Positions 1 to 39,826 of a stretch of 39,826 nucleotides of DNA are shown piece by piece; position 1 is the stretch's first letter, and each line of letters opens with the position of its first letter. A model generated the notes under the pieces. The model was given only the letters and a program-made list of their open reading frames with translations. It was not told the origin of the DNA and did no database searches. The stretch is from a virus. The position numbers were made by a program, and so were the translations under genes. Where the stretch lies: positions 1 through 39,826 of the IMG/VR virus record IMGVR_UViG_3300047174_000168; one strand, 5' to 3'.

Positions 1-444
1 TACCTGAAGATCATCCCCGGCTCTGCGAGCGCGTCGACGGTATATCAGCGAGCCATCTCCGATTCCTATACCGCCGTCACCTTTTTGAACGCCGCATCGG
101 GCAGCACAGGAGCGATCGCTGACTTCTGCTACGTCGCAGGAAGTTGCTACATGCGCGTGGGCCAGAAAGGCAACATCGCCTTCGCGGAGGGCGCGGCGGT
201 CGCCTCGGCCACGACGATTGCACCCACCGGAGCCATCTTCCACGTCACCGGCACCACACCGATCGCGACCATCAGCCTGCCCCAGGGCATGTCCTCTACC
301 CTGGTCGGCTCCATCACCATCATCGCGGACGCCGCCTGGACCACCACCACCGCTGGCAACATCTCAAGCGCGATCACTGCCACCGCAGGGACGGCGTACA
401 TCTTCACCTACGACGGAACCAACTCCAAGTGGTACATAAAGTAA
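1..444 (+). CDS. Tail fibre/spike protein, C-terminal fragment
   Basis: The frame is open from base 1, so the gene starts outside the window; 147 residues are visible before the stop. The sequence is rich in Ala, Thr, Ser and Gly with alternating hydrophobic residues, as in beta-structured phage fibres, and it ends with TYDGTNSKWYIK. Endings of the YDGTNxW type are common at the C termini of phage and exported fibre-like proteins. Several Cys residues lie near residues 43-51. It could be the C-terminal end of the spike gene that is cut at the right edge of the window, or a separate tail gene. The family call rests on composition and the C-terminal motif only. Confidence 0.55.
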   Translation, partial: YLKIIPGSASASTVYQRAISDSYTAVTFLNAASGSTGAIADFCYVAGSCYMRVGQKGNIAFAEGAAVASATTIAPTGAIFHVTGTTPIATISLPQGMSSTLVGSITIIADAAWTTTTAGNISSAITATAGTAYIFTYDGTNSKWYIK

Positions 445-464
445 CCCTGAAAGGCTCATCGCCC

Positions 465-1001
465 ATGCGCATCCGCTCGCTGTTGTACTACGCTTCGTTC
501 GCCGCTCTGCTCGCGCTCTTCGTACTCGGCGGCTGCACGTCTGCCTTCTCGCAGGCCACGCCGCCGAAGGCCGAACGCCCCAAGGCTGGCGCGAGCAACA
601 TCGTTCCGAACGTGCCATCCGAGGCCGCACCTGCTCCGGCCGCGCCAGCCGATCCGCCGAAGATGATCGAGTTGACGCCGCGCGCCGCGCTCGACGATGC
701 AGCCGCGCGCAGGCTGGTCTCGCATGAGCAGGTCCTCGTGCTGCGCTCGCAGATCATGCAGGCTAAGATCGAGTCTGCCCGCGAGCTGAAGCTGAAGCTG
801 GCACCGCTCGAAGCCGCGCTCGAAGCGCAGTCCGCGCAAGCGCCCATCGGCTCCGAATTCGCTGGTGTCGAGAAGCAGCTCGCCGCCTGGATCGCCGCCA
901 CGAAGCAGGCCAACGGCTGGGGCGAAGACGTCACCTACAACCGCCAGACCGGCAAGTTCGAGAAGCCCGCGCCGCCGGAGCCAGCGCAAAGACCGAAGTA
1001 A
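465..1001 (+). CDS. Putative lipoprotein with coiled-coil segment
   Basis: 178 residues. The start ATG at 465 opens a classic lipoprotein signal: charged MRIR, a hydrophobic core, and the lipobox LGGC at about residues 21-24, so the mature protein should be acylated at that Cys. A Pro/Ala-rich linker follows (about residues 30-65), then a charged helical segment with heptad character (about 75-135) and a Pro-rich end. It begins 20 bases after the tail gene stop and is probably co-transcribed with it. Candidate roles are an outer spanin for lysis or a surface-exclusion lipoprotein; neither is proven. An in-frame upward extension exists but lacks the signal peptide and overlaps the tail gene. 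Confidence 0.65.
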   Translation: MRIRSLLYYASFAALLALFVLGGCTSAFSQATPPKAERPKAGASNIVPNVPSEAAPAPAAPADPPKMIELTPRAALDDAAARRLVSHEQVLVLRSQIMQAKIESARELKLKLAPLEAALEAQSAQAPIGSEFAGVEKQLAAWIAATKQANGWGEDVTYNRQTGKFEKPAPPEPAQRPK

Positions 1002-1038
1002 GTAAGCAGAAAGGAGGTTGCGGACAGCCGCCAGCCCT

Positions 1039-1518
1039 TTACTTGAGATCCGTCGACGCGGGATGCTCTCCTGCGTCGACGGTTGAATCTCCCAAGGTTG
1101 GCCGCAGAGGCATGTGCGATTCGTCCCACTCCGGCAGCCCGATCAGGCCGTCGCGCTCGATCAGCCGCGGAACTTTGGAGACGAGGTGGTATCGTATGCC
1201 GTCCAGCACATTCCAGAAGCGGCGCTTGTCTTTCGGGGCGAAGCCGCCATCCGTAATGGCCTTTGCGATGGCGTTGCGTTCGGAGAAGACTCCCTCGCGG
1301 TTCAGATAATCGAGGATCGCATCGATGGCCTTACGGTGCGCCGCATACTGCGACGCGTGGTGCAGCGTGCCCGAAAGCTCTTCCATCACGCGGATCGCCG
1401 CGCTGACGCGGACGTACTCCTGCATCTCGGTTGGAGCGAGCTTCAGCAACGCCGCCTCAAGGCGTCTTCGCCGGTCGCGCAACAGGTTCAGCGAGTCGTA
1501 GATTTCCGTTGATTTCAT
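1039..1518 (-). CDS. Unknown protein, coiled coil plus winged-helix-like region
   Basis: 159 residues, starting at the ATG just downstream of the neighbouring gene's stop. The first 45 residues are charged and helical. Residues about 65-135 have the spacing of a winged-helix domain (helix, NAIAKAITDGGF, then a helix ending in GLIGLPEWDE), a pattern seen in small winged-helix modules whose sequences end in 'GLxEW'. No catalytic motif is visible. It is the last gene of a four-gene - strand cluster (1039-3001) between the tail genes and attP, and converges on the lipoprotein gene. Function unknown; DNA or protein binding is an inference. Confidence 0.6.
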   Translation of the reverse strand: MKSTEIYDSLNLLRDRRRRLEAALLKLAPTEMQEYVRVSAAIRVMEELSGTLHHASQYAAHRKAIDAILDYLNREGVFSERNAIAKAITDGGFAPKDKRRFWNVLDGIRYHLVSKVPRLIERDGLIGLPEWDESHMPLRPTLGDSTVDAGEHPASTDLK

Positions 1519-1529
1519 CGTTATCGAGC

Positions 1530-2033
1530 CTACAGCATTTGGTGGAGGTGGTCTAAGATTTGCGGGTCGGCGTGGCCGCTGAAGAGCGTCGTCGCGCGGC
1601 GCTCCATCTCCCAGTAAAGGTTGGTCGCAATCCTCGAGCAGGAGTGCGGAAGATCGCGTATAAACCATCGGATAACTCCTTCGACCAGTGAGCAGGCGAT
1701 GTAGAAACTGATGAGGATCGAACGGCTGGTGAGATAGCGGATGTCGTCTCGTTCGATCTCTCCGGAGAGCACGAGGTGCTGGCAGAGCTGCACCAGAAGC
1801 TTCGCGTTCGATCGCTTTCGCAGTAGACCTCGCCAGCGACCCGACTCTGACCAGAACTGCGCGTCATCGCCGATCAGGTCGCACTGGTCGGCTACGAACC
1901 GTTCTATTCTGTCGGATTCGTTGCGGTGCAGTCGTTCGATCAGTGTGAGCGCCGGCAGAAGCCTGCGTTGCTTGAGGCGGAGAACCCAGACGGCGAAGGC
2001 AAGCAAGACGAAAAACAGTGCGAGGAGGGCCAT
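1530..2033 (-). CDS. Membrane-anchored protein of unknown function
   Basis: 167 residues. I chose the ATG at 2033 because GGAG lies 8 bases upstream and the previous gene ends at 2035; a longer frame exists but overlaps that gene. The N terminus is a single membrane helix (MALLALFFVLLAFAVWVL) followed by basic residues (KQRR), predicting a cytoplasmic C-terminal part. A second hydrophobic stretch lies at about residues 105-125. The soluble part is helical with many Arg and Asp/Glu residues and no motif I recognise. Gene order and tight spacing suggest it acts with the seven-helix protein encoded directly upstream. Confidence 0.6.
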   Translation of the reverse strand: MALLALFFVLLAFAVWVLRLKQRRLLPALTLIERLHRNESDRIERFVADQCDLIGDDAQFWSESGRWRGLLRKRSNAKLLVQLCQHLVLSGEIERDDIRYLTSRSILISFYIACSLVEGVIRWFIRDLPHSCSRIATNLYWEMERRATTLFSGHADPQILDHLHQML

Positions 2034-2034
2034 A

Positions 2035-2781
2035 TTATTTGCTCCGTTGAGCTCTATGAATTTCCGGAACATCGAGTCGATCCCGCACGACAGCGGCAAT
2101 CTCGCGCGGGTTCGAGGTTTGGGGGAGGTTCTGGACCCGCATCAGCGTGATGCAGTAGGCGGCCCAGCAAGGAATAACGGCGATTTGCGCGAACGTGTCG
2201 ATCGCGGAGGCGTGGCGCAACCAACGCGTCATGGCATAGGCGCTGAGACACCGCACCATCGTTCCGGAAAGAAAGATGAGCGCGATGCGCAGGGGTAGCC
2301 GGGGCCACGCAAACCCGAACAGGGAGGCGGAAGCAAACAGCGTCAGCCCGAACGTTCCCCATGCGACGTAGGTGCAACGGTTCAGCAGCAGCACCGTTGC
2401 TGTAATCGCGAAGGTCGGCGGATCGCCCTGTGCGGCCATCCAGACGCAGCCGACGGTCACGATCAGCGCTGAGGTTAGAAAACCCACGCTCAGTCCCGGC
2501 GGCGCGTAGCGGACAGCGGGTATCGCGGAGAGGATGTCGTAGATCGCGCCAAGGCCCAGCACGGACTCCGCTGCGGATGCGTACCAGTAGAGGTAGAAGT
2601 AGATTGCATAGTCGTGCCGGAAGAAAAACGTTGCGATGGAAGAGGTGCAGCCGAGCGCCGTCAGCGAGAAAAGAAAGCGCCATCGCCGCACCAGGCGTTT
2701 GTTTGCCATCACGAAGATCAGCGCGGCCTGAGCAGCGAACGTGGCTGCCCAGACCGCATATTGCAAGACGCTGATTTTCAT
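2035..2781 (-). CDS. Seven-helix membrane protein of unknown function
   Basis: 248 residues. About seven hydrophobic segments can be counted (near residues 5-26, 34-52, 60-85, 98-118, 125-155, 163-185 and 195-215), ending in a charged tail of about 30 residues. There are no obvious transporter or receptor motifs. Aromatic and Cys residues are scattered in the helices. It lies between the exported peptide gene (2807-3001) and another membrane protein gene (1530-2033), all read leftward. The trio looks like a membrane system, for example a surface-modifying or exclusion function carried by the prophage; this is inference from location and topology only. Confidence 0.65.
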   Translation of the reverse strand: MKISVLQYAVWAATFAAQAALIFVMANKRLVRRWRFLFSLTALGCTSSIATFFFRHDYAIYFYLYWYASAAESVLGLGAIYDILSAIPAVRYAPPGLSVGFLTSALIVTVGCVWMAAQGDPPTFAITATVLLLNRCTYVAWGTFGLTLFASASLFGFAWPRLPLRIALIFLSGTMVRCLSAYAMTRWLRHASAIDTFAQIAVIPCWAAYCITLMRVQNLPQTSNPREIAAVVRDRLDVPEIHRAQRSK

Positions 2782-2806
2782 GGCTGGCCGCCGATCTTGA
2801 GCTCTC

Positions 2807-3001
2807 TTACTTCGAGTGCGGAGGGCTCTTGACGGGCGGATTGGAGGGATCGCAGTTGGGCGCGGTTGGCGGGCACAGCGGAATCGGACCCCCGCCGGCG
2901 CTTGCGATGGGTGCGGCGTTTGCGGTGGTCGGTTTGGAGGAGATGGACAGCAGTGTAAGCCCCAGAATCGAGCCCAGGACGATTGCGATTCGACGATTCA
3001 T
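2807..3001 (-). CDS. Small exported Pro/Ser-rich peptide
   Basis: 64 residues from the ATG at 3001, which has GGAG 8 bases upstream. The N terminus is a clear Sec signal peptide: MNRR, a hydrophobic core IAIVLGSILGLTLL, and an Ala-rich cleavage region ending in ANA before AP. The mature peptide is about 38 residues, rich in Pro, Ser and Gly, with two Cys residues (LCPPTAPNCDP) that could form a disulfide. It is the first gene of the - strand cluster beside attP. Function unknown. A longer frame reaching 3046 exists, but this start gives the proper signal peptide. Confidence 0.6.
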   Translation of the reverse strand: MNRRIAIVLGSILGLTLLSISSKPTTANAAPIASAGGGPIPLCPPTAPNCDPSNPPVKSPPHSK

Positions 3002-3180
3002 TTTCTTGCTCCGTGCGTAGGTACGCACCTGCAAGATAGCGCTCATCGTGACATAGCAAAAATACGTTCGTTTTCATTGTCACAAGAGTGGTAACCCCTC
3101 TCGGTTCATAGCGTCAACAATTTTTTGGACTACGCGCCGGTAACGGTACGAAGGTATGGCCTTCGCTTCGCGTACGGAGA

Positions 3181-3201
3181 GGTGCCCAAAAAGGTGTCCA
3201 A
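3181..3201 (+). repeat. Direct repeat copy A, candidate integrase arm site
   Basis: The sequence GGTGCCCAAAAAGGTGTCCA followed by A matches 3412-3432 at 17 of 21 positions in the same orientation. Both copies share GGTGNCCAAAAANGTGNCCA. Copy A lies 102 bases left of the att core and copy B 63 bases right. Short repeats on both sides of a core are what tyrosine integrases of the lambda type use as arm-type binding sites. Alternatively copy A is the remnant of an older integrase 3' end, since copy B encodes part of the integrase C terminus. Confidence 0.4.
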
Positions 3202-3303
3202 CGATGATGAATAAACATGCACAAAGGCAACGACGCGGAGCTGCTTCAACTTCGTGAAGGGCAAAGGATTTGCTGTTTATGCGTTGATTCGAAAGGACTA
3301 AAG

Positions 3304-3348
3304 TGGTGGACGCGGTAGGGATCGAACCTACGACCAGTCGATTAAGAG
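3304..3348 (-). other. att core: 3' half of a tRNA-Lys(CUU) gene
   Basis: Read on the - strand, the segment starts with the anticodon loop CTCTTAA (anticodon CUU), then the 3' anticodon stem TCGAC, variable loop TGGTC, T stem and loop GTAGG TTCGATC CCTAC, the acceptor strand CGCGTCC, discriminator A and an encoded CCA. The expected 5' half (D arm, 5' acceptor, 5' anticodon stem) is absent; the bases upstream do not pair with TCGAC. This is therefore a tRNA fragment kept by a phage to rebuild the host tRNA on integration. It sits just downstream of the integrase gene and predicts that the phage inserts into the host tRNA-Lys(CUU) gene. Confidence 0.85.
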
Positions 3349-3391
3349 GTGACACGTCCATCGCTTGAATCCTCAATAAATACAGGCGTTT

Positions 3392-4540
3392 TTACTGAAT
3401 CCTGTCGCTGGGGTGACCAAAAATGTGCCCAGGGGCACGGTAGCGAGCGGAGGTTCTGCGGTTGCGCTCGTTGATTGCATCGTTCAAGGCGGCGATGTCC
3501 GGGTGTTGATAGGGCTTCATCGACTTGATGTCGGCGTGGCCCATCGACTTGGACACCGCGAAGATGTTGCCGGTGGCGGCCATCGTCTCCGTCCCATAGG
3601 TGTGCCGCGCGGAGTACGGCACGATCGCAGGATCCACGCCGGCACGCAAGCGAGCGGCGCGGAAGCCCTTCGCGATCGTCTCCACATGGCCTGACGCGGC
3701 CTGGGCCGAGGGAAAAACCCAGCCCGAGTCGCGGCCCATGCACCACGCAGAGAGGAGCTGCTTCATGCGGTCGCTCATGCCTACGAAGCGAGTCGCATTC
3801 GGCGTCTTGCCGGTGGGTACCCAGATGCGATCGTGCTCCCAGTGGAGGTCTTCGATCCGCATGGGAAATACCTCGTCCGGGCGCATGCCCGTATCCTGCA
3901 GGATGACGAAGATGAGCCATGCCCGCTCTCGACGGCCGCGCACCCACGGGTTGGGCTCTGCCGTGCCGAAGGCGCATTGCAGTGCGACTTCGGCGGCCTG
4001 GCTGACCATGCGGTCTCGGCCTCGGGTGGGCATGCGGTCGAAGTGTGGGCGTTGCGGGATCAGCTTCCACTCCTGCGCTTTGCCGAACATGACGCTGAGC
4101 GTGCGGATGGCCTGGTTGATGTAGGTCGCGCTGCACGCGACCGTCTCTCCGGTGGGTTCTCCGGAGCGGCGATCGATGACCGGACGCGTGAAGGTGGTGC
4201 ACTCCACGGTGTCCGACTGGATGGATTCAAGCGTCATGTTTGCCAGTGCCGTAAAGCTGAGCAGCCGCCAGCCGTACCGGTAGAACTTCTTGCTGTTGGA
4301 GGTGAGCTTCCAGCTTTTATCGACCCACTCGAGGAAGCGGGCAGAGAACTGCTGGAGCGTGGGCGGCCGGCTGCGGCGCTGGTCGGGCCGGAGCCCTTCC
4401 TCCAGCCGGGTTAGGGCGGCATTCTCTACCTGAAACGCCGCGGTTCTGGTGGTCTGGTGCGTACTGGCCCGGTAGCGCCGCCCCTGAAAGTAAAACGTGT
4501 ACCACCAGTGTTTGCTGGTGCCTTTTTTATAAAGCGACAT
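3392..4540 (-). CDS. int: Tyrosine recombinase, phage integrase
   Basis: 382 residues, normal for the family. It should catalyse integration and, with the excisionase, excision at attP. An N-terminal SAM-like arm and core-binding region (about residues 1-165) is followed by the catalytic domain. Visible active-site residues are Arg220 in GMRPDEV, Lys245, Arg312 in SARHT, His335 in MGH and the nucleophile Tyr344 in KPYQHPD. The usual His three residues before Arg312 is Tyr, a known variant. The gene ends 43 bases from the att core. Its start overlaps the end of the excisionase-like gene by 14 bases, so both are expressed from the - strand promoter near 4771-4799. The last residues read GHIFGHPSDRIQ. 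Confidence 0.95.
   Translation of the reverse strand: MSLYKKGTSKHWWYTFYFQGRRYRASTHQTTRTAAFQVENAALTRLEEGLRPDQRRSRPPTLQQFSARFLEWVDKSWKLTSNSKKFYRYGWRLLSFTALANMTLESIQSDTVECTTFTRPVIDRRSGEPTGETVACSATYINQAIRTLSVMFGKAQEWKLIPQRPHFDRMPTRGRDRMVSQAAEVALQCAFGTAEPNPWVRGRRERAWLIFVILQDTGMRPDEVFPMRIEDLHWEHDRIWVPTGKTPNATRFVGMSDRMKQLLSAWCMGRDSGWVFPSAQAASGHVETIAKGFRAARLRAGVDPAIVPYSARHTYGTETMAATGNIFAVSKSMGHADIKSMKPYQHPDIAALNDAINERNRRTSARYRAPGHIFGHPSDRIQ
3412..3432 (+). repeat. Direct repeat copy B, candidate integrase arm site
   Basis: GGTGACCAAAAATGTGCCCA followed by G, partner of the repeat at 3181-3201. It lies within the last codons of the integrase gene (encoding the GHIFGH segment), 63 bases from the att core. 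See the entry for copy A. Confidence 0.4.
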
Positions 4541-4748
4541 CGCTCGTCTCCTCGCACCTTTGCCGGGCAGGAAAGGAGAAGCGTCGCTCCGCTACATACC
4601 TTTGTATGTCCTCAAGAGGATACTTCACGCTGCGCGCGGTAAGCGCGACAAAGTTGGGGCCGGTGCGGGCGCACCGCCAAGCACGCAGGGTTCCGGGCTT
4701 TACGCCGATCAGTTCCGCCGCCTGGCGGGTGGAGAGTAGTTTCGTCAT
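4527..4748 (-). CDS. xis: Excisionase-like MerR-type HTH protein
   Basis: 73 residues from the ATG at 4748; an alternative ATG lies at 4757. The N-terminal half, LSTRQAAELIGVKPGTLRAW, is the standard winged HTH of small excisionase/AlpA-type DNA-binding proteins, followed by a wing (FVALTARSVKYPLEDIQRYV). The protein would bind near attP and direct excision, and may also regulate its own promoter. It is upstream of and overlaps int, the typical xis-int order. An ACATAC/GTATGT inverted repeat (4594-4609) lies within its coding region. Confidence 0.8.
   Translation of the reverse strand: MTKLLSTRQAAELIGVKPGTLRAWRCARTGPNFVALTARSVKYPLEDIQRYVAERRFSFPARQRCEETSDVAL
4594..4609. promoter_or_regulatory. 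Operator-like inverted repeat ACATAC-CTTT-GTATGT
   Basis: A perfect 6-bp inverted repeat with a 4-bp centre inside the excisionase gene. Its left part, CATACCTTTGTA, matches CATACCTTCGTA at 4755-4766 with one mismatch. The shared motif suggests one regulator binds both places. Confidence 0.4.
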
Positions 4749-4754
4749 AGGTCT

Positions 4755-4774
4755 CATACCTTCGTAGGTAGATA
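4755..4774. promoter_or_regulatory. Operator-like site in the divergent control region
   Basis: Contains CATACCTTCGTA and the near-palindrome TACCTTCGTAGGTA (12 of 14 positions symmetric, 4757-4770). It overlaps the predicted start of the leftward transcript and touches its -10 element at 4771-4776, so a bound repressor would block int/xis expression. A reversed relative, TAAAGGTATGA, lies at 4851-4861 over the start codon of the rightward regulator. Confidence 0.45.
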
Positions 4775-4799
4775 TACCTGCAAAGAAGTTTTCTGTAAA
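4771..4799 (-). promoter_or_regulatory. Leftward promoter for xis-int
   Basis: On the - strand: TTTACA (-35, 4794-4799), a 17-bp spacer and TATATC (-10, 4771-4776). Transcription would start near 4764, just upstream of the excisionase-like gene. Match to the sigma-70 consensus is good but not perfect. Confidence 0.5.
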
Positions 4800-4807
4800 C
4801 TTTTTTC

Positions 4808-4836
4808 TTGACATCTGGAAAATACAGGCATAGATT
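4808..4836 (+). promoter_or_regulatory. Rightward early promoter
   Basis: TTGACA (-35, perfect consensus, 4808-4813), a 17-bp spacer and TAGATT (-10, 4831-4836). Transcription would begin near 4843, about 15 bases before the regulator gene at 4858, and continue into the early operon. It lies back to back with the leftward promoter, like a lysis/lysogeny control region. Confidence 0.6.
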
Positions 4837-4850
4837 CGCATCTGTTCGGG

Positions 4851-4861
4851 TAAAGGTATGA
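4851..4861. promoter_or_regulatory. Operator-like motif over the regulator start codon
   Basis: TAAAGGTATGA, the reverse complement of TCATACCTTTA, is the third copy of the CATACCTT element found at 4596 and 4755. It overlaps the start of the gene at 4858 and lies just downstream of the predicted rightward transcription start. Confidence 0.35.
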
Positions 4862-5139
4862 CACCTAGAAATAGAAATCACGTTGGAGTCCCGAAGCGGC
4901 AGGCGGCCACCATCAACGCCATCCGTGGATTGCAGGAGCAGAACCGCATGGCCCCCACGCTGGCGGAGCTGGCCGAGGTGCTGGGCGTGACCAAGGGAAC
5001 GGTCTGGATAACGTTGCGGACGCTGGCTCGCAAGGGGCTGATCGTGAAGGCCTTCGACAAGCACCGCTCCCTGATGCTGACTGCGGCTGCCAGCCAGGTG
5101 CCGCACCAGCCGCTGAGCAAGGTCGGGAGGGCGGCATGA
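4858..5139 (+). CDS. LexA-type winged-HTH regulator
   Basis: 93 residues. The central part, APTLAELAEVLGVTKGTVWITL, followed by a helix and a wing (RTLARKGLIVKAF), closely follows the DNA-binding domain of LexA (start of a helix after a proline, then a recognition helix, then RxLxRKG). The LexA peptidase domain is absent, so the protein would not self-cleave. As first gene after the rightward promoter and opposite xis-int, it is the best candidate for the phage control protein (repressor or Cro-like). It overlaps the next gene by 4 bases (ATGA). Confidence 0.75.
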   Translation: MTPRNRNHVGVPKRQAATINAIRGLQEQNRMAPTLAELAEVLGVTKGTVWITLRTLARKGLIVKAFDKHRSLMLTAAASQVPHQPLSKVGRAA

Positions 5140-5936
5140 ATCCTGAAATGAACAAGCAGGAAAAGATTTCGCTTGCAACGGAACGCGGTGATGGTTTAGG
5201 GCCTGGATCGGGTCTAGAAAGCCCACAGCCAATAGCGGTACATCGCTTCCGTCAAAGCAATGATCTCCTAAAAACAGATCATCATACGGACGCGGGTTGC
5301 CCCACCAGCAATGGCGGGCGGCTGACTATTGGCAGCTTTCTAAACCCGCGTCCACCACTCTCTAGAAAAGAGCCGGACGCAGCCTCGCCAATAGGAGCAA
5401 GCACCGTGTCCGGTGATAATTCTGCACGCCTCGAACCGAACACGGTGCGAGGCTCCGAGAGCTCCAACGATAAGGCGCTGTGCCGGTGTACGTGCTGCGG
5501 CGCGGACCTGCTGCTGCAGGATTCCTCCGACTTTCTAAAGCGCACGGCAACGCACATACAAGCCGCGAAGGTAAGCGAGCGCGAGCTGCTGCAGGTGATC
5601 GAAGACCTGGTGCTGTATGGCCGGTTGTCTGCCTCGAATTTCCTGCTGCGTCGCGACCTGGAAGAGCGTCGCCAGGCGTGGGAGAACGCCGAGCACATCC
5701 TGCTGACGCGCCTTGCGGCCACGCTGGAGCCTGTCGACCCGGACACGCTGGATGAGGTGTCGCTGGAGCTGCGCTACGCGTTCGACCGTTACTGCCGTGG
5801 CTTTGGCGAGCCGCCCTACGACCTTGCAACCCGGGTGCTGAAGATGGCGCGAGAGCGCGGCCTGCCGCTGTGCCGCGCCAGCGAGCTGCCCTACGCGCCG
5901 GGTGCGGACGATGTGGAGGAGGCGGATGCCAAGTGA
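5136..5936 (+). CDS. Unknown protein with zinc-binding-like Cys motif
   Basis: 266 residues. Its start at 5136 overlaps the previous stop and has GGGAGG about 6 bases upstream, so translation from there is well supported. Residues 1-105 are polar, low in structure and encoded by DNA full of inverted repeats (5213-5394). Residues about 110-118 hold CRCTCCGA, a possible half zinc site. The remainder (about 120-266) is helical and charged, and looks like a normal folded domain. No family recognised. It ends by overlapping the XRE-type gene at 5933. Two separate parts, a variable linker and a conserved domain, are likely. Confidence 0.6.
   Translation: MNPEMNKQEKISLATERGDGLGPGSGLESPQPIAVHRFRQSNDLLKTDHHTDAGCPTSNGGRLTIGSFLNPRPPLSRKEPDAASPIGASTVSGDNSARLEPNTVRGSESSNDKALCRCTCCGADLLLQDSSDFLKRTATHIQAAKVSERELLQVIEDLVLYGRLSASNFLLRRDLEERRQAWENAEHILLTRLAATLEPVDPDTLDEVSLELRYAFDRYCRGFGEPPYDLATRVLKMARERGLPLCRASELPYAPGADDVEEADAK
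5213..5394. repeat. Cluster of inverted and direct repeats inside an early gene
   Basis: A motif TCTAGAAAG...GCCAATAG occurs at 5213-5236, inverted at 5326-5344 (TTTAGAAAGCTGCCAATAG on the - strand), and again at 5361-5394 with a longer spacer. A perfect 11-bp inverted repeat GGACGCGGGTT/AACCCGCGTCC (5288-5298 and 5343-5353) encloses 44 bases. ATGATCT/AGATCAT (centred near 5269) forms another short hairpin. Protein coding alone does not explain this. It may be an operator array, a recombination site or a folded mRNA element. Confidence 0.6.
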
Positions 5937-6154
5937 GCCCACAGCGAGCCGACTACGCGGACAGGATTGGCAAACAGATCTTCAAGCGTCGCACCGCGCT
6001 GCGCGTCTCGCAGACGCGGCTGGCGAAGGAGAGCGGTATCCATCGCAACAGCATCTGCCGCTGGGAGAACGGCCAGGGGCTGCCCTGTACGTTCAACCAC
6101 CACCTTGTGCTCGCCGCGCTGAAGCGGCTGGAGCAGGAGCAGGTACAGCCATGA
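5933..6154 (+). CDS. XRE-family (Cro/C1-type) HTH protein
   Basis: 73 residues from a GTG that overlaps the previous stop (GTGA). The body RIGKQIFKRRTALRVSQTRLAKESGIHRNSIC.. is a classic five-helix Cro/C1 HTH, with the SQTRLAKESGI helix-turn and the recognition helix in HRNSICRWENG. There is no second domain, as for small Cro-like proteins. It is the second DNA-binding protein of the early operon, so it may be the partner of the LexA-like regulator in the lysogeny switch. Confidence 0.8.
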   Translation: MSPQRADYADRIGKQIFKRRTALRVSQTRLAKESGIHRNSICRWENGQGLPCTFNHHLVLAALKRLEQEQVQP

Positions 6155-6390
6155 GAGGATGCTGCCGCTACTGCAAGTGCCACGGCGACTGCAAGACGGC
6201 CGAGGGCGACGAGTGCATGTGGCGCGATGCGAAGCAGGATTGCTGCACCAGCCCGGAGTGTCTGCGGGCGAGGCAGGCGGAGCGGGACGCCGAAGAGCGC
6301 CGCTACTGGGCCTGCCATAGAGCTTCAAGGGCCAAGCAACAAAAATCCAGATTGCCCCGGCACCGCCGGAGGAAAGGAACACCAGCATGA
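6151..6390 (+). CDS. Small Cys-rich zinc-binding phage protein
   Basis: 79 residues starting at an ATGA overlap. The first 37 residues carry ten Cys, including CCRYCKCHGDC, DECMW and CCTSPEC, the pattern of short phage proteins with a double zinc knuckle. The second half is charged and basic with Arg/Lys clusters, suggesting nucleic-acid contact. No enzymatic motif. Its function is unknown. Confidence 0.65.
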   Translation: MRGCCRYCKCHGDCKTAEGDECMWRDAKQDCCTSPECLRARQAERDAEERRYWACHRASRAKQQKSRLPRHRRRKGTPA

Positions 6391-6770
6391 GCACGAACCT
6401 GATGGGAGTGGAAAGCGCATGGGTGCGTTGCAGCGGAGGTTGCAGCGCCTACCTGAGATCGCCGGGATACTGCGCGCTGTGCAGCCAGTTGCTCGCGGTG
6501 GATTCACCTGACGGATCGGCGCGCAGGCCCGCACTCGCCGGCGCGACGATCGGCGATGCGATGCGGCGGTTTGTGCCGCTTAGTGCCAGCTTGATCCGTC
6601 GACCGGCCCAGCCGCGTGTGGATGCAGGCGTTGGCCCTTTCCAGTCGCGCTTCTCTCGCGCGGACAAGCTGTTCTATGCGCTGGTCGCCGTGGTGATGGT
6701 GCTGTGCTGCGGGCTGTCGCTGTGCTACGGCATGGTGCTCGATGGGTCGTTGGAGTCGCTGGCGCGGTGA
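6387..6770 (+). CDS. Small zinc-ribbon protein with C-terminal membrane helix
   Basis: 127 residues. An N-terminal zinc-ribbon-like part (CSGGC...CALC, residues about 15-32) is followed by a polar linker and one strong membrane helix near the C terminus (FYALVAVVMVLCCGLSLCYGMV, interrupted at the start by Lys-Leu). That arrangement would place a metal-binding domain on one face of the membrane. It overlaps both neighbours by 4 bases or fewer. Role unknown. Confidence 0.55.
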   Translation: MSTNLMGVESAWVRCSGGCSAYLRSPGYCALCSQLLAVDSPDGSARRPALAGATIGDAMRRFVPLSASLIRRPAQPRVDAGVGPFQSRFSRADKLFYALVAVVMVLCCGLSLCYGMVLDGSLESLAR

Positions 6771-6862
6771 TGACCCGGCGACAGTTGTGGGACCGGCTTT
6801 GGACGCTGCTGGCAGTGGCGGCGTTCGCGGCGGTCTGCGTGTGGTTCGAGATGCACAAGTAA
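6770..6862 (+). CDS. 30-residue single-helix membrane peptide
   Basis: Starts at the ATG that shares bases with the previous stop (a GTG three bases earlier is also possible). After basic MTRRQLW it is a membrane helix, LLAVAAFAAVCVWF, ending EMHK. Its position in a chain of overlapping genes supports translation. Too short to assign. Confidence 0.5.
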   Translation: MTRRQLWDRLWTLLAVAAFAAVCVWFEMHK

Positions 6863-6868
6863 TTACTT
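6857..6868. promoter_or_regulatory. Perfect 12-bp palindrome
   Basis: AAGTAATTACTT overlaps the stop codon of the 30-residue gene and lies 27 bases upstream of the next start. It is one of the few AT-rich patches in the early operon. It may be an operator or simply chance. Confidence 0.25.
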
Positions 6869-6894
6869 CAATCAATCGAAAAGGGAGATAGGTC

Positions 6895-7128
6895 ATGGCA
6901 GATGTTCGCGGCAAGTTCAAGGTAACTAAGATCACCAGGAATTACTACAACCTAGAGGATGCCGAGATCGCCTTGTCGGCTGTTTACTCGCAGAATCCGG
7001 AGGATCAATCCTATTCTGCAGCCACGCCTTCAGCGAATATCACGATGTCAGTCAGCAATCCCGCCGCCGTCGAAAAGCTCGCGCTGGGTAAGTCGTTCTA
7101 TGTCGACTTCACAGCAATCGACGAATAA
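6895..7128 (+). CDS. Conserved phage protein of unknown function
   Basis: 77 residues, start backed by GGGAG 8 bases upstream. Its pattern (KFKV..ITR, then a beta-rich run, TPSANITMSVSNPAAVEKL and a final GKSFYVDFTA) is that of a small family common in early regions of temperate phages, where the closing 'FYVDF' is typical. No catalytic residues are visible. Predicted all-beta. Function is not known to me. Confidence 0.65.
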   Translation: MADVRGKFKVTKITRNYYNLEDAEIALSAVYSQNPEDQSYSAATPSANITMSVSNPAAVEKLALGKSFYVDFTAIDE

Positions 7129-7179
7129 ATAAACGAGTCGTCAGAGATCGATCGAAGCGGCAAGAGACGGGAGGGCTGT

Positions 7180-7550
7180 ATGGACAATGAACCGATCCAG
7201 ATAAACATCGGCAACGCCTGCGACGGCGCGCTGATCGAGGCGTCCGGCTCGTGCAGCTGGGCAAGTGCCTGCGCAACATCATGGACCAGAACACGGAGGC
7301 ACGCGCCAAGCGGGAGATACGCCTGGTGCTGAAGCTGCACCCGAAAGACGACCGAGTCCAGATCAACATGGAGTTTACCTGCGAGTCCAAGCTGGCACCG
7401 CTGATGCCGGCGAACTCCCGCATGTTCGTCGGTCGCGGCGCGGATGGCGCGCTGTATGCCCTGGCCGAAGACCCGCGCCAGATGAACATCTTTACGCCGC
7501 CGAAGCCGATCGAGGCTCCGCCGGTGATCCAGTTCACCAGCGCGAAGTAA
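7180..7550 (+). pseudogene. Conserved early phage protein ('replication terminator'-like) with frameshift
   Basis: The ATG at 7180 has GGGAGG 5 bases upstream and begins MDNEPIQINIGNACDGALIEA, which is how members of this phage family start (Ile/Asn-rich strand, then a GAL helix). Near 7240 the family pattern continues in the frame one base behind, from VQLGKCLRNIMDQN through REIRLVLKLHPKDD and ESKLAPLMPA to the stop at 7550. The upstream frame would end soon after the jump. Relative to an intact gene one base is missing. Either a real mutation, a sequencing error, or a recoding site. The alternative start is GTG 7251, which would remove the conserved N terminus. Confidence 0.6.
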
Positions 7551-7611
7551 GCGCCGGACCGTTGCGCACCCAAACACGTTTGCCCCGCAAACAGAGAGAG
7601 CAGGCACGAAG

Positions 7612-8370
7612 ATGATGACCAAGATCTATGCAGCGGTGGAGAGCTTTATCGACCGCGTCAAGCCGCAGCCGCTTACCGTCGAGGTGGAAGGCGAACACTA
7701 CAAGGTACAACCCGGGCAGCACGGCCTCGCGGTAGGCGACCACATCCGCAAGCCTGCACCCATCGTCAAGCACACGCTGGAGTTGCAGACGCTGACAGGC
7801 TTCGTCGCGGCGTACAAGGCGAAGATCGACAACTTTCCCGACACCGTCGCCGTTCATGTGATCGACCATAGGAGCGTCGCGCTACGGTCGCTTGAGGCCG
7901 ATGAGTTTGGCCGTCGGCATTCGTATCTGTTCAGCGTGAATGGCGAGCAGAATCCTTTCCGGTTCGACCAGTACATGATCCCGGAGGACTTCCTGATCGC
8001 GCTGCAGAGCGGCTTTCTGCCGACGGACGATGTGATCAAGCTGCAGCGGCTGGCGAGCTCCCTGACCAGCGAGAGCAGCGTGGGCGTGCAGGACGATGGC
8101 CTGTCGCAGACCATCACGGTGAGGCAGGGCGCGGTGACGCGGCAGAGCATCGATCTGCCGCCACGCATCAGGTTGTTCGCGTACCGGACCTTCCGCGAGA
8201 TCAGCCCGGTGGAGAGCGAGTTTATGGTGCGGCTGCAAGGCGAGCCGGGCAAGCTGCCGAAGATCGCTCTGCCGGAGGTGGACGCCGGGCGGTGGAAGCT
8301 CGACACGATGACGCTGATTGCGCGGTGGCTTACCGACAACCTGCCGGATGGGGCAATCGTAATCGCCTGA
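7612..8370 (+). CDS. DUF2303-like phage protein (YfdQ type)
   Basis: 252 residues (start ATG 7612; a second ATG follows at once). The overall pattern fits the DUF2303 family: an N-terminal region, then HTLELQTLTGFVAAYKA, a strand VAVHVIDHRSVAL, a FRFDQ...PEDFLIALQ segment, and a C-terminal half with an R-x-R-L-F-AYRTF strand. These are conserved in early regions of siphoviruses, often beside the gene type found just upstream here. The biochemical role is not known. Likely cytoplasmic. Confidence 0.55.
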   Translation: MMTKIYAAVESFIDRVKPQPLTVEVEGEHYKVQPGQHGLAVGDHIRKPAPIVKHTLELQTLTGFVAAYKAKIDNFPDTVAVHVIDHRSVALRSLEADEFGRRHSYLFSVNGEQNPFRFDQYMIPEDFLIALQSGFLPTDDVIKLQRLASSLTSESSVGVQDDGLSQTITVRQGAVTRQSIDLPPRIRLFAYRTFREISPVESEFMVRLQGEPGKLPKIALPEVDAGRWKLDTMTLIARWLTDNLPDGAIVIA

Positions 8371-8408
8371 TCGGAACCTACCCATAACCGAACGCCCGGA
8401 GCTACAAG

Positions 8409-8849
8409 ATGCCGAAGCCAATCGAGTACGTAATCGCCGCGCTGACTGCGTGGCGCGAAGACCGCAGCGCAAGCACGCGGGGGATGACAGCCGTCCTCTG
8501 CGTGTTGCGCAACCGGGTAGCGAAGCATGGCAGCGACTATTACCGAGAGTGTACGAAGCCGTGGGCGTTCTCTTCCATCACGGCGCATGGCGACTCTCAA
8601 CTTTCGCTGTGGCCCGCTGAGGACGATCCAACCTGGGTGAACGCTCAGCAGCTTGCGCAGGGCGTGATCGATGGGACGATTGCGGACATCACCGGCGGCT
8701 CGACGCTGTACTACGCGCCCGCGTCGATACCAGCCGCAGCCACCATCGATGCAGGCGGCAAGACGATCAACTGGCCGGTGAACTGGAATAAGGATGCGGT
8801 GCGGTTCTTTGGCTGGATCGGCGACCAGGTGTACTTCGTCGAGCTGTAA
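8409..8849 (+). CDS. SleB-like cell wall hydrolase, candidate endolysin
   Basis: 146 residues. The sequence AALTAWREDRSASTRGMTAVLCVLRNRV matches the helix that carries the catalytic Glu in SleB-type lytic transglycosylases (Glu17 here), and the later segments AFSSI, AQGVIDGTIADITGGSTLYY and the C-terminal region fit the same fold. It would cleave peptidoglycan. No signal peptide is visible, so it would need a holin or similar to cross the membrane. It is in the early operon, far from the head and tail genes where an endolysin is usual. Confidence 0.75.
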   Translation: MPKPIEYVIAALTAWREDRSASTRGMTAVLCVLRNRVAKHGSDYYRECTKPWAFSSITAHGDSQLSLWPAEDDPTWVNAQQLAQGVIDGTIADITGGSTLYYAPASIPAAATIDAGGKTINWPVNWNKDAVRFFGWIGDQVYFVEL

Positions 8850-8865
8850 ACGGATCGGCTGGGAA

Positions 8866-8896
8866 TGTTCCACGTAGAAACTTTTGTTCCACGCAG
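8866..8896. promoter_or_regulatory. parS-like repeats in a short intergenic gap
   Basis: TGTTCCACGTAGAAAC at 8866-8881 matches the widespread chromosomal parS form TGTTCCACGTGGAACA at 13 of 16 positions. A second half copy, TGTTCCACGCAG, follows at 8885-8896, so GTTCCACGYAG repeats with a 19-base step. It is non-coding DNA between the hydrolase gene and a small gene. A ParB binding site is one idea; an operator or promoter element is another. Confidence 0.3.
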
Positions 8897-8908
8897 CGAG
8901 CGCCGTGA

Positions 8909-9064
8909 ATGAGATACAAGCCGAAGAGTACGAAGTGCAGCAACCCGGAGTGTACCCGCGAGCGTCGCTGCGGCCAGCGTCTGTGCCGCCGCTGCCACGC
9001 GGAGTACATGAAGGTGTGGCGCAGAGAGCATGTGTACGTGAAGCGGAGCGACGCGAAGGCATGA
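8909..9064 (+). CDS. Small zinc-finger-like protein
   Basis: 51 residues. Two Cys pairs, C-x4-C (KCSNPEC) and C-x4-C-x2-C (CGQRLCRRCH), lie in a basic protein (MRYKPKSTK...), typical of small phage zinc ribbons that bind nucleic acid. The stop overlaps the next start as ATGA. It is short and I do not recognise the family. Confidence 0.5.
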   Translation: MRYKPKSTKCSNPECTRERRCGQRLCRRCHAEYMKVWRREHVYVKRSDAKA

Positions 9065-9477
9065 GGCCGAAGAAGAAGATACTGCTCTACTGCCGGGATG
9101 CGAAGCAGACCAGCGTGCTGTGCTTCCTGCTGCGCAACTGGGGATACGCGGTTACGGCTGTGTCGCGCATCGGTGCCGCGCTGGAGCTGTTGGAGGCGGG
9201 CGACTGGTTCCATGGGGTGCTGCTGTTTGCCGATGCGAGCGATGTGAAGCATGCGACCTTCGCCGTGTGCGCGACGGAGATTGAAAAGCTGCAAGGCAAG
9301 CGTGGCGATGCTCTGCGGCTGTGCGTCTCGGGAGCGGAGACGCCGGTGAGCTTTCTGCCTACGATCTTCCGTCTGGACGTGCAGTGCCATCTGTGGCTTC
9401 GCGAAGGTGTGCGGTTGATGGTAGGCCGCAAGCGTGGCCCGCGAAAGCGCATGGACCTGTTGGAGAAGGCCGCATGA
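9061..9477 (+). CDS. Degenerate response-regulator receiver-like protein
   Basis: 138 residues from ATG 9061. The first 60 residues follow a CheY fold: strand KKKILLYC, helix, LLRNWGYAVTAVS, then GAALELLEAGDWFHGVLLF. At the place of the acidic pair after strand 1 stand Cys11-Arg12, and where the phosphorylated Asp should end strand 3 stands Phe56. It therefore cannot be phosphorylated in the usual way. It is a receiver fold with a basic C terminus (GRKRGPRKRM) but no output domain. A decoy or stable binding partner of a host histidine kinase or a DNA-associated protein is plausible. Overlaps the next gene by 4 bases. Confidence 0.6.
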   Translation: MRPKKKILLYCRDAKQTSVLCFLLRNWGYAVTAVSRIGAALELLEAGDWFHGVLLFADASDVKHATFAVCATEIEKLQGKRGDALRLCVSGAETPVSFLPTIFRLDVQCHLWLREGVRLMVGRKRGPRKRMDLLEKAA

Positions 9478-9902
9478 CGCTGAACAAAAAGAGTCGTGCA
9501 ATCGTTCGCGAGATGTTCGGCGGAAGGTGTGCCTACTGCGGCGCACCACTTGGTGAAAGATGGCACGCGGACCACGTTGAAGCGGTTATCCGTATCAGCA
9601 AATGGCAGCCGCCCACGGCGGAAAGAGACGGCAGGTTCGTATTCACGGGGAAGATGCATCAGCCGGCGAACGACCGTATCGAAAACTTTTTCCCAGCCTG
9701 CGGTCCTTGCAATATCGACAAGGGTTGCATGGCGCTGGAAGACTGGCGCGGTTGGCTGAACGAGCGAATTGTCGATGGCCTGCGCCGTAACTCCTCTACG
9801 TTCCGCCACGCAGAACGGTTTGGCCGCGTAACGATCAATCCGGAGCCGCTGGTATTTCACTTCGAGAGGTATCTTCGCGCCGAAGCGGCGGTGAGCGCAT
9901 GA
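9474..9902 (+). CDS. HNH endonuclease-like protein
   Basis: 142 residues. The pattern CAYC (Cys19, Cys22), HADHVEAV (Asp33-His34) and ENFFPACGPCN (Asn71, Cys76, Cys79, Asn80) is a complete HNH fold with two zinc-binding Cys pairs. It could be a nickase or nuclease helping recombination or packaging, or a stand-alone homing-type HNH. An insert of about 30 residues separates the DH motif from the Asn-Cys motif. It overlaps both neighbours by 4 bases. Confidence 0.8.
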   Translation: MTLNKKSRAIVREMFGGRCAYCGAPLGERWHADHVEAVIRISKWQPPTAERDGRFVFTGKMHQPANDRIENFFPACGPCNIDKGCMALEDWRGWLNERIVDGLRRNSSTFRHAERFGRVTINPEPLVFHFERYLRAEAAVSA

Positions 9903-10288
9903 GCGAGTCTCCTGCTGTGCCGGTTTACAGGATGCCGAGCGTGCGGTGCCTGGCGTGCGAGCTGCGCCAGTTCACTAAAGACAAATGCAGCCGGTGCGGG
10001 AGAGCGTTGCCGAAGCTTGATCTGCCGAAGGTCGTCATCCGCGAGGTCGAGGCGGTCAAGTCTCGCGTTGAGTACATCCACCCTGCGCCCGGCGCGTTTA
10101 CGGTCTTCGCCGATCCACTGCCAAAGATTGCTGAGTTGGAGGCTCTTTACGTTCGCGAAGCACTCCGGCGATGCAATGGCGACGTCGTCTTAGCCGCACG
10201 CCTGATGGGTATGGGGAAGACGACGCTCTACCGGAAGCTGAAAGACATCCTGGCGACCGAGAAGGCTACCGAGGCGGTGAGCGCGTGA
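9899..10288 (+). CDS. Zinc-ribbon protein with Fis-type HTH
   Basis: 129 residues. An N-terminal zinc ribbon (CLAC...CSRC, residues about 18-34) is followed by a linker and a C-terminal Fis-family HTH (REALRRCNGDVVLAARLMGMGKTTLYRKLKD), as found at the end of NtrC-type activators. No AAA+ domain lies between them. It should bind DNA, and could regulate early or late phage genes or act as a small architectural protein. A combination of zinc ribbon and Fis HTH in one small phage protein is uncommon. Overlaps the next gene as GTGA. Confidence 0.7.
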   Translation: MSESPAVPVYRMPSVRCLACELRQFTKDKCSRCGRALPKLDLPKVVIREVEAVKSRVEYIHPAPGAFTVFADPLPKIAELEALYVREALRRCNGDVVLAARLMGMGKTTLYRKLKDILATEKATEAVSA

Positions 10289-10491
10289 GCGATTCCTTGG
10301 TGGAGACTATCTCGCGGCTGTGGGCCGTGTGGTGCGTGGTGTGCGGCGTAGCGGGGCTGTGGGTGGCTGCGGCGGTGGGCTTCGTGGCTGGGCTCGGTAT
10401 CTGGAATTACTTCGTGATCGAGCGCCCGCGCAGGCGGTTGATCGCCCACATGGAGAAGCAAGCGTCCAGCGAGACGAGGGGAGACTTATGA
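10285..10491 (+). CDS. Small membrane protein
   Basis: 68 residues from a GTG that overlaps the previous stop. One long or two short hydrophobic helices (about residues 12-45: AVWCVVCGVAGLWVAAAVGFVAG...) are followed by a basic cytoplasmic tail (ERPRRRLIAH). It could be a holin, but nothing beyond size and topology supports that. Confidence 0.5.
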   Translation: MSDSLVETISRLWAVWCVVCGVAGLWVAAAVGFVAGLGIWNYFVIERPRRRLIAHMEKQASSETRGDL

Positions 10492-10754
10492 GCAGAATCT
10501 TTAAATATCGGGTTCCGTTGGTCTTTGGTCAACCGATTCAACTTCCCGATCATTGGCTTCACTTCGGCCTCGACCCTGCTGGCGATATGTGCCTTTGGTG
10601 TGAGGTGGACCCAGAAAAACCGGTCGATCTGATCAATTACTATCTCGTCGCAACCGGTGATGAGTTTCCAGAAGATGGTTGGGCGCGTTATGTCGGCACG
10701 GTGCTATCTCAACCTTTTGTCTGGCACCTATTTGAGTCGGCGGTGACGGCATGA
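10488..10754 (+). CDS. DUF7352-like phage protein
   Basis: 88 residues from ATG 10488. It shows the pattern of a small beta-rich phage family: IFKYRVP at the start, a HWLHFGLDP strand, MCLWCEVDPEKP, ATGDEFP and the closing YVGTV...PFVWHLFE. Members occur across phages of many hosts with no known function. Overlaps the DUF5131 gene by 4 bases. Confidence 0.65.
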   Translation: MSRIFKYRVPLVFGQPIQLPDHWLHFGLDPAGDMCLWCEVDPEKPVDLINYYLVATGDEFPEDGWARYVGTVLSQPFVWHLFESAVTA

Positions 10755-11905
10755 GCACGAAGACCGGCATCGAGTGGACGGATGCGACCTGGAACCCGAT
10801 TCGCGGGTGCAGCCGCGTGAGCGAGGGTTGCCGCAACTGCTATGCGGAGGCGGTGGCGAACCGCTTCTGCGGGCCGGGCAGTCCGTACGAAGGTGTTGTG
10901 CAGATCGACGCGATGGGCAAAGGTCTGGGCAAGTGGAATGGCGAGATCAAGTTTGTCGAGAAGCGCCTGCTGGACCCGCTGCGCTGGAAGAAGCCACAAC
11001 GCATCTTCGTGAACTCGATGAGCGATCTCTTCCACCCGAACGTGACGGACGAGATGATCGACAAGATGTTCGCCGTGATGGCGCTGTGCCCGCAGCATAC
11101 GTTTCAAGTGCTGACGAAGCGGCCGGAACGGATGCTGGCGTGGTTCACGGACCACTATCGACAGTTCTCGCCAGGGGCGCGCGAGCTAGTCCACACGTAT
11201 GTAAAGCACATACCCGGTTACGACGGCGAACACCCTAAGTGGATGAGGAGAGCTATCCATGCGATGGATGTTTGGCCGCTCCCGAACGTGCAGCTCGGTG
11301 TCTCGGTGGAGAACCAGCCGACGGCGGATGCGCGGATTCCGCTGCTACTCCAGACACCGGCGTCGGTACGGTTCATCTCTGCGGAGCCGTTTCTGGGCAG
11401 TATTGATCTCGAAAGTAGCCTTGGAGGTACACGGTGGATCGGAGGTCAGCGCGGATGTGCGGGTGAGCATCACGGGCGCGGCACACCTGAGTGCCCTCGA
11501 ACGCTTCACCACCATCACGACGACAGATGCGCGCCTGGTCTCGACTGGGTGATCGTTGGCGGCGAGAGTGGGCCTGGCGCGCGGCCGATGCATCCCGATT
11601 GGGCTCGCAGCCTGCGCGACCAGTGCGTCGCCGCTTGGGTGCCGTTCTTTTTTAAACAGTGGGGCGAGTGGATCGACGGTCTGAGCGCCTCGCAGTGCGT
11701 GTTTCGCGACGGAGGAACCGGAATGCCGATGGATGCGGAGTACGCCACTGTCGGATATGAGCCTGGTCTTGGATTTATGTCCTGCGCTGACGACCACATC
11801 GCCGAAGAAGCTTATGGATTCCTCATGTACCGCGTGGGCAAGAAAGCCGCTGGCCGCCTGCTCGACGGGCGCGAGTGGAATGAGATGCCGGAGGTTGCGC
11901 GATGA
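10751..11905 (+). CDS. DUF5131 (phage Gp37/Gp68) family protein
   Basis: 384 residues. The opening TGIEWTDATWNPIRGCSRV..GCRNCYAE is the hallmark of this family, with Cys residues spaced C-x6-C-x2-C; the later segments IFVNSMSDLFHP, FQVLTKRPERM, VSVENQ, DWVIVGGESGPGARP and VPFFFKQWGEW also match. The Cys cluster and barrel-like repeats suggest a metal or Fe-S centre related to radical SAM proteins, but the reaction is unknown. An extra segment of about 45 residues rich in Cys and His (containing HHHHDD and three Cys) sits just before DWVIVGG. Start overlaps the preceding stop by 4 bases. Confidence 0.85.
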   Translation: MSTKTGIEWTDATWNPIRGCSRVSEGCRNCYAEAVANRFCGPGSPYEGVVQIDAMGKGLGKWNGEIKFVEKRLLDPLRWKKPQRIFVNSMSDLFHPNVTDEMIDKMFAVMALCPQHTFQVLTKRPERMLAWFTDHYRQFSPGARELVHTYVKHIPGYDGEHPKWMRRAIHAMDVWPLPNVQLGVSVENQPTADARIPLLLQTPASVRFISAEPFLGSIDLESSLGGTRWIGGQRGCAGEHHGRGTPECPRTLHHHHDDRCAPGLDWVIVGGESGPGARPMHPDWARSLRDQCVAAWVPFFFKQWGEWIDGLSASQCVFRDGGTGMPMDAEYATVGYEPGLGFMSCADDHIAEEAYGFLMYRVGKKAAGRLLDGREWNEMPEVAR

Positions 11906-12174
11906 GGATCACCGTGATGCAGGTGGAGTGCGATCTTTGCGACACGCTGTCGTCGACCTTCGACATGGCGCTGATGTCGCTTTCGGACGTAATTGGCCTT
12001 CTCAGAGAGAAGGGCTGGTATCGCGCAAGGGGATCGTGCCAGGACCTCTGCCCTGAGTGCAACCGCAAACGCGCATCGAGGCGGATCTGCAGCACCGCCG
12101 GCGCCGTGGTTGTTGAGGAGCGACGCGATTCATCTTCGCGTTCTGACGCAACTTCAACCGGAGTGAGACGGTAG
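11902..12174 (+). CDS. Small zinc-binding protein
   Basis: 90 residues. Two Cys pairs, CDLC (about residue 10) and C-x3-C-x2-C (CQDLCPEC, about 46-53), are separated by about 35 residues, which fits a rubredoxin-like or zinc-ribbon knuckle. The C-terminal 35 residues are polar and basic. Overlaps the DUF5131 stop by 4 bases. No family recognised. Confidence 0.5.
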   Translation: MRITVMQVECDLCDTLSSTFDMALMSLSDVIGLLREKGWYRARGSCQDLCPECNRKRASRRICSTAGAVVVEERRDSSSRSDATSTGVRR

Positions 12175-12194
12175 CGGATGCATAGTGGGTGTCT

Positions 12195-12368
12195 ATGAGC
12201 AAGACGCGTTGGTGGACGTGCGGGTGCGGCAGAAAGAACGCTTCGCGCGGGCCGGGCAGGCCGAAGTGCGAAGGGTGTGGCAAGGATGCGAAGTTCACCG
12301 TCGCCGTGCCAACGGGGCAGGCGGGATTCAGTTTTATGAAGGAGAAGAGTGATGGAAAACACGTTTGA
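12195..12368 (+). CDS. Short zinc-ribbon protein
   Basis: 57 residues: MSKTRWWTCGCGRKN..CEGCGKDAKF is a two-pair Cys ribbon in a basic protein. Its stop overlaps the next start by 17 bases. Another member of the set of small zinc ribbons in this operon. Confidence 0.5.
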   Translation: MSKTRWWTCGCGRKNASRGPGRPKCEGCGKDAKFTVAVPTGQAGFSFMKEKSDGKHV

Positions 12369-12687
12369 ATCATGGGCGCTGGTGGAGCTGATGGGGCACC
12401 AGCGAATCGTAGGCAAGGTATCCGAGACGGAGATCGCTGGCGCAAAGCTGCTGCGCGTCGACGTTCCGAAGACTGGCGATGCGCAGGCGATCACCAAGTA
12501 TTTCGGGCCTTCCGCGATCTACTGCATCACGCCGGTTGAAGAAGATACCGCGCGCGTGATGGCGAAGCAGATCGAGACGGCGCCGGTGAGCGTGTGGGAT
12601 GCGCGAAGGATCAAGGCTGAGGTGCCTTCGCTTACGGGCAGACTCTATGAGCCGAACGATCATAACTTCGACGACGAAGATTTGTAG
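12352..12687 (+). CDS. Conserved phage protein of unknown function
   Basis: 111 residues. The sequence FESWALVELMGHQRIVGKV...LLRVDVP...ITKYFGPSAIYCITPVEEDTARVMA follows a family of about 110-residue proteins common in early regions of temperate phages of soil bacteria. Mostly beta in the first two thirds, with an acidic C terminus. It has sometimes been labelled an acetyltransferase, but I see no acetyl-CoA motif. Function unknown. Confidence 0.6.
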   Translation: MENTFESWALVELMGHQRIVGKVSETEIAGAKLLRVDVPKTGDAQAITKYFGPSAIYCITPVEEDTARVMAKQIETAPVSVWDARRIKAEVPSLTGRLYEPNDHNFDDEDL

Positions 12688-12689
12688 CG

Positions 12690-12962
12690 ATGGCGACGCG
12701 TAAGTGGGATCTGACGAGCACGAACTCGCTGAGCGCGGCGGCGGAGTGGATGCGCAAGAGCGCCGGCGCGCACCTAGTGCTGGTGGTGCGCGCGGAGGAC
12801 TTCGCCTTTGCGGTGGATGGCGCGATCTCGCCGAAGTCCGCCGCGGCGATGGTGGAATCCATGCTGGGCGAGATGGCCGAACGGCTGAACGCCACGCGCG
12901 TCGCAGCTCGCGAGGAGTTGAGGAAGAAGCAGGATTTGAAAGGGGTGTTCGATGGAAGGTGA
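12690..12962 (+). CDS. Hypothetical phage protein
   Basis: 90 residues, start 2 bases after the previous stop, end overlapping the MazG-like gene by 11 bases. A predicted helix-strand-helix (NSLSAAAEWM, HLVLVVRAEDFAFAVDG, then a long helix to the C terminus with ELRKKQDLK). No motif. Probably cytoplasmic. Confidence 0.5.
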   Translation: MATRKWDLTSTNSLSAAAEWMRKSAGAHLVLVVRAEDFAFAVDGAISPKSAAAMVESMLGEMAERLNATRVAAREELRKKQDLKGVFDGR

Positions 12963-13707
12963 ATTGGCTGCGGCGATAGAAATGCCGGTGATCTCCGATG
13001 GTGTGCTGACCTGGCAGGGCAAGGAATGGGTCGAGGCTGAGCACCATCGCAACGTGGAGCGGCTGGGCGTTGAGGCGCTTGAACGGCTGCGGCAATCAGA
13101 GGACTTCCATGCCCGGCGAACCGGGCAGCACTTTGATCAGATGAACTCCGTCCTGTCGGATTTGCGGGCGCTGCGCGAGGAGTTACAACGATCTCAGGCC
13201 GATCTCGAAGGCGCGCGTGCGACCTACCGCGCGGAGCATGAGGTTGTGATGAGTGTGTGGGCGGCGCTGGGCATCGAAGATGCTGCGACTGCGCACGGTA
13301 TGACCTTGTCCCAGGCTGTGGCCGTCTGGGGGCGCAGGCCCAGAAAGATGGCGATCAACGATCTGTTCGATAAGAACGTTTCTCGGTGCCTGAAGTGGCA
13401 CCCTGGCGGCATTGAAGAATGGTCGGCGCTGGAGTGGGCCGGAGCGATGGCAGGTGAGGCTGGAGAAGCTGCGAACGCTGCGAAGAAGTTGAAGAGGGTT
13501 GAATCCCACCTGCAAAACATCAACGCTCCCGGGCGCGCGCTTATCGATGTCGATTCGGCTCGATCGTGCGTTGCGCAGGAAGTGGCAGACACGATCTTGT
13601 ATGGGCTGCTGTTGATGAAGCGTGTAGGTGTAGACAGCCCAGAAGACGTGATTCGGGATGTCTTCAATAAGAAATCCGAAGAGTACGGATTCCCCGAGCG
13701 CGTCTAG
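12952..13707 (+). CDS. MazG-like NTP pyrophosphohydrolase with N-terminal coiled coil
   Basis: 251 residues. The C-terminal half carries the all-alpha MazG metal site: E169-x2-E172 in GEAGEAANAAKKL and E210-x2-D213 in QEVADTILYG, ending DVFNKKSEEYGFPERV as in typical family members. It would hydrolyse nucleoside triphosphates or (p)ppGpp-related substrates, as phage MazG proteins do to favour phage growth. Residues 30-100 form a probable coiled coil (VERLGVEALERLRQSEDF...LRALREELQRSQADLEGARATYR) not usual in this family. It lies immediately upstream of the replication initiator. Confidence 0.8.
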   Translation: MEGELAAAIEMPVISDGVLTWQGKEWVEAEHHRNVERLGVEALERLRQSEDFHARRTGQHFDQMNSVLSDLRALREELQRSQADLEGARATYRAEHEVVMSVWAALGIEDAATAHGMTLSQAVAVWGRRPRKMAINDLFDKNVSRCLKWHPGGIEEWSALEWAGAMAGEAGEAANAAKKLKRVESHLQNINAPGRALIDVDSARSCVAQEVADTILYGLLLMKRVGVDSPEDVIRDVFNKKSEEYGFPERV

Positions 13708-13752
13708 CTTCTCTCGATCACCTTCACATTCACAACCGTTTCGAGGGGCACG

Positions 13753-15030
13753 TTGGTATACGAGATCGCAAACGCGGCGCTGGACCATGGTCCGCGCAAC
13801 AGGCCACGTCTGCGCCTGCTGCTGCTGGCGCTGGCGCGCCATGCGGATGAGTATGGCTTTGCCTACCCGTCCGTCGAGACGCTGGCGGAGAAGGCGCTGT
13901 GCGACGAACGCACGGTGAGCCGCATCCTGGACGAGCTGGAGCGCGGTGGATGGATCGCTGTGAGGCGCAAGGCGGTGTCTGGGAGGCACAATGCATACTT
14001 CATGAACCTGGCGAAGCTGAACGTTCGTCTGTGGCCCTCTGGAAGCTGCAGAGCGCCGGAGAAACAAAGGCCTCGACAGCTGTTGCACACGCAGCTGCTG
14101 CGGGTAAAGAGTGTAGTCTTCGCAAGCGCCGGAGGATCGGCGATCGGCGAAGCGGGATCGGCAGCGACCGAGCCTGGGGTAGGAGCAGCAAGAGCAGTGC
14201 CCGCAAGCGGTGTGACGCAACCACCGATCGGCGGGCAAGGACAGCAAGGCGGGGTAAGCGATGTGGAGAGCGACGGCTCTTCACCGATCGACCACGCGGG
14301 GAGCGACGCGGTAGGTTCACCGGGCGTTCTCGAATCGCAGCAAGGCGAGGCAAGCGGTTTGGAGAGTTTTCCACCGATCGGCCTCGCGCGGGATGACGGA
14401 GAAATCCCACCAGACATTTCGAGCATTCCCACCGGACATTTTGACCATTCCCACCGGACATTTTGCCCGCCCCTTTTAATTAAAGAATGTAATGAAGTAG
14501 AAAGACAACAACCCCCATACTCCGTAGGTTCTTTCCCCAAGTGTGGAAAAGTGCAAAAGCCAAAACTGCCTGGTGAAGGGCAAAGCGCGGGATTCGAGCC
14601 GCATGGGCAAACCCGCAACGGCGAAGGCGGCGCCCAGCGAGAACGAACAACGGCAAGTGCGCGAGGGGACCGGCGAGCGTGGGCACGGATGGAGCGCGAA
14701 GCAGGCATGTGCGAGGTGGCCGGCGTGGCCGTCGCTGCGGGCAGCGTGATGCGAGCGTGCGGCTTTACCGATTCGCGAATGCTGCAGGTGCTGGTGCAGG
14801 CGATGCAGGCCCGGCTGGCGGAGGATCGTGCAGCCGAGGTGCGCGACGTGGAGGCGAGTATGGTGCGCCAGTGGCGAGACTTCTGCGGCATACCAACGCA
14901 CGCGCTGCTGTGGCCGATGTCTGCGAAGAAGTTCTTCTGCGATGGGATTTGGGCCCGCGATGCGATGTGGCCGATCGACTGGGCGAAGATTCGGAGAGCC
15001 GGAACCGGCATGAATATCGCTTATGGATAA
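13753..15030 (+). CDS. Replication initiator-like protein with internal origin
   Basis: 425 residues. The only start in frame near the 5' end is TTG 13753, with GAGG about 7 bases upstream. Residues about 15-90 form a winged HTH (RLRLLLLALARHADEYGFAYPSVETLAEKALCDERTVSRIL...), the type used by phage O-like initiators. A Gly/Ser-rich linker (about 95-290) follows, and then a charged helical C-terminal domain (DRRAWARMEREAGM...AMWPIDWAKI). The linker DNA holds three 22-bp iterons and an AT-rich run (14401-14507). The arrangement is like lambda O, where the origin sits inside the gene. No helicase or helicase loader is seen in the window, so the host replisome is probably recruited directly. Confidence 0.75.
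   Translation: MVYEIANAALDHGPRNRPRLRLLLLALARHADEYGFAYPSVETLAEKALCDERTVSRILDELERGGWIAVRRKAVSGRHNAYFMNLAKLNVRLWPSGSCRAPEKQRPRQLLHTQLLRVKSVVFASAGGSAIGEAGSAATEPGVGAARAVPASGVTQPPIGGQGQQGGVSDVESDGSSPIDHAGSDAVGSPGVLESQQGEASGLESFPPIGLARDDGEIPPDISSIPTGHFDHSHRTFCPPLLIKECNEVERQQPPYSVGSFPKCGKVQKPKLPGEGQSAGFEPHGQTRNGEGGAQRERTTASARGDRRAWARMEREAGMCEVAGVAVAAGSVMRACGFTDSRMLQVLVQAMQARLAEDRAAEVRDVEASMVRQWRDFCGIPTHALLWPMSAKKFFCDGIWARDAMWPIDWAKIRRAGTGMNIAYG
14401..14507 (+). repeat. Three 22-bp iterons and AT-rich stretch, candidate phage origin
   Basis: Units at 14401-14422, 14423-14444 and 14445-14466 share TCCCACCRGACATTTY. Units 2 and 3 are nearly identical; unit 1 has a few changes. The period is exactly 22 bp (two helical turns) and is not a multiple of 3, so the three units are read in three different frames. 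Directly downstream, 14472-14507 is AT-rich (TTTTAATTAAAGAATGTAAT) in an otherwise GC-rich gene. Iterons beside an AT-rich DNA unwinding element inside an initiator gene are the classic form of a lambda-like origin. Confidence 0.75.
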
Positions 15031-15232
15031 TCGGCTTCACAAGGTATTGTGCAACCTGTTGCAATCGGGTCTTGGCATGTGAGATGGTTTTTCTGGAAGT
15101 TGCTCAGCGCGCCGATCCTGGACATCGGCACCCCCCTACGCGAAAGTTCTGGGGAGCAGTAGAGAGTTAGCGAAGCCGTCTCTAAATTCCGATATTCCTC
15201 TTCACAACTCCTAAAACTACAAGGTTGGTTCG
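15031..15232. promoter_or_regulatory. Intergenic region with a palindrome after the initiator gene
   Basis: About 200 bases without a gene. TGCAAC-CT-GTTGCA at 15050-15063 is a perfect 6-bp inverted repeat, extended by weaker pairing (ATTG/CAAT). A second inverted repeat, GCCGAT/ATCGGC, lies near 15112-15130. Neither is followed by a T run, so these look more like operator sites than terminators. It probably holds the control region for the genes from 15233. Confidence 0.35.
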
Positions 15233-15667
15233 ATGGCGAGAGTGCGTCAGCGTCAGCGCGTGCGCGACTGTGGCTACCTGTTGTTCGATACGAACACGTC
15301 GCTGGGATGGCGCTCGATCCAGCGCACGAGCTTTGCCCATGGCGAAGAGAAGGTCGCGCAACGGCAGTGGCGTCGTGTGAACGATGAGCATGGCCGTCAC
15401 GTCGGCTACCAGGCGATGCATCATGCGCCAAGCTTCTCGAACGGAGATGCGCTGCTCGCGATTCCGAGCTCGATGGCCTCGATCAGCATGCGCGAGATGC
15501 ATGCGAATGCAGGCCTGATGGGCCGCTCCGCAACCGCATCGCTGAGCGACGATGCCCGCGAGAGGCACTTCAACCGGAGGCGTCTGGTGCCGGAGTTCGA
15601 AGACTTCGTAGAGCGTGCAATCGCCAAGGTGCAGGAGTTTGGCGCGACACGGCTGGTGTGCAGTTGA
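15233..15667 (+). CDS. Unknown basic protein
   Basis: 144 residues, first gene after the origin-containing gene. Basic N terminus (MARVRQRQRVRD), a middle rich in Arg, His, Ser and Met (REMHANAGLMGRSATASL), and a helical C terminus. A DNA-binding role is possible from charge alone. No family recognised. Its stop overlaps the next frame. Confidence 0.45.
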   Translation: MARVRQRQRVRDCGYLLFDTNTSLGWRSIQRTSFAHGEEKVAQRQWRRVNDEHGRHVGYQAMHHAPSFSNGDALLAIPSSMASISMREMHANAGLMGRSATASLSDDARERHFNRRRLVPEFEDFVERAIAKVQEFGATRLVCS

Positions 15668-15918
15668 AGGATCTCCACCAAGCCGAGCGCGAGGGTAACC
15701 GCGACATCGTGATGGAGCCAAAGGTGTGCGAGGGGTTCTGTGGCGGATGCACCTTCTACCGGCCAGTACCGAACGGCACCCGAGGCGAAAAGCTGTGCGG
15801 CCGGTGCAGAGAGATTGAACGCAGGCGCGGATCTCCGGATCGCCCGAAGCCTGTGCGCAGTGTGCGCTTCGATGCTGGCAATGCATCGCGATACAAACCG
15901 CCCGGCTGGGTGATGTGA
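15658..15918 (+). CDS. Small Cys-rich zinc-binding protein
   Basis: 86 residues from GTG 15658, or 68 from ATG 15712. The core CEGFCGGC...LCGRC has two Cys pairs in a zinc ribbon, with a basic second half (ERRRGSPDRPKPVRSVR). The start is uncertain: GTG overlaps the previous gene by 10 bases but has no clear ribosome site; ATG is also poor. Role unknown. Confidence 0.45.
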   Translation: MQLKDLHQAEREGNRDIVMEPKVCEGFCGGCTFYRPVPNGTRGEKLCGRCREIERRRGSPDRPKPVRSVRFDAGNASRYKPPGWVM

Positions 15919-15928
15919 AGGGGTGGAG

Positions 15929-16321
15929 ATGAGCGCCGCGCCAAGGGCTGCAAAGCAGAGCACGCGAACGGCGAAACGAAAGGCGAATGTGGGAACCTTT
16001 ACGCAGTCTCAGGTAGACGACATGATCGCGAAGGCTGTCTTTGCCGCGTTGCAGGCCAAGCCGAAGGAGCCGATGTACTTCAAGTGGTTGCAGATTGCTG
16101 CCATCGTGATTGTGTGGTTTGCGCAGATGTGTTTTGAGGCTGGGTACTACGGCCAGCGGTTGAACAGCCTGGAAGCTGCGGTGCATGACCTGAGTGGCAA
16201 CACGATGCCGGCGAACACGATCCAAGCGAAGTTCGATGAGACGAACCACATGCAGAAGGTTCAGCAGGACGAGCTGACCGAGATTGCGAAAGAAGTGCAT
16301 GAGCTCAACGGGCGCAAGTGA
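15929..16321 (+). CDS. Membrane protein with coiled coil, possible holin-related protein
   Basis: 130 residues from ATG 15929. A polar, basic N terminus (about 45 residues) precedes one membrane helix (YFKWLQIAAIVIVWFAQMCF) and then a helical segment with heptads (RLNSLEAAVHDL...). The shape is like XhlA-type haemolysin/holin accessory proteins, but no clear family match is visible. It overlaps the next gene, suggesting they act together. Confidence 0.5.
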   Translation: MSAAPRAAKQSTRTAKRKANVGTFTQSQVDDMIAKAVFAALQAKPKEPMYFKWLQIAAIVIVWFAQMCFEAGYYGQRLNSLEAAVHDLSGNTMPANTIQAKFDETNHMQKVQQDELTEIAKEVHELNGRK

Positions 16322-16919
16322 CTGGGCGTTGCTGCGGCACAGGATTCGAGGCCTGATGCAGGTCGCGTACGATATGGGGCCGAGACGCGTTGCGACGGCT
16401 CTTGTGATGCTGGCGTTGGGACTGGCGATCTCCGCTACAGCCTACTACCGCAGCACGCTGAATCCGCGATTGCTGCATGGCGAGGAGCTGAGCTATGCGA
16501 CGGAGTGCTATCGCGAGATTCGCGAGGCGGATGCGAACGCGGAGTGGAACCCGACGATTCGAGCAGGCAGTGTGCAACGCGCGGAAGTAGCGCTGGCGAA
16601 GCTGGAAGGATATGCGCACACGAAGGAAGCGGCGCATGCGAAACGAGTGTTGCGGTACTACCTGGAATCGGTAAAAGAGCTTCCTCGGATGGATGAGCAG
16701 TGCACAGTGTTGCGATTGCCGTGGGGTCCGAGCGGAACTGCACAAGCGACGATGGAGCAGACGGTCCCTTTTCTGAAGTGTCTGTCGGCGAGGTCCGCAG
16801 TGGAGCGCAATATCCGCGCTTGCAGGAACGAGGCGCAGAGTTATCTGGAGCTCGGCCATCAGCCGCCGGTAGATACGTGCATTTACAACTTCGAGACGCC
16901 GGTGGTCGAGCGGCGTTGA
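16299..16919 (+). CDS. Membrane-anchored protein, periplasmic domain
   Basis: 206 residues, start chosen at ATG 16299 because AAAGAAG lies just upstream; a TTG at 16284 is also possible. After a positively charged N terminus (LRHRIRG..GPRRVAT) comes one membrane helix (ALVMLALGLAISATAYY), predicting a periplasmic remainder. The rest is helical with Cys residues at four positions that could pair. A spanin-like or signalling role are guesses. It overlaps the preceding membrane gene by 23 bases. Confidence 0.5.
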   Translation: MSSTGASDWALLRHRIRGLMQVAYDMGPRRVATALVMLALGLAISATAYYRSTLNPRLLHGEELSYATECYREIREADANAEWNPTIRAGSVQRAEVALAKLEGYAHTKEAAHAKRVLRYYLESVKELPRMDEQCTVLRLPWGPSGTAQATMEQTVPFLKCLSARSAVERNIRACRNEAQSYLELGHQPPVDTCIYNFETPVVERR

Positions 16920-16935
16920 TGAGTGGAGCGACGCA

Positions 16936-17214
16936 ATGACGACGCAGATCATCGTTACCCTGGTCGGTTACTTCGTATTCTCGGCTGCGGCGGGTGCGAT
17001 GGCTGCTCCGACAGAAGCGCAGACAGCGAGGTTTTATGGCTGGTTTTATCGATTCATTCAAAGGCTCGCTGCGAACGCTGATCGGGTTGCGGAAGCAAGG
17101 TTCGGCAACATCGCTGGACCTGCAACATCCTTCGGCGGTGCAAGTCTCAGCGCCACTCGAAGCGAGACCGTCATCGAGCAACATCTCGAGTCCACAAGTT
17201 CAGCAGCAAAGTAA
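16936..17214 (+). CDS. Small membrane protein
   Basis: 92 residues. An N-terminal hydrophobic segment with a possible cleavage site (VTLVGYFVFSAAAGAMAAP) is followed by an amphipathic helix (RFYGWFYRFIQRLAANADRVAEARFG), a feature of membrane-active peptides. An alternative gene start of the downstream frame (17036) lies inside this gene, but the 17240 start is better. Part of a small set of membrane genes upstream of the terminase. Confidence 0.45.
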   Translation: MTTQIIVTLVGYFVFSAAAGAMAAPTEAQTARFYGWFYRFIQRLAANADRVAEARFGNIAGPATSFGGASLSATRSETVIEQHLESTSSAAK

Positions 17215-17239
17215 CACCGCGAAAGCGGAGGAGAGCAGC

Positions 17240-17722
17240 ATGAGCACAACAGCCGTAGTAACTGAGCCGACGCAGGCAGCGCCGGTTCATGTGAGTTTCT
17301 GGAAGCGTCTCGAAGCGAAGGCAGAGGAACTGTTTCACATGCTTCCAAAGTGGGACGTTGTTGCATCGGATGCTCTGAAGGTCGCAGCGCCAATCACTGA
17401 GGAGATTCTTGATGTCGAAGACCCAGCGCTGGAAGCCGTGATTGCGCCGATCATCACAACCATCCAGACTAAGTTAGCGACTGCAGGCGTATTGATCGAT
17501 GGACTCGAAAAGAGCACATCGCTTACCAGTGCGCTCTCTGACGTGCAGGGCAACATCACGACGATCCTTGGTCTCGCCGAAGTCAAGAACTCGACGTCGG
17601 CTGCGAAGATCATCGCTCAGCTCAACCTGCTGTCGAGTGTAGTGGCTTCGATAGAAGGTGCGGTTGGGACACCGACTGCACCTGGAGTTACTTCGCCTAC
17701 TGCATCGGCAATCGCAGCTTAG
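17240..17722 (+). CDS. Phage protein with helical repeat-like region
   Basis: 160 residues from ATG 17240, which has GGAGGAGAG directly upstream; an earlier in-frame ATG at 17036 would overlap the previous gene. The central part is rich in Ile, Val, Ala and Leu with amphipathic periodicity (ITEEILDVEDPALEAVIAPIITTIQTKLATAGVLID). This resembles small proteins seen in soil phages near lysis or packaging genes; the function is not known. Its stop overlaps the HNH start by one base. Confidence 0.5.
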   Translation: MSTTAVVTEPTQAAPVHVSFWKRLEAKAEELFHMLPKWDVVASDALKVAAPITEEILDVEDPALEAVIAPIITTIQTKLATAGVLIDGLEKSTSLTSALSDVQGNITTILGLAEVKNSTSAAKIIAQLNLLSSVVASIEGAVGTPTAPGVTSPTASAIAA

Positions 17723-18120
17723 TGGCAAAGCGCCCATGCGCTCGACCAGGCTGTGTGGCGCTGGTCGAGCGTGGATACTGCGGTGCGTGCAAGCCGAAGC
17801 ACTCAGCAAGAGTGCTGGCTGAGCAGAAAAGACCAAGCGCGGCGAAGCGTGGCTACGGAAGACGCTGGCAAGCGACTCGCCTGGGATGGCTGAGGAAGCA
17901 TCCACTGTGCGCAAACGAAAGGGCTCATCTGCCTGCGTACGTTGCGGCGACTGATGTCGACCACATCGTGCCGCATCGAGGCGATATGAAGCTGTTCTGG
18001 GACCCGAGTAACTGGCAATCGCTTTGCGGTGAGTGTCACAGCTCGAAGACGGCGAGAGAAGATGGGGGATTCGGTCATAGGGTGGGGGTGGGTGAAATTT
18101 CTGCCAGACATCGCACGTAG
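17722..18120 (+). CDS. HNH endonuclease adjacent to terminase
   Basis: 132 residues from GTG 17722. Two Cys pairs (CARPGC and CGAC) precede the HNH core: DVDHIVPHRGD (Asp-His) and WQSLCGECHSSKTARED (Asn position filled by Trp-Gln context, CxxC and His). It resembles HK97 gp74, an HNH nuclease encoded next to terminase in many cos phages and needed for terminase cutting. Its position just before the small terminase gene supports a role in DNA packaging. Confidence 0.85.
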   Translation: MAKRPCARPGCVALVERGYCGACKPKHSARVLAEQKRPSAAKRGYGRRWQATRLGWLRKHPLCANERAHLPAYVAATDVDHIVPHRGDMKLFWDPSNWQSLCGECHSSKTAREDGGFGHRVGVGEISARHRT

Positions 18121-18187
18121 ACCGTTTGGACAAGAGAATCTTCGCTTCCACAAAAAACGCATTTCGGCCGAGGAAAACAGCTATGTA

Positions 18188-18238
18188 GCCACCTTTTCCG
18201 GTGGCAATTGATGCTTGTGATGGCCGCACGGGGCGGCC
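18188..18238. other. Two hairpins upstream of the terminase, candidate packaging site
   Basis: GCCACC/GGTGGC with a 6-base loop (18188-18205) and GGCCGC/GCGGCC with a 5-base loop (18222-18238) lie in the 144-base gap before the small terminase gene. In cos phages the cos region is usually here. The hairpins are seen directly; that they form cos is inference. Confidence 0.4.
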
Positions 18239-18264
18239 TGATGCGAGCAACAGAGGTTTAGCGG

Positions 18265-18708
18265 ATGGGTCGAAGGCGAACACCTACGGAGGATTTGGAG
18301 CGTCGTGGAGCATTCGATAAGAATCCTGCGCGTGGACGTGCGCGAGCCGATGAACCGCTCCCGACTGGTCAACTCGGCGGACCTCCTCCATCGTTCGGTG
18401 TGCCGGAGTCGCCAACCGGCAAAGAGCTTCGCGAAATATGGGCTGAGCTTGCCGAGGAAGCCAAGGAAGTCCTGCTCACCAGTGCCGATCGCAGCGTGTT
18501 TGAGATGGCGGTGCGTCTCAAGCAACGATGCCGTCGACCCGGCGCTAAGACGGGAGACTTCGCCCAGTTGAACAAGTATCTGTCGCAGATGGGCCTCAAT
18601 CCGGCGGACCGCTCGAAAGTAATCAGCGCGGGTGGGAGCTCAGCCCAAAATGAAGAAAACGAATGGGCAGAAATCGAAGCAGGCGCATCCGCTCTTCGAG
18701 TACAGTAA
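18265..18708 (+). CDS. Small terminase subunit (P27 family)
   Basis: 147 residues. The central helical part (PTGKELREIWAELAEEAKEVLLTSADRSVFEMAVRLKQR) and LNKYLSQMGLNPADRSKV near the end match the P27-type small terminase, which binds packaging DNA. It comes directly before the large subunit, and overlaps it by 59 bases. Confidence 0.85.
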   Translation: MGRRRTPTEDLERRGAFDKNPARGRARADEPLPTGQLGGPPPSFGVPESPTGKELREIWAELAEEAKEVLLTSADRSVFEMAVRLKQRCRRPGAKTGDFAQLNKYLSQMGLNPADRSKVISAGGSSAQNEENEWAEIEAGASALRVQ

Positions 18709-20410
18709 CCCGTTCGTCGAAAAGGCGATGCAGTATGGGCGGGAGGTGGTTGCTGGAGCAATCCCCGCATGCATTTACGTTCGCCAGGCATGCCAGCGTC
18801 ACCTTGACGATCTGCAGCGCTCGCTCGATCCCGTCTATCCGTATCGCTTCGACGAGCTGAAAGCCGCCCGGGTCTGCTGGTTCATCAGCAAGATGCCGCA
18901 TGTGAAAGGTAAGTGGGCTGTCCGGGTGCGTGGCGCGATGCCCAGGATCGTTCTGGAACCTTGGCAGTGTTTTGTTCTCTGTGTGATCTTCGGCTGGGTT
19001 CGCAAGAGCTCCGGTCTGCGTCGCTTCACGCGCGTGTACGAAGAGGTGCCACGCAAGAACGGTAAGTCGATTCAGGCGGCCGGTATCGGCCTTTACATGT
19101 TCGCGGCCGATGGAGAGAGCGGCGCCGAAGTCTTCTCCGGAGCCACCAAAGAGAAGCAGGCCATGGAGGTGTTTCGGCCCGCACGGCGCATGGCGATGCT
19201 CTCGCCGATGTTTCTCAAGAAATTCGACATCGAGGTCAATAAAAAGAGCCTTACCCGTTACGACGATAGCCGCTTCGAACCGCTGGTGAAGAATCCGGGC
19301 GATGGTTCTTCGCCCTCATGCGCGATCGTGGATGAGTATCACGAGCACGATACCTCAACGCTCTACGACGCGATGCAGACGGGCATGGGATCCCGCCAGC
19401 AGCCGCTTCTCTTCGTCATCACGACGGCTGGCTTCAACGTCGGCGGCCCGTGCTACCTGCTTCGTGCCGACGCAGTAAAGGTGCTGTCCGGAGCCGTTCA
19501 GGACGATCAGTTCTTTGCCATCATCTACACGCTCGACGAAGGAGACGACTGGAAGTCGGAAGAGTCGCTGCGCAAGTGCAACCCGAACTTTGGGGTATCG
19601 GTCTTCGAGGATTACCTGCTCGAGCAGCAGCAGCTCGCGATCAACTTTGCGCACAAACAGAACACGATCCTCACCAAGCACTTCGGCATCTGGACCAACG
19701 CCGCCAGCGCCTGGATGAACATGGAGAAGTGGAACGGGTGTGCGGATCCAACCCTCAAGATCGACGACTTCAAGGGGCAACAGTGCTGGGCCGGAAACGA
19801 TCTTGCGGCCAAGGTCGACCTTGCATCGAGAGCGCTCCTCTTCAAGCGGCGCGAGGATGACGGCCGCGACCACTACTACTACTTCGGCTACCACTATGCG
19901 CCGAAGCAGACGATTCAGGATGGAGCGCACCAGCACTATGAGCAGTGGATGCACTCGAAGTACCTCATCGCCGTCGAAGGCGCGGAGATTCGGCTCTCTC
20001 AGATCGAGCGGGACATCGATGCAGCGGCAGAGATCTACGACATGCAGGCCATCGCCTTCGATGAGTGGTCCGCTCTCCAGATGCAGCAGGAGCTGGCGGC
20101 GAAGTATGGCGACGATATCGTCGTCACCGTACCGCAGCGGGCGCAGTATCTCTCTGACCCGATGAAGGAGCTGCAAGCCGCCGTCTATGCCGGTCGGTTC
20201 CACCACAACGGTGATCCGGTGATGACATGGGCGATGAGCAACGTTGAAGTGCGCGAAGGCCAGAACGAAAGCTGGTTTCCGCGCAAAGGGCCAGACGAAA
20301 AGTTGAAGATCGACCCCGTCGCCGCGCTGATCACAGCGATGAATCGGGCGTACACAGCGCCGCCGGCGATGCCGTCGGTCTATGAGACAAGAGGTTTCGA
20401 ATGCTTCTAA
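18650..20410 (+). CDS. Large terminase subunit
   Basis: 586 residues from ATG 18650 (GTG 18632 also in frame); a GGTGGGAG site precedes it. The ATPase half shows a Walker A-like EVPRKNGKS and a Walker B CAIVDEYHEHD, and the C-terminal half has the RNase H-like nuclease signature DLAAKVDLASRALLF followed by acidic residues. It would power DNA packaging and cut concatemers. It belongs to the HK97-type terminase group that pairs with P27 small subunits. Downstream is a 55-residue gene overlapping by 10 bases. Confidence 0.95.
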   Translation: MKKTNGQKSKQAHPLFEYSNPFVEKAMQYGREVVAGAIPACIYVRQACQRHLDDLQRSLDPVYPYRFDELKAARVCWFISKMPHVKGKWAVRVRGAMPRIVLEPWQCFVLCVIFGWVRKSSGLRRFTRVYEEVPRKNGKSIQAAGIGLYMFAADGESGAEVFSGATKEKQAMEVFRPARRMAMLSPMFLKKFDIEVNKKSLTRYDDSRFEPLVKNPGDGSSPSCAIVDEYHEHDTSTLYDAMQTGMGSRQQPLLFVITTAGFNVGGPCYLLRADAVKVLSGAVQDDQFFAIIYTLDEGDDWKSEESLRKCNPNFGVSVFEDYLLEQQQLAINFAHKQNTILTKHFGIWTNAASAWMNMEKWNGCADPTLKIDDFKGQQCWAGNDLAAKVDLASRALLFKRREDDGRDHYYYFGYHYAPKQTIQDGAHQHYEQWMHSKYLIAVEGAEIRLSQIERDIDAAAEIYDMQAIAFDEWSALQMQQELAAKYGDDIVVTVPQRAQYLSDPMKELQAAVYAGRFHHNGDPVMTWAMSNVEVREGQNESWFPRKGPDEKLKIDPVAALITAMNRAYTAPPAMPSVYETRGFECF

Positions 20411-20568
20411 AACTGGCGCGCGCGATCGACGCTTCCGACGTGCTGGTCGTCGTGGGTGTCACCTCACTGATTGGAGGCATTGCGGCCATCCACAAGCCTT
20501 CCTCAGCCATCGTGTTCGGTGTGCTGTGCCTATACGTCTGGGTCTCGAAGCAGCGGAGGGCGACCTAG
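20401..20568 (+). CDS. Small membrane protein between terminase and portal
   Basis: 55 residues overlapping the terminase stop by 10 bases and ending immediately before the portal start. It has two hydrophobic helices (VLVVVGVTSLIGGIAAI and IVFGVLCLYVWV) split by a polar turn. Short membrane genes at this place are common in siphoviruses of GC-rich hosts. Function unknown. Confidence 0.55.
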   Translation: MLLKLARAIDASDVLVVVGVTSLIGGIAAIHKPSSAIVFGVLCLYVWVSKQRRAT

Positions 20569-22182
20569 ATGGGATGGCTCACGAAGCAGCTCTCGCCAGA
20601 AGACCCGTCCGCGCCGCTGCTTCCCGGTTCGTGGTTGATGGAGAGTCTCGGCATCGGCCAGGGCAACGACTCCGGCATCGCCATCAGCGAGAAGGGCGCG
20701 ATGCGCATCTCGGCCGTGCTGGCCTGTGTGCGGGTCATCTCGGAGACGATTGGAACGCTGCCGCTGAACGTGTATCAGTGGACCGCGAACGGCAAGCGGC
20801 TCGCGCCGGAGCATCCTCTCTCGCCGGTGCTTGGCAATCGCTGGAACGGCCAGATGTCGAGCTATGTGGCGAAGGTCGCAGTGCAGGCTCAGTCGTGCCT
20901 ATGGGGCAACGGATACGCGGAGATCCAGCGCGACGGCGCATATCGCTCACGCGGTCTCTGGCCGCTGCCCAGCGATCGGACGCGCCCGCGCAGAATCAAT
21001 GGGGCTTTGCAGTATGTCACGACGGCCACGACGGATGGTCGAGAAAGGCTGATCGCTCCGGAGAACATCATCCACATGCCGTTCCTCAGCTTCGACGGGC
21101 TGCAGGGCTTCTCGCCCATCCAGCTCATGCGCCAGGGTCTCGGCCTCAACGCCGCAGCGGAACGCTTCGGCTCGATGCTCTTCGGTCGCGGTTCCCGGCC
21201 TTCCGGCATCCTGACGCACCCGGGCAGCCTGAAGGCTGAGGCCCGGGCCAATATGAAGGCCTCCTGGCAGGAGAGCACGAGCGGCGCGAACGCGATGAGC
21301 GTTCCAATCATGGAGGAAGGCGTTACATTTCAGGCGCTCACCATCAATCCGACAGACGCGCAATTTCTGGAGACGCGGAAGTTTCAGAAGGAAGAGGTTG
21401 CAAGCTGGTACCGGGTTCCACCGCACATGATTGGCCTGCTCGATCGCGCACAGCACTCGAACATCGAGCAGCAGACTATCGACTTCAGCCAGTTCACCAT
21501 GCTGCCCTGGGTAACGCTGTGGGAAGAGGAGCTGAACTACAAGCTGTTCGCGGGCACCAATTTTTACGCCAAGTTCGATATGGATGGCCTGCTTCGCGGT
21601 GACTTCCTTACTCGCATGCAGGGCTTGAACCTGATGCGGCTGGCCGGCGTGCTCAGCGCGAATGACATCAACGATAAGCAGGACTGGCCTCGCATTCCGG
21701 AGGAGCAAGGCGGCGATGTCCGCATCGTTCCCTTGAACTTCGTCTCGCTGGAGACGGTCAAGATCAACGAAGAGGCGCTGGGCGATCCGCCGGAGACCGA
21801 CGAAGGCGAGCCTGGTGAAGGAGCGGATCCGCAACCGAACGAAGACGGCGAGAATGCTTCGGTTCTGCGGCAGCGATTCTCCCGTGCCTTCCTTCGGCTC
21901 TTTCAGGATGCAACGGGGCGCACCATCAACCGCGAGAAGCGCGACGCTGCCTTTGTGCAGCGGGTCTGGCTGCCCACGCTTACGGCACTGGCCGACTCGA
22001 TGTCGGCTACGAACGGGTCGAAGGAGCTTCCGGCAGAGGTGCACACGTTCTTGAAGGGGTATGCGGGGGCGGTCGCGGATAGGTCGAAGACCTGGAAAAA
22101 GCCCGATTCGGAGACGCTCGCAAAGGCGGAGTTCGACCGGGCCTACACGGCATTCGCAGAACAGATCATGGGGTGTCTATGA
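20569..22182 (+). CDS. Portal protein (HK97 type)
   Basis: 537 residues, longer than the usual 400-450. The N-terminal two thirds match HK97 portal proteins: ISEKGAMRISAVLACVRVISETIGTLPLNVYQ, then LWGNGYAEIQRD, FDGLQGFSPI, and GVTFQALTINPTDAQFLETRKFQKEEVASWYRVPPHMIG. The dodecamer forms the head vertex and DNA channel. The last 130 residues form an acidic linker (DEGEPGEGADPQPNEDGE) and a helical tail not typical of the core fold. Overlaps the protease start by 4 bases. Confidence 0.95.
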   Translation: MGWLTKQLSPEDPSAPLLPGSWLMESLGIGQGNDSGIAISEKGAMRISAVLACVRVISETIGTLPLNVYQWTANGKRLAPEHPLSPVLGNRWNGQMSSYVAKVAVQAQSCLWGNGYAEIQRDGAYRSRGLWPLPSDRTRPRRINGALQYVTTATTDGRERLIAPENIIHMPFLSFDGLQGFSPIQLMRQGLGLNAAAERFGSMLFGRGSRPSGILTHPGSLKAEARANMKASWQESTSGANAMSVPIMEEGVTFQALTINPTDAQFLETRKFQKEEVASWYRVPPHMIGLLDRAQHSNIEQQTIDFSQFTMLPWVTLWEEELNYKLFAGTNFYAKFDMDGLLRGDFLTRMQGLNLMRLAGVLSANDINDKQDWPRIPEEQGGDVRIVPLNFVSLETVKINEEALGDPPETDEGEPGEGADPQPNEDGENASVLRQRFSRAFLRLFQDATGRTINREKRDAAFVQRVWLPTLTALADSMSATNGSKELPAEVHTFLKGYAGAVADRSKTWKKPDSETLAKAEFDRAYTAFAEQIMGCL

Positions 22183-22997
22183 AGCGCAAACTGCAGCATG
22201 AAAAATCGCACCTGATGGCGGCAAAGAAGGCCAACGTGCTGGAGATGTACATCTACGGCCAGATTGGCCATAGCTGGTACGACAATTTCGTCACGGCTGC
22301 GGATGTCTCGCAAGCGCTCAAGGATGCCGGCCACATCAGCGGCATCAATCTGAGGCTCAACTCGCCGGGCGGCTCGGTCTTCGAGGCTTCTGCGATCTAT
22401 TCGCTGTTGCAGTCCAAAGGCGTACCGATCAACGTCTTCGTCGACGGCCTCGCGGCGTCCGCTGCCTTCACCGTGGCCATGGTTGGCACGACGATCAGCA
22501 TCAGCGAAGCCGCAATGATGATGTGCCACAACGCCTGGGGCATGTGCGTGGGCAACGCGGCGGACATGATCCGCCAAGCCGAGCTGCTGAACCAGATCAA
22601 CGGCGTGATGGCAGGGATCTACGCGAAGCGCTCCGGGCTGGCCCTCGACGAGGTAGCAAAGTTGATGGATGCTGAGACCTGGCTGGCGGCGGATGAGGCG
22701 GTCGCAAAGGGCTTCGCTACGTCGATCATGAAGCCAGAGACGGAAGATACCAGCGCGAAGGCGCTCGTCGCGCAGTGGGACATGTCGAAGTTCGCTCGCG
22801 CCGTGCCGGAATCGCTGAAGGCCGCAGACGACGTGGAATGCACCTGCCCGTGCTCGGAGTGCGTCGCGGGCGACTGCGACGATTGCAGCGACGTCGGATG
22901 CACCTGCGACGGTTGCGACTGCGACCAGGAGCCGATCGCCGCCGCTATCGATTACTCGCTTTACGAACGCCGCCTGCGAGCCGCAGAGCTGGCCTAA
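22179..22997 (+). CDS. ClpP-like prohead protease with Cys-rich C terminus
   Basis: 272 residues. The ClpP fold is clear: LRLNSPGGSVFEASAIYSLL, catalytic Ser94 in DGLAASAAF, His117 in MMMCHNAWG and an acidic site in MDAETWLAADEA. It would process the capsid N-terminal scaffold domain. The last 50 residues are unusual: ten Cys within 28 residues (221-248, CTCPCSEC...CDCD) with many Asp, a probable metal-binding knot, then a helical end. I know of no such tail in the usual HK97 or lambda proteases. Start at ATGA overlap with the portal gene. Confidence 0.9.
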   Translation: MKRKLQHEKSHLMAAKKANVLEMYIYGQIGHSWYDNFVTAADVSQALKDAGHISGINLRLNSPGGSVFEASAIYSLLQSKGVPINVFVDGLAASAAFTVAMVGTTISISEAAMMMCHNAWGMCVGNAADMIRQAELLNQINGVMAGIYAKRSGLALDEVAKLMDAETWLAADEAVAKGFATSIMKPETEDTSAKALVAQWDMSKFARAVPESLKAADDVECTCPCSECVAGDCDDCSDVGCTCDGCDCDQEPIAAAIDYSLYERRLRAAELA

Positions 22998-23041
22998 GAA
23001 CGCCCACGCAGCACCAACCGATCAATCGAGGGACAATCGCC

Positions 23042-23602
23042 ATGAGTAACCAAGCGCAAACAGAGTTCGGCACCGCAGCGGCGAACATCGCCGGAAACAT
23101 CGATGCACTGCTTCCTCAACTCGCGGAACGCGGAGCGGAGATCGCCGTCGTGGGCAACGCGATCCATGTGAAGGTGCTTCACCTGCGTCAGTTGGGCATC
23201 TCCTTCATCAAGGCGGATTCCAACACGCTTCAGCCGGTAGCCTTCGATAAGGCTGCGGATGAGATCGAGTCGCTGCTGCCGCAGCTCAATAACCACGGCG
23301 CGGAGGTGCTGCAGATCTCCAACGCCATAGCCGGGTACGTCCAGCAGCTCCGCACGGTGCATGTGCAGCACCTTCATCTCTTCCCTGGGCAGAATGCTGC
23401 GGCGGTCGCTACGCCACATGTCAACAACGGCCTGGGCGGCGCACCCTACCAGACCGGCACGGCGGTGGCTGCCGCACAGGTCGACGCGACAAAGGTCGAT
23501 CCGGTCCCGCAGCCAGCGGGCAAGCCCACCGCTTCGACTGCAACGGATCCGGCTGTAGCCGCGAAGGTTGAGCCGGTTCCGGCGGCAGCAGCCGTCAAGT
23601 AG
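23042..23602 (+). CDS. Unknown protein with internal duplication, between protease and capsid
   Basis: 186 residues. Residues about 19-55 (NIDALLPQLAERGAEIAVVGNAI...) and 78-115 (EIESLLPQLNNHGAEVLQISNAI...) are related repeats, each a helical segment of the form LLPQL-(A/N)-x-GAE. A Pro/Ala-rich region ends the protein (about 140-186). Its site between protease and major capsid genes, where scaffold or decoration genes often lie, suggests a head protein. No family recognised. A terminator (23626-23652) follows, separating it from the capsid gene. Confidence 0.55.
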   Translation: MSNQAQTEFGTAAANIAGNIDALLPQLAERGAEIAVVGNAIHVKVLHLRQLGISFIKADSNTLQPVAFDKAADEIESLLPQLNNHGAEVLQISNAIAGYVQQLRTVHVQHLHLFPGQNAAAVATPHVNNGLGGAPYQTGTAVAAAQVDATKVDPVPQPAGKPTASTATDPAVAAKVEPVPAAAAVK

Positions 23603-23625
23603 CTTTTCGCTCGCACCATCTCTTG

Positions 23626-23652
23626 CAGGGCCCTTCGGGGCCCTGTTTGTTT
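23626..23652 (+). terminator. Intrinsic terminator before the capsid gene
   Basis: A perfect 8-bp stem CAGGGCCC/GGGCCCTG with TTCG tetraloop (23626-23645) followed by TTTGTTT. It could reduce upstream transcripts, so the capsid gene may need its own promoter or antitermination; no clear promoter is visible in the 115 bases after it. Confidence 0.75.
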
Positions 23653-23766
23653 GTGCCCTATGACGTCCCGGATGCGGGGCGAGCGTCAAGGGCAGGCGCA
23701 GAGGCGACCGCAGGATGCGGCTGGCTGGCTCGCAGGCAACTCAACCCCACTCAGGAGCCGAAACCA

Positions 23767-25050
23767 ATGACCCCGAAGCAAATTGCTGAGCAGAGGGCAG
23801 GTCTGCATGCCCAGATGACTGCCCTTCTCGAAAAGGCGAAAGCCGAAAACCGCGTCATGTCGAAGGAAGAAAACGAGAAGTTCGACAGGATCGACGCCGA
23901 TATCACCGCCCTGGGCGAGGAGCTTGTCCGCGCTGAGAAGTTCGAGGCGCACTCGAAGGCCATCAACGCGCTTACGCCCATCCAGCAGGAGAACATCAAC
24001 GCCGCAATCGTGGAGAAGAACAGCCCGGAGCGCCAGCGGCAGGATGCGGAACACACGCGCATCTTCCAGAGCTATGTCCGCTACGGTCTCGAAGGGATGA
24101 AGGCGGAGGATCGGCAGGTCCTGCAGTCTCGCTTCCGCGATCGCGACCCACAGGCTGCTCTAACCCCCGCGACGGGCGTTGGCGGCGGCTACCTGATCCC
24201 GCAAGGGTTCGCGGACAAGCTGGAAGAGGCGCAGAAGTGGTTCGGCGGCATCGACCAGTTCTGCGAGGTCTGGAATACCGAGACCGGCAACCCGCTGCCC
24301 TACCCTACCGATAACGACACCACCAACACGGGTGAGATCATCGGGCCCAACACGCAGGTCACACAGGCTGCTCCCAGCTTCGGGCAGATCGTCTTCACGT
24401 CCTACAAGTTCTCCAGCAAGCTGGTGCTTGTCCCGCTGGAGCTGCTGCAGGACTCCTACTTCGATATCGACAGCTACATGGCCCGCAAGCTGGGCACACG
24501 GCTGGCGCGCATCAAGAACAACAAGTTCACCGTAGGCGTGGGCACGACGGAGCCGACCGGCCTCGTCACAGCGGCGGCTGCGTCGGGCAACATCGTCACG
24601 CTGGCCCCTGGCAACACGGCGTCCATCTCGCCCACCAACCTCACCAATCTGGAGCACGCGGTCGACAAGGCCTATCGCCAGAATGCGAAGTACATGTTCC
24701 ACGACACCACGCTGAAGGCGATCAAGCTGCTACTGGATGGGCAGGGTCGACCGCTGTGGCAGCCGGGCATCATGAGCAGCTTCGCGCAGGGCTACCCGGA
24801 CACCATCAACGGCTACCGGTACGTCATCAACAACGATATGCCGGTGCTCGGGGCCAGCAACTACCCGGTGGCCTTCGGAGACATTACCGCCTTCAAGGTG
24901 CGCAAGGTCGCTGGCTACACCGTCCTGCGGCTGGTGGAGCGCTATGCGGATTACGGTCAGGTGGGCTTCCTCTGCTTCGAGCGGGCGGACTCCAACCTGG
25001 TCGACGCGGGCACGCACCCCATCGCGCTGCTGCAGAACTCCGCAACCTAG
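23767..25050 (+). CDS. Major capsid protein (HK97 type)
   Basis: 427 residues. Residues 1-105 are a charged coiled-coil delta domain (MTPKQIAEQRAGLHAQMTAL...) that acts as scaffold and is cut off by the protease. The HK97 fold follows from about residue 115: ATGVGGGYLIPQGFADKL, then the E-loop and spine region, and the closing RYADYGQVGFLCFERADSNLV. Head assembly would follow HK97 with prohead maturation. Start is preceded by the terminator-bearing gap. Confidence 0.95.
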   Translation: MTPKQIAEQRAGLHAQMTALLEKAKAENRVMSKEENEKFDRIDADITALGEELVRAEKFEAHSKAINALTPIQQENINAAIVEKNSPERQRQDAEHTRIFQSYVRYGLEGMKAEDRQVLQSRFRDRDPQAALTPATGVGGGYLIPQGFADKLEEAQKWFGGIDQFCEVWNTETGNPLPYPTDNDTTNTGEIIGPNTQVTQAAPSFGQIVFTSYKFSSKLVLVPLELLQDSYFDIDSYMARKLGTRLARIKNNKFTVGVGTTEPTGLVTAAAASGNIVTLAPGNTASISPTNLTNLEHAVDKAYRQNAKYMFHDTTLKAIKLLLDGQGRPLWQPGIMSSFAQGYPDTINGYRYVINNDMPVLGASNYPVAFGDITAFKVRKVAGYTVLRLVERYADYGQVGFLCFERADSNLVDAGTHPIALLQNSAT

Positions 25051-25073
25051 CACTTACCGCACCTCACAACCGG

Positions 25074-25097
25074 GCGGACGGCCAGCACGGCGTCCGC
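25074..25097 (+). promoter_or_regulatory. Hairpin between capsid and next gene
   Basis: GCGGACG/CGTCCGC with a 10-base loop. No T run follows, so it is not a standard terminator. It may protect the abundant capsid mRNA end or limit downstream readthrough. Confidence 0.35.
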
Positions 25098-25120
25098 TTA
25101 CCCACATCTGGAGAGTTTTT

Positions 25121-25318
25121 ATGGTCACCACAGAACGTACTCGCGTAAAGATGCTGGCGGCCGTCGCCGGTGCCGCAATGCCGAGCTACGGCATTCAGGG
25201 CGACTTCGCCTATCGCGCCGGAGATGTCGTCCCGCTCCATCCCGAACTGGCCAAAGCCTGGACCGCTTGCGGACACGCTGAACCTGTAACGGATAAACCG
25301 GAAGGCAAGGGAAAGTAG
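25121..25318 (+). CDS. Small head protein, unknown
   Basis: 65 residues with GAG upstream of ATG 25121. It has a conserved-looking core (YGIQGDFAYRAGDVVPLHPELAKAW), typical of short phage proteins between capsid and connector genes. The compact, charged sequence ends in KGKGK. Its stop directly precedes the connector start (GTG). Confidence 0.5.
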   Translation: MVTTERTRVKMLAAVAGAAMPSYGIQGDFAYRAGDVVPLHPELAKAWTACGHAEPVTDKPEGKGK

Positions 25319-25975
25319 GTGGCTGCCTACCAGATCGTCACGCCTCCGGCCGTCGAGCCGGTGACCGTCTTCCAGGCCAAGGCGTGGCTGCGGATCGACT
25401 TCGACGATGACGACGATCTGCTCTACGGTCTGATCGTGGCCGCCCGCGACCTGTGTGAGACGTTCACGCAGCGGGCGTTCATCACGCAGACCTGGAAGAT
25501 GGTCATGGACGCCTTCCCTGGCTATCTGGACCATCGCAGCGGTCCGTCGCAGTCCATCCGCACCATCGCTTCGGGTGCATGGTTCTGGCTGGGTACCATG
25601 TGGGGCTTCGCACTGCCCTTCAACCCGGTGCAGGCGGTCGTAAGCGTGGATTACAACGACCAGAACGGCACGCCGCAGACTTTAGTTCAGGGCACGGACT
25701 ACAACGTCGACCTGGTCTCGACCCCGGCTCGCATCATGCCGGTCTTCTCGCGCTTCTGGCCTATCTCGCAGTTCGCGCCCAACGCCGTTACCGTCACCTT
25801 CAAGTGCGGCTACGGCGACGACCCGGAGGATGTTCCGCAAGGCATCACCACCGCGATCCTGATGCTGGTCAGCTACTGGTACGGCAATCGCGACGCCTTT
25901 ACCGGCGCGACCGTAAACGAGCTGCCGATGGCCGTCAAGGCTCTGCTGTGGCAGTACAGAGATCAGAGGTTCTAG
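25319..25975 (+). CDS. Head-tail connector (HK97 gp6-like)
   Basis: 218 residues from GTG 25319. The start PPAVEPVTVFQAKAWLRIDFDDDDDLL, the CETFTQRAFITQTWKM segment and the closing VPQGITTAILMLVSYWYGNRDAF match gp6-like DNA-packaging/connector proteins. The member here is longer than the classic 100-residue gp6. It would form the ring under the portal. Confidence 0.85.
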   Translation: MAAYQIVTPPAVEPVTVFQAKAWLRIDFDDDDDLLYGLIVAARDLCETFTQRAFITQTWKMVMDAFPGYLDHRSGPSQSIRTIASGAWFWLGTMWGFALPFNPVQAVVSVDYNDQNGTPQTLVQGTDYNVDLVSTPARIMPVFSRFWPISQFAPNAVTVTFKCGYGDDPEDVPQGITTAILMLVSYWYGNRDAFTGATVNELPMAVKALLWQYRDQRF

Positions 25976-25978
25976 CCG

Positions 25979-26335
25979 ATGCCTGCCGACCCACTCAGCA
26001 TCGCCACAGGCGAGCTACGCAACCGCATCCTGATCCAGGCGCAGAGCAACCTGCCCGATCCGGAGACCGGCGCGCCGCAGGCCGCATGGACCACGGTGCG
26101 CAACTGCTGGGCGAAGATCTCGACGGCCTCTTCGAAGGAGGTCTATCTCGCGATGCAGTTCACCTCGGAGGTGTCGCACGTCGTCATGGTGCGCTGGTCT
26201 TCAACGCCGGTCGCGGCTGGCATGCGAGTCGTCTTCGGCACCCGGGTCTTTACCATCCAGGCGACGGAGAACGTGCTGGAGCGCAACGTGAAGGTGAACC
26301 TGCTCTGCCTGGAAGTCGACGGGATCACCTCATGA
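25979..26335 (+). CDS. Head-tail adaptor / closure protein
   Basis: 118 residues. The pattern GELRNRILIQAQSNLPDPETGAPQAAWTTVRNCWAKI matches phage head closure (SPP1 gp16-like) proteins, ending in beta strands (AGMRVVFGTRVFTIQATENVLERN). It should plug the head and form the tail attachment surface. Stop overlaps the next start. Confidence 0.85.
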   Translation: MPADPLSIATGELRNRILIQAQSNLPDPETGAPQAAWTTVRNCWAKISTASSKEVYLAMQFTSEVSHVVMVRWSSTPVAAGMRVVFGTRVFTIQATENVLERNVKVNLLCLEVDGITS

Positions 26336-26748
26336 GCGTCATGGCAGGCGTACAGCAGATGTTGTGGTCGAATGCGGCGTTCAAGGCGGCGTCGCCTGCC
26401 GGGATCGCGGCGGTCTTCGTGCCGGAGCGGCCAGTGCCGGCCGATGGCTCCGACCTGCCCGCGTTTACGACGTACCAGATCGTTGGAGGCAGCAGCAAGC
26501 AGGCGTTCGATAACACCGGGCCACAGAGGCTTCGGGTGCAGTTCGATTTCCACGCGGGCAGCTACCTGCTTGCGGATGCGGCGCGCAAGGCCTTGCGCGC
26601 CGCGTTGGAACGGTACCAGGGCCTGCTCTCCGATGGGACATACCTGCAGCAGGCATTGTTCCTGCAGCCCATCGATTACTTCGACTACGAGCCGCGAACC
26701 TTCCGCTGCGCGTGTGAGTTTTACCTGTACTTCAACCTTACCGATTAG
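26332..26748 (+). CDS. Tail terminator-like protein (DUF3168 type)
   Basis: 138 residues from ATG 26332 (overlap with previous stop). The core PVPADGSDLPAFTTYQIVGG...LRVQFDFHAGSYLLADAARKALRAALE fits DUF3168 tail completion proteins, which cap the tail tube at the head-proximal end. Located before the tube gene as expected. Confidence 0.75.
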   Translation: MSVMAGVQQMLWSNAAFKAASPAGIAAVFVPERPVPADGSDLPAFTTYQIVGGSSKQAFDNTGPQRLRVQFDFHAGSYLLADAARKALRAALERYQGLLSDGTYLQQALFLQPIDYFDYEPRTFRCACEFYLYFNLTD

Positions 26749-26802
26749 CACCCGAGGCCTCGCGGCAACGGCATCTCGTTTCGATCAACAAAAGGAGCCA
26801 TC

Positions 26803-27264
26803 ATGGCAAGCAAAGCGCAAACAGGTCTGGCGTCCGTTATCAGCATCGGCGCTGTCACTGGTTCCACCGGAACCGAAGTCTTCACGCCGATCGGCGACCT
26901 TACGGATTTCCCGCTGAAGCGCGGCGCGTGGAAGACGGTCGCGGTAACGAACTTCGCCTCCACATCAGAAGAGATGCTTCCCGTCATCAAGGGCGTGGGA
27001 ACGATCGCGGCCAAGGGCAATTACAACGCCGGAGACGCCGGCCAGGTGAAGCTGGAAACGGCGTACCAATCCGCCGCGCCCTACGACTTCAAGGTGCAGT
27101 TCCCAGTCAACGCGCAGGCCGGGCAGACGACCGCTGGGGATCTGTGGGCATTCTCCGCGTACGTTCTGGAGTACAGCATCGCGCAGCTCTCGCCGGAGCA
27201 GGCCATCACCTTCGACCTGAACATCCAGATCATCGGCAACCCAGTAGTTACACCCGGCACCTAG
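26803..27264 (+). CDS. Major tail tube protein
   Basis: 153 residues. All-beta sequence with the pattern of long-tail tube proteins (FTPIGDLTDFPLKRGAWKTVAVTNF...). The Lys/Gly-rich middle and the repeated strand signatures suit a hexamer-forming tube subunit. It comes after the terminator and before the chaperone genes, the usual order. The start has AAAGGAG upstream. Confidence 0.8.
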   Translation: MASKAQTGLASVISIGAVTGSTGTEVFTPIGDLTDFPLKRGAWKTVAVTNFASTSEEMLPVIKGVGTIAAKGNYNAGDAGQVKLETAYQSAAPYDFKVQFPVNAQAGQTTAGDLWAFSAYVLEYSIAQLSPEQAITFDLNIQIIGNPVVTPGT

Positions 27265-27425
27265 CGCATGAGGAAGTAGAGCAGGATTGCGATCGGCACA
27301 GTCGACAGGCTGTAGAGCCAAATCCCCTGGAAGATCGCAATCCTGATCTCTCTCCGCGTCAGCGGTGGTGCTGGCTCAATCTCTTCCGGCTCGGCGTGTG
27401 GGTTCGGTACGAAGGAATTTGTCAT
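27261..27425 (-). CDS. Antisense single-helix membrane peptide in the tail operon
   Basis: 54 residues on the - strand, overlapping the tail tube stop by 4 bases. A Pro/Glu-rich N terminus (NSFVPNPHAEPEEIEPAP) precedes a charged TRREIR and one membrane helix (IAIFQGIWLYSLSTVPIAIL) ending LLYFLMR. No good ribosome binding site is seen. It fills a 205-base gap between tube and chaperone on the opposite strand, which is unlike the compact + strand operon around it. Confidence 0.5.
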   Translation of the reverse strand: MTNSFVPNPHAEPEEIEPAPPLTRREIRIAIFQGIWLYSLSTVPIAILLYFLMR

Positions 27426-27469
27426 AGCGCCAATTTAACAGCGTTCAAGCGAAACAAATAGAGGGAAGT

Positions 27470-27847
27470 ATGCCGAAGAAGAAAGAAACCGCAGCGACGG
27501 ATCCCACGATGCCCTTCACCGAGATCACCATTGATGGAACTACCTACAAGCTGTGTTTCGACTATCAGGCGCTCGCCGATGCGGAGTTGGCTCTGCGGAA
27601 GAAGGGTATCGACGCCAAGCTGTTGATCGCGATGCCGAGCCTGCAGTATTGGAGCGTACGACTGATCTTCGCTGCCGCGCTCAGCGTCTTCCATCCCGAG
27701 ATCGAGTATGCGGATGCGTTGAAGATGGTTCGGCCCGACACACAGTTGCCGATTGCGGAAGCGATCGTGGCAGCGTGGAATGGCTCGATCGCGGAGGCTG
27801 GCCCAGATGCCGTCGCGGACCCTCGCTCGCCGGTCGAAGCTGCCTAG
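27470..27847 (+). CDS. Tail assembly chaperone, first part
   Basis: 125 residues. The position after the tube gene and before the tape measure, the acidic/hydrophobic pattern (FTEITIDGTTYKLCFDYQALADAELALRKKG) and the DUF-type C-terminal part match gpG-like chaperones. It ends at TAG 27845-27847, but the frame one base behind is open across it and continues as 27841-28212. Confidence 0.75.
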   Translation: MPKKKETAATDPTMPFTEITIDGTTYKLCFDYQALADAELALRKKGIDAKLLIAMPSLQYWSVRLIFAAALSVFHPEIEYADALKMVRPDTQLPIAEAIVAAWNGSIAEAGPDAVADPRSPVEAA

Positions 27848-28212
27848 AGCTTTGGCTGGAGGTATGGAGCCTGGCGCGGGTCGATCTCGGCCTTACCAAA
27901 CGCGAGTTTATGCGGTTGAATCCGCGGGCACTTGCGGCCCTATTGCGTCGCCGCCGCGAGCGGGATAGGGAATGCGGGCAGATGCAGGAGGTGATGCTGG
28001 CACAGGTCGCGCAGATGATCTTCAACACTCGGATGACGTATGCGAAGTCTCCCGCGCTGCTGCGGGAGTTCATGGCTTCGGAGTGGAAGAAGAAGGCATC
28101 CGAGCCGGTGAATACGAAACCGCGAATCAATCGCCGCAAGTGGGCGGAAGCGTTCCGGATGCAGTTTGAGCAGGTAATGAAGCTGCACGGCGCGAAGCCG
28201 GCGAACGGCTGA
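27841..28212 (+). CDS. Tail assembly chaperone, frameshift extension (gpGT-like)
   Basis: The peptide from LELWLEVWSLARVDLGLTKREFMRLNPRALAALL to the end is gpT-like and has no good start of its own: the first ATG in frame is internal (27910) with no ribosome site. A -1 shift near the end of the chaperone gene would join the two, as in lambda G/GT. I see no perfect XXXYYYZ slippery heptamer before the stop, so the slip site is unclear. Confidence 0.55.
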   Translation, partial: CLELWLEVWSLARVDLGLTKREFMRLNPRALAALLRRRRERDRECGQMQEVMLAQVAQMIFNTRMTYAKSPALLREFMASEWKKKASEPVNTKPRINRRKWAEAFRMQFEQVMKLHGAKPANG

Positions 28213-28229
28213 ATGCTAGAATCCGTGGC

Positions 28230-28880
28230 ATGATGACGCCAGAAACCCTCATCTCCGCTGCCATCGCGATCAGCTTTGCGGCTGGGCTGAATGTGTATGC
28301 GACGATGCTCGGCCTTGGCATCATCGCCCGGCTGCACTGGGCAACGCTTCCCGGCGGTCTCGATGCACTCTCGAACGTCTGGGTTATGGCCGCATGCGGG
28401 TTGCTCTTCTCTGCCGAGTTTTTCGCAGACAAGATTCCGGGCTTTGACCTGATCTGGAACGCTGCGCATACGTTTGTGCGGCTGCCGCTGGCGGCGTTGC
28501 TGGCGTATCAGGTAACGGCTCATCTGCCGCCGCTGGTGCAGGCGGGCGCGGCGGCGCTCGGCGCGACGATTGCCGGTGTGGCGCATGGTTCGAAGATCGC
28601 GATTCGGGCGGCGGTTACGCCCAGCCCGGAGCCGGTATCGAATATCGCGCTCAGCTCCGGTGAGGATGCAGTAGCGCTGGGGCTTACCTGGGCGGCGACA
28701 GCGCATCCGCTGGCGGCTGGCGTCGCAGGCGGTCTATTGACGTTGGCTGCGCTGGTTGCAATCTGGTTTTCGGTGCGTCTGTTGCGGCGCATGGTGAAAG
28801 GTTTCGGGGCGAAGCGATGGTCGATCTTCAGGCTGGGATCGGCGGGTCTGACGCGCTCCGCAAGCAGCTCGAAGGTCTAA
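28230..28880 (+). CDS. DUF4126 family membrane protein
   Basis: 216 residues. ISAAIAISFAAGLNVYATMLGLGIIARL is the hallmark opening of DUF4126 proteins; hydrophobic helices continue with PLAALLAYQVTA, QAGAAALGATIAG, LAAGVAGGLLTLAALVAIWFSV. It is a bacterial membrane family of unknown function, not a known tail part. It lies between the chaperone and tape-measure genes. The last 21 codons are read in a frame that overlaps the start of the next gene by 64 bases, so the C terminus looks newly made by readthrough of the junction. Confidence 0.75.
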   Translation: MMTPETLISAAIAISFAAGLNVYATMLGLGIIARLHWATLPGGLDALSNVWVMAACGLLFSAEFFADKIPGFDLIWNAAHTFVRLPLAALLAYQVTAHLPPLVQAGAAALGATIAGVAHGSKIAIRAAVTPSPEPVSNIALSSGEDAVALGLTWAATAHPLAAGVAGGLLTLAALVAIWFSVRLLRRMVKGFGAKRWSIFRLGSAGLTRSASSSKV

Positions 28881-29275
28881 AGGAGCGGGCATCGCAGGAG
28901 GCGCTGATCAAAGCGCTCTACGCAGGTGCCCATGTTCTAAAAACGGCAATTGAAGACCGGATGCCGGAACGTACCCCGGGCAGCTCGACCACGGCACAGC
29001 CGCCGGGCGAGCTGAGGCAGGACATCCACATCAAGCTGCGTGGCGTCGATGCCCGCAGCGTCGTCGTGCTTGTTGGTCCGGGCAAGAGAACGGTGCTGGT
29101 TGCCTACGATCTGGAGTTTGGCCATCTGGTCGCCGCGAGCGGCGGCTTGAAGGTGATTCGCAAAGGTGCATTGAAGTTCGTACCCGCGCATCCGGTATTC
29201 CGGCCCGCGTGGGAGGCATCGCAGCAGGAAGCGATGAAGGCAGTTATCGAAAGCCTCAGAAACAGCAAAGGATAA
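28817..29275 (+). CDS. HK97 gp10-like protein
   Basis: 152 residues. The pattern ALRKQLEGLKERASQEALIKALYAGAHVLKTAIEDRMPERTPGSS and the closing PVFRPAWEASQQEAMKAVIESL fit HK97 gp10-type head-tail or tail completion proteins. These genes normally lie with the other connector genes before the tube. Here it comes after the chaperone, which is out of the usual order. It starts inside the DUF4126 gene and ends 3 bases before the tape measure start. Confidence 0.7.
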   Translation: MVDLQAGIGGSDALRKQLEGLKERASQEALIKALYAGAHVLKTAIEDRMPERTPGSSTTAQPPGELRQDIHIKLRGVDARSVVVLVGPGKRTVLVAYDLEFGHLVAASGGLKVIRKGALKFVPAHPVFRPAWEASQQEAMKAVIESLRNSKG

Positions 29276-29278
29276 GCG

Positions 29279-31594
29279 ATGAGCGTTGAATCGCAAGTCG
29301 GCAAGCTAGACATCGTTCTGAATGCCGACGCGACGCGTGTCTCTGCTGCTGTCGACCAGGTAAACCAGAAGCTCGACCAGATGACGCAGAAGGCTCGCTC
29401 GTCGAGCCAGTCGGTGGCCTCGTCAAACGCTGGCCTAGTGGATTCTTTCAGCGGCATCGGCGAAGGCGTCCGACGCATCGCGGGATCGATCGACCAGCTT
29501 GGCTCGAAGACGGACGAGATCATGGGTAAGCAGCACACTGCCTGGCTTGCCATCGGTACTGTCGTGGGCGGCACAACGCAGTCCATGATCGAGAAGGTTA
29601 CGGCGTTTATCGACAAGGTATCGCAGATCCCCGGCGCGCTTGAAAACGCGATGCGCAGCATGGATCAGGACGCGTGGAGCCGGAACGATGCGCTGCGCGT
29701 AACCAACGACGAGCTCGAAAACCAGATTGCCATCATCGAAAAGACGCCGCAGAACAATCTGGCGCTCGGCCTGGATGAGGCTCGCGTGCGTGCGGACGCT
29801 CTGGCTGCATCGATCCAACTGATCAACGACCGCACGGAAAAAGCGCTCTCGGAGAATCACATCGCTGGCTGGAAGCGGCTGCTGGGTGTCGGCCCCACGG
29901 CGAACGTCGAGGGCACGATCAACTCCTTCAACCAGCAGATCGCAGACGCCGCCAATCAGCGGCAGGTTGACCTGCATGATGGATTGCCGATGTCTGCCGC
30001 GCAGGACGATCAGGACCGCCGCGCGTTGCTGGCCGCAGCGCATAAGAAGTATCAGGAGGAGCTGGGCAGGCTGAAGGACGGTAAGTACGACAACAACAGC
30101 GCGAACCGCTCCATGTTGCTGCTGGCCGATGCGCAAGTGGTGAATGAGCAGGACGCCGATAAGGAAGGCGACCGCAACCAGACAGACAAAGACCGGCTGA
30201 AGCGCGACCAGGACGCTCAGCGTGCCCGCGAGGCGGCGCAGGCTGCCCAGCAGAAGGCCGATCAGCAGCAGATGGCAGCGTTCCGCCAGCAACTCTCCGC
30301 GCTACAGCAGAACCATAAGCTGGCGCTGGGGGAGGAGCTCGCCTTCTGGCAGGAGCGGCTGAACGATACGCAACAGGGTTCGGCGAACTATATCGCCATC
30401 TACGAAAAGCTCGGTGCGTTGAGCCAGGCGATGCTCGAGAAGATGGATGCGCAGATCCTTGAGAAGGCGCGCAAGAGGGCGGCGGAGATAAAGCAGTGGG
30501 ACGAAGAGGCAATCCGCCTGAGCGATGAGCTGGACCGTGCCGCGCGGCAATCGGCGGACAACCTTGCGAGCTACAACGATACGGTCTCGAAAAACGCGGA
30601 CGCGATGCGGGAGATGACGGTCTCGCACGACGTTGCAACCGGGGCAATTACCCGGCACGATGCCGCGGTGAAGATGGCTGGGCTGCACGCGGCGGACTAC
30701 GCTGCGCAGTTGAAGAAGCTGGACGACGAACGCAAAGCCGACTACGACGATGCAAGCCTCACGCCAGAGCAGCGCCAGGCGAACGACATGGGCAGGCAGA
30801 ACAAAGCAGCCGAGATCACAGGCCAGCGGGACCGCACAGCGCTGCAGGACTCGTTGACCATACAGCAATCGACGGCTATGGGTGGCCTGACGCAGGCTTT
30901 TGATGAGCTGATCGCTGCCAGTAACGATGTGAGCGCGGAGATGCACGATCTCGCGAGCTCCACCATCAAGAACCTGAACAGCACGCTGCTGACGCTGCTG
31001 ACCACGCCCAGTCACGGCGTTCCGAGGCATCTGTGGGCGAACTTCGGGAAGACGACTGCTACAAGCGTAGCGGACTCCGCGCTGAAGAAAGGTGAGGGGA
31101 TGCTGCTGAGCGGCCTGGGCTTTGGCGCGAAGGCAGACGGCAGCTCGCAGTCGAACGCGCTGTGGGTACGCATGGCGGGTGGGCTCGGTTCAGCCGCTGG
31201 TGCGGTGGGCAATGTGCTGTCGCCGCTAGCGAGCTCGGCGAGCCAGAGTTCTGGGTTTCTAGCGGGCGCGGGCAAAGCTCTGATGACTGCGCTCCCTTTC
31301 TTCGGCGATGGCGGCGACTTCAACGCGAACTCCATGGCCATCGTGGGGGAGCGCGGGCCGGAGCTGGTGCGATTCGGCCGCTCGGGATCGGTTACATCGA
31401 ATGACGACCTTGCAGGGCTGGGCGCGGGCGATGTGCATCACCACTGGAACATCGATGCTCGCGGCGCATCGGACCCGGCGCAGATCAAGGCCGCTGTCCA
31501 GCGTGGCATCGCGGAGGCAGCGCCGCACATCATGGCCGGCAGCGTGAAGGCCATGCAGGAGCATCAGGCGAGACGGCCTTCCATCTCGCGATAG
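29279..31594 (+). CDS. Tail length tape measure protein
   Basis: 771 residues. A long alpha-helical protein with coiled-coil regions (DNLASYNDTVSKNADAMREM, QKADQQQMAAFRQQLSALQQN...), a Gly/Ala/Ser-rich middle C-terminal zone (MAGGLGSAAGAVGNVLSPLASSAS) and the closing MAIVGERGPELVRFGRSG, typical of tape measures of this phage type. The length would predict a tail of roughly 110-120 nm at 0.15 nm per residue. It should be extruded into the host envelope at infection. Confidence 0.9.
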   Translation: MSVESQVGKLDIVLNADATRVSAAVDQVNQKLDQMTQKARSSSQSVASSNAGLVDSFSGIGEGVRRIAGSIDQLGSKTDEIMGKQHTAWLAIGTVVGGTTQSMIEKVTAFIDKVSQIPGALENAMRSMDQDAWSRNDALRVTNDELENQIAIIEKTPQNNLALGLDEARVRADALAASIQLINDRTEKALSENHIAGWKRLLGVGPTANVEGTINSFNQQIADAANQRQVDLHDGLPMSAAQDDQDRRALLAAAHKKYQEELGRLKDGKYDNNSANRSMLLLADAQVVNEQDADKEGDRNQTDKDRLKRDQDAQRAREAAQAAQQKADQQQMAAFRQQLSALQQNHKLALGEELAFWQERLNDTQQGSANYIAIYEKLGALSQAMLEKMDAQILEKARKRAAEIKQWDEEAIRLSDELDRAARQSADNLASYNDTVSKNADAMREMTVSHDVATGAITRHDAAVKMAGLHAADYAAQLKKLDDERKADYDDASLTPEQRQANDMGRQNKAAEITGQRDRTALQDSLTIQQSTAMGGLTQAFDELIAASNDVSAEMHDLASSTIKNLNSTLLTLLTTPSHGVPRHLWANFGKTTATSVADSALKKGEGMLLSGLGFGAKADGSSQSNALWVRMAGGLGSAAGAVGNVLSPLASSASQSSGFLAGAGKALMTALPFFGDGGDFNANSMAIVGERGPELVRFGRSGSVTSNDDLAGLGAGDVHHHWNIDARGASDPAQIKAAVQRGIAEAAPHIMAGSVKAMQEHQARRPSISR

Positions 31595-31718
31595 TTCTGT
31601 AGTCTCTCGATTTTCCATGAACCGCTCCGCGCCAGTCGCGGCAGCGGTCTTTTTATTGGCACCAACCACGAAAGGCCCACGCTTGGCGTTGATCAGTCCC
31701 ATCACGATAGGCGGCAAC

Positions 31719-32336
31719 ATGGTCAACCTGGTCACCCTTCCTTCGGTGCCGGGGTTTGAGTCTGTCGACTTCAGCTTCACGGACTCCGTTGCGATCAATG
31801 CGTCGCCGTTTACCGGGCAGACGCAGGCGCAGCAGTGGCCTGGAGCGGATATGTGGTCTGGCACGGTCAATCTGCCGCAACTGACGCAGCCGCAGGCGGA
31901 CGCATGGCTGAGCGCGCTGATGTACTGCCGGGGTATGGCGAACGCGTTCCTGATCGGCGATCCGCTGAAGCAGACTCCGGCGGGTGTGCCGCTGGGTACG
32001 CCGGTGATCGATATGACGCTTGGAACCAACGCGGTGGGCGCGCAGCTGTTGGACACGCGTGGATGGGCTACGGGAGGCTCATCTCCGCTGCTGGTGCCCG
32101 GGGACTACGTCCAGATTGGCTATCGGCTTCATCGCGTGGTCGATATCTTGGGCTCGTTCGGGGGCACGCTCAGGTTGAGCATCTGGCCTTCCATCCGCGA
32201 CGTGCTGACCGATGGCGAGACGGTGGTCACCAGCGGCTGCCAGGGACTCTTCCGGCTGGCCAGCAACAAGCGCAACTGGTCGGCGGACTTCACCAAGATG
32301 ACGCGCCTGAGCTTCCCGATCATGGAGTACCGCTAG
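31719..32336 (+). CDS. Distal tail protein-like
   Basis: 205 residues from ATG 31719; a longer frame to 31617 gives an N terminus without family character. The core LPSVPGFESVDFSFTDSVAIN, SPFTGQTQAQQW, MWSGTVNLPQL, GDPLKQTPAG and the later GQxxLFRLASNKRNWSAD are typical of a small tail protein found between the tape measure and tip genes of siphoviruses. It likely forms the ring at the tail tip. Confidence 0.65.
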   Translation: MVNLVTLPSVPGFESVDFSFTDSVAINASPFTGQTQAQQWPGADMWSGTVNLPQLTQPQADAWLSALMYCRGMANAFLIGDPLKQTPAGVPLGTPVIDMTLGTNAVGAQLLDTRGWATGGSSPLLVPGDYVQIGYRLHRVVDILGSFGGTLRLSIWPSIRDVLTDGETVVTSGCQGLFRLASNKRNWSADFTKMTRLSFPIMEYR

Positions 32337-32894
32337 ATGAGCCGTGGCCTCGACACTTCGATGGCGGCAGGGCTTGCAGCGCCGCTGATCATGCCAGTGA
32401 TCCTGGTGATGATCACCTTCCGCACCTCGGTGAAGTATTGCTGGAGCGGCACGGGCACGCTGGTCTATGAGGGCAATAGCTACCTCGGTGTGGGTTCGCT
32501 CGGCAAGCTGGGCGATATCGCAGAGGGCGTCGGTGTGCAGGCGCAGGGCACCAGCGTAACGCTCTCCGGCATCGACCCGGTGCTGCTGGGTGAGTCCATG
32601 ACGGACATCAAGAGCGGCGCGCCCGCGACCGTCAGCATCGGGCTGCTGGGCCCGTCGGGTGCCATCATCGGCGCGGCGTACGAGTGTTTTTCGGGCACGG
32701 TCGACGTGCCGACGGTCAAGGCTGGCGCGGACACGATCAGCATCACGATCTCGCTCGAAAACAAGCTGGTCAACCTTGGCCGCGCGCGGCAGACGCGCTA
32801 CACCACGTCGGATCAGGCGTTGACCTACTCGGACGATATCGGCTTCCTGTGGGTTCCGATCTTGAACGATGTCGCACTCCGGTGGGGTTCCTAG
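32337..32894 (+). CDS. Tail tip protein (DUF2163-like)
   Basis: 185 residues, starting directly after the previous stop. The pattern SRGLDTSMAAGLAAPLIMPVILVMITF...TLVYEGNSYLGVGSLGKLGDIAEG...VTLSGIDPVLL is that of a common tip/baseplate hub family in phages of proteobacteria and related hosts. Ordered before a peptidase and the large tip protein, as in the standard module. Confidence 0.7.
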   Translation: MSRGLDTSMAAGLAAPLIMPVILVMITFRTSVKYCWSGTGTLVYEGNSYLGVGSLGKLGDIAEGVGVQAQGTSVTLSGIDPVLLGESMTDIKSGAPATVSIGLLGPSGAIIGAAYECFSGTVDVPTVKAGADTISITISLENKLVNLGRARQTRYTTSDQALTYSDDIGFLWVPILNDVALRWGS

Positions 32895-32895
32895 C

Positions 32896-33342
32896 ATGGC
32901 GCTGCAACGGACAGAATTCTGGGACTTGTGCGAGTTGCACAGCTTCCTTCTCTCGCGCGCGAAGATGCCGTTTGAGTGGGGCGTGAACGATTGCTGTCTG
33001 TTCCCTGCAGACGCGATTCAGGCGTTTACCGGTATCGATCTGGCAGCCGACTTTCGCGGCAAGTATGCGACCGAGGCGCAGGCCTTCGCCTTGATCAAGA
33101 GCGTCACCGGCGGCGCGACGGTGGCCGATGCCGCCGCGTGGTGCGCGACGAAGTACGGCTTGCAGGAGCGCGTCCATCCGCTGATGGCGCAACGGGGCGA
33201 CCTTGTGGTGCTGGAGGAGACGCCGGGCGCTGCGCTGATCGCGGGCATCGTCCACCTCAGCGGGCGGCACGTTGTGACGGTAGGCGAGAGCGGACTGAAG
33301 AAGCTGTGCATTACCACCGTTCGCAGGGTGTGGGCGATATGA
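32896..33342 (+). CDS. Tail tip peptidase-like protein (DUF6950/NlpC-P60 type)
   Basis: 148 residues. The motif FEWGVNDCCLFPADA (nucleophile Cys33 or Cys34 after Asn-Asp) and the later HLSGRHVVTVG (His) fit a thin NlpC/P60-like peptidase, as seen in gpK-type tail proteins. It could cut peptidoglycan crosslinks during DNA entry. The stop overlaps the next start (ATGA). Confidence 0.75.
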   Translation: MALQRTEFWDLCELHSFLLSRAKMPFEWGVNDCCLFPADAIQAFTGIDLAADFRGKYATEAQAFALIKSVTGGATVADAAAWCATKYGLQERVHPLMAQRGDLVVLEETPGAALIAGIVHLSGRHVVTVGESGLKKLCITTVRRVWAI

Positions 33343-36170
33343 GCAAAGCGATTGAAGGAGCGGTGATGCTGGCGGGCGCGGTCGCCATGGGCTTCGCGGC
33401 GTTTGAGGATCCTGCCCTGCTTGCTTCGCCTGTCTTCGACAAGATCTGGGCGTCGCTGATTATCGGCGGCATCGCCATGGAGGCCGGTGCCATCGCCGGT
33501 GCTCTTACCTCCAACCGTGGCACCAACATCAGCACGCGGCAGGCTGCGGCCTTCCGGCAGATCATCTACGGCGAGCAGCGCGTGGGCGGCGTGATGGTCT
33601 ACGAGAGCACCACCGGCGGCCACCATGACCAATACAACTATGTCATCGTGTTGGCGGGTCATCCGTGCGAGAGCATCGTAAACCTCTACCTCGATGGCCG
33701 TCAGGTCTTCTGGACAGCCAACAACATAGACGGCAATTCGACCAGGCCGGACGGCACGAACTTCGGTGGTGCGGCCGCTGGTGGAACGCACATCGGGCCC
33801 AGCGGCGCGCACTACGACTTTGGAACGCTGGTCTACTGCGAGGCCTACTATGGCGACCAGACATCCTCGCCGAACACCACGCCCGGAGGCGGCTACTCGA
33901 CAGGGCTTTATGCCAACGATCCCACCTGGGCCCCCAGCGGCGGCAAGACGCCTTACCTCGGCGGCTGCACCTATGTCTACCTCAAGGTTGAGTACGATGC
34001 CGCGATGTTCCCGAACGCGCCGGAGATTCGCTTCACGGTGCGCGGGAAGAACAATATCTTCGACCCGCGCACCAGCACCAGCGGGTACAGCACCAACTGG
34101 GCGCTGGTCGTGGCGGATGTGCTGACGGATACGCAGTTCGGTCTGGGAGACGTGGGCTCCGTCAACCAGGCGCAACTGATCGCTGCGGCGAACGTCTGCG
34201 ATGAGCAGGTGACGCTTGCGGGCGGGGCGACAGAGTCGCGCTATGCCTGCCACTGGCACTACGACACCTCGACGGACCCCGGCAACGTGCTGGAGACGAT
34301 GATGCCTGCTGGCATGGGACGGCTGAGTAGGATCGGTGGCCAGTGGTTCATCTGGCCCGCTTACTGGCAGGGGCCATCCTTTACGTTCGACGAAGGCGAC
34401 CTGACGGGATCGATCACCTGGAATCCGAACCGCAGCCTGCGAGACCTCTTCAACCGCGTCAACGGCACCTATATCGCGCCGAACTACCCGTACAACGTGG
34501 CCGGTAACCTCTACGATTCGAATAGCTGGTATGACGGCACACTCTCGAACACCTTCCCGTTCGCCTTCCAGCCGGACAGCTATCCGCAGTACGCCTGCGA
34601 CCCGAGCCACGGTTATGCCACGGATGAGTATCTCGCCGACGATGGACAGCCGCTGCCGATGCAGGTGGTGCAATCCTGCGTACTCTCCATCACGCAGGCA
34701 CAGCGCTGCGCGAAGATCAAGCTGCTGCGCAACCGGCAGCAAGGGTCGGGCAACTTTCCCATGCACCTGTGGGCGTGGGAGATGCAGCCGACGGATGTGA
34801 TGCAGTTCACCTTCCCTGCGATGGGTTGGACGGAGAAGACGTTCGAGATTGTCTCGACCAACCTCACCATCGAGCCCGCGAGCACCGACGGGGAAGGCCA
34901 GCAGGTGCCGAGCGTACGGGTCTCGTTCGGCGTGGTGGAGACTTCGCCGTCGGTCTATGCGTGGTCGGTTGCCGATGAGCTGACAATCTACGATGTGCCT
35001 GCTTCGCCCTCGAGTGTGCCGCACACACCGGTCGCGCCCACCGCCATGTCGCTTACCTCGGGAGCCTCGACCGCCGTGATCGGCGTGGATAATGTGGTCT
35101 ATCCGCGTATCGAGGTGCAGTGGACCGTGCCACAGGATGGCTTGGTGACGCTGGTGCAGATCCAGTACCAGCCGGTGACGTCGCCGATCGGCCCATGGCT
35201 GGATGCGGGCTTGGTAGACGTGGGCAGCACGCTGGCTTTTATCGCAGGGGTGATCGCCGGGCAGCAGTACAACGTTCGCATTCGCAGCATTCGCGGTGTC
35301 AGCGGCGCGGTCAGCCTGTGGGAGGAGATCGACGGCTACACCGTAGCCGTTACGCTCTCCGTGTATACACAGCTCGCTTTGGCACCAGGCACATTGATCG
35401 GGCAGGCGCTCAGCGATGGCACGGCAGAGATCATCGTTTCGCCCTTCGATTCGATATTCGGCCAGTTGACCGTATCCTGCCTGCCCGCCGGGCCCTACAC
35501 CATCTACGGCTTGAATCAGGGGCAGCTTTATTTCGTTTATTACTTGGACCCCGCCTTCGCCGGTGGGGGGATCACGCCCATCGCAACGCAGAACCAAGCC
35601 GACTATCTCAACAAGGTGGGTTATTTCCTGATCGATTCGATCATAACGCCGCTCTACACATCTGGAGCTCCCGGGCCGTCCGAGTCTGGCACTGTATACA
35701 GGCCGAGCAATTACGCGGACAACGGTTCCAGAACTACCACCACGCCAGCAGCGGCTTACGATGGCAATCGATCCACAGCAGCAGTCATCTCCGGGGTCTA
35801 TGCCTGGGAAACCGGCGCGCCTCCCGCATCGGCCTCCGGCAACTGCGTCTTCGCAGGTTTTCCCGGCGTTACGGTCGCCGCGTCGACTCTGGTTATTTTT
35901 GCCGCCCCATCGAATTCGAGTCCGGGTGCCATTCCATGCGAGATCGTCGCGACCATCGGTAGTACCACCACTACGGTTTTGTCCACGGCATCGACCTCAC
36001 CAGGCGCGCAATATACGCTGGCGATTGCCGCAGGCACCAACCTTGCGGGGCTTATGGTAATCGGCGCGGTAATCGCCAGCGATTATGAGGGTGCGCCTGA
36101 CACGCCAGGAAGTCCGCGCGTCTATACGGCGAGTCTCGCGATCTCCGAGATGTACGTGGTTGTCAATTAA
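33339..36170 (+). CDS. Large tail tip / central fibre protein (gpJ-like)
   Basis: 943 residues from ATG 33339. After a hydrophobic N-terminal segment come a hub region (RQIIYGEQRVGGVMVYESTTGG, IVNLYLDGRQVF, TFDEGDLTGSITWNPNRSLRDLFNRVNGTYI...), a fibronectin type III-like part (about residues 560-680: PVAPTAMSLTSG..., VQIQYQPVTSP), and a C-terminal beta-rich domain (about 750-943) with a discoidin-like look (YADNGSRTTTTPAAAYDGNRSTAAVIS). It should form the tip that contacts the host receptor. Confidence 0.85.
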   Translation: MSKAIEGAVMLAGAVAMGFAAFEDPALLASPVFDKIWASLIIGGIAMEAGAIAGALTSNRGTNISTRQAAAFRQIIYGEQRVGGVMVYESTTGGHHDQYNYVIVLAGHPCESIVNLYLDGRQVFWTANNIDGNSTRPDGTNFGGAAAGGTHIGPSGAHYDFGTLVYCEAYYGDQTSSPNTTPGGGYSTGLYANDPTWAPSGGKTPYLGGCTYVYLKVEYDAAMFPNAPEIRFTVRGKNNIFDPRTSTSGYSTNWALVVADVLTDTQFGLGDVGSVNQAQLIAAANVCDEQVTLAGGATESRYACHWHYDTSTDPGNVLETMMPAGMGRLSRIGGQWFIWPAYWQGPSFTFDEGDLTGSITWNPNRSLRDLFNRVNGTYIAPNYPYNVAGNLYDSNSWYDGTLSNTFPFAFQPDSYPQYACDPSHGYATDEYLADDGQPLPMQVVQSCVLSITQAQRCAKIKLLRNRQQGSGNFPMHLWAWEMQPTDVMQFTFPAMGWTEKTFEIVSTNLTIEPASTDGEGQQVPSVRVSFGVVETSPSVYAWSVADELTIYDVPASPSSVPHTPVAPTAMSLTSGASTAVIGVDNVVYPRIEVQWTVPQDGLVTLVQIQYQPVTSPIGPWLDAGLVDVGSTLAFIAGVIAGQQYNVRIRSIRGVSGAVSLWEEIDGYTVAVTLSVYTQLALAPGTLIGQALSDGTAEIIVSPFDSIFGQLTVSCLPAGPYTIYGLNQGQLYFVYYLDPAFAGGGITPIATQNQADYLNKVGYFLIDSIITPLYTSGAPGPSESGTVYRPSNYADNGSRTTTTPAAAYDGNRSTAAVISGVYAWETGAPPASASGNCVFAGFPGVTVAASTLVIFAAPSNSSPGAIPCEIVATIGSTTTTVLSTASTSPGAQYTLAIAAGTNLAGLMVIGAVIASDYEGAPDTPGSPRVYTASLAISEMYVVVN

Positions 36171-36204
36171 GTAAGCCCCAATTAGCAAAAGAAAGAAGGA
36201 ACCC

Positions 36205-39200
36205 ATGAAACGACTGCTTCTAGCGGCCGCCGCGCTCCTGTGCGTCTTTGCAGCCGGTTGCCCTGCCGACGCGCAGATGACCACCGTCACCGCAACGAAC
36301 CTTGCGTTGAGTGGGCAGCCGATCGCCAACGGCACCGCCACGTTTACGGCAGTCGACGGAACGGGCCAGCCGATCAGCTTCACGGGTGGCAATGGGGCGT
36401 TCAATCTGGCGGGCGCGTTCAGTTGCACCATCACGGCGGGTGCGCTCTCCGGCTGTCAGGTTCCGGATGCCTGCCTCACCACGCCTGCCAACATCCTGTA
36501 TACGGTCCAGATCAGCAGCGCGGGCCATGCCTACTTCCTGGCGAAGACTCCGGGCATCTGCGGCGCGACGTACACGCTGGGCAGCGTCTCGACGGCGGTG
36601 GCGCTGGTTGCCACCCTGGTGGCCACGGCTCCCAGCGGAACCTGCACCATGCCCGCGCTCGACATCAGTACGACCCCGCCCAACGCGTTTATGTGCATCG
36701 GCACCACCTGGGTGCCTATCATCGGCGCGGGAGCGGTCACCTTCTCGGGGAGCTACAACGCGGGCACAAGCTACTCGCAGTACGCGCTGGTCTCGGCTGG
36801 CGGATACACCTACATCTCTAACCTCAACGGCAACCTGGGCAACACACCCGCGACCAGTCCGACGCAGTGGACGCCGCTCGGAACTGTTGGGCCCGCTGGT
36901 CCGCCGGGTGTGCCCGGGGCCGCTGCAAACTTTACGATCGGCACCGTGGCCGCGCTTGCCGCAGGTGCTACGCCGACGGTCACCATCGGTGGAACCGCGC
37001 CAAATTACGTCCTGAACCTCGGGATTCCGGTCGGGCAGGCGGGAACGAATGGTGCACCCGGAGCGACGCCGACATTCACCATTGGCACGGTTACCGGTCT
37101 GGCTTATGGATTTGCTCCGACCGCATCCTTGGGGGGAACTGCGCCGAACTATCTGCTCAATCTTGGCATCCCGGCAGGCGCGGCGGGTGCAAACGGCACG
37201 CCCGGAACGAATGGCACCAACGGCGCGAATGGCGCGACGCCCATCCTCACCGTGGGAACCGTGACGCAGCTTGCGGCGGGATCGACGCCAACCTTCACCA
37301 TCACCGGCACCGCGCCGAACTACACCGTCAATATCGGCATCCCGGCGGGCGCAGCGGGTGCAAACGGCACACCCGGAACGAATGGCACCAACGGCACGAA
37401 TGGTGCGACGCCGGTCCTCAGCGTCGGCACCGTGACGCAGCTTGCGGCGGGATCGACGCCAACCTTCACCATCACCGGCACCGCGCCAAATTACACCGTC
37501 AATATCGGCATCCCGGCGGGCGCGACCGGTCCCGCTGGTCCGCTCAGCTACACAGCCATATCCTCGCAGTCGGCTGCGACCTACGCCATCACCTCATCGG
37601 ATTGCAACCAGCAAGGGTCGGAGGTGCAGTTCACCTCGTCAACCGGCACGGCGATCACGTTGCCCACAACCGGCGTCACCGCTGGATGCGTCGTGCGCAT
37701 CAAGAACCTCGTCGCCGGACAGACACTCGCCATCACGCCCGCGAGCGGCACCATCGATCAGGATGCCTCGCTCAATATCAGCTATCCCGGCGATGGCGAG
37801 TTCTTCTTCACCGGAGCGACCACCGGCATCACCTGGCTCGGCTTCGGCGGCTACGGCGTGCGCGGTGCCTCCGCGCTGACCACGCTGTATGCCGCGCCCT
37901 ACGTCTCGAACATCGGCAGGCTCGGCCAGGTCGCCATCAATGGCCTCGCGAAGTACGGCCCTACCGGGCCGCCAACCGCCGCGCTGCCGGGCACGGACTA
38001 CGAGCCCGACTACATGCGCGAGCGTGGCATGTCGAGCGCTCCCACGCTGCCCATGTCGGAGGAAGGCATCGGCGCGGTGCCGTACACCTACGGCGCGGCC
38101 ATCGGCCTGCGCTACTTCGTCGATGCCTGCCTCGGCTCGGACTCGAACGATGGCCGGTCGGAGGTCTTCCCCTGGAAGACGCTGGCGCACGTCGGCGTAA
38201 CGCCTGCGATCTTCGGCCCGGATACGACCGTCCTGCTGCACGATAACTGCGTCTTCCATGACGAACTGCTGCTCGGCAATAATGTCACCGCGACGGGCAG
38301 CACCACGCTCACCTCCAATCCACCTGCGTTCAGCGGCACGCCTGGGCATCCTGTCGTCATCACCAGCTATGGCCCGCAAGGCCCGGCGCTGATCGATGGC
38401 TCGGACGCAATCGTCGCCACCTGGACCGCCGTTAGCGGCCAGACGACCGTCTTCCAGGCGACGCTGCCCTCCGTCGCGACCACCAACGTCGCTTACGCCA
38501 GCGGCACCTTCACCGTCACGCTGCCCGCCGCAAGAACCTACATTCAGAACTCAGAGGTATCGCTGGTCAACTGCACCAACGCGGACTTCGACGGCACCGG
38601 CGCGATCATCACCTCGACGACCGGCAACATCCGGCCCAGCAACGTCTTCACGATCACCGGCATCGCGGCACCGGCGGAAAGCAGCTCGCTCGGATGCGGC
38701 GTCGTCTTTATGCCGCGCAAACTCTATGTCGACCAGGGCGATGCTGCCAATCCCGAGTTCCCGTTGCAGACGCAGCCACTCACCGCGGAGCATAACTACG
38801 CGGGATGCTGGGCTGCGAGCACGAAATACAACTTCCTCGACTCCGTCTCAAGCTGCGCGGCGACGCCTGTCTTCTCGCTCTACTTGGAGCAGGAGTCCGG
38901 CTCCGATGCCTCCATCGCTGCCGGGCCTACCATTACGCCGTTCAACCAGGCTGCGGTCTCGGACACAAACACCGGCCTGCAGAACGTAATCGCCAACTCG
39001 GGCAGTTGGTACGCCTCTGGCAGCACCATCTATGTGCATCTCGCGACCGGCGACAACCCGGGCGGCCACACCATCGAGGGTGTTCAGCGAGTCTTTGGCG
39101 TGGCGTTGCTGAGCGTCAACGACGTCACCGTGGATGGCATCGCGGTGGAGCGGACGCAGGGTCCAGCCATCGCCAGCGGCGTCTTCACCAACCCGACGCT

Positions 39201-39826
39201 CGCGGGGGCATACACCACCGGAAACGACATCACCATCCAGAACTCCATCGTGGTGAACTACTCGGACTCCGGCTTCCCGAACGTCTGGCAGCAGGGCGGT
39301 GCTGGCACCAAGCTCTTCGGTGCGGGCTCGGCTGGCATCAACGGCGGTATCCTCATCGCGGGGTACCAGGCAAGCTGCCTCTGCGCTCCGCAGATTCAGA
39401 ACCCGACGATCCTCAACAACTCGGTCGGGCAGTTCGACGATCCGTGGGCGTTCTCTTCGTTTCAGAAGGTGGGCGTCGGCCTCTTCGGCTTCAATAACGG
39501 CACGATCAGCGGCAACTTTGTCGCGACCACGTTCGACACGGCCATCAGCTCCACCTACGCGAGCAGCCCCGGAAACACCGGCCTGACGATGGCCTATAAC
39601 TATACGACGAACTCCAACATCAACTACTCGATCGCGGCCACGCAGAACGCCGTCTTCCACCACAACCGCGCGCTCAGCTCCTCTGGCGAGGGCCTGCAGA
39701 CCGGCGGCGCGGTCATCAGCCAGTCGACGCCCGCGAATGGCTTCCCGGCTGGCACGGAGTGGTGCGACACCAACATCCTCGCTTACGACAACGTGATGGC
39801 CTACCTCGCGCCCAGCCTGGGCAACG
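36205..39826 (+). CDS. Tailspike-like protein with collagen-like and beta-helix parts, truncated
   Basis: The gene is open at the window end after 1207 codons plus one base. ATG 36205 has AGAAGGA upstream. The N terminus MKRLLLAAAALLCVFAAGCPADAQ is a signal peptide with either an ADA cleavage site or a weak lipobox (AAGC). Then come a beta-rich region, a GPAGPPGVPG stretch and four modules of 48-57 residues with TAPNY..N.GIP and (NGT)n Gly-rich runs (36928-37540). From about residue 630, FVDACLGSDSNDGRS...PWKTLAHVGV starts a right-handed parallel beta-helix, typical of tailspikes and polysaccharide lyases. It could bind and degrade host capsule or EPS. The rest continues beyond base 39826. 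Confidence 0.7.
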   Translation, partial: MKRLLLAAAALLCVFAAGCPADAQMTTVTATNLALSGQPIANGTATFTAVDGTGQPISFTGGNGAFNLAGAFSCTITAGALSGCQVPDACLTTPANILYTVQISSAGHAYFLAKTPGICGATYTLGSVSTAVALVATLVATAPSGTCTMPALDISTTPPNAFMCIGTTWVPIIGAGAVTFSGSYNAGTSYSQYALVSAGGYTYISNLNGNLGNTPATSPTQWTPLGTVGPAGPPGVPGAAANFTIGTVAALAAGATPTVTIGGTAPNYVLNLGIPVGQAGTNGAPGATPTFTIGTVTGLAYGFAPTASLGGTAPNYLLNLGIPAGAAGANGTPGTNGTNGANGATPILTVGTVTQLAAGSTPTFTITGTAPNYTVNIGIPAGAAGANGTPGTNGTNGTNGATPVLSVGTVTQLAAGSTPTFTITGTAPNYTVNIGIPAGATGPAGPLSYTAISSQSAATYAITSSDCNQQGSEVQFTSSTGTAITLPTTGVTAGCVVRIKNLVAGQTLAITPASGTIDQDASLNISYPGDGEFFFTGATTGITWLGFGGYGVRGASALTTLYAAPYVSNIGRLGQVAINGLAKYGPTGPPTAALPGTDYEPDYMRERGMSSAPTLPMSEEGIGAVPYTYGAAIGLRYFVDACLGSDSNDGRSEVFPWKTLAHVGVTPAIFGPDTTVLLHDNCVFHDELLLGNNVTATGSTTLTSNPPAFSGTPGHPVVITSYGPQGPALIDGSDAIVATWTAVSGQTTVFQATLPSVATTNVAYASGTFTVTLPAARTYIQNSEVSLVNCTNADFDGTGAIITSTTGNIRPSNVFTITGIAAPAESSSLGCGVVFMPRKLYVDQGDAANPEFPLQTQPLTAEHNYAGCWAASTKYNFLDSVSSCAATPVFSLYLEQESGSDASIAAGPTITPFNQAAVSDTNTGLQNVIANSGSWYASGSTIYVHLATGDNPGGHTIEGVQRVFGVALLSVNDVTVDGIAVERTQGPAIASGVFTNPTLAGAYTTGNDITIQNSIVVNYSDSGFPNVWQQGGAGTKLFGAGSAGINGGILIAGYQASCLCAPQIQNPTILNNSVGQFDDPWAFSSFQKVGVGLFGFNNGTISGNFVATTFDTAISSTYASSPGNTGLTMAYNYTTNSNINYSIAATQNAVFHHNRALSSSGEGLQTGGAVISQSTPANGFPAGTEWCDTNILAYDNVMAYLAPSLGN
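36928..37542 (+). repeat. Four collagen-like tailspike modules
   Basis: Modules start at 36928 (48 codons), 37072 and 37243 (57 codons each) and 37414 (partial). Each reads roughly VGTVxxLAAGxTPTxTIxGTAPNYxxNxGIP, then a Gly-rich loop such as GANGTPGTNGTNG. Modules 3 and 4 are almost identical at DNA level over about 130 bp, so they arose by recent duplication, and can gain or lose copies by recombination. Confidence 0.85.

Follow-up and report, generated by a model that had tools for sequence, protein, structure and literature searches.

The window analyzed here is the whole 39,826-nt stretch of the IMG/VR virus record IMGVR_UViG_3300047174_000168, a 39.8-kb record of a temperate siphophage. 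The terminase, portal, protease, capsid, tape measure, and tail fiber genes lie on the plus strand, and there is a separate minus-strand block. Opposed to the late genes is an uninterrupted minus-strand cassette of four genes arranged head to tail, with gaps of approximately 25, 1, and 11 nt. The first gene (positions 2807 to 3001) encodes a 64-residue micropeptide precursor of the exported type, with an N-terminal signal-like sequence, the core GGGPIPLCPPTAPNC, and two Cys residues. It is followed by genes for a 248-residue receptor-like seven-helix membrane protein (7TM; 2035 to 2781), a 167-residue protein that has a single membrane helix at its N terminus and a cytoplasmic domain (1TM; 1530 to 2033), and a 159-residue coiled-coil and winged-helix protein (1039 to 1518) that is a putative DNA-binding output. 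A 45-nt attP core (3304 to 3348, minus strand) exactly matches the final 45 nt at the 3' end of tRNA-Lys(CTT), and on its far side from the cassette are a tyrosine integrase (3392 to 4540, minus strand; Pfam PF00589) and an HTH_17 excisionase-like protein (4527 to 4841, minus strand). An earlier note on this DNA, made from the letters alone, had described four head-to-tail open reading frames opposite to the late genes and beside attP; all four were found at the above positions on the minus strand, and the attP was borne out by the match to the tRNA 3' end and by the adjoining integrase.

Both contig ends fall within coding sequence resembling a tail fiber, and the virus record may be permuted, which would leave the cassette, being continuous, unaffected. 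We assign the virus to a soil bacterium of the Acidobacteriota. Elsewhere in the window, three tandem 22-nt repeats of the GAGAAATCCCACCAGACATTTC type (14399 to 14464) are present inside a replication-initiation O-like gene (13753 to 15030) and by analogy with lambda O are probable origin iterons, and repeats of approximately 93 nt, spaced 144 to 171 nt apart (36938 to 37516) in a tail fiber gene (36205 to 39825), are of the fiber type.

Pfam, NCBIfam, and PADLOC have no family for any of the four proteins, nor do the three larger ones match a PHROG. The earlier note had recognized no known defense or conversion system with this gene order; a known anti-phage defense system was rejected, with no PADLOC match at a threshold of E 0.1. 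Scanning the cassette genes revealed neither a kinase nor a cyclase nor any other known output domain. A full-text search of open papers (subscription papers and preprints being outside its scope) returned no description of the 7TM family and no account of such cell-cell communication in Acidobacteriota. Within what could be searched, these are therefore new: four proteins without a described family, in an architecture without a described system.

The folds proposed in the earlier note for the second and fourth proteins were supported by AlphaFold2, which gave seven membrane helices for the second (pLDDT of 84) and two long helices followed by an H-H-H-E-E arrangement for the fourth (pLDDT of 87), the winged-helix blocks of which were mostly at pLDDT 96 to 98. 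By eye, the positive-inside rule gives the 7TM an N-out/C-in topology. In Foldseek, the leading matches to the 7TM included G protein-coupled receptors (GPCRs) and rhodopsins, all nonsignificant (best E value of 0.24, TM score of approximately 0.46); as no solved 7TM receptor matched its fold significantly, membership of the GPCR/rhodopsin superfamily was rejected. The sole match of the 7TM profile to PDB sequences was the membrane segment of ArcB (E value of 0.0026). Structural matches to the winged helix were likewise nonsignificant only, and the HARE-HTH domain (Pfam PF05066) was rejected for the fourth protein, being matched by 1 of 10 homologs alone (E value of 0.052).

Single-sequence and pattern searches of IMG/VR, GTDB contigs, and phage and plasmid collections gave no matches because the proteins are too divergent, and whole-genome profile searches were therefore needed. 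These were anchored on a prophage-bearing Acidobacteriaceae genome (L129, the same as G048), and most of the other cassettes were located by searching with the winged-helix protein. The full order of peptide, 7TM, 1TM, and winged helix was found at eight further loci in Acidobacteriota genomes (L273, L281, L300, L301, L302, L304, L324, and L325), the 1TM gene of L324 being assigned by position and length rather than by profile score; one genome (G470) bears two cassettes. This recurrence of gene order exceeds chance. The earlier note had taken failure to co-occur in any other genome as grounds against its reading, and the same order at eight other loci removes that objection. Winged-helix homologs are rare, occurring in 7 of 398 genomes by profile and in 11 of 399 by a wider profile. 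At L303, L305, L326, and L327 a winged-helix homolog was present with no recognizable 7TM in the stretch read, some of these homologs being adjacent to a tRNA gene or to the end of a prophage. Among TerL relatives in IMG/VR (47 records tested, many of them fragments), the 7TM was absent even by profile.

Seven of the eight further cassettes are in a prophage context. Six neighbor tail genes that run on the other strand, and the seventh (L273) adjoins a P4-type integrase and early genes. The cassettes of L301, L302, and L304 begin right after tRNA-Lys, tRNA-Thr, and tRNA-Arg genes, respectively, and the tRNA-Lys(CTT) upstream of the L301 cassette, a sister of that in the window, is intact. The cassette of L325 is solitary after a tRNA-Arg gene with no phage genes around it and is apparently a remnant.

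Genes for conversion and exclusion usually occupy the att end of a prophage and run counter to the late genes, as the window cassette does. Since two of its four products are membrane proteins, we considered whether these, with the peptide, might keep other phages from adsorbing or delivering their DNA, or might change the envelope, with the winged-helix protein merely regulating the set; that the L325 cassette has been retained after a tRNA gene with no phage genes nearby is what might be expected of a useful conversion gene. However, the distribution of the 7TM is unlike that of a phage-specific exclusion gene. A 32-sequence profile detected the family in 188 of 200 genomes (94%) of one bacterial family, where a single-sequence search had given matches in 65 of 200, and in the loci read the homologs are mostly outside prophages. 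Given also the lack of a PADLOC match, we consider superinfection exclusion or lysogenic conversion unlikely. Across the phylum, 36 of 297 genomes were positive, nearly all of them already in the family genome set, and none of 34 genomes from other phyla was. Genomes carry several divergent 7TM/peptide copies, and in four host loci (L274, L279, L260, and L230) the pair lies between dnaN and gyrB, in the region of the chromosomal origin of replication.

The window 7TM is a divergent member of this unnamed Acidobacteriota family. The seven phage rows then known clustered in a tree built from 83 7TM proteins, with 2 label changes compared with 6.8 expected and none of 500 shuffles as low, and the window protein grouped with those of L301 and L300 (SH-aLRT of 97). 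A single origin of the phage 7TMs is possible, given the long branches, and the phage versions look old and a lineage apart rather than recent pickups.

The peptide and the 7TM occur together in most of the loci examined in Acidobacteriaceae-type genomes. Under a strict rule (signal-like N terminus plus P.{0,3}C.{1,9}C), 54 of 83 7TM loci had an adjacent motif micropeptide, where the background measured in the remainder of the same DNA, 0.034 per kb per strand, predicts about 3.5; the 83 include seven phage cassettes, and an eighth locus, L225, turned out to be one. A looser rule, for which the background rate was not estimated, added an exported-type Pro-rich micropeptide in 19 of the other 29 loci. 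The host micropeptide gene lies at a variable distance, and because it can be either upstream or downstream of the 7TM gene, the pairing does not reflect one frozen synteny.

Precursors have a median length of 46 residues, and the window peptide and those adjoining 7TM homologs have in common the consensus core [DG]GGPxPxCxPx(2-4)C. Core prolines were found at −4 in 39, at −2 in 40, and at +2 in 35 of 47 peptides, of which only the +2 count is independent of the search rule, which demanded a proline among the four residues preceding the first Cys. Between the window core GGPIPLCPPTAPNC and that of a host peptide (L283, GGPIPLCPPRKPNC) there are two differences, with 12 of 14 positions identical. 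The core is present in three copies in the L226 precursor, in at least two in L223, and in two each in L236 and L272. Tandem core repeats in the precursor of host locus L229 are less clear, and at host loci L224 and L268 two near-identical micropeptide genes are seemingly beside one 7TM gene. Pheromone precursors can have repeated cores or duplicate peptide genes. The window precursor consists of a signal-sequence-like N terminus, from which export is predicted, and the short conserved core. By eye, a signal-peptidase-like site ending in A or G directly precedes the core in approximately 17 of 40 host precursors, and cleavage there would in most give peptides of roughly 12 to 22 residues.

A 1TM-type gene directly follows the 7TM gene in approximately 30 of 73 chromosomal loci. 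Whereas the phage cassettes have the winged-helix protein, the chromosomal loci nearly always lack it and often have in its place a regulator that begins with an HTH and has a C terminus that looks S24-like by eye. This regulator was within approximately 4.5 kb in 22 of the 73, in several gene orders (e.g., L233, L252, L271, L217, and L264).

Just before the Shine-Dalgarno sequence of the window peptide gene is an inverted repeat, GTGCGTA-CC-TACGCAC (3013 to 3028, minus strand). All nine cassettes have a GCGC-N4..6-GCGC element (GCGT-ACCT-ACGC in the window) 25 to 28 nt before the peptide start codon, compared with 5 of 280 control starts, the pattern having been defined post hoc. Predicted folding was stronger than at control starts (P of about 4e-5, n = 7), with the Shine-Dalgarno partly paired and modest covariation of the hairpin. 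The hairpin was not general among host peptide genes, and Rfam had no family for it. Since a perfect copy of GTGCGTANNTACGCAC occurs just once in the window, a phage regulon of such operator sites is unsupported. The repeat may function as an operator or as a hairpin acting on translation, and an RNA hairpin partly hiding the Shine-Dalgarno is no less probable than a DNA operator. A crude scan found no sigma-70-like promoter before the cassette, although promoters of this phylum may differ.

The mostly joint encoding of peptide and 7TM could also mean that the micropeptide is no signal but assists the structure or folding of the 7TM as its partner, the set having a housekeeping membrane function of which phages also make use. 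The host family is near universal in its lineage, which is compatible with such a function as well. However, the motif follows a cleavable-looking signal sequence with little else in the precursor, some precursors have tandem cores, gene order and distance vary, and the phage sets add a winged-helix protein, so that we regard a structural role as distinctly unlikely. A secreted Cys/Pro toxin acting on kin, with the 7TM (and the 1TM) as its immunity protein, would account for a small exported-type Cys peptide beside a polytopic membrane protein and for several divergent copies per genome, but with a core motif strongly conserved across very diverse 7TMs, very short predicted mature peptides, cores repeated within single precursors, and regulators nearby, it is likewise quite unlikely.

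We favor a reading of the cassette as a phage-borne peptide-signaling module, to which we give about an even chance. The precursor would leave the cell through Sec and be cut down to a short Pro-rich peptide, probably disulfide closed, with the N-out/C-in seven-helix protein as its putative receptor. The 1TM protein may relay on the cytoplasmic side to the coil/winged-helix protein, the predicted DNA-binding output, whose target is perhaps the inverted repeat ahead of the peptide gene. A lysogen could in this way sense other lysogens or related peptides of the host and then adjust prophage or host gene expression. Points against this reading are the negative scans for a known output domain and for a promoter, the nonsignificant structural matches of the 7TM and of the winged helix, and the near universality of the host family. 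The earlier note had tentatively proposed such a pathway of exported peptide, receptor, membrane relay, and DNA-binding output. The co-occurrence of the genes, the winged helix, the signal-peptidase-like site, the repeated cores, and the N-out/C-in topology fit that proposal, whereas its suggestion of defense found no support from PADLOC. More tentatively, the phages might run their own version of a lineage-wide peptide/7TM system to control the prophage, sensing lysogen density or eavesdropping on host GGPxPxC pheromones, in the manner of arbitrium with a GPCR-like membrane receptor.

If the pair is a ligand and its receptor, it would represent a new kinase-less class of bacterial peptide signaling, which phages would have adopted in an old lineage of their own. 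The 7TM family is named by no library searched, yet it is present in nearly all of the genomes examined from an abundant family of soil bacteria, and the cassette offers a testable way into cell-cell communication in Acidobacteriota.

The seven helices and N-out/C-in topology are shared with GPCRs and microbial rhodopsins, but the cassette 7TM has neither sequence homology to them nor the retinal lysine of helix 7. If the signaling reading is true, phage peptide communication has analogs in arbitrium and in the agr genes of phiCDHM1. In the arbitrium system (AimP-AimR-AimX) of SPbeta-group phages, one regulator, AimR, binds both peptide and DNA (PMC9232636). The cassette would resemble it in having a phage-encoded peptide of predicted export, a putative dedicated sensor, and a putative DNA-binding output, with phage-phage communication as the proposed common theme, but with a 7TM membrane protein in the putative receptor role and a separate winged-helix protein as the putative output. 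Membership of arbitrium was rejected: no AimR-type protein is present, the three larger proteins match no Pfam, NCBIfam, or PHROG entry, and the sole protein of a DNA-binding type is the 159-residue coil/winged-helix protein. The Clostridioides difficile phage phiCDHM1 bears agrD-agrB-agrC, which include the genes of a processing enzyme, AgrB, and of a histidine kinase, AgrC (PMC3901668). Neither AgrB nor an AgrC histidine kinase domain was found in the cassette genes scanned, excluding agr quorum sensing, and no peptide homology is apparent; the likeness would be that of phage copies of a host peptide-signaling module with a membrane sensor and a homologous system on host chromosomes. For the cassette, that chromosomal counterpart is the set of Acidobacteriota loci with 7TM and micropeptide, in part with a 1TM gene, which have a homologous 7TM, the same peptide motif, and a similar 1TM gene.

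Follow-up and report, generated by a model that had tools for sequence, protein, structure and literature searches.

Repeats within an open reading frame of a temperate phage as very probable parts of a c4/CI-type antisense RNA module, with a probable relation to sRNA-Xcc1

Antisense RNA modules of P4 and P1/P7 and the layout of the phage locus

Antisense RNAs of the c4/CI type keep the phages P1 and P4 silent. In the layout known for trans-acting RNAs of this kind, two sense copies accompany one antisense copy, and the targets of P1/P7 c4 known so far are antirepressors. The CI RNA of P4 pairs with seqA upstream and with seqC downstream (PMC4825925, in excerpt). It lies within eta, from which Kil can be translated as a shortened product; eta is coupled to an upstream alpA homologue and translation of Eta prevents termination (PMC10111431, in excerpt). 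The C4 RNA is a substrate of RNase P (PMC11143913, in excerpt). According to PMC4825925 (in excerpt), the IsrK/STnc1160 region of the Salmonella prophage Gifsy-1 is structurally homologous to P4 SeqA and has a processed RNA downstream, but the Rfam model isrK does not match the region studied here.

The window, by which we mean the whole 39,826-base viral record IMGVR_UViG_3300047174_000168, is a tailed temperate phage genome and its host is probably a proteobacterium. Relatives of its terminase reach at most 77% identity in IMG/VR, and those among named genomes do not exceed about 52%. Searches of IMG/VR for relatives of the upstream helix-turn-helix (HTH) gene, of the gene at 7612-8370 and of the integrase found none, and the immunity region is thus without a close relative found. 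Reading frames at 1-444 and 36205-39825 continue past the two record ends, and the record is therefore either a fragment or a genome opened within a gene. Adjoining the integrase gene, a sub-threshold tRNA fragment (3307-3359, minus strand, 24.2 bits, E 0.81) is possibly the attachment site of the phage. Upstream of the winged-HTH gene there is a promoter-like TTGACA-N17-TAGATT (4808-4836), and the TGA of this gene overlaps the ATG at 5136 as ATGA (5136-5139).

Table 1. Coordinates of the features at and around the repeats (plus and minus refer to the strand of the window).
Feature	Position	Strand	Basis
Integrase gene	3392-4540	-	profile matches
Excisionase-like gene	4527-4841	-	profile matches
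Upstream regulator gene, 93-aa winged-HTH protein, LexA DNA-binding-domain-like	4858-5139	+	Pfam PF01726, E 2.8e-7
Long open reading frame, 266 aa, GGGAGG before ATG; candidate (inferred) counterpart of P4 eta	5136-5936	+	frame; position
Upstream target copy, b1 TCTAGAAAG (5213-5221) and a1 GCCAATAG (5228-5235), laid out as TCTAGAAAG-CCCACA-GCCAATAG	5213-5235	+	sequence; duplex scan
Small hairpin ATGATCT/AGATCAT, no T-run	5260-5282	+	fold, -4.4 kcal/mol
Predicted antisense RNA, 70 nt, three-way junction	5288-5357	+	fold; R1 model; sub-threshold RF02221 match
RNA closing stem, 11 bp	5288-5298/5343-5353		
RNA hairpin 1, GCAA tetraloop	5299-5319		
RNA hairpin 2, loop ACUAUUGG (5325-5332)	5320-5337		
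RNA linker UUCUA, single-stranded	5338-5342		
tRNA-like ACCA tail directly after the closing stem	5354-5357		
Inverted copy in the RNA (antisense element, seqB-like), CTATTGGC-AG-CTTTCTAAA	5326-5344	+	sequence
Downstream target copy, b2 TCTAGAAA (5361-5368) and a2 GCCAATAG (5387-5394)	5361-5394	+	sequence
Shine-Dalgarno AGGAG, 8 nt before GTG 5406	5393-5397	+	
Hairpin with the GTG start codon within its stem, -20.9 kcal/mol	5401-5448	+	
Nested target gene, 176 aa, cysteine cluster CRCTCC near the N-terminus; candidate counterpart of P4 kil	5406-5936	+	codon score
Terminase gene	starts 18632		

The repeats at 5213-5394 are very probably the parts of an antisense RNA immunity module of the P4-CI/P1-c4 type, judged by their sequence and arrangement, and such a module would explain why they are embedded in an open reading frame. 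The locus shares with P4 the order b1-a1, RNA, b2-a2 at the Shine-Dalgarno sequence, a target gene placed in-frame within a longer open reading frame that spans the RNA, and a regulator gene directly upstream. The upstream copy corresponds to seqA of P4 and a1b1 of c4, the downstream copy to seqC and a2b2; in P4 the upstream sites are GTGAGAA and TTCACAGG, while downstream GTGAGAA recurs together with TTCACAGGA at the Shine-Dalgarno sequence. With c4 of P1/P7 the locus has in common the three-way junction, the antisense element in the loop of hairpin 2 and the linker, the tRNA-like NCC end and the two target copies. There are also differences: no sequence likeness to P4 was found, the upstream gene encodes a LexA-like winged helix in place of AlpA, and P4 is a satellite whereas the window has a terminase and tail genes of its own. 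For the internal promoter of P4 no consensus-like counterpart was found between 5136 and 5213, while the other parts match P4 part for part. Terminators between target and RNA, as found in relatives, were not seen in the window.

From the behaviour of P1 and P4 we infer how the module is likely to work. In a lysogen, a transcript of the plus strand would be cut by RNase P at G5288, and a stable RNA would be released from the leader. The freed RNA would pair with the upstream copy on new transcripts as well as with the downstream copy; the gene at 5406 would then remain untranslated and transcription into the early operon would be halted. Being diffusible, the RNA would also reach a superinfecting phage and act there.

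The leader frame and the nested gene

The first-pass annotation had placed the repeats in the first third of a translated gene. The frame is indeed open there, but with -0.29 per codon as its codon score and a third-position GC of 0.46 the stretch 5136-5405 does not resemble ordinary coding sequence of this phage, and there is a second good start, AGGAG-N8-GTG, at 5406, from which the sequence (5406-5933) resembles the phage's genes (codon score +0.29, third-position GC 0.80). Given this shift at 5406, the simplest choice of target is the 176-aa gene, and 5136-5405 is its leader, which is possibly also translated. Codon scores by themselves suggest that this stretch is purely noncoding, a reading that the parallel with P4 reopens.

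In P4, translation of Eta prevents termination, and an eta-like override by translation from 5136 has, by analogy, about an even chance of operating here. The ATG at 5136 overlaps the stop codon of the upstream regulator gene, similar to the coupling of eta to the alpA homologue; on transcripts from the upstream promoter, ribosomes starting at 5136 would sweep over the RNA and its targets and could thereby lift the block. The competing view is that the antisense module is present, but that the open frame 5136-5405 is accidental and never translated, with 5406-5936 as the sole gene and no override. We consider this a serious alternative that falls somewhat short of probable. The negative codon score and the low third-position GC before 5406 argue for it, as does the absence of stop codons from the 90 codons before 5406, which is not an extreme event (simulated chance 4.5%). 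The wider class of these RNAs points the same way: the target frame is open for at least 90 nt at 7 of 34 loci, compared with 14 of 68 controls in other frames, and is thus open no more than chance, so that the nested gene would be a feature of the P4 type, with three cases. Against an accidental frame stand the ATGA overlap with its good ribosome site and the other two of these cases. P4 has the same open frame and its full-length translation is published (PMC10111431, in excerpt). In Comamonas testosteroni (L301), the leader is likewise open in-frame and the fold of the RNA is nearly identical to that of the window. The target frame is open through the RNA for 531 nt upstream of GTG 5406 in the window, for 471 nt in the Comamonas locus and for 456 nt in P4 (simulated chance of an open leader 0.9% and 2.2% for the latter two). 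The parts of the Comamonas locus follow one another as they do in the window and in P4. An int-alpA RNA (57.5 bits, positions 102-171 of L301) precedes its antisense RNA by about 1.3 kb, a position as in a P4-like satellite.

A sigma-70-like promoter was sought between 5136 and 5213 and none was found, in a search confined to consensus-like promoters. The hairpin around the GTG and an alternative hairpin (5372-5414), which encloses the Shine-Dalgarno sequence, may be mutually exclusive.

P4 also illustrates a trap in annotation. In its record (L332, NC_001609, 8168-8584) a 137-aa 'cI gene product' is annotated over the antisense RNA, and the frame of this product extends as far as an ATG at 8365. 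The open reading frame 5136-5936 of the window presents the same trap, and gene-calling programs may in this way merge the region of an antisense RNA with the next phage gene.

By analogy, the 176-aa protein may be a Kil-like or antirepressor-like early protein. An antirepressor domain was sought in Pfam, PHROGs and NCBIfam without a match, and no family scored above its cut-off, which by these searches sets the protein apart from both the P4 protein and the targets of c4. No homologue was found in INPHARED (DNA and protein), in IMG/VR and GTDB contigs (scans sensitive to close relatives only), in 398 Xanthomonadales genomes or in 50 phage records with related terminases (50 of 80 loci found). 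Its predicted structure has a pLDDT of 44.6, too low for a fold search.

The predicted RNA and its target copies

The three motif copies reported by the first-pass annotation, one of them inverted, are all present; the second half of the inverted copy, TTTAGAAAG, has one mismatch to the TCTAGAAA half. Also present is the perfect 11-bp inverted repeat around 44 bases (GGACGCGGGTT at 5288-5298 and AACCCGCGTCC at 5343-5353), which forms the closing stem of the folded RNA. The loop of hairpin 2 together with the linker is complementary to GCCAATAG and to (T/C)TAGAAA, and a2 overlaps the Shine-Dalgarno sequence of the GTG at 5406. The RNA (5288-5357) has a fold energy of -37.5 kcal/mol and the surrounding stretch 5260-5370 folds with z -4.6. 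Compared with synonymous codon shuffles, 5288-5353 is far more stable (z -5.6, 0/500) and the whole of 5136-5405 is so too (z -3.9, 1/500). Together with the part-for-part match to the layout of P4, this supports the earlier suggestion that the open reading frame harbours a function at the RNA level. The additional ATGATCT/AGATCAT hairpin fared less well: it exists, but it is weak, and no counterpart was identified in the relatives.

Pairing between the RNA and its copies was examined in several ways. The loop and linker find 8-nt complements on both sides of the RNA, on the same strand, while the flanks of 16 foreign loci offer this RNA at most 6 nt upstream and reach 8 nt downstream in 2 of 16. 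Among 5306 sliding stretches of both strands, and apart from the RNA itself, the RNA core forms its best duplex with the upstream sense copy. For the downstream target, cofolding gives no net gain (0 to -0.4 kcal/mol) by a measure that cannot model loop contacts and that ranges from 0 to -7.6 at 16 further loci with RNAs of this class, some of them true C4 RNAs.

The minimum-energy fold of 5200-5420 (-86.3 kcal/mol, z -4.5) brings the upstream and the inverted copy together in a long stem. This would suit a leader that acts in cis only, as an attenuator without a free RNA, in which these two copies pair with each other or free the ribosome site; yet the RNA is closed by a stem of its own, to which the ACCA attaches directly in the manner of c4-type RNAs, and two sense copies to one antisense copy are the trans-acting layout, which makes a purely cis-acting leader unlikely.

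The copies had also been proposed to be an operator array or a recombination site. Short motifs in both orientations, close to an integrase and a regulator gene, would fit such a DNA element, or an iteron, but the two halves of the motif are 6, 2 and 18 nt apart in copy 1, the inverted copy and copy 3, the arrangement is specific in strand and order and ends at a Shine-Dalgarno sequence, and the fold and the model matches are at the level of RNA. With the copies accounted for as one antisense RNA and two targets, the proposal is unsupported and we regard a DNA element as very improbable. That the repeats arose by chance in a low-complexity N-terminal peptide, for which the short motif (8+8 nt) speaks, is hardly credible given that none of 400 Markov windows has the strict arrangement described below and that the fold exceeds synonymous codon shuffles.

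For this strict test of the antisense module, an arrangement was defined by a stem of 9 bp or more, NCC following its 3' arm and an inner 8-mer with two complementary sites, one upstream and one at a downstream Shine-Dalgarno sequence with a start codon. It occurs at one place in the window and, as mentioned, at none in 400 Markov windows; the pattern is not a chance one. When the NCC and Shine-Dalgarno conditions are dropped, 4 of 400 Markov windows qualify. Under loose conditions in a previous run, 3 of 60 Markov windows qualified, and 111 records contained a single match outside this element. The 8-mer GCCAATAG itself occurs three times in the 39.8 kb, always within this element (0.62 expected; three or more in 2 of 100 shuffles).

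The RNA lies outside both Rfam families of interest, C4 (RF01695, cut-off 45 bits) and sRNA-Xcc1 (RF02221, cut-off 53 bits), but it has the anatomy of the c4/CI class. The C4 model matches the P4 RNA with 74.9 bits, but it has no match in the window region at E 5 or 10. RF02221 matches with 32.7 bits, below its cut-off (E 1.1e-3 when 801 nt are searched and 1.4e-4 for 106 nt), and this match is lost in filtered searches of the whole window. A further model, R1, was made from 18 sRNA-Xcc1-type RNAs with the window excluded; searched against the whole window with filters off, it places 5289-5356 first (22.4 bits, E 0.0039), followed by a match of 15.4 bits (E 0.17). R1 does not match the P4 RNA and hence does not cover the whole class. 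The window RNA is thus a case missed by current RNA models.

In the 50 records of phages with related terminases, RF02221 has no match, whereas C4 has matches in 8 at E 10 and in 3 above its cut-off; the terminases of the C4-bearing phages are about 48% identical to that of the window. At one C4 locus (L083), a P22_AR_N antirepressor gene comes after the RNA, and the sites keep the order seen in the window: TTGGCCT and AAGTCGG lie upstream, and AAGTCGGA is placed at the Shine-Dalgarno sequence of the antirepressor. At 30 int-alpA loci, taken from among the matches in 300 Burkholderiales genomes, an architecture test identified no RNA of the short type; this test is insensitive, as P4 and the Comamonas locus also escaped it. 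R1 had one weak match at these 30 loci (E 0.26).

A probable wider family: sRNA-Xcc1

sRNA-Xcc1 is known as an integron sRNA of Xanthomonas and has been discussed as acting in trans, in virulence and even across kingdoms. Recent papers tie it to virulence and plant targets, or locate it ahead of symE and speak of 'a divergent regulatory mechanism' (PMC12189769 and PMC12444791, both in excerpt). In the literature covered, in part as excerpts and with the 2011 sRNA-Xcc1 paper outside its scope, we found no description of sRNA-Xcc1 as a c4-type RNA.

Our sequence comparisons suggest that sRNA-Xcc1 is probably a second and very widespread family of the c4/CI type beyond Rfam C4, which would silence antirepressors of prophages and, in Xanthomonadaceae, SymE-type toxin genes. 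The window RNA would be an outlying member of it in a tailed phage, where a gene nested as in P4 encodes a new target protein: it shares with sRNA-Xcc1 the junction, the flanking targets and the sub-threshold model match, but both the window and the Comamonas RNA lack the conserved AAUACAA internal loop of hairpin 1. If this assignment is true, it would provide a mechanism and concrete targets for a family that has been tied to virulence and plant targets.

The conserved pattern of sRNA-Xcc1 is present at 80 or more IMG/VR loci (L111-L190 are viral contigs). Among the matches listed, 81 instances have full flanks, 48 of them non-redundant. In these 48, the longest exact complement to the 3' half of the RNA has a mean length of 7.75 nt upstream and 7.29 nt downstream when each RNA is compared with its own flanks; with exchanged flanks the means are 6.07 and 5.44 nt, and none of 5000 permutations reaches either of the own values. 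Complements of at least 7 nt are found upstream in 38 of the 48 (12.0 expected) and downstream in 42 (6.6 expected), and many of the downstream matches among those listed are at Shine-Dalgarno sequences. A target test by duplex energy is weaker: the own flank ranks in the best 5% for 11 of 50 RNAs upstream and for 11 of 50 downstream. Thus, for the targets of sRNA-Xcc1, the length of the exact complement is decisive and duplex energy is a weak measure. A variable loop and linker with matching targets would be a ready system for the evolution of RNA immunity specificities.

The next open reading frame after the RNA could be picked mechanically at 41 of the 48 loci, again among the matches listed, and in 29 of the 41 it encodes a Pfam domain typical of antirepressors or phage regulators (P22_AR, KilA-N, Bro-N, Rha, AntA or ORF6N; in L138 below the Pfam cut-off).

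At E 0.01, sRNA-Xcc1 is found in 97 of 297 Xanthomonadaceae genomes. RNAs of an 83-nt type (L311, L312, L316, L322 and L330) have kept the upstream target, while no clear downstream target was seen at these five loci, which speaks against a uniform picture; they are possibly solitary RNAs that act elsewhere, for example on incoming phages. Among eight Xanthomonadaceae loci viewed, the RNAs of an 88-nt type are located before small genes, with a SymE_toxin domain in all three that were scanned (L302, L305, L310); a further locus, L306, is of the SymE type by inspection and lies outside the three scanned with Pfam. The targets of this 88-nt type are positioned upstream of the RNA and at or near the Shine-Dalgarno sequence.
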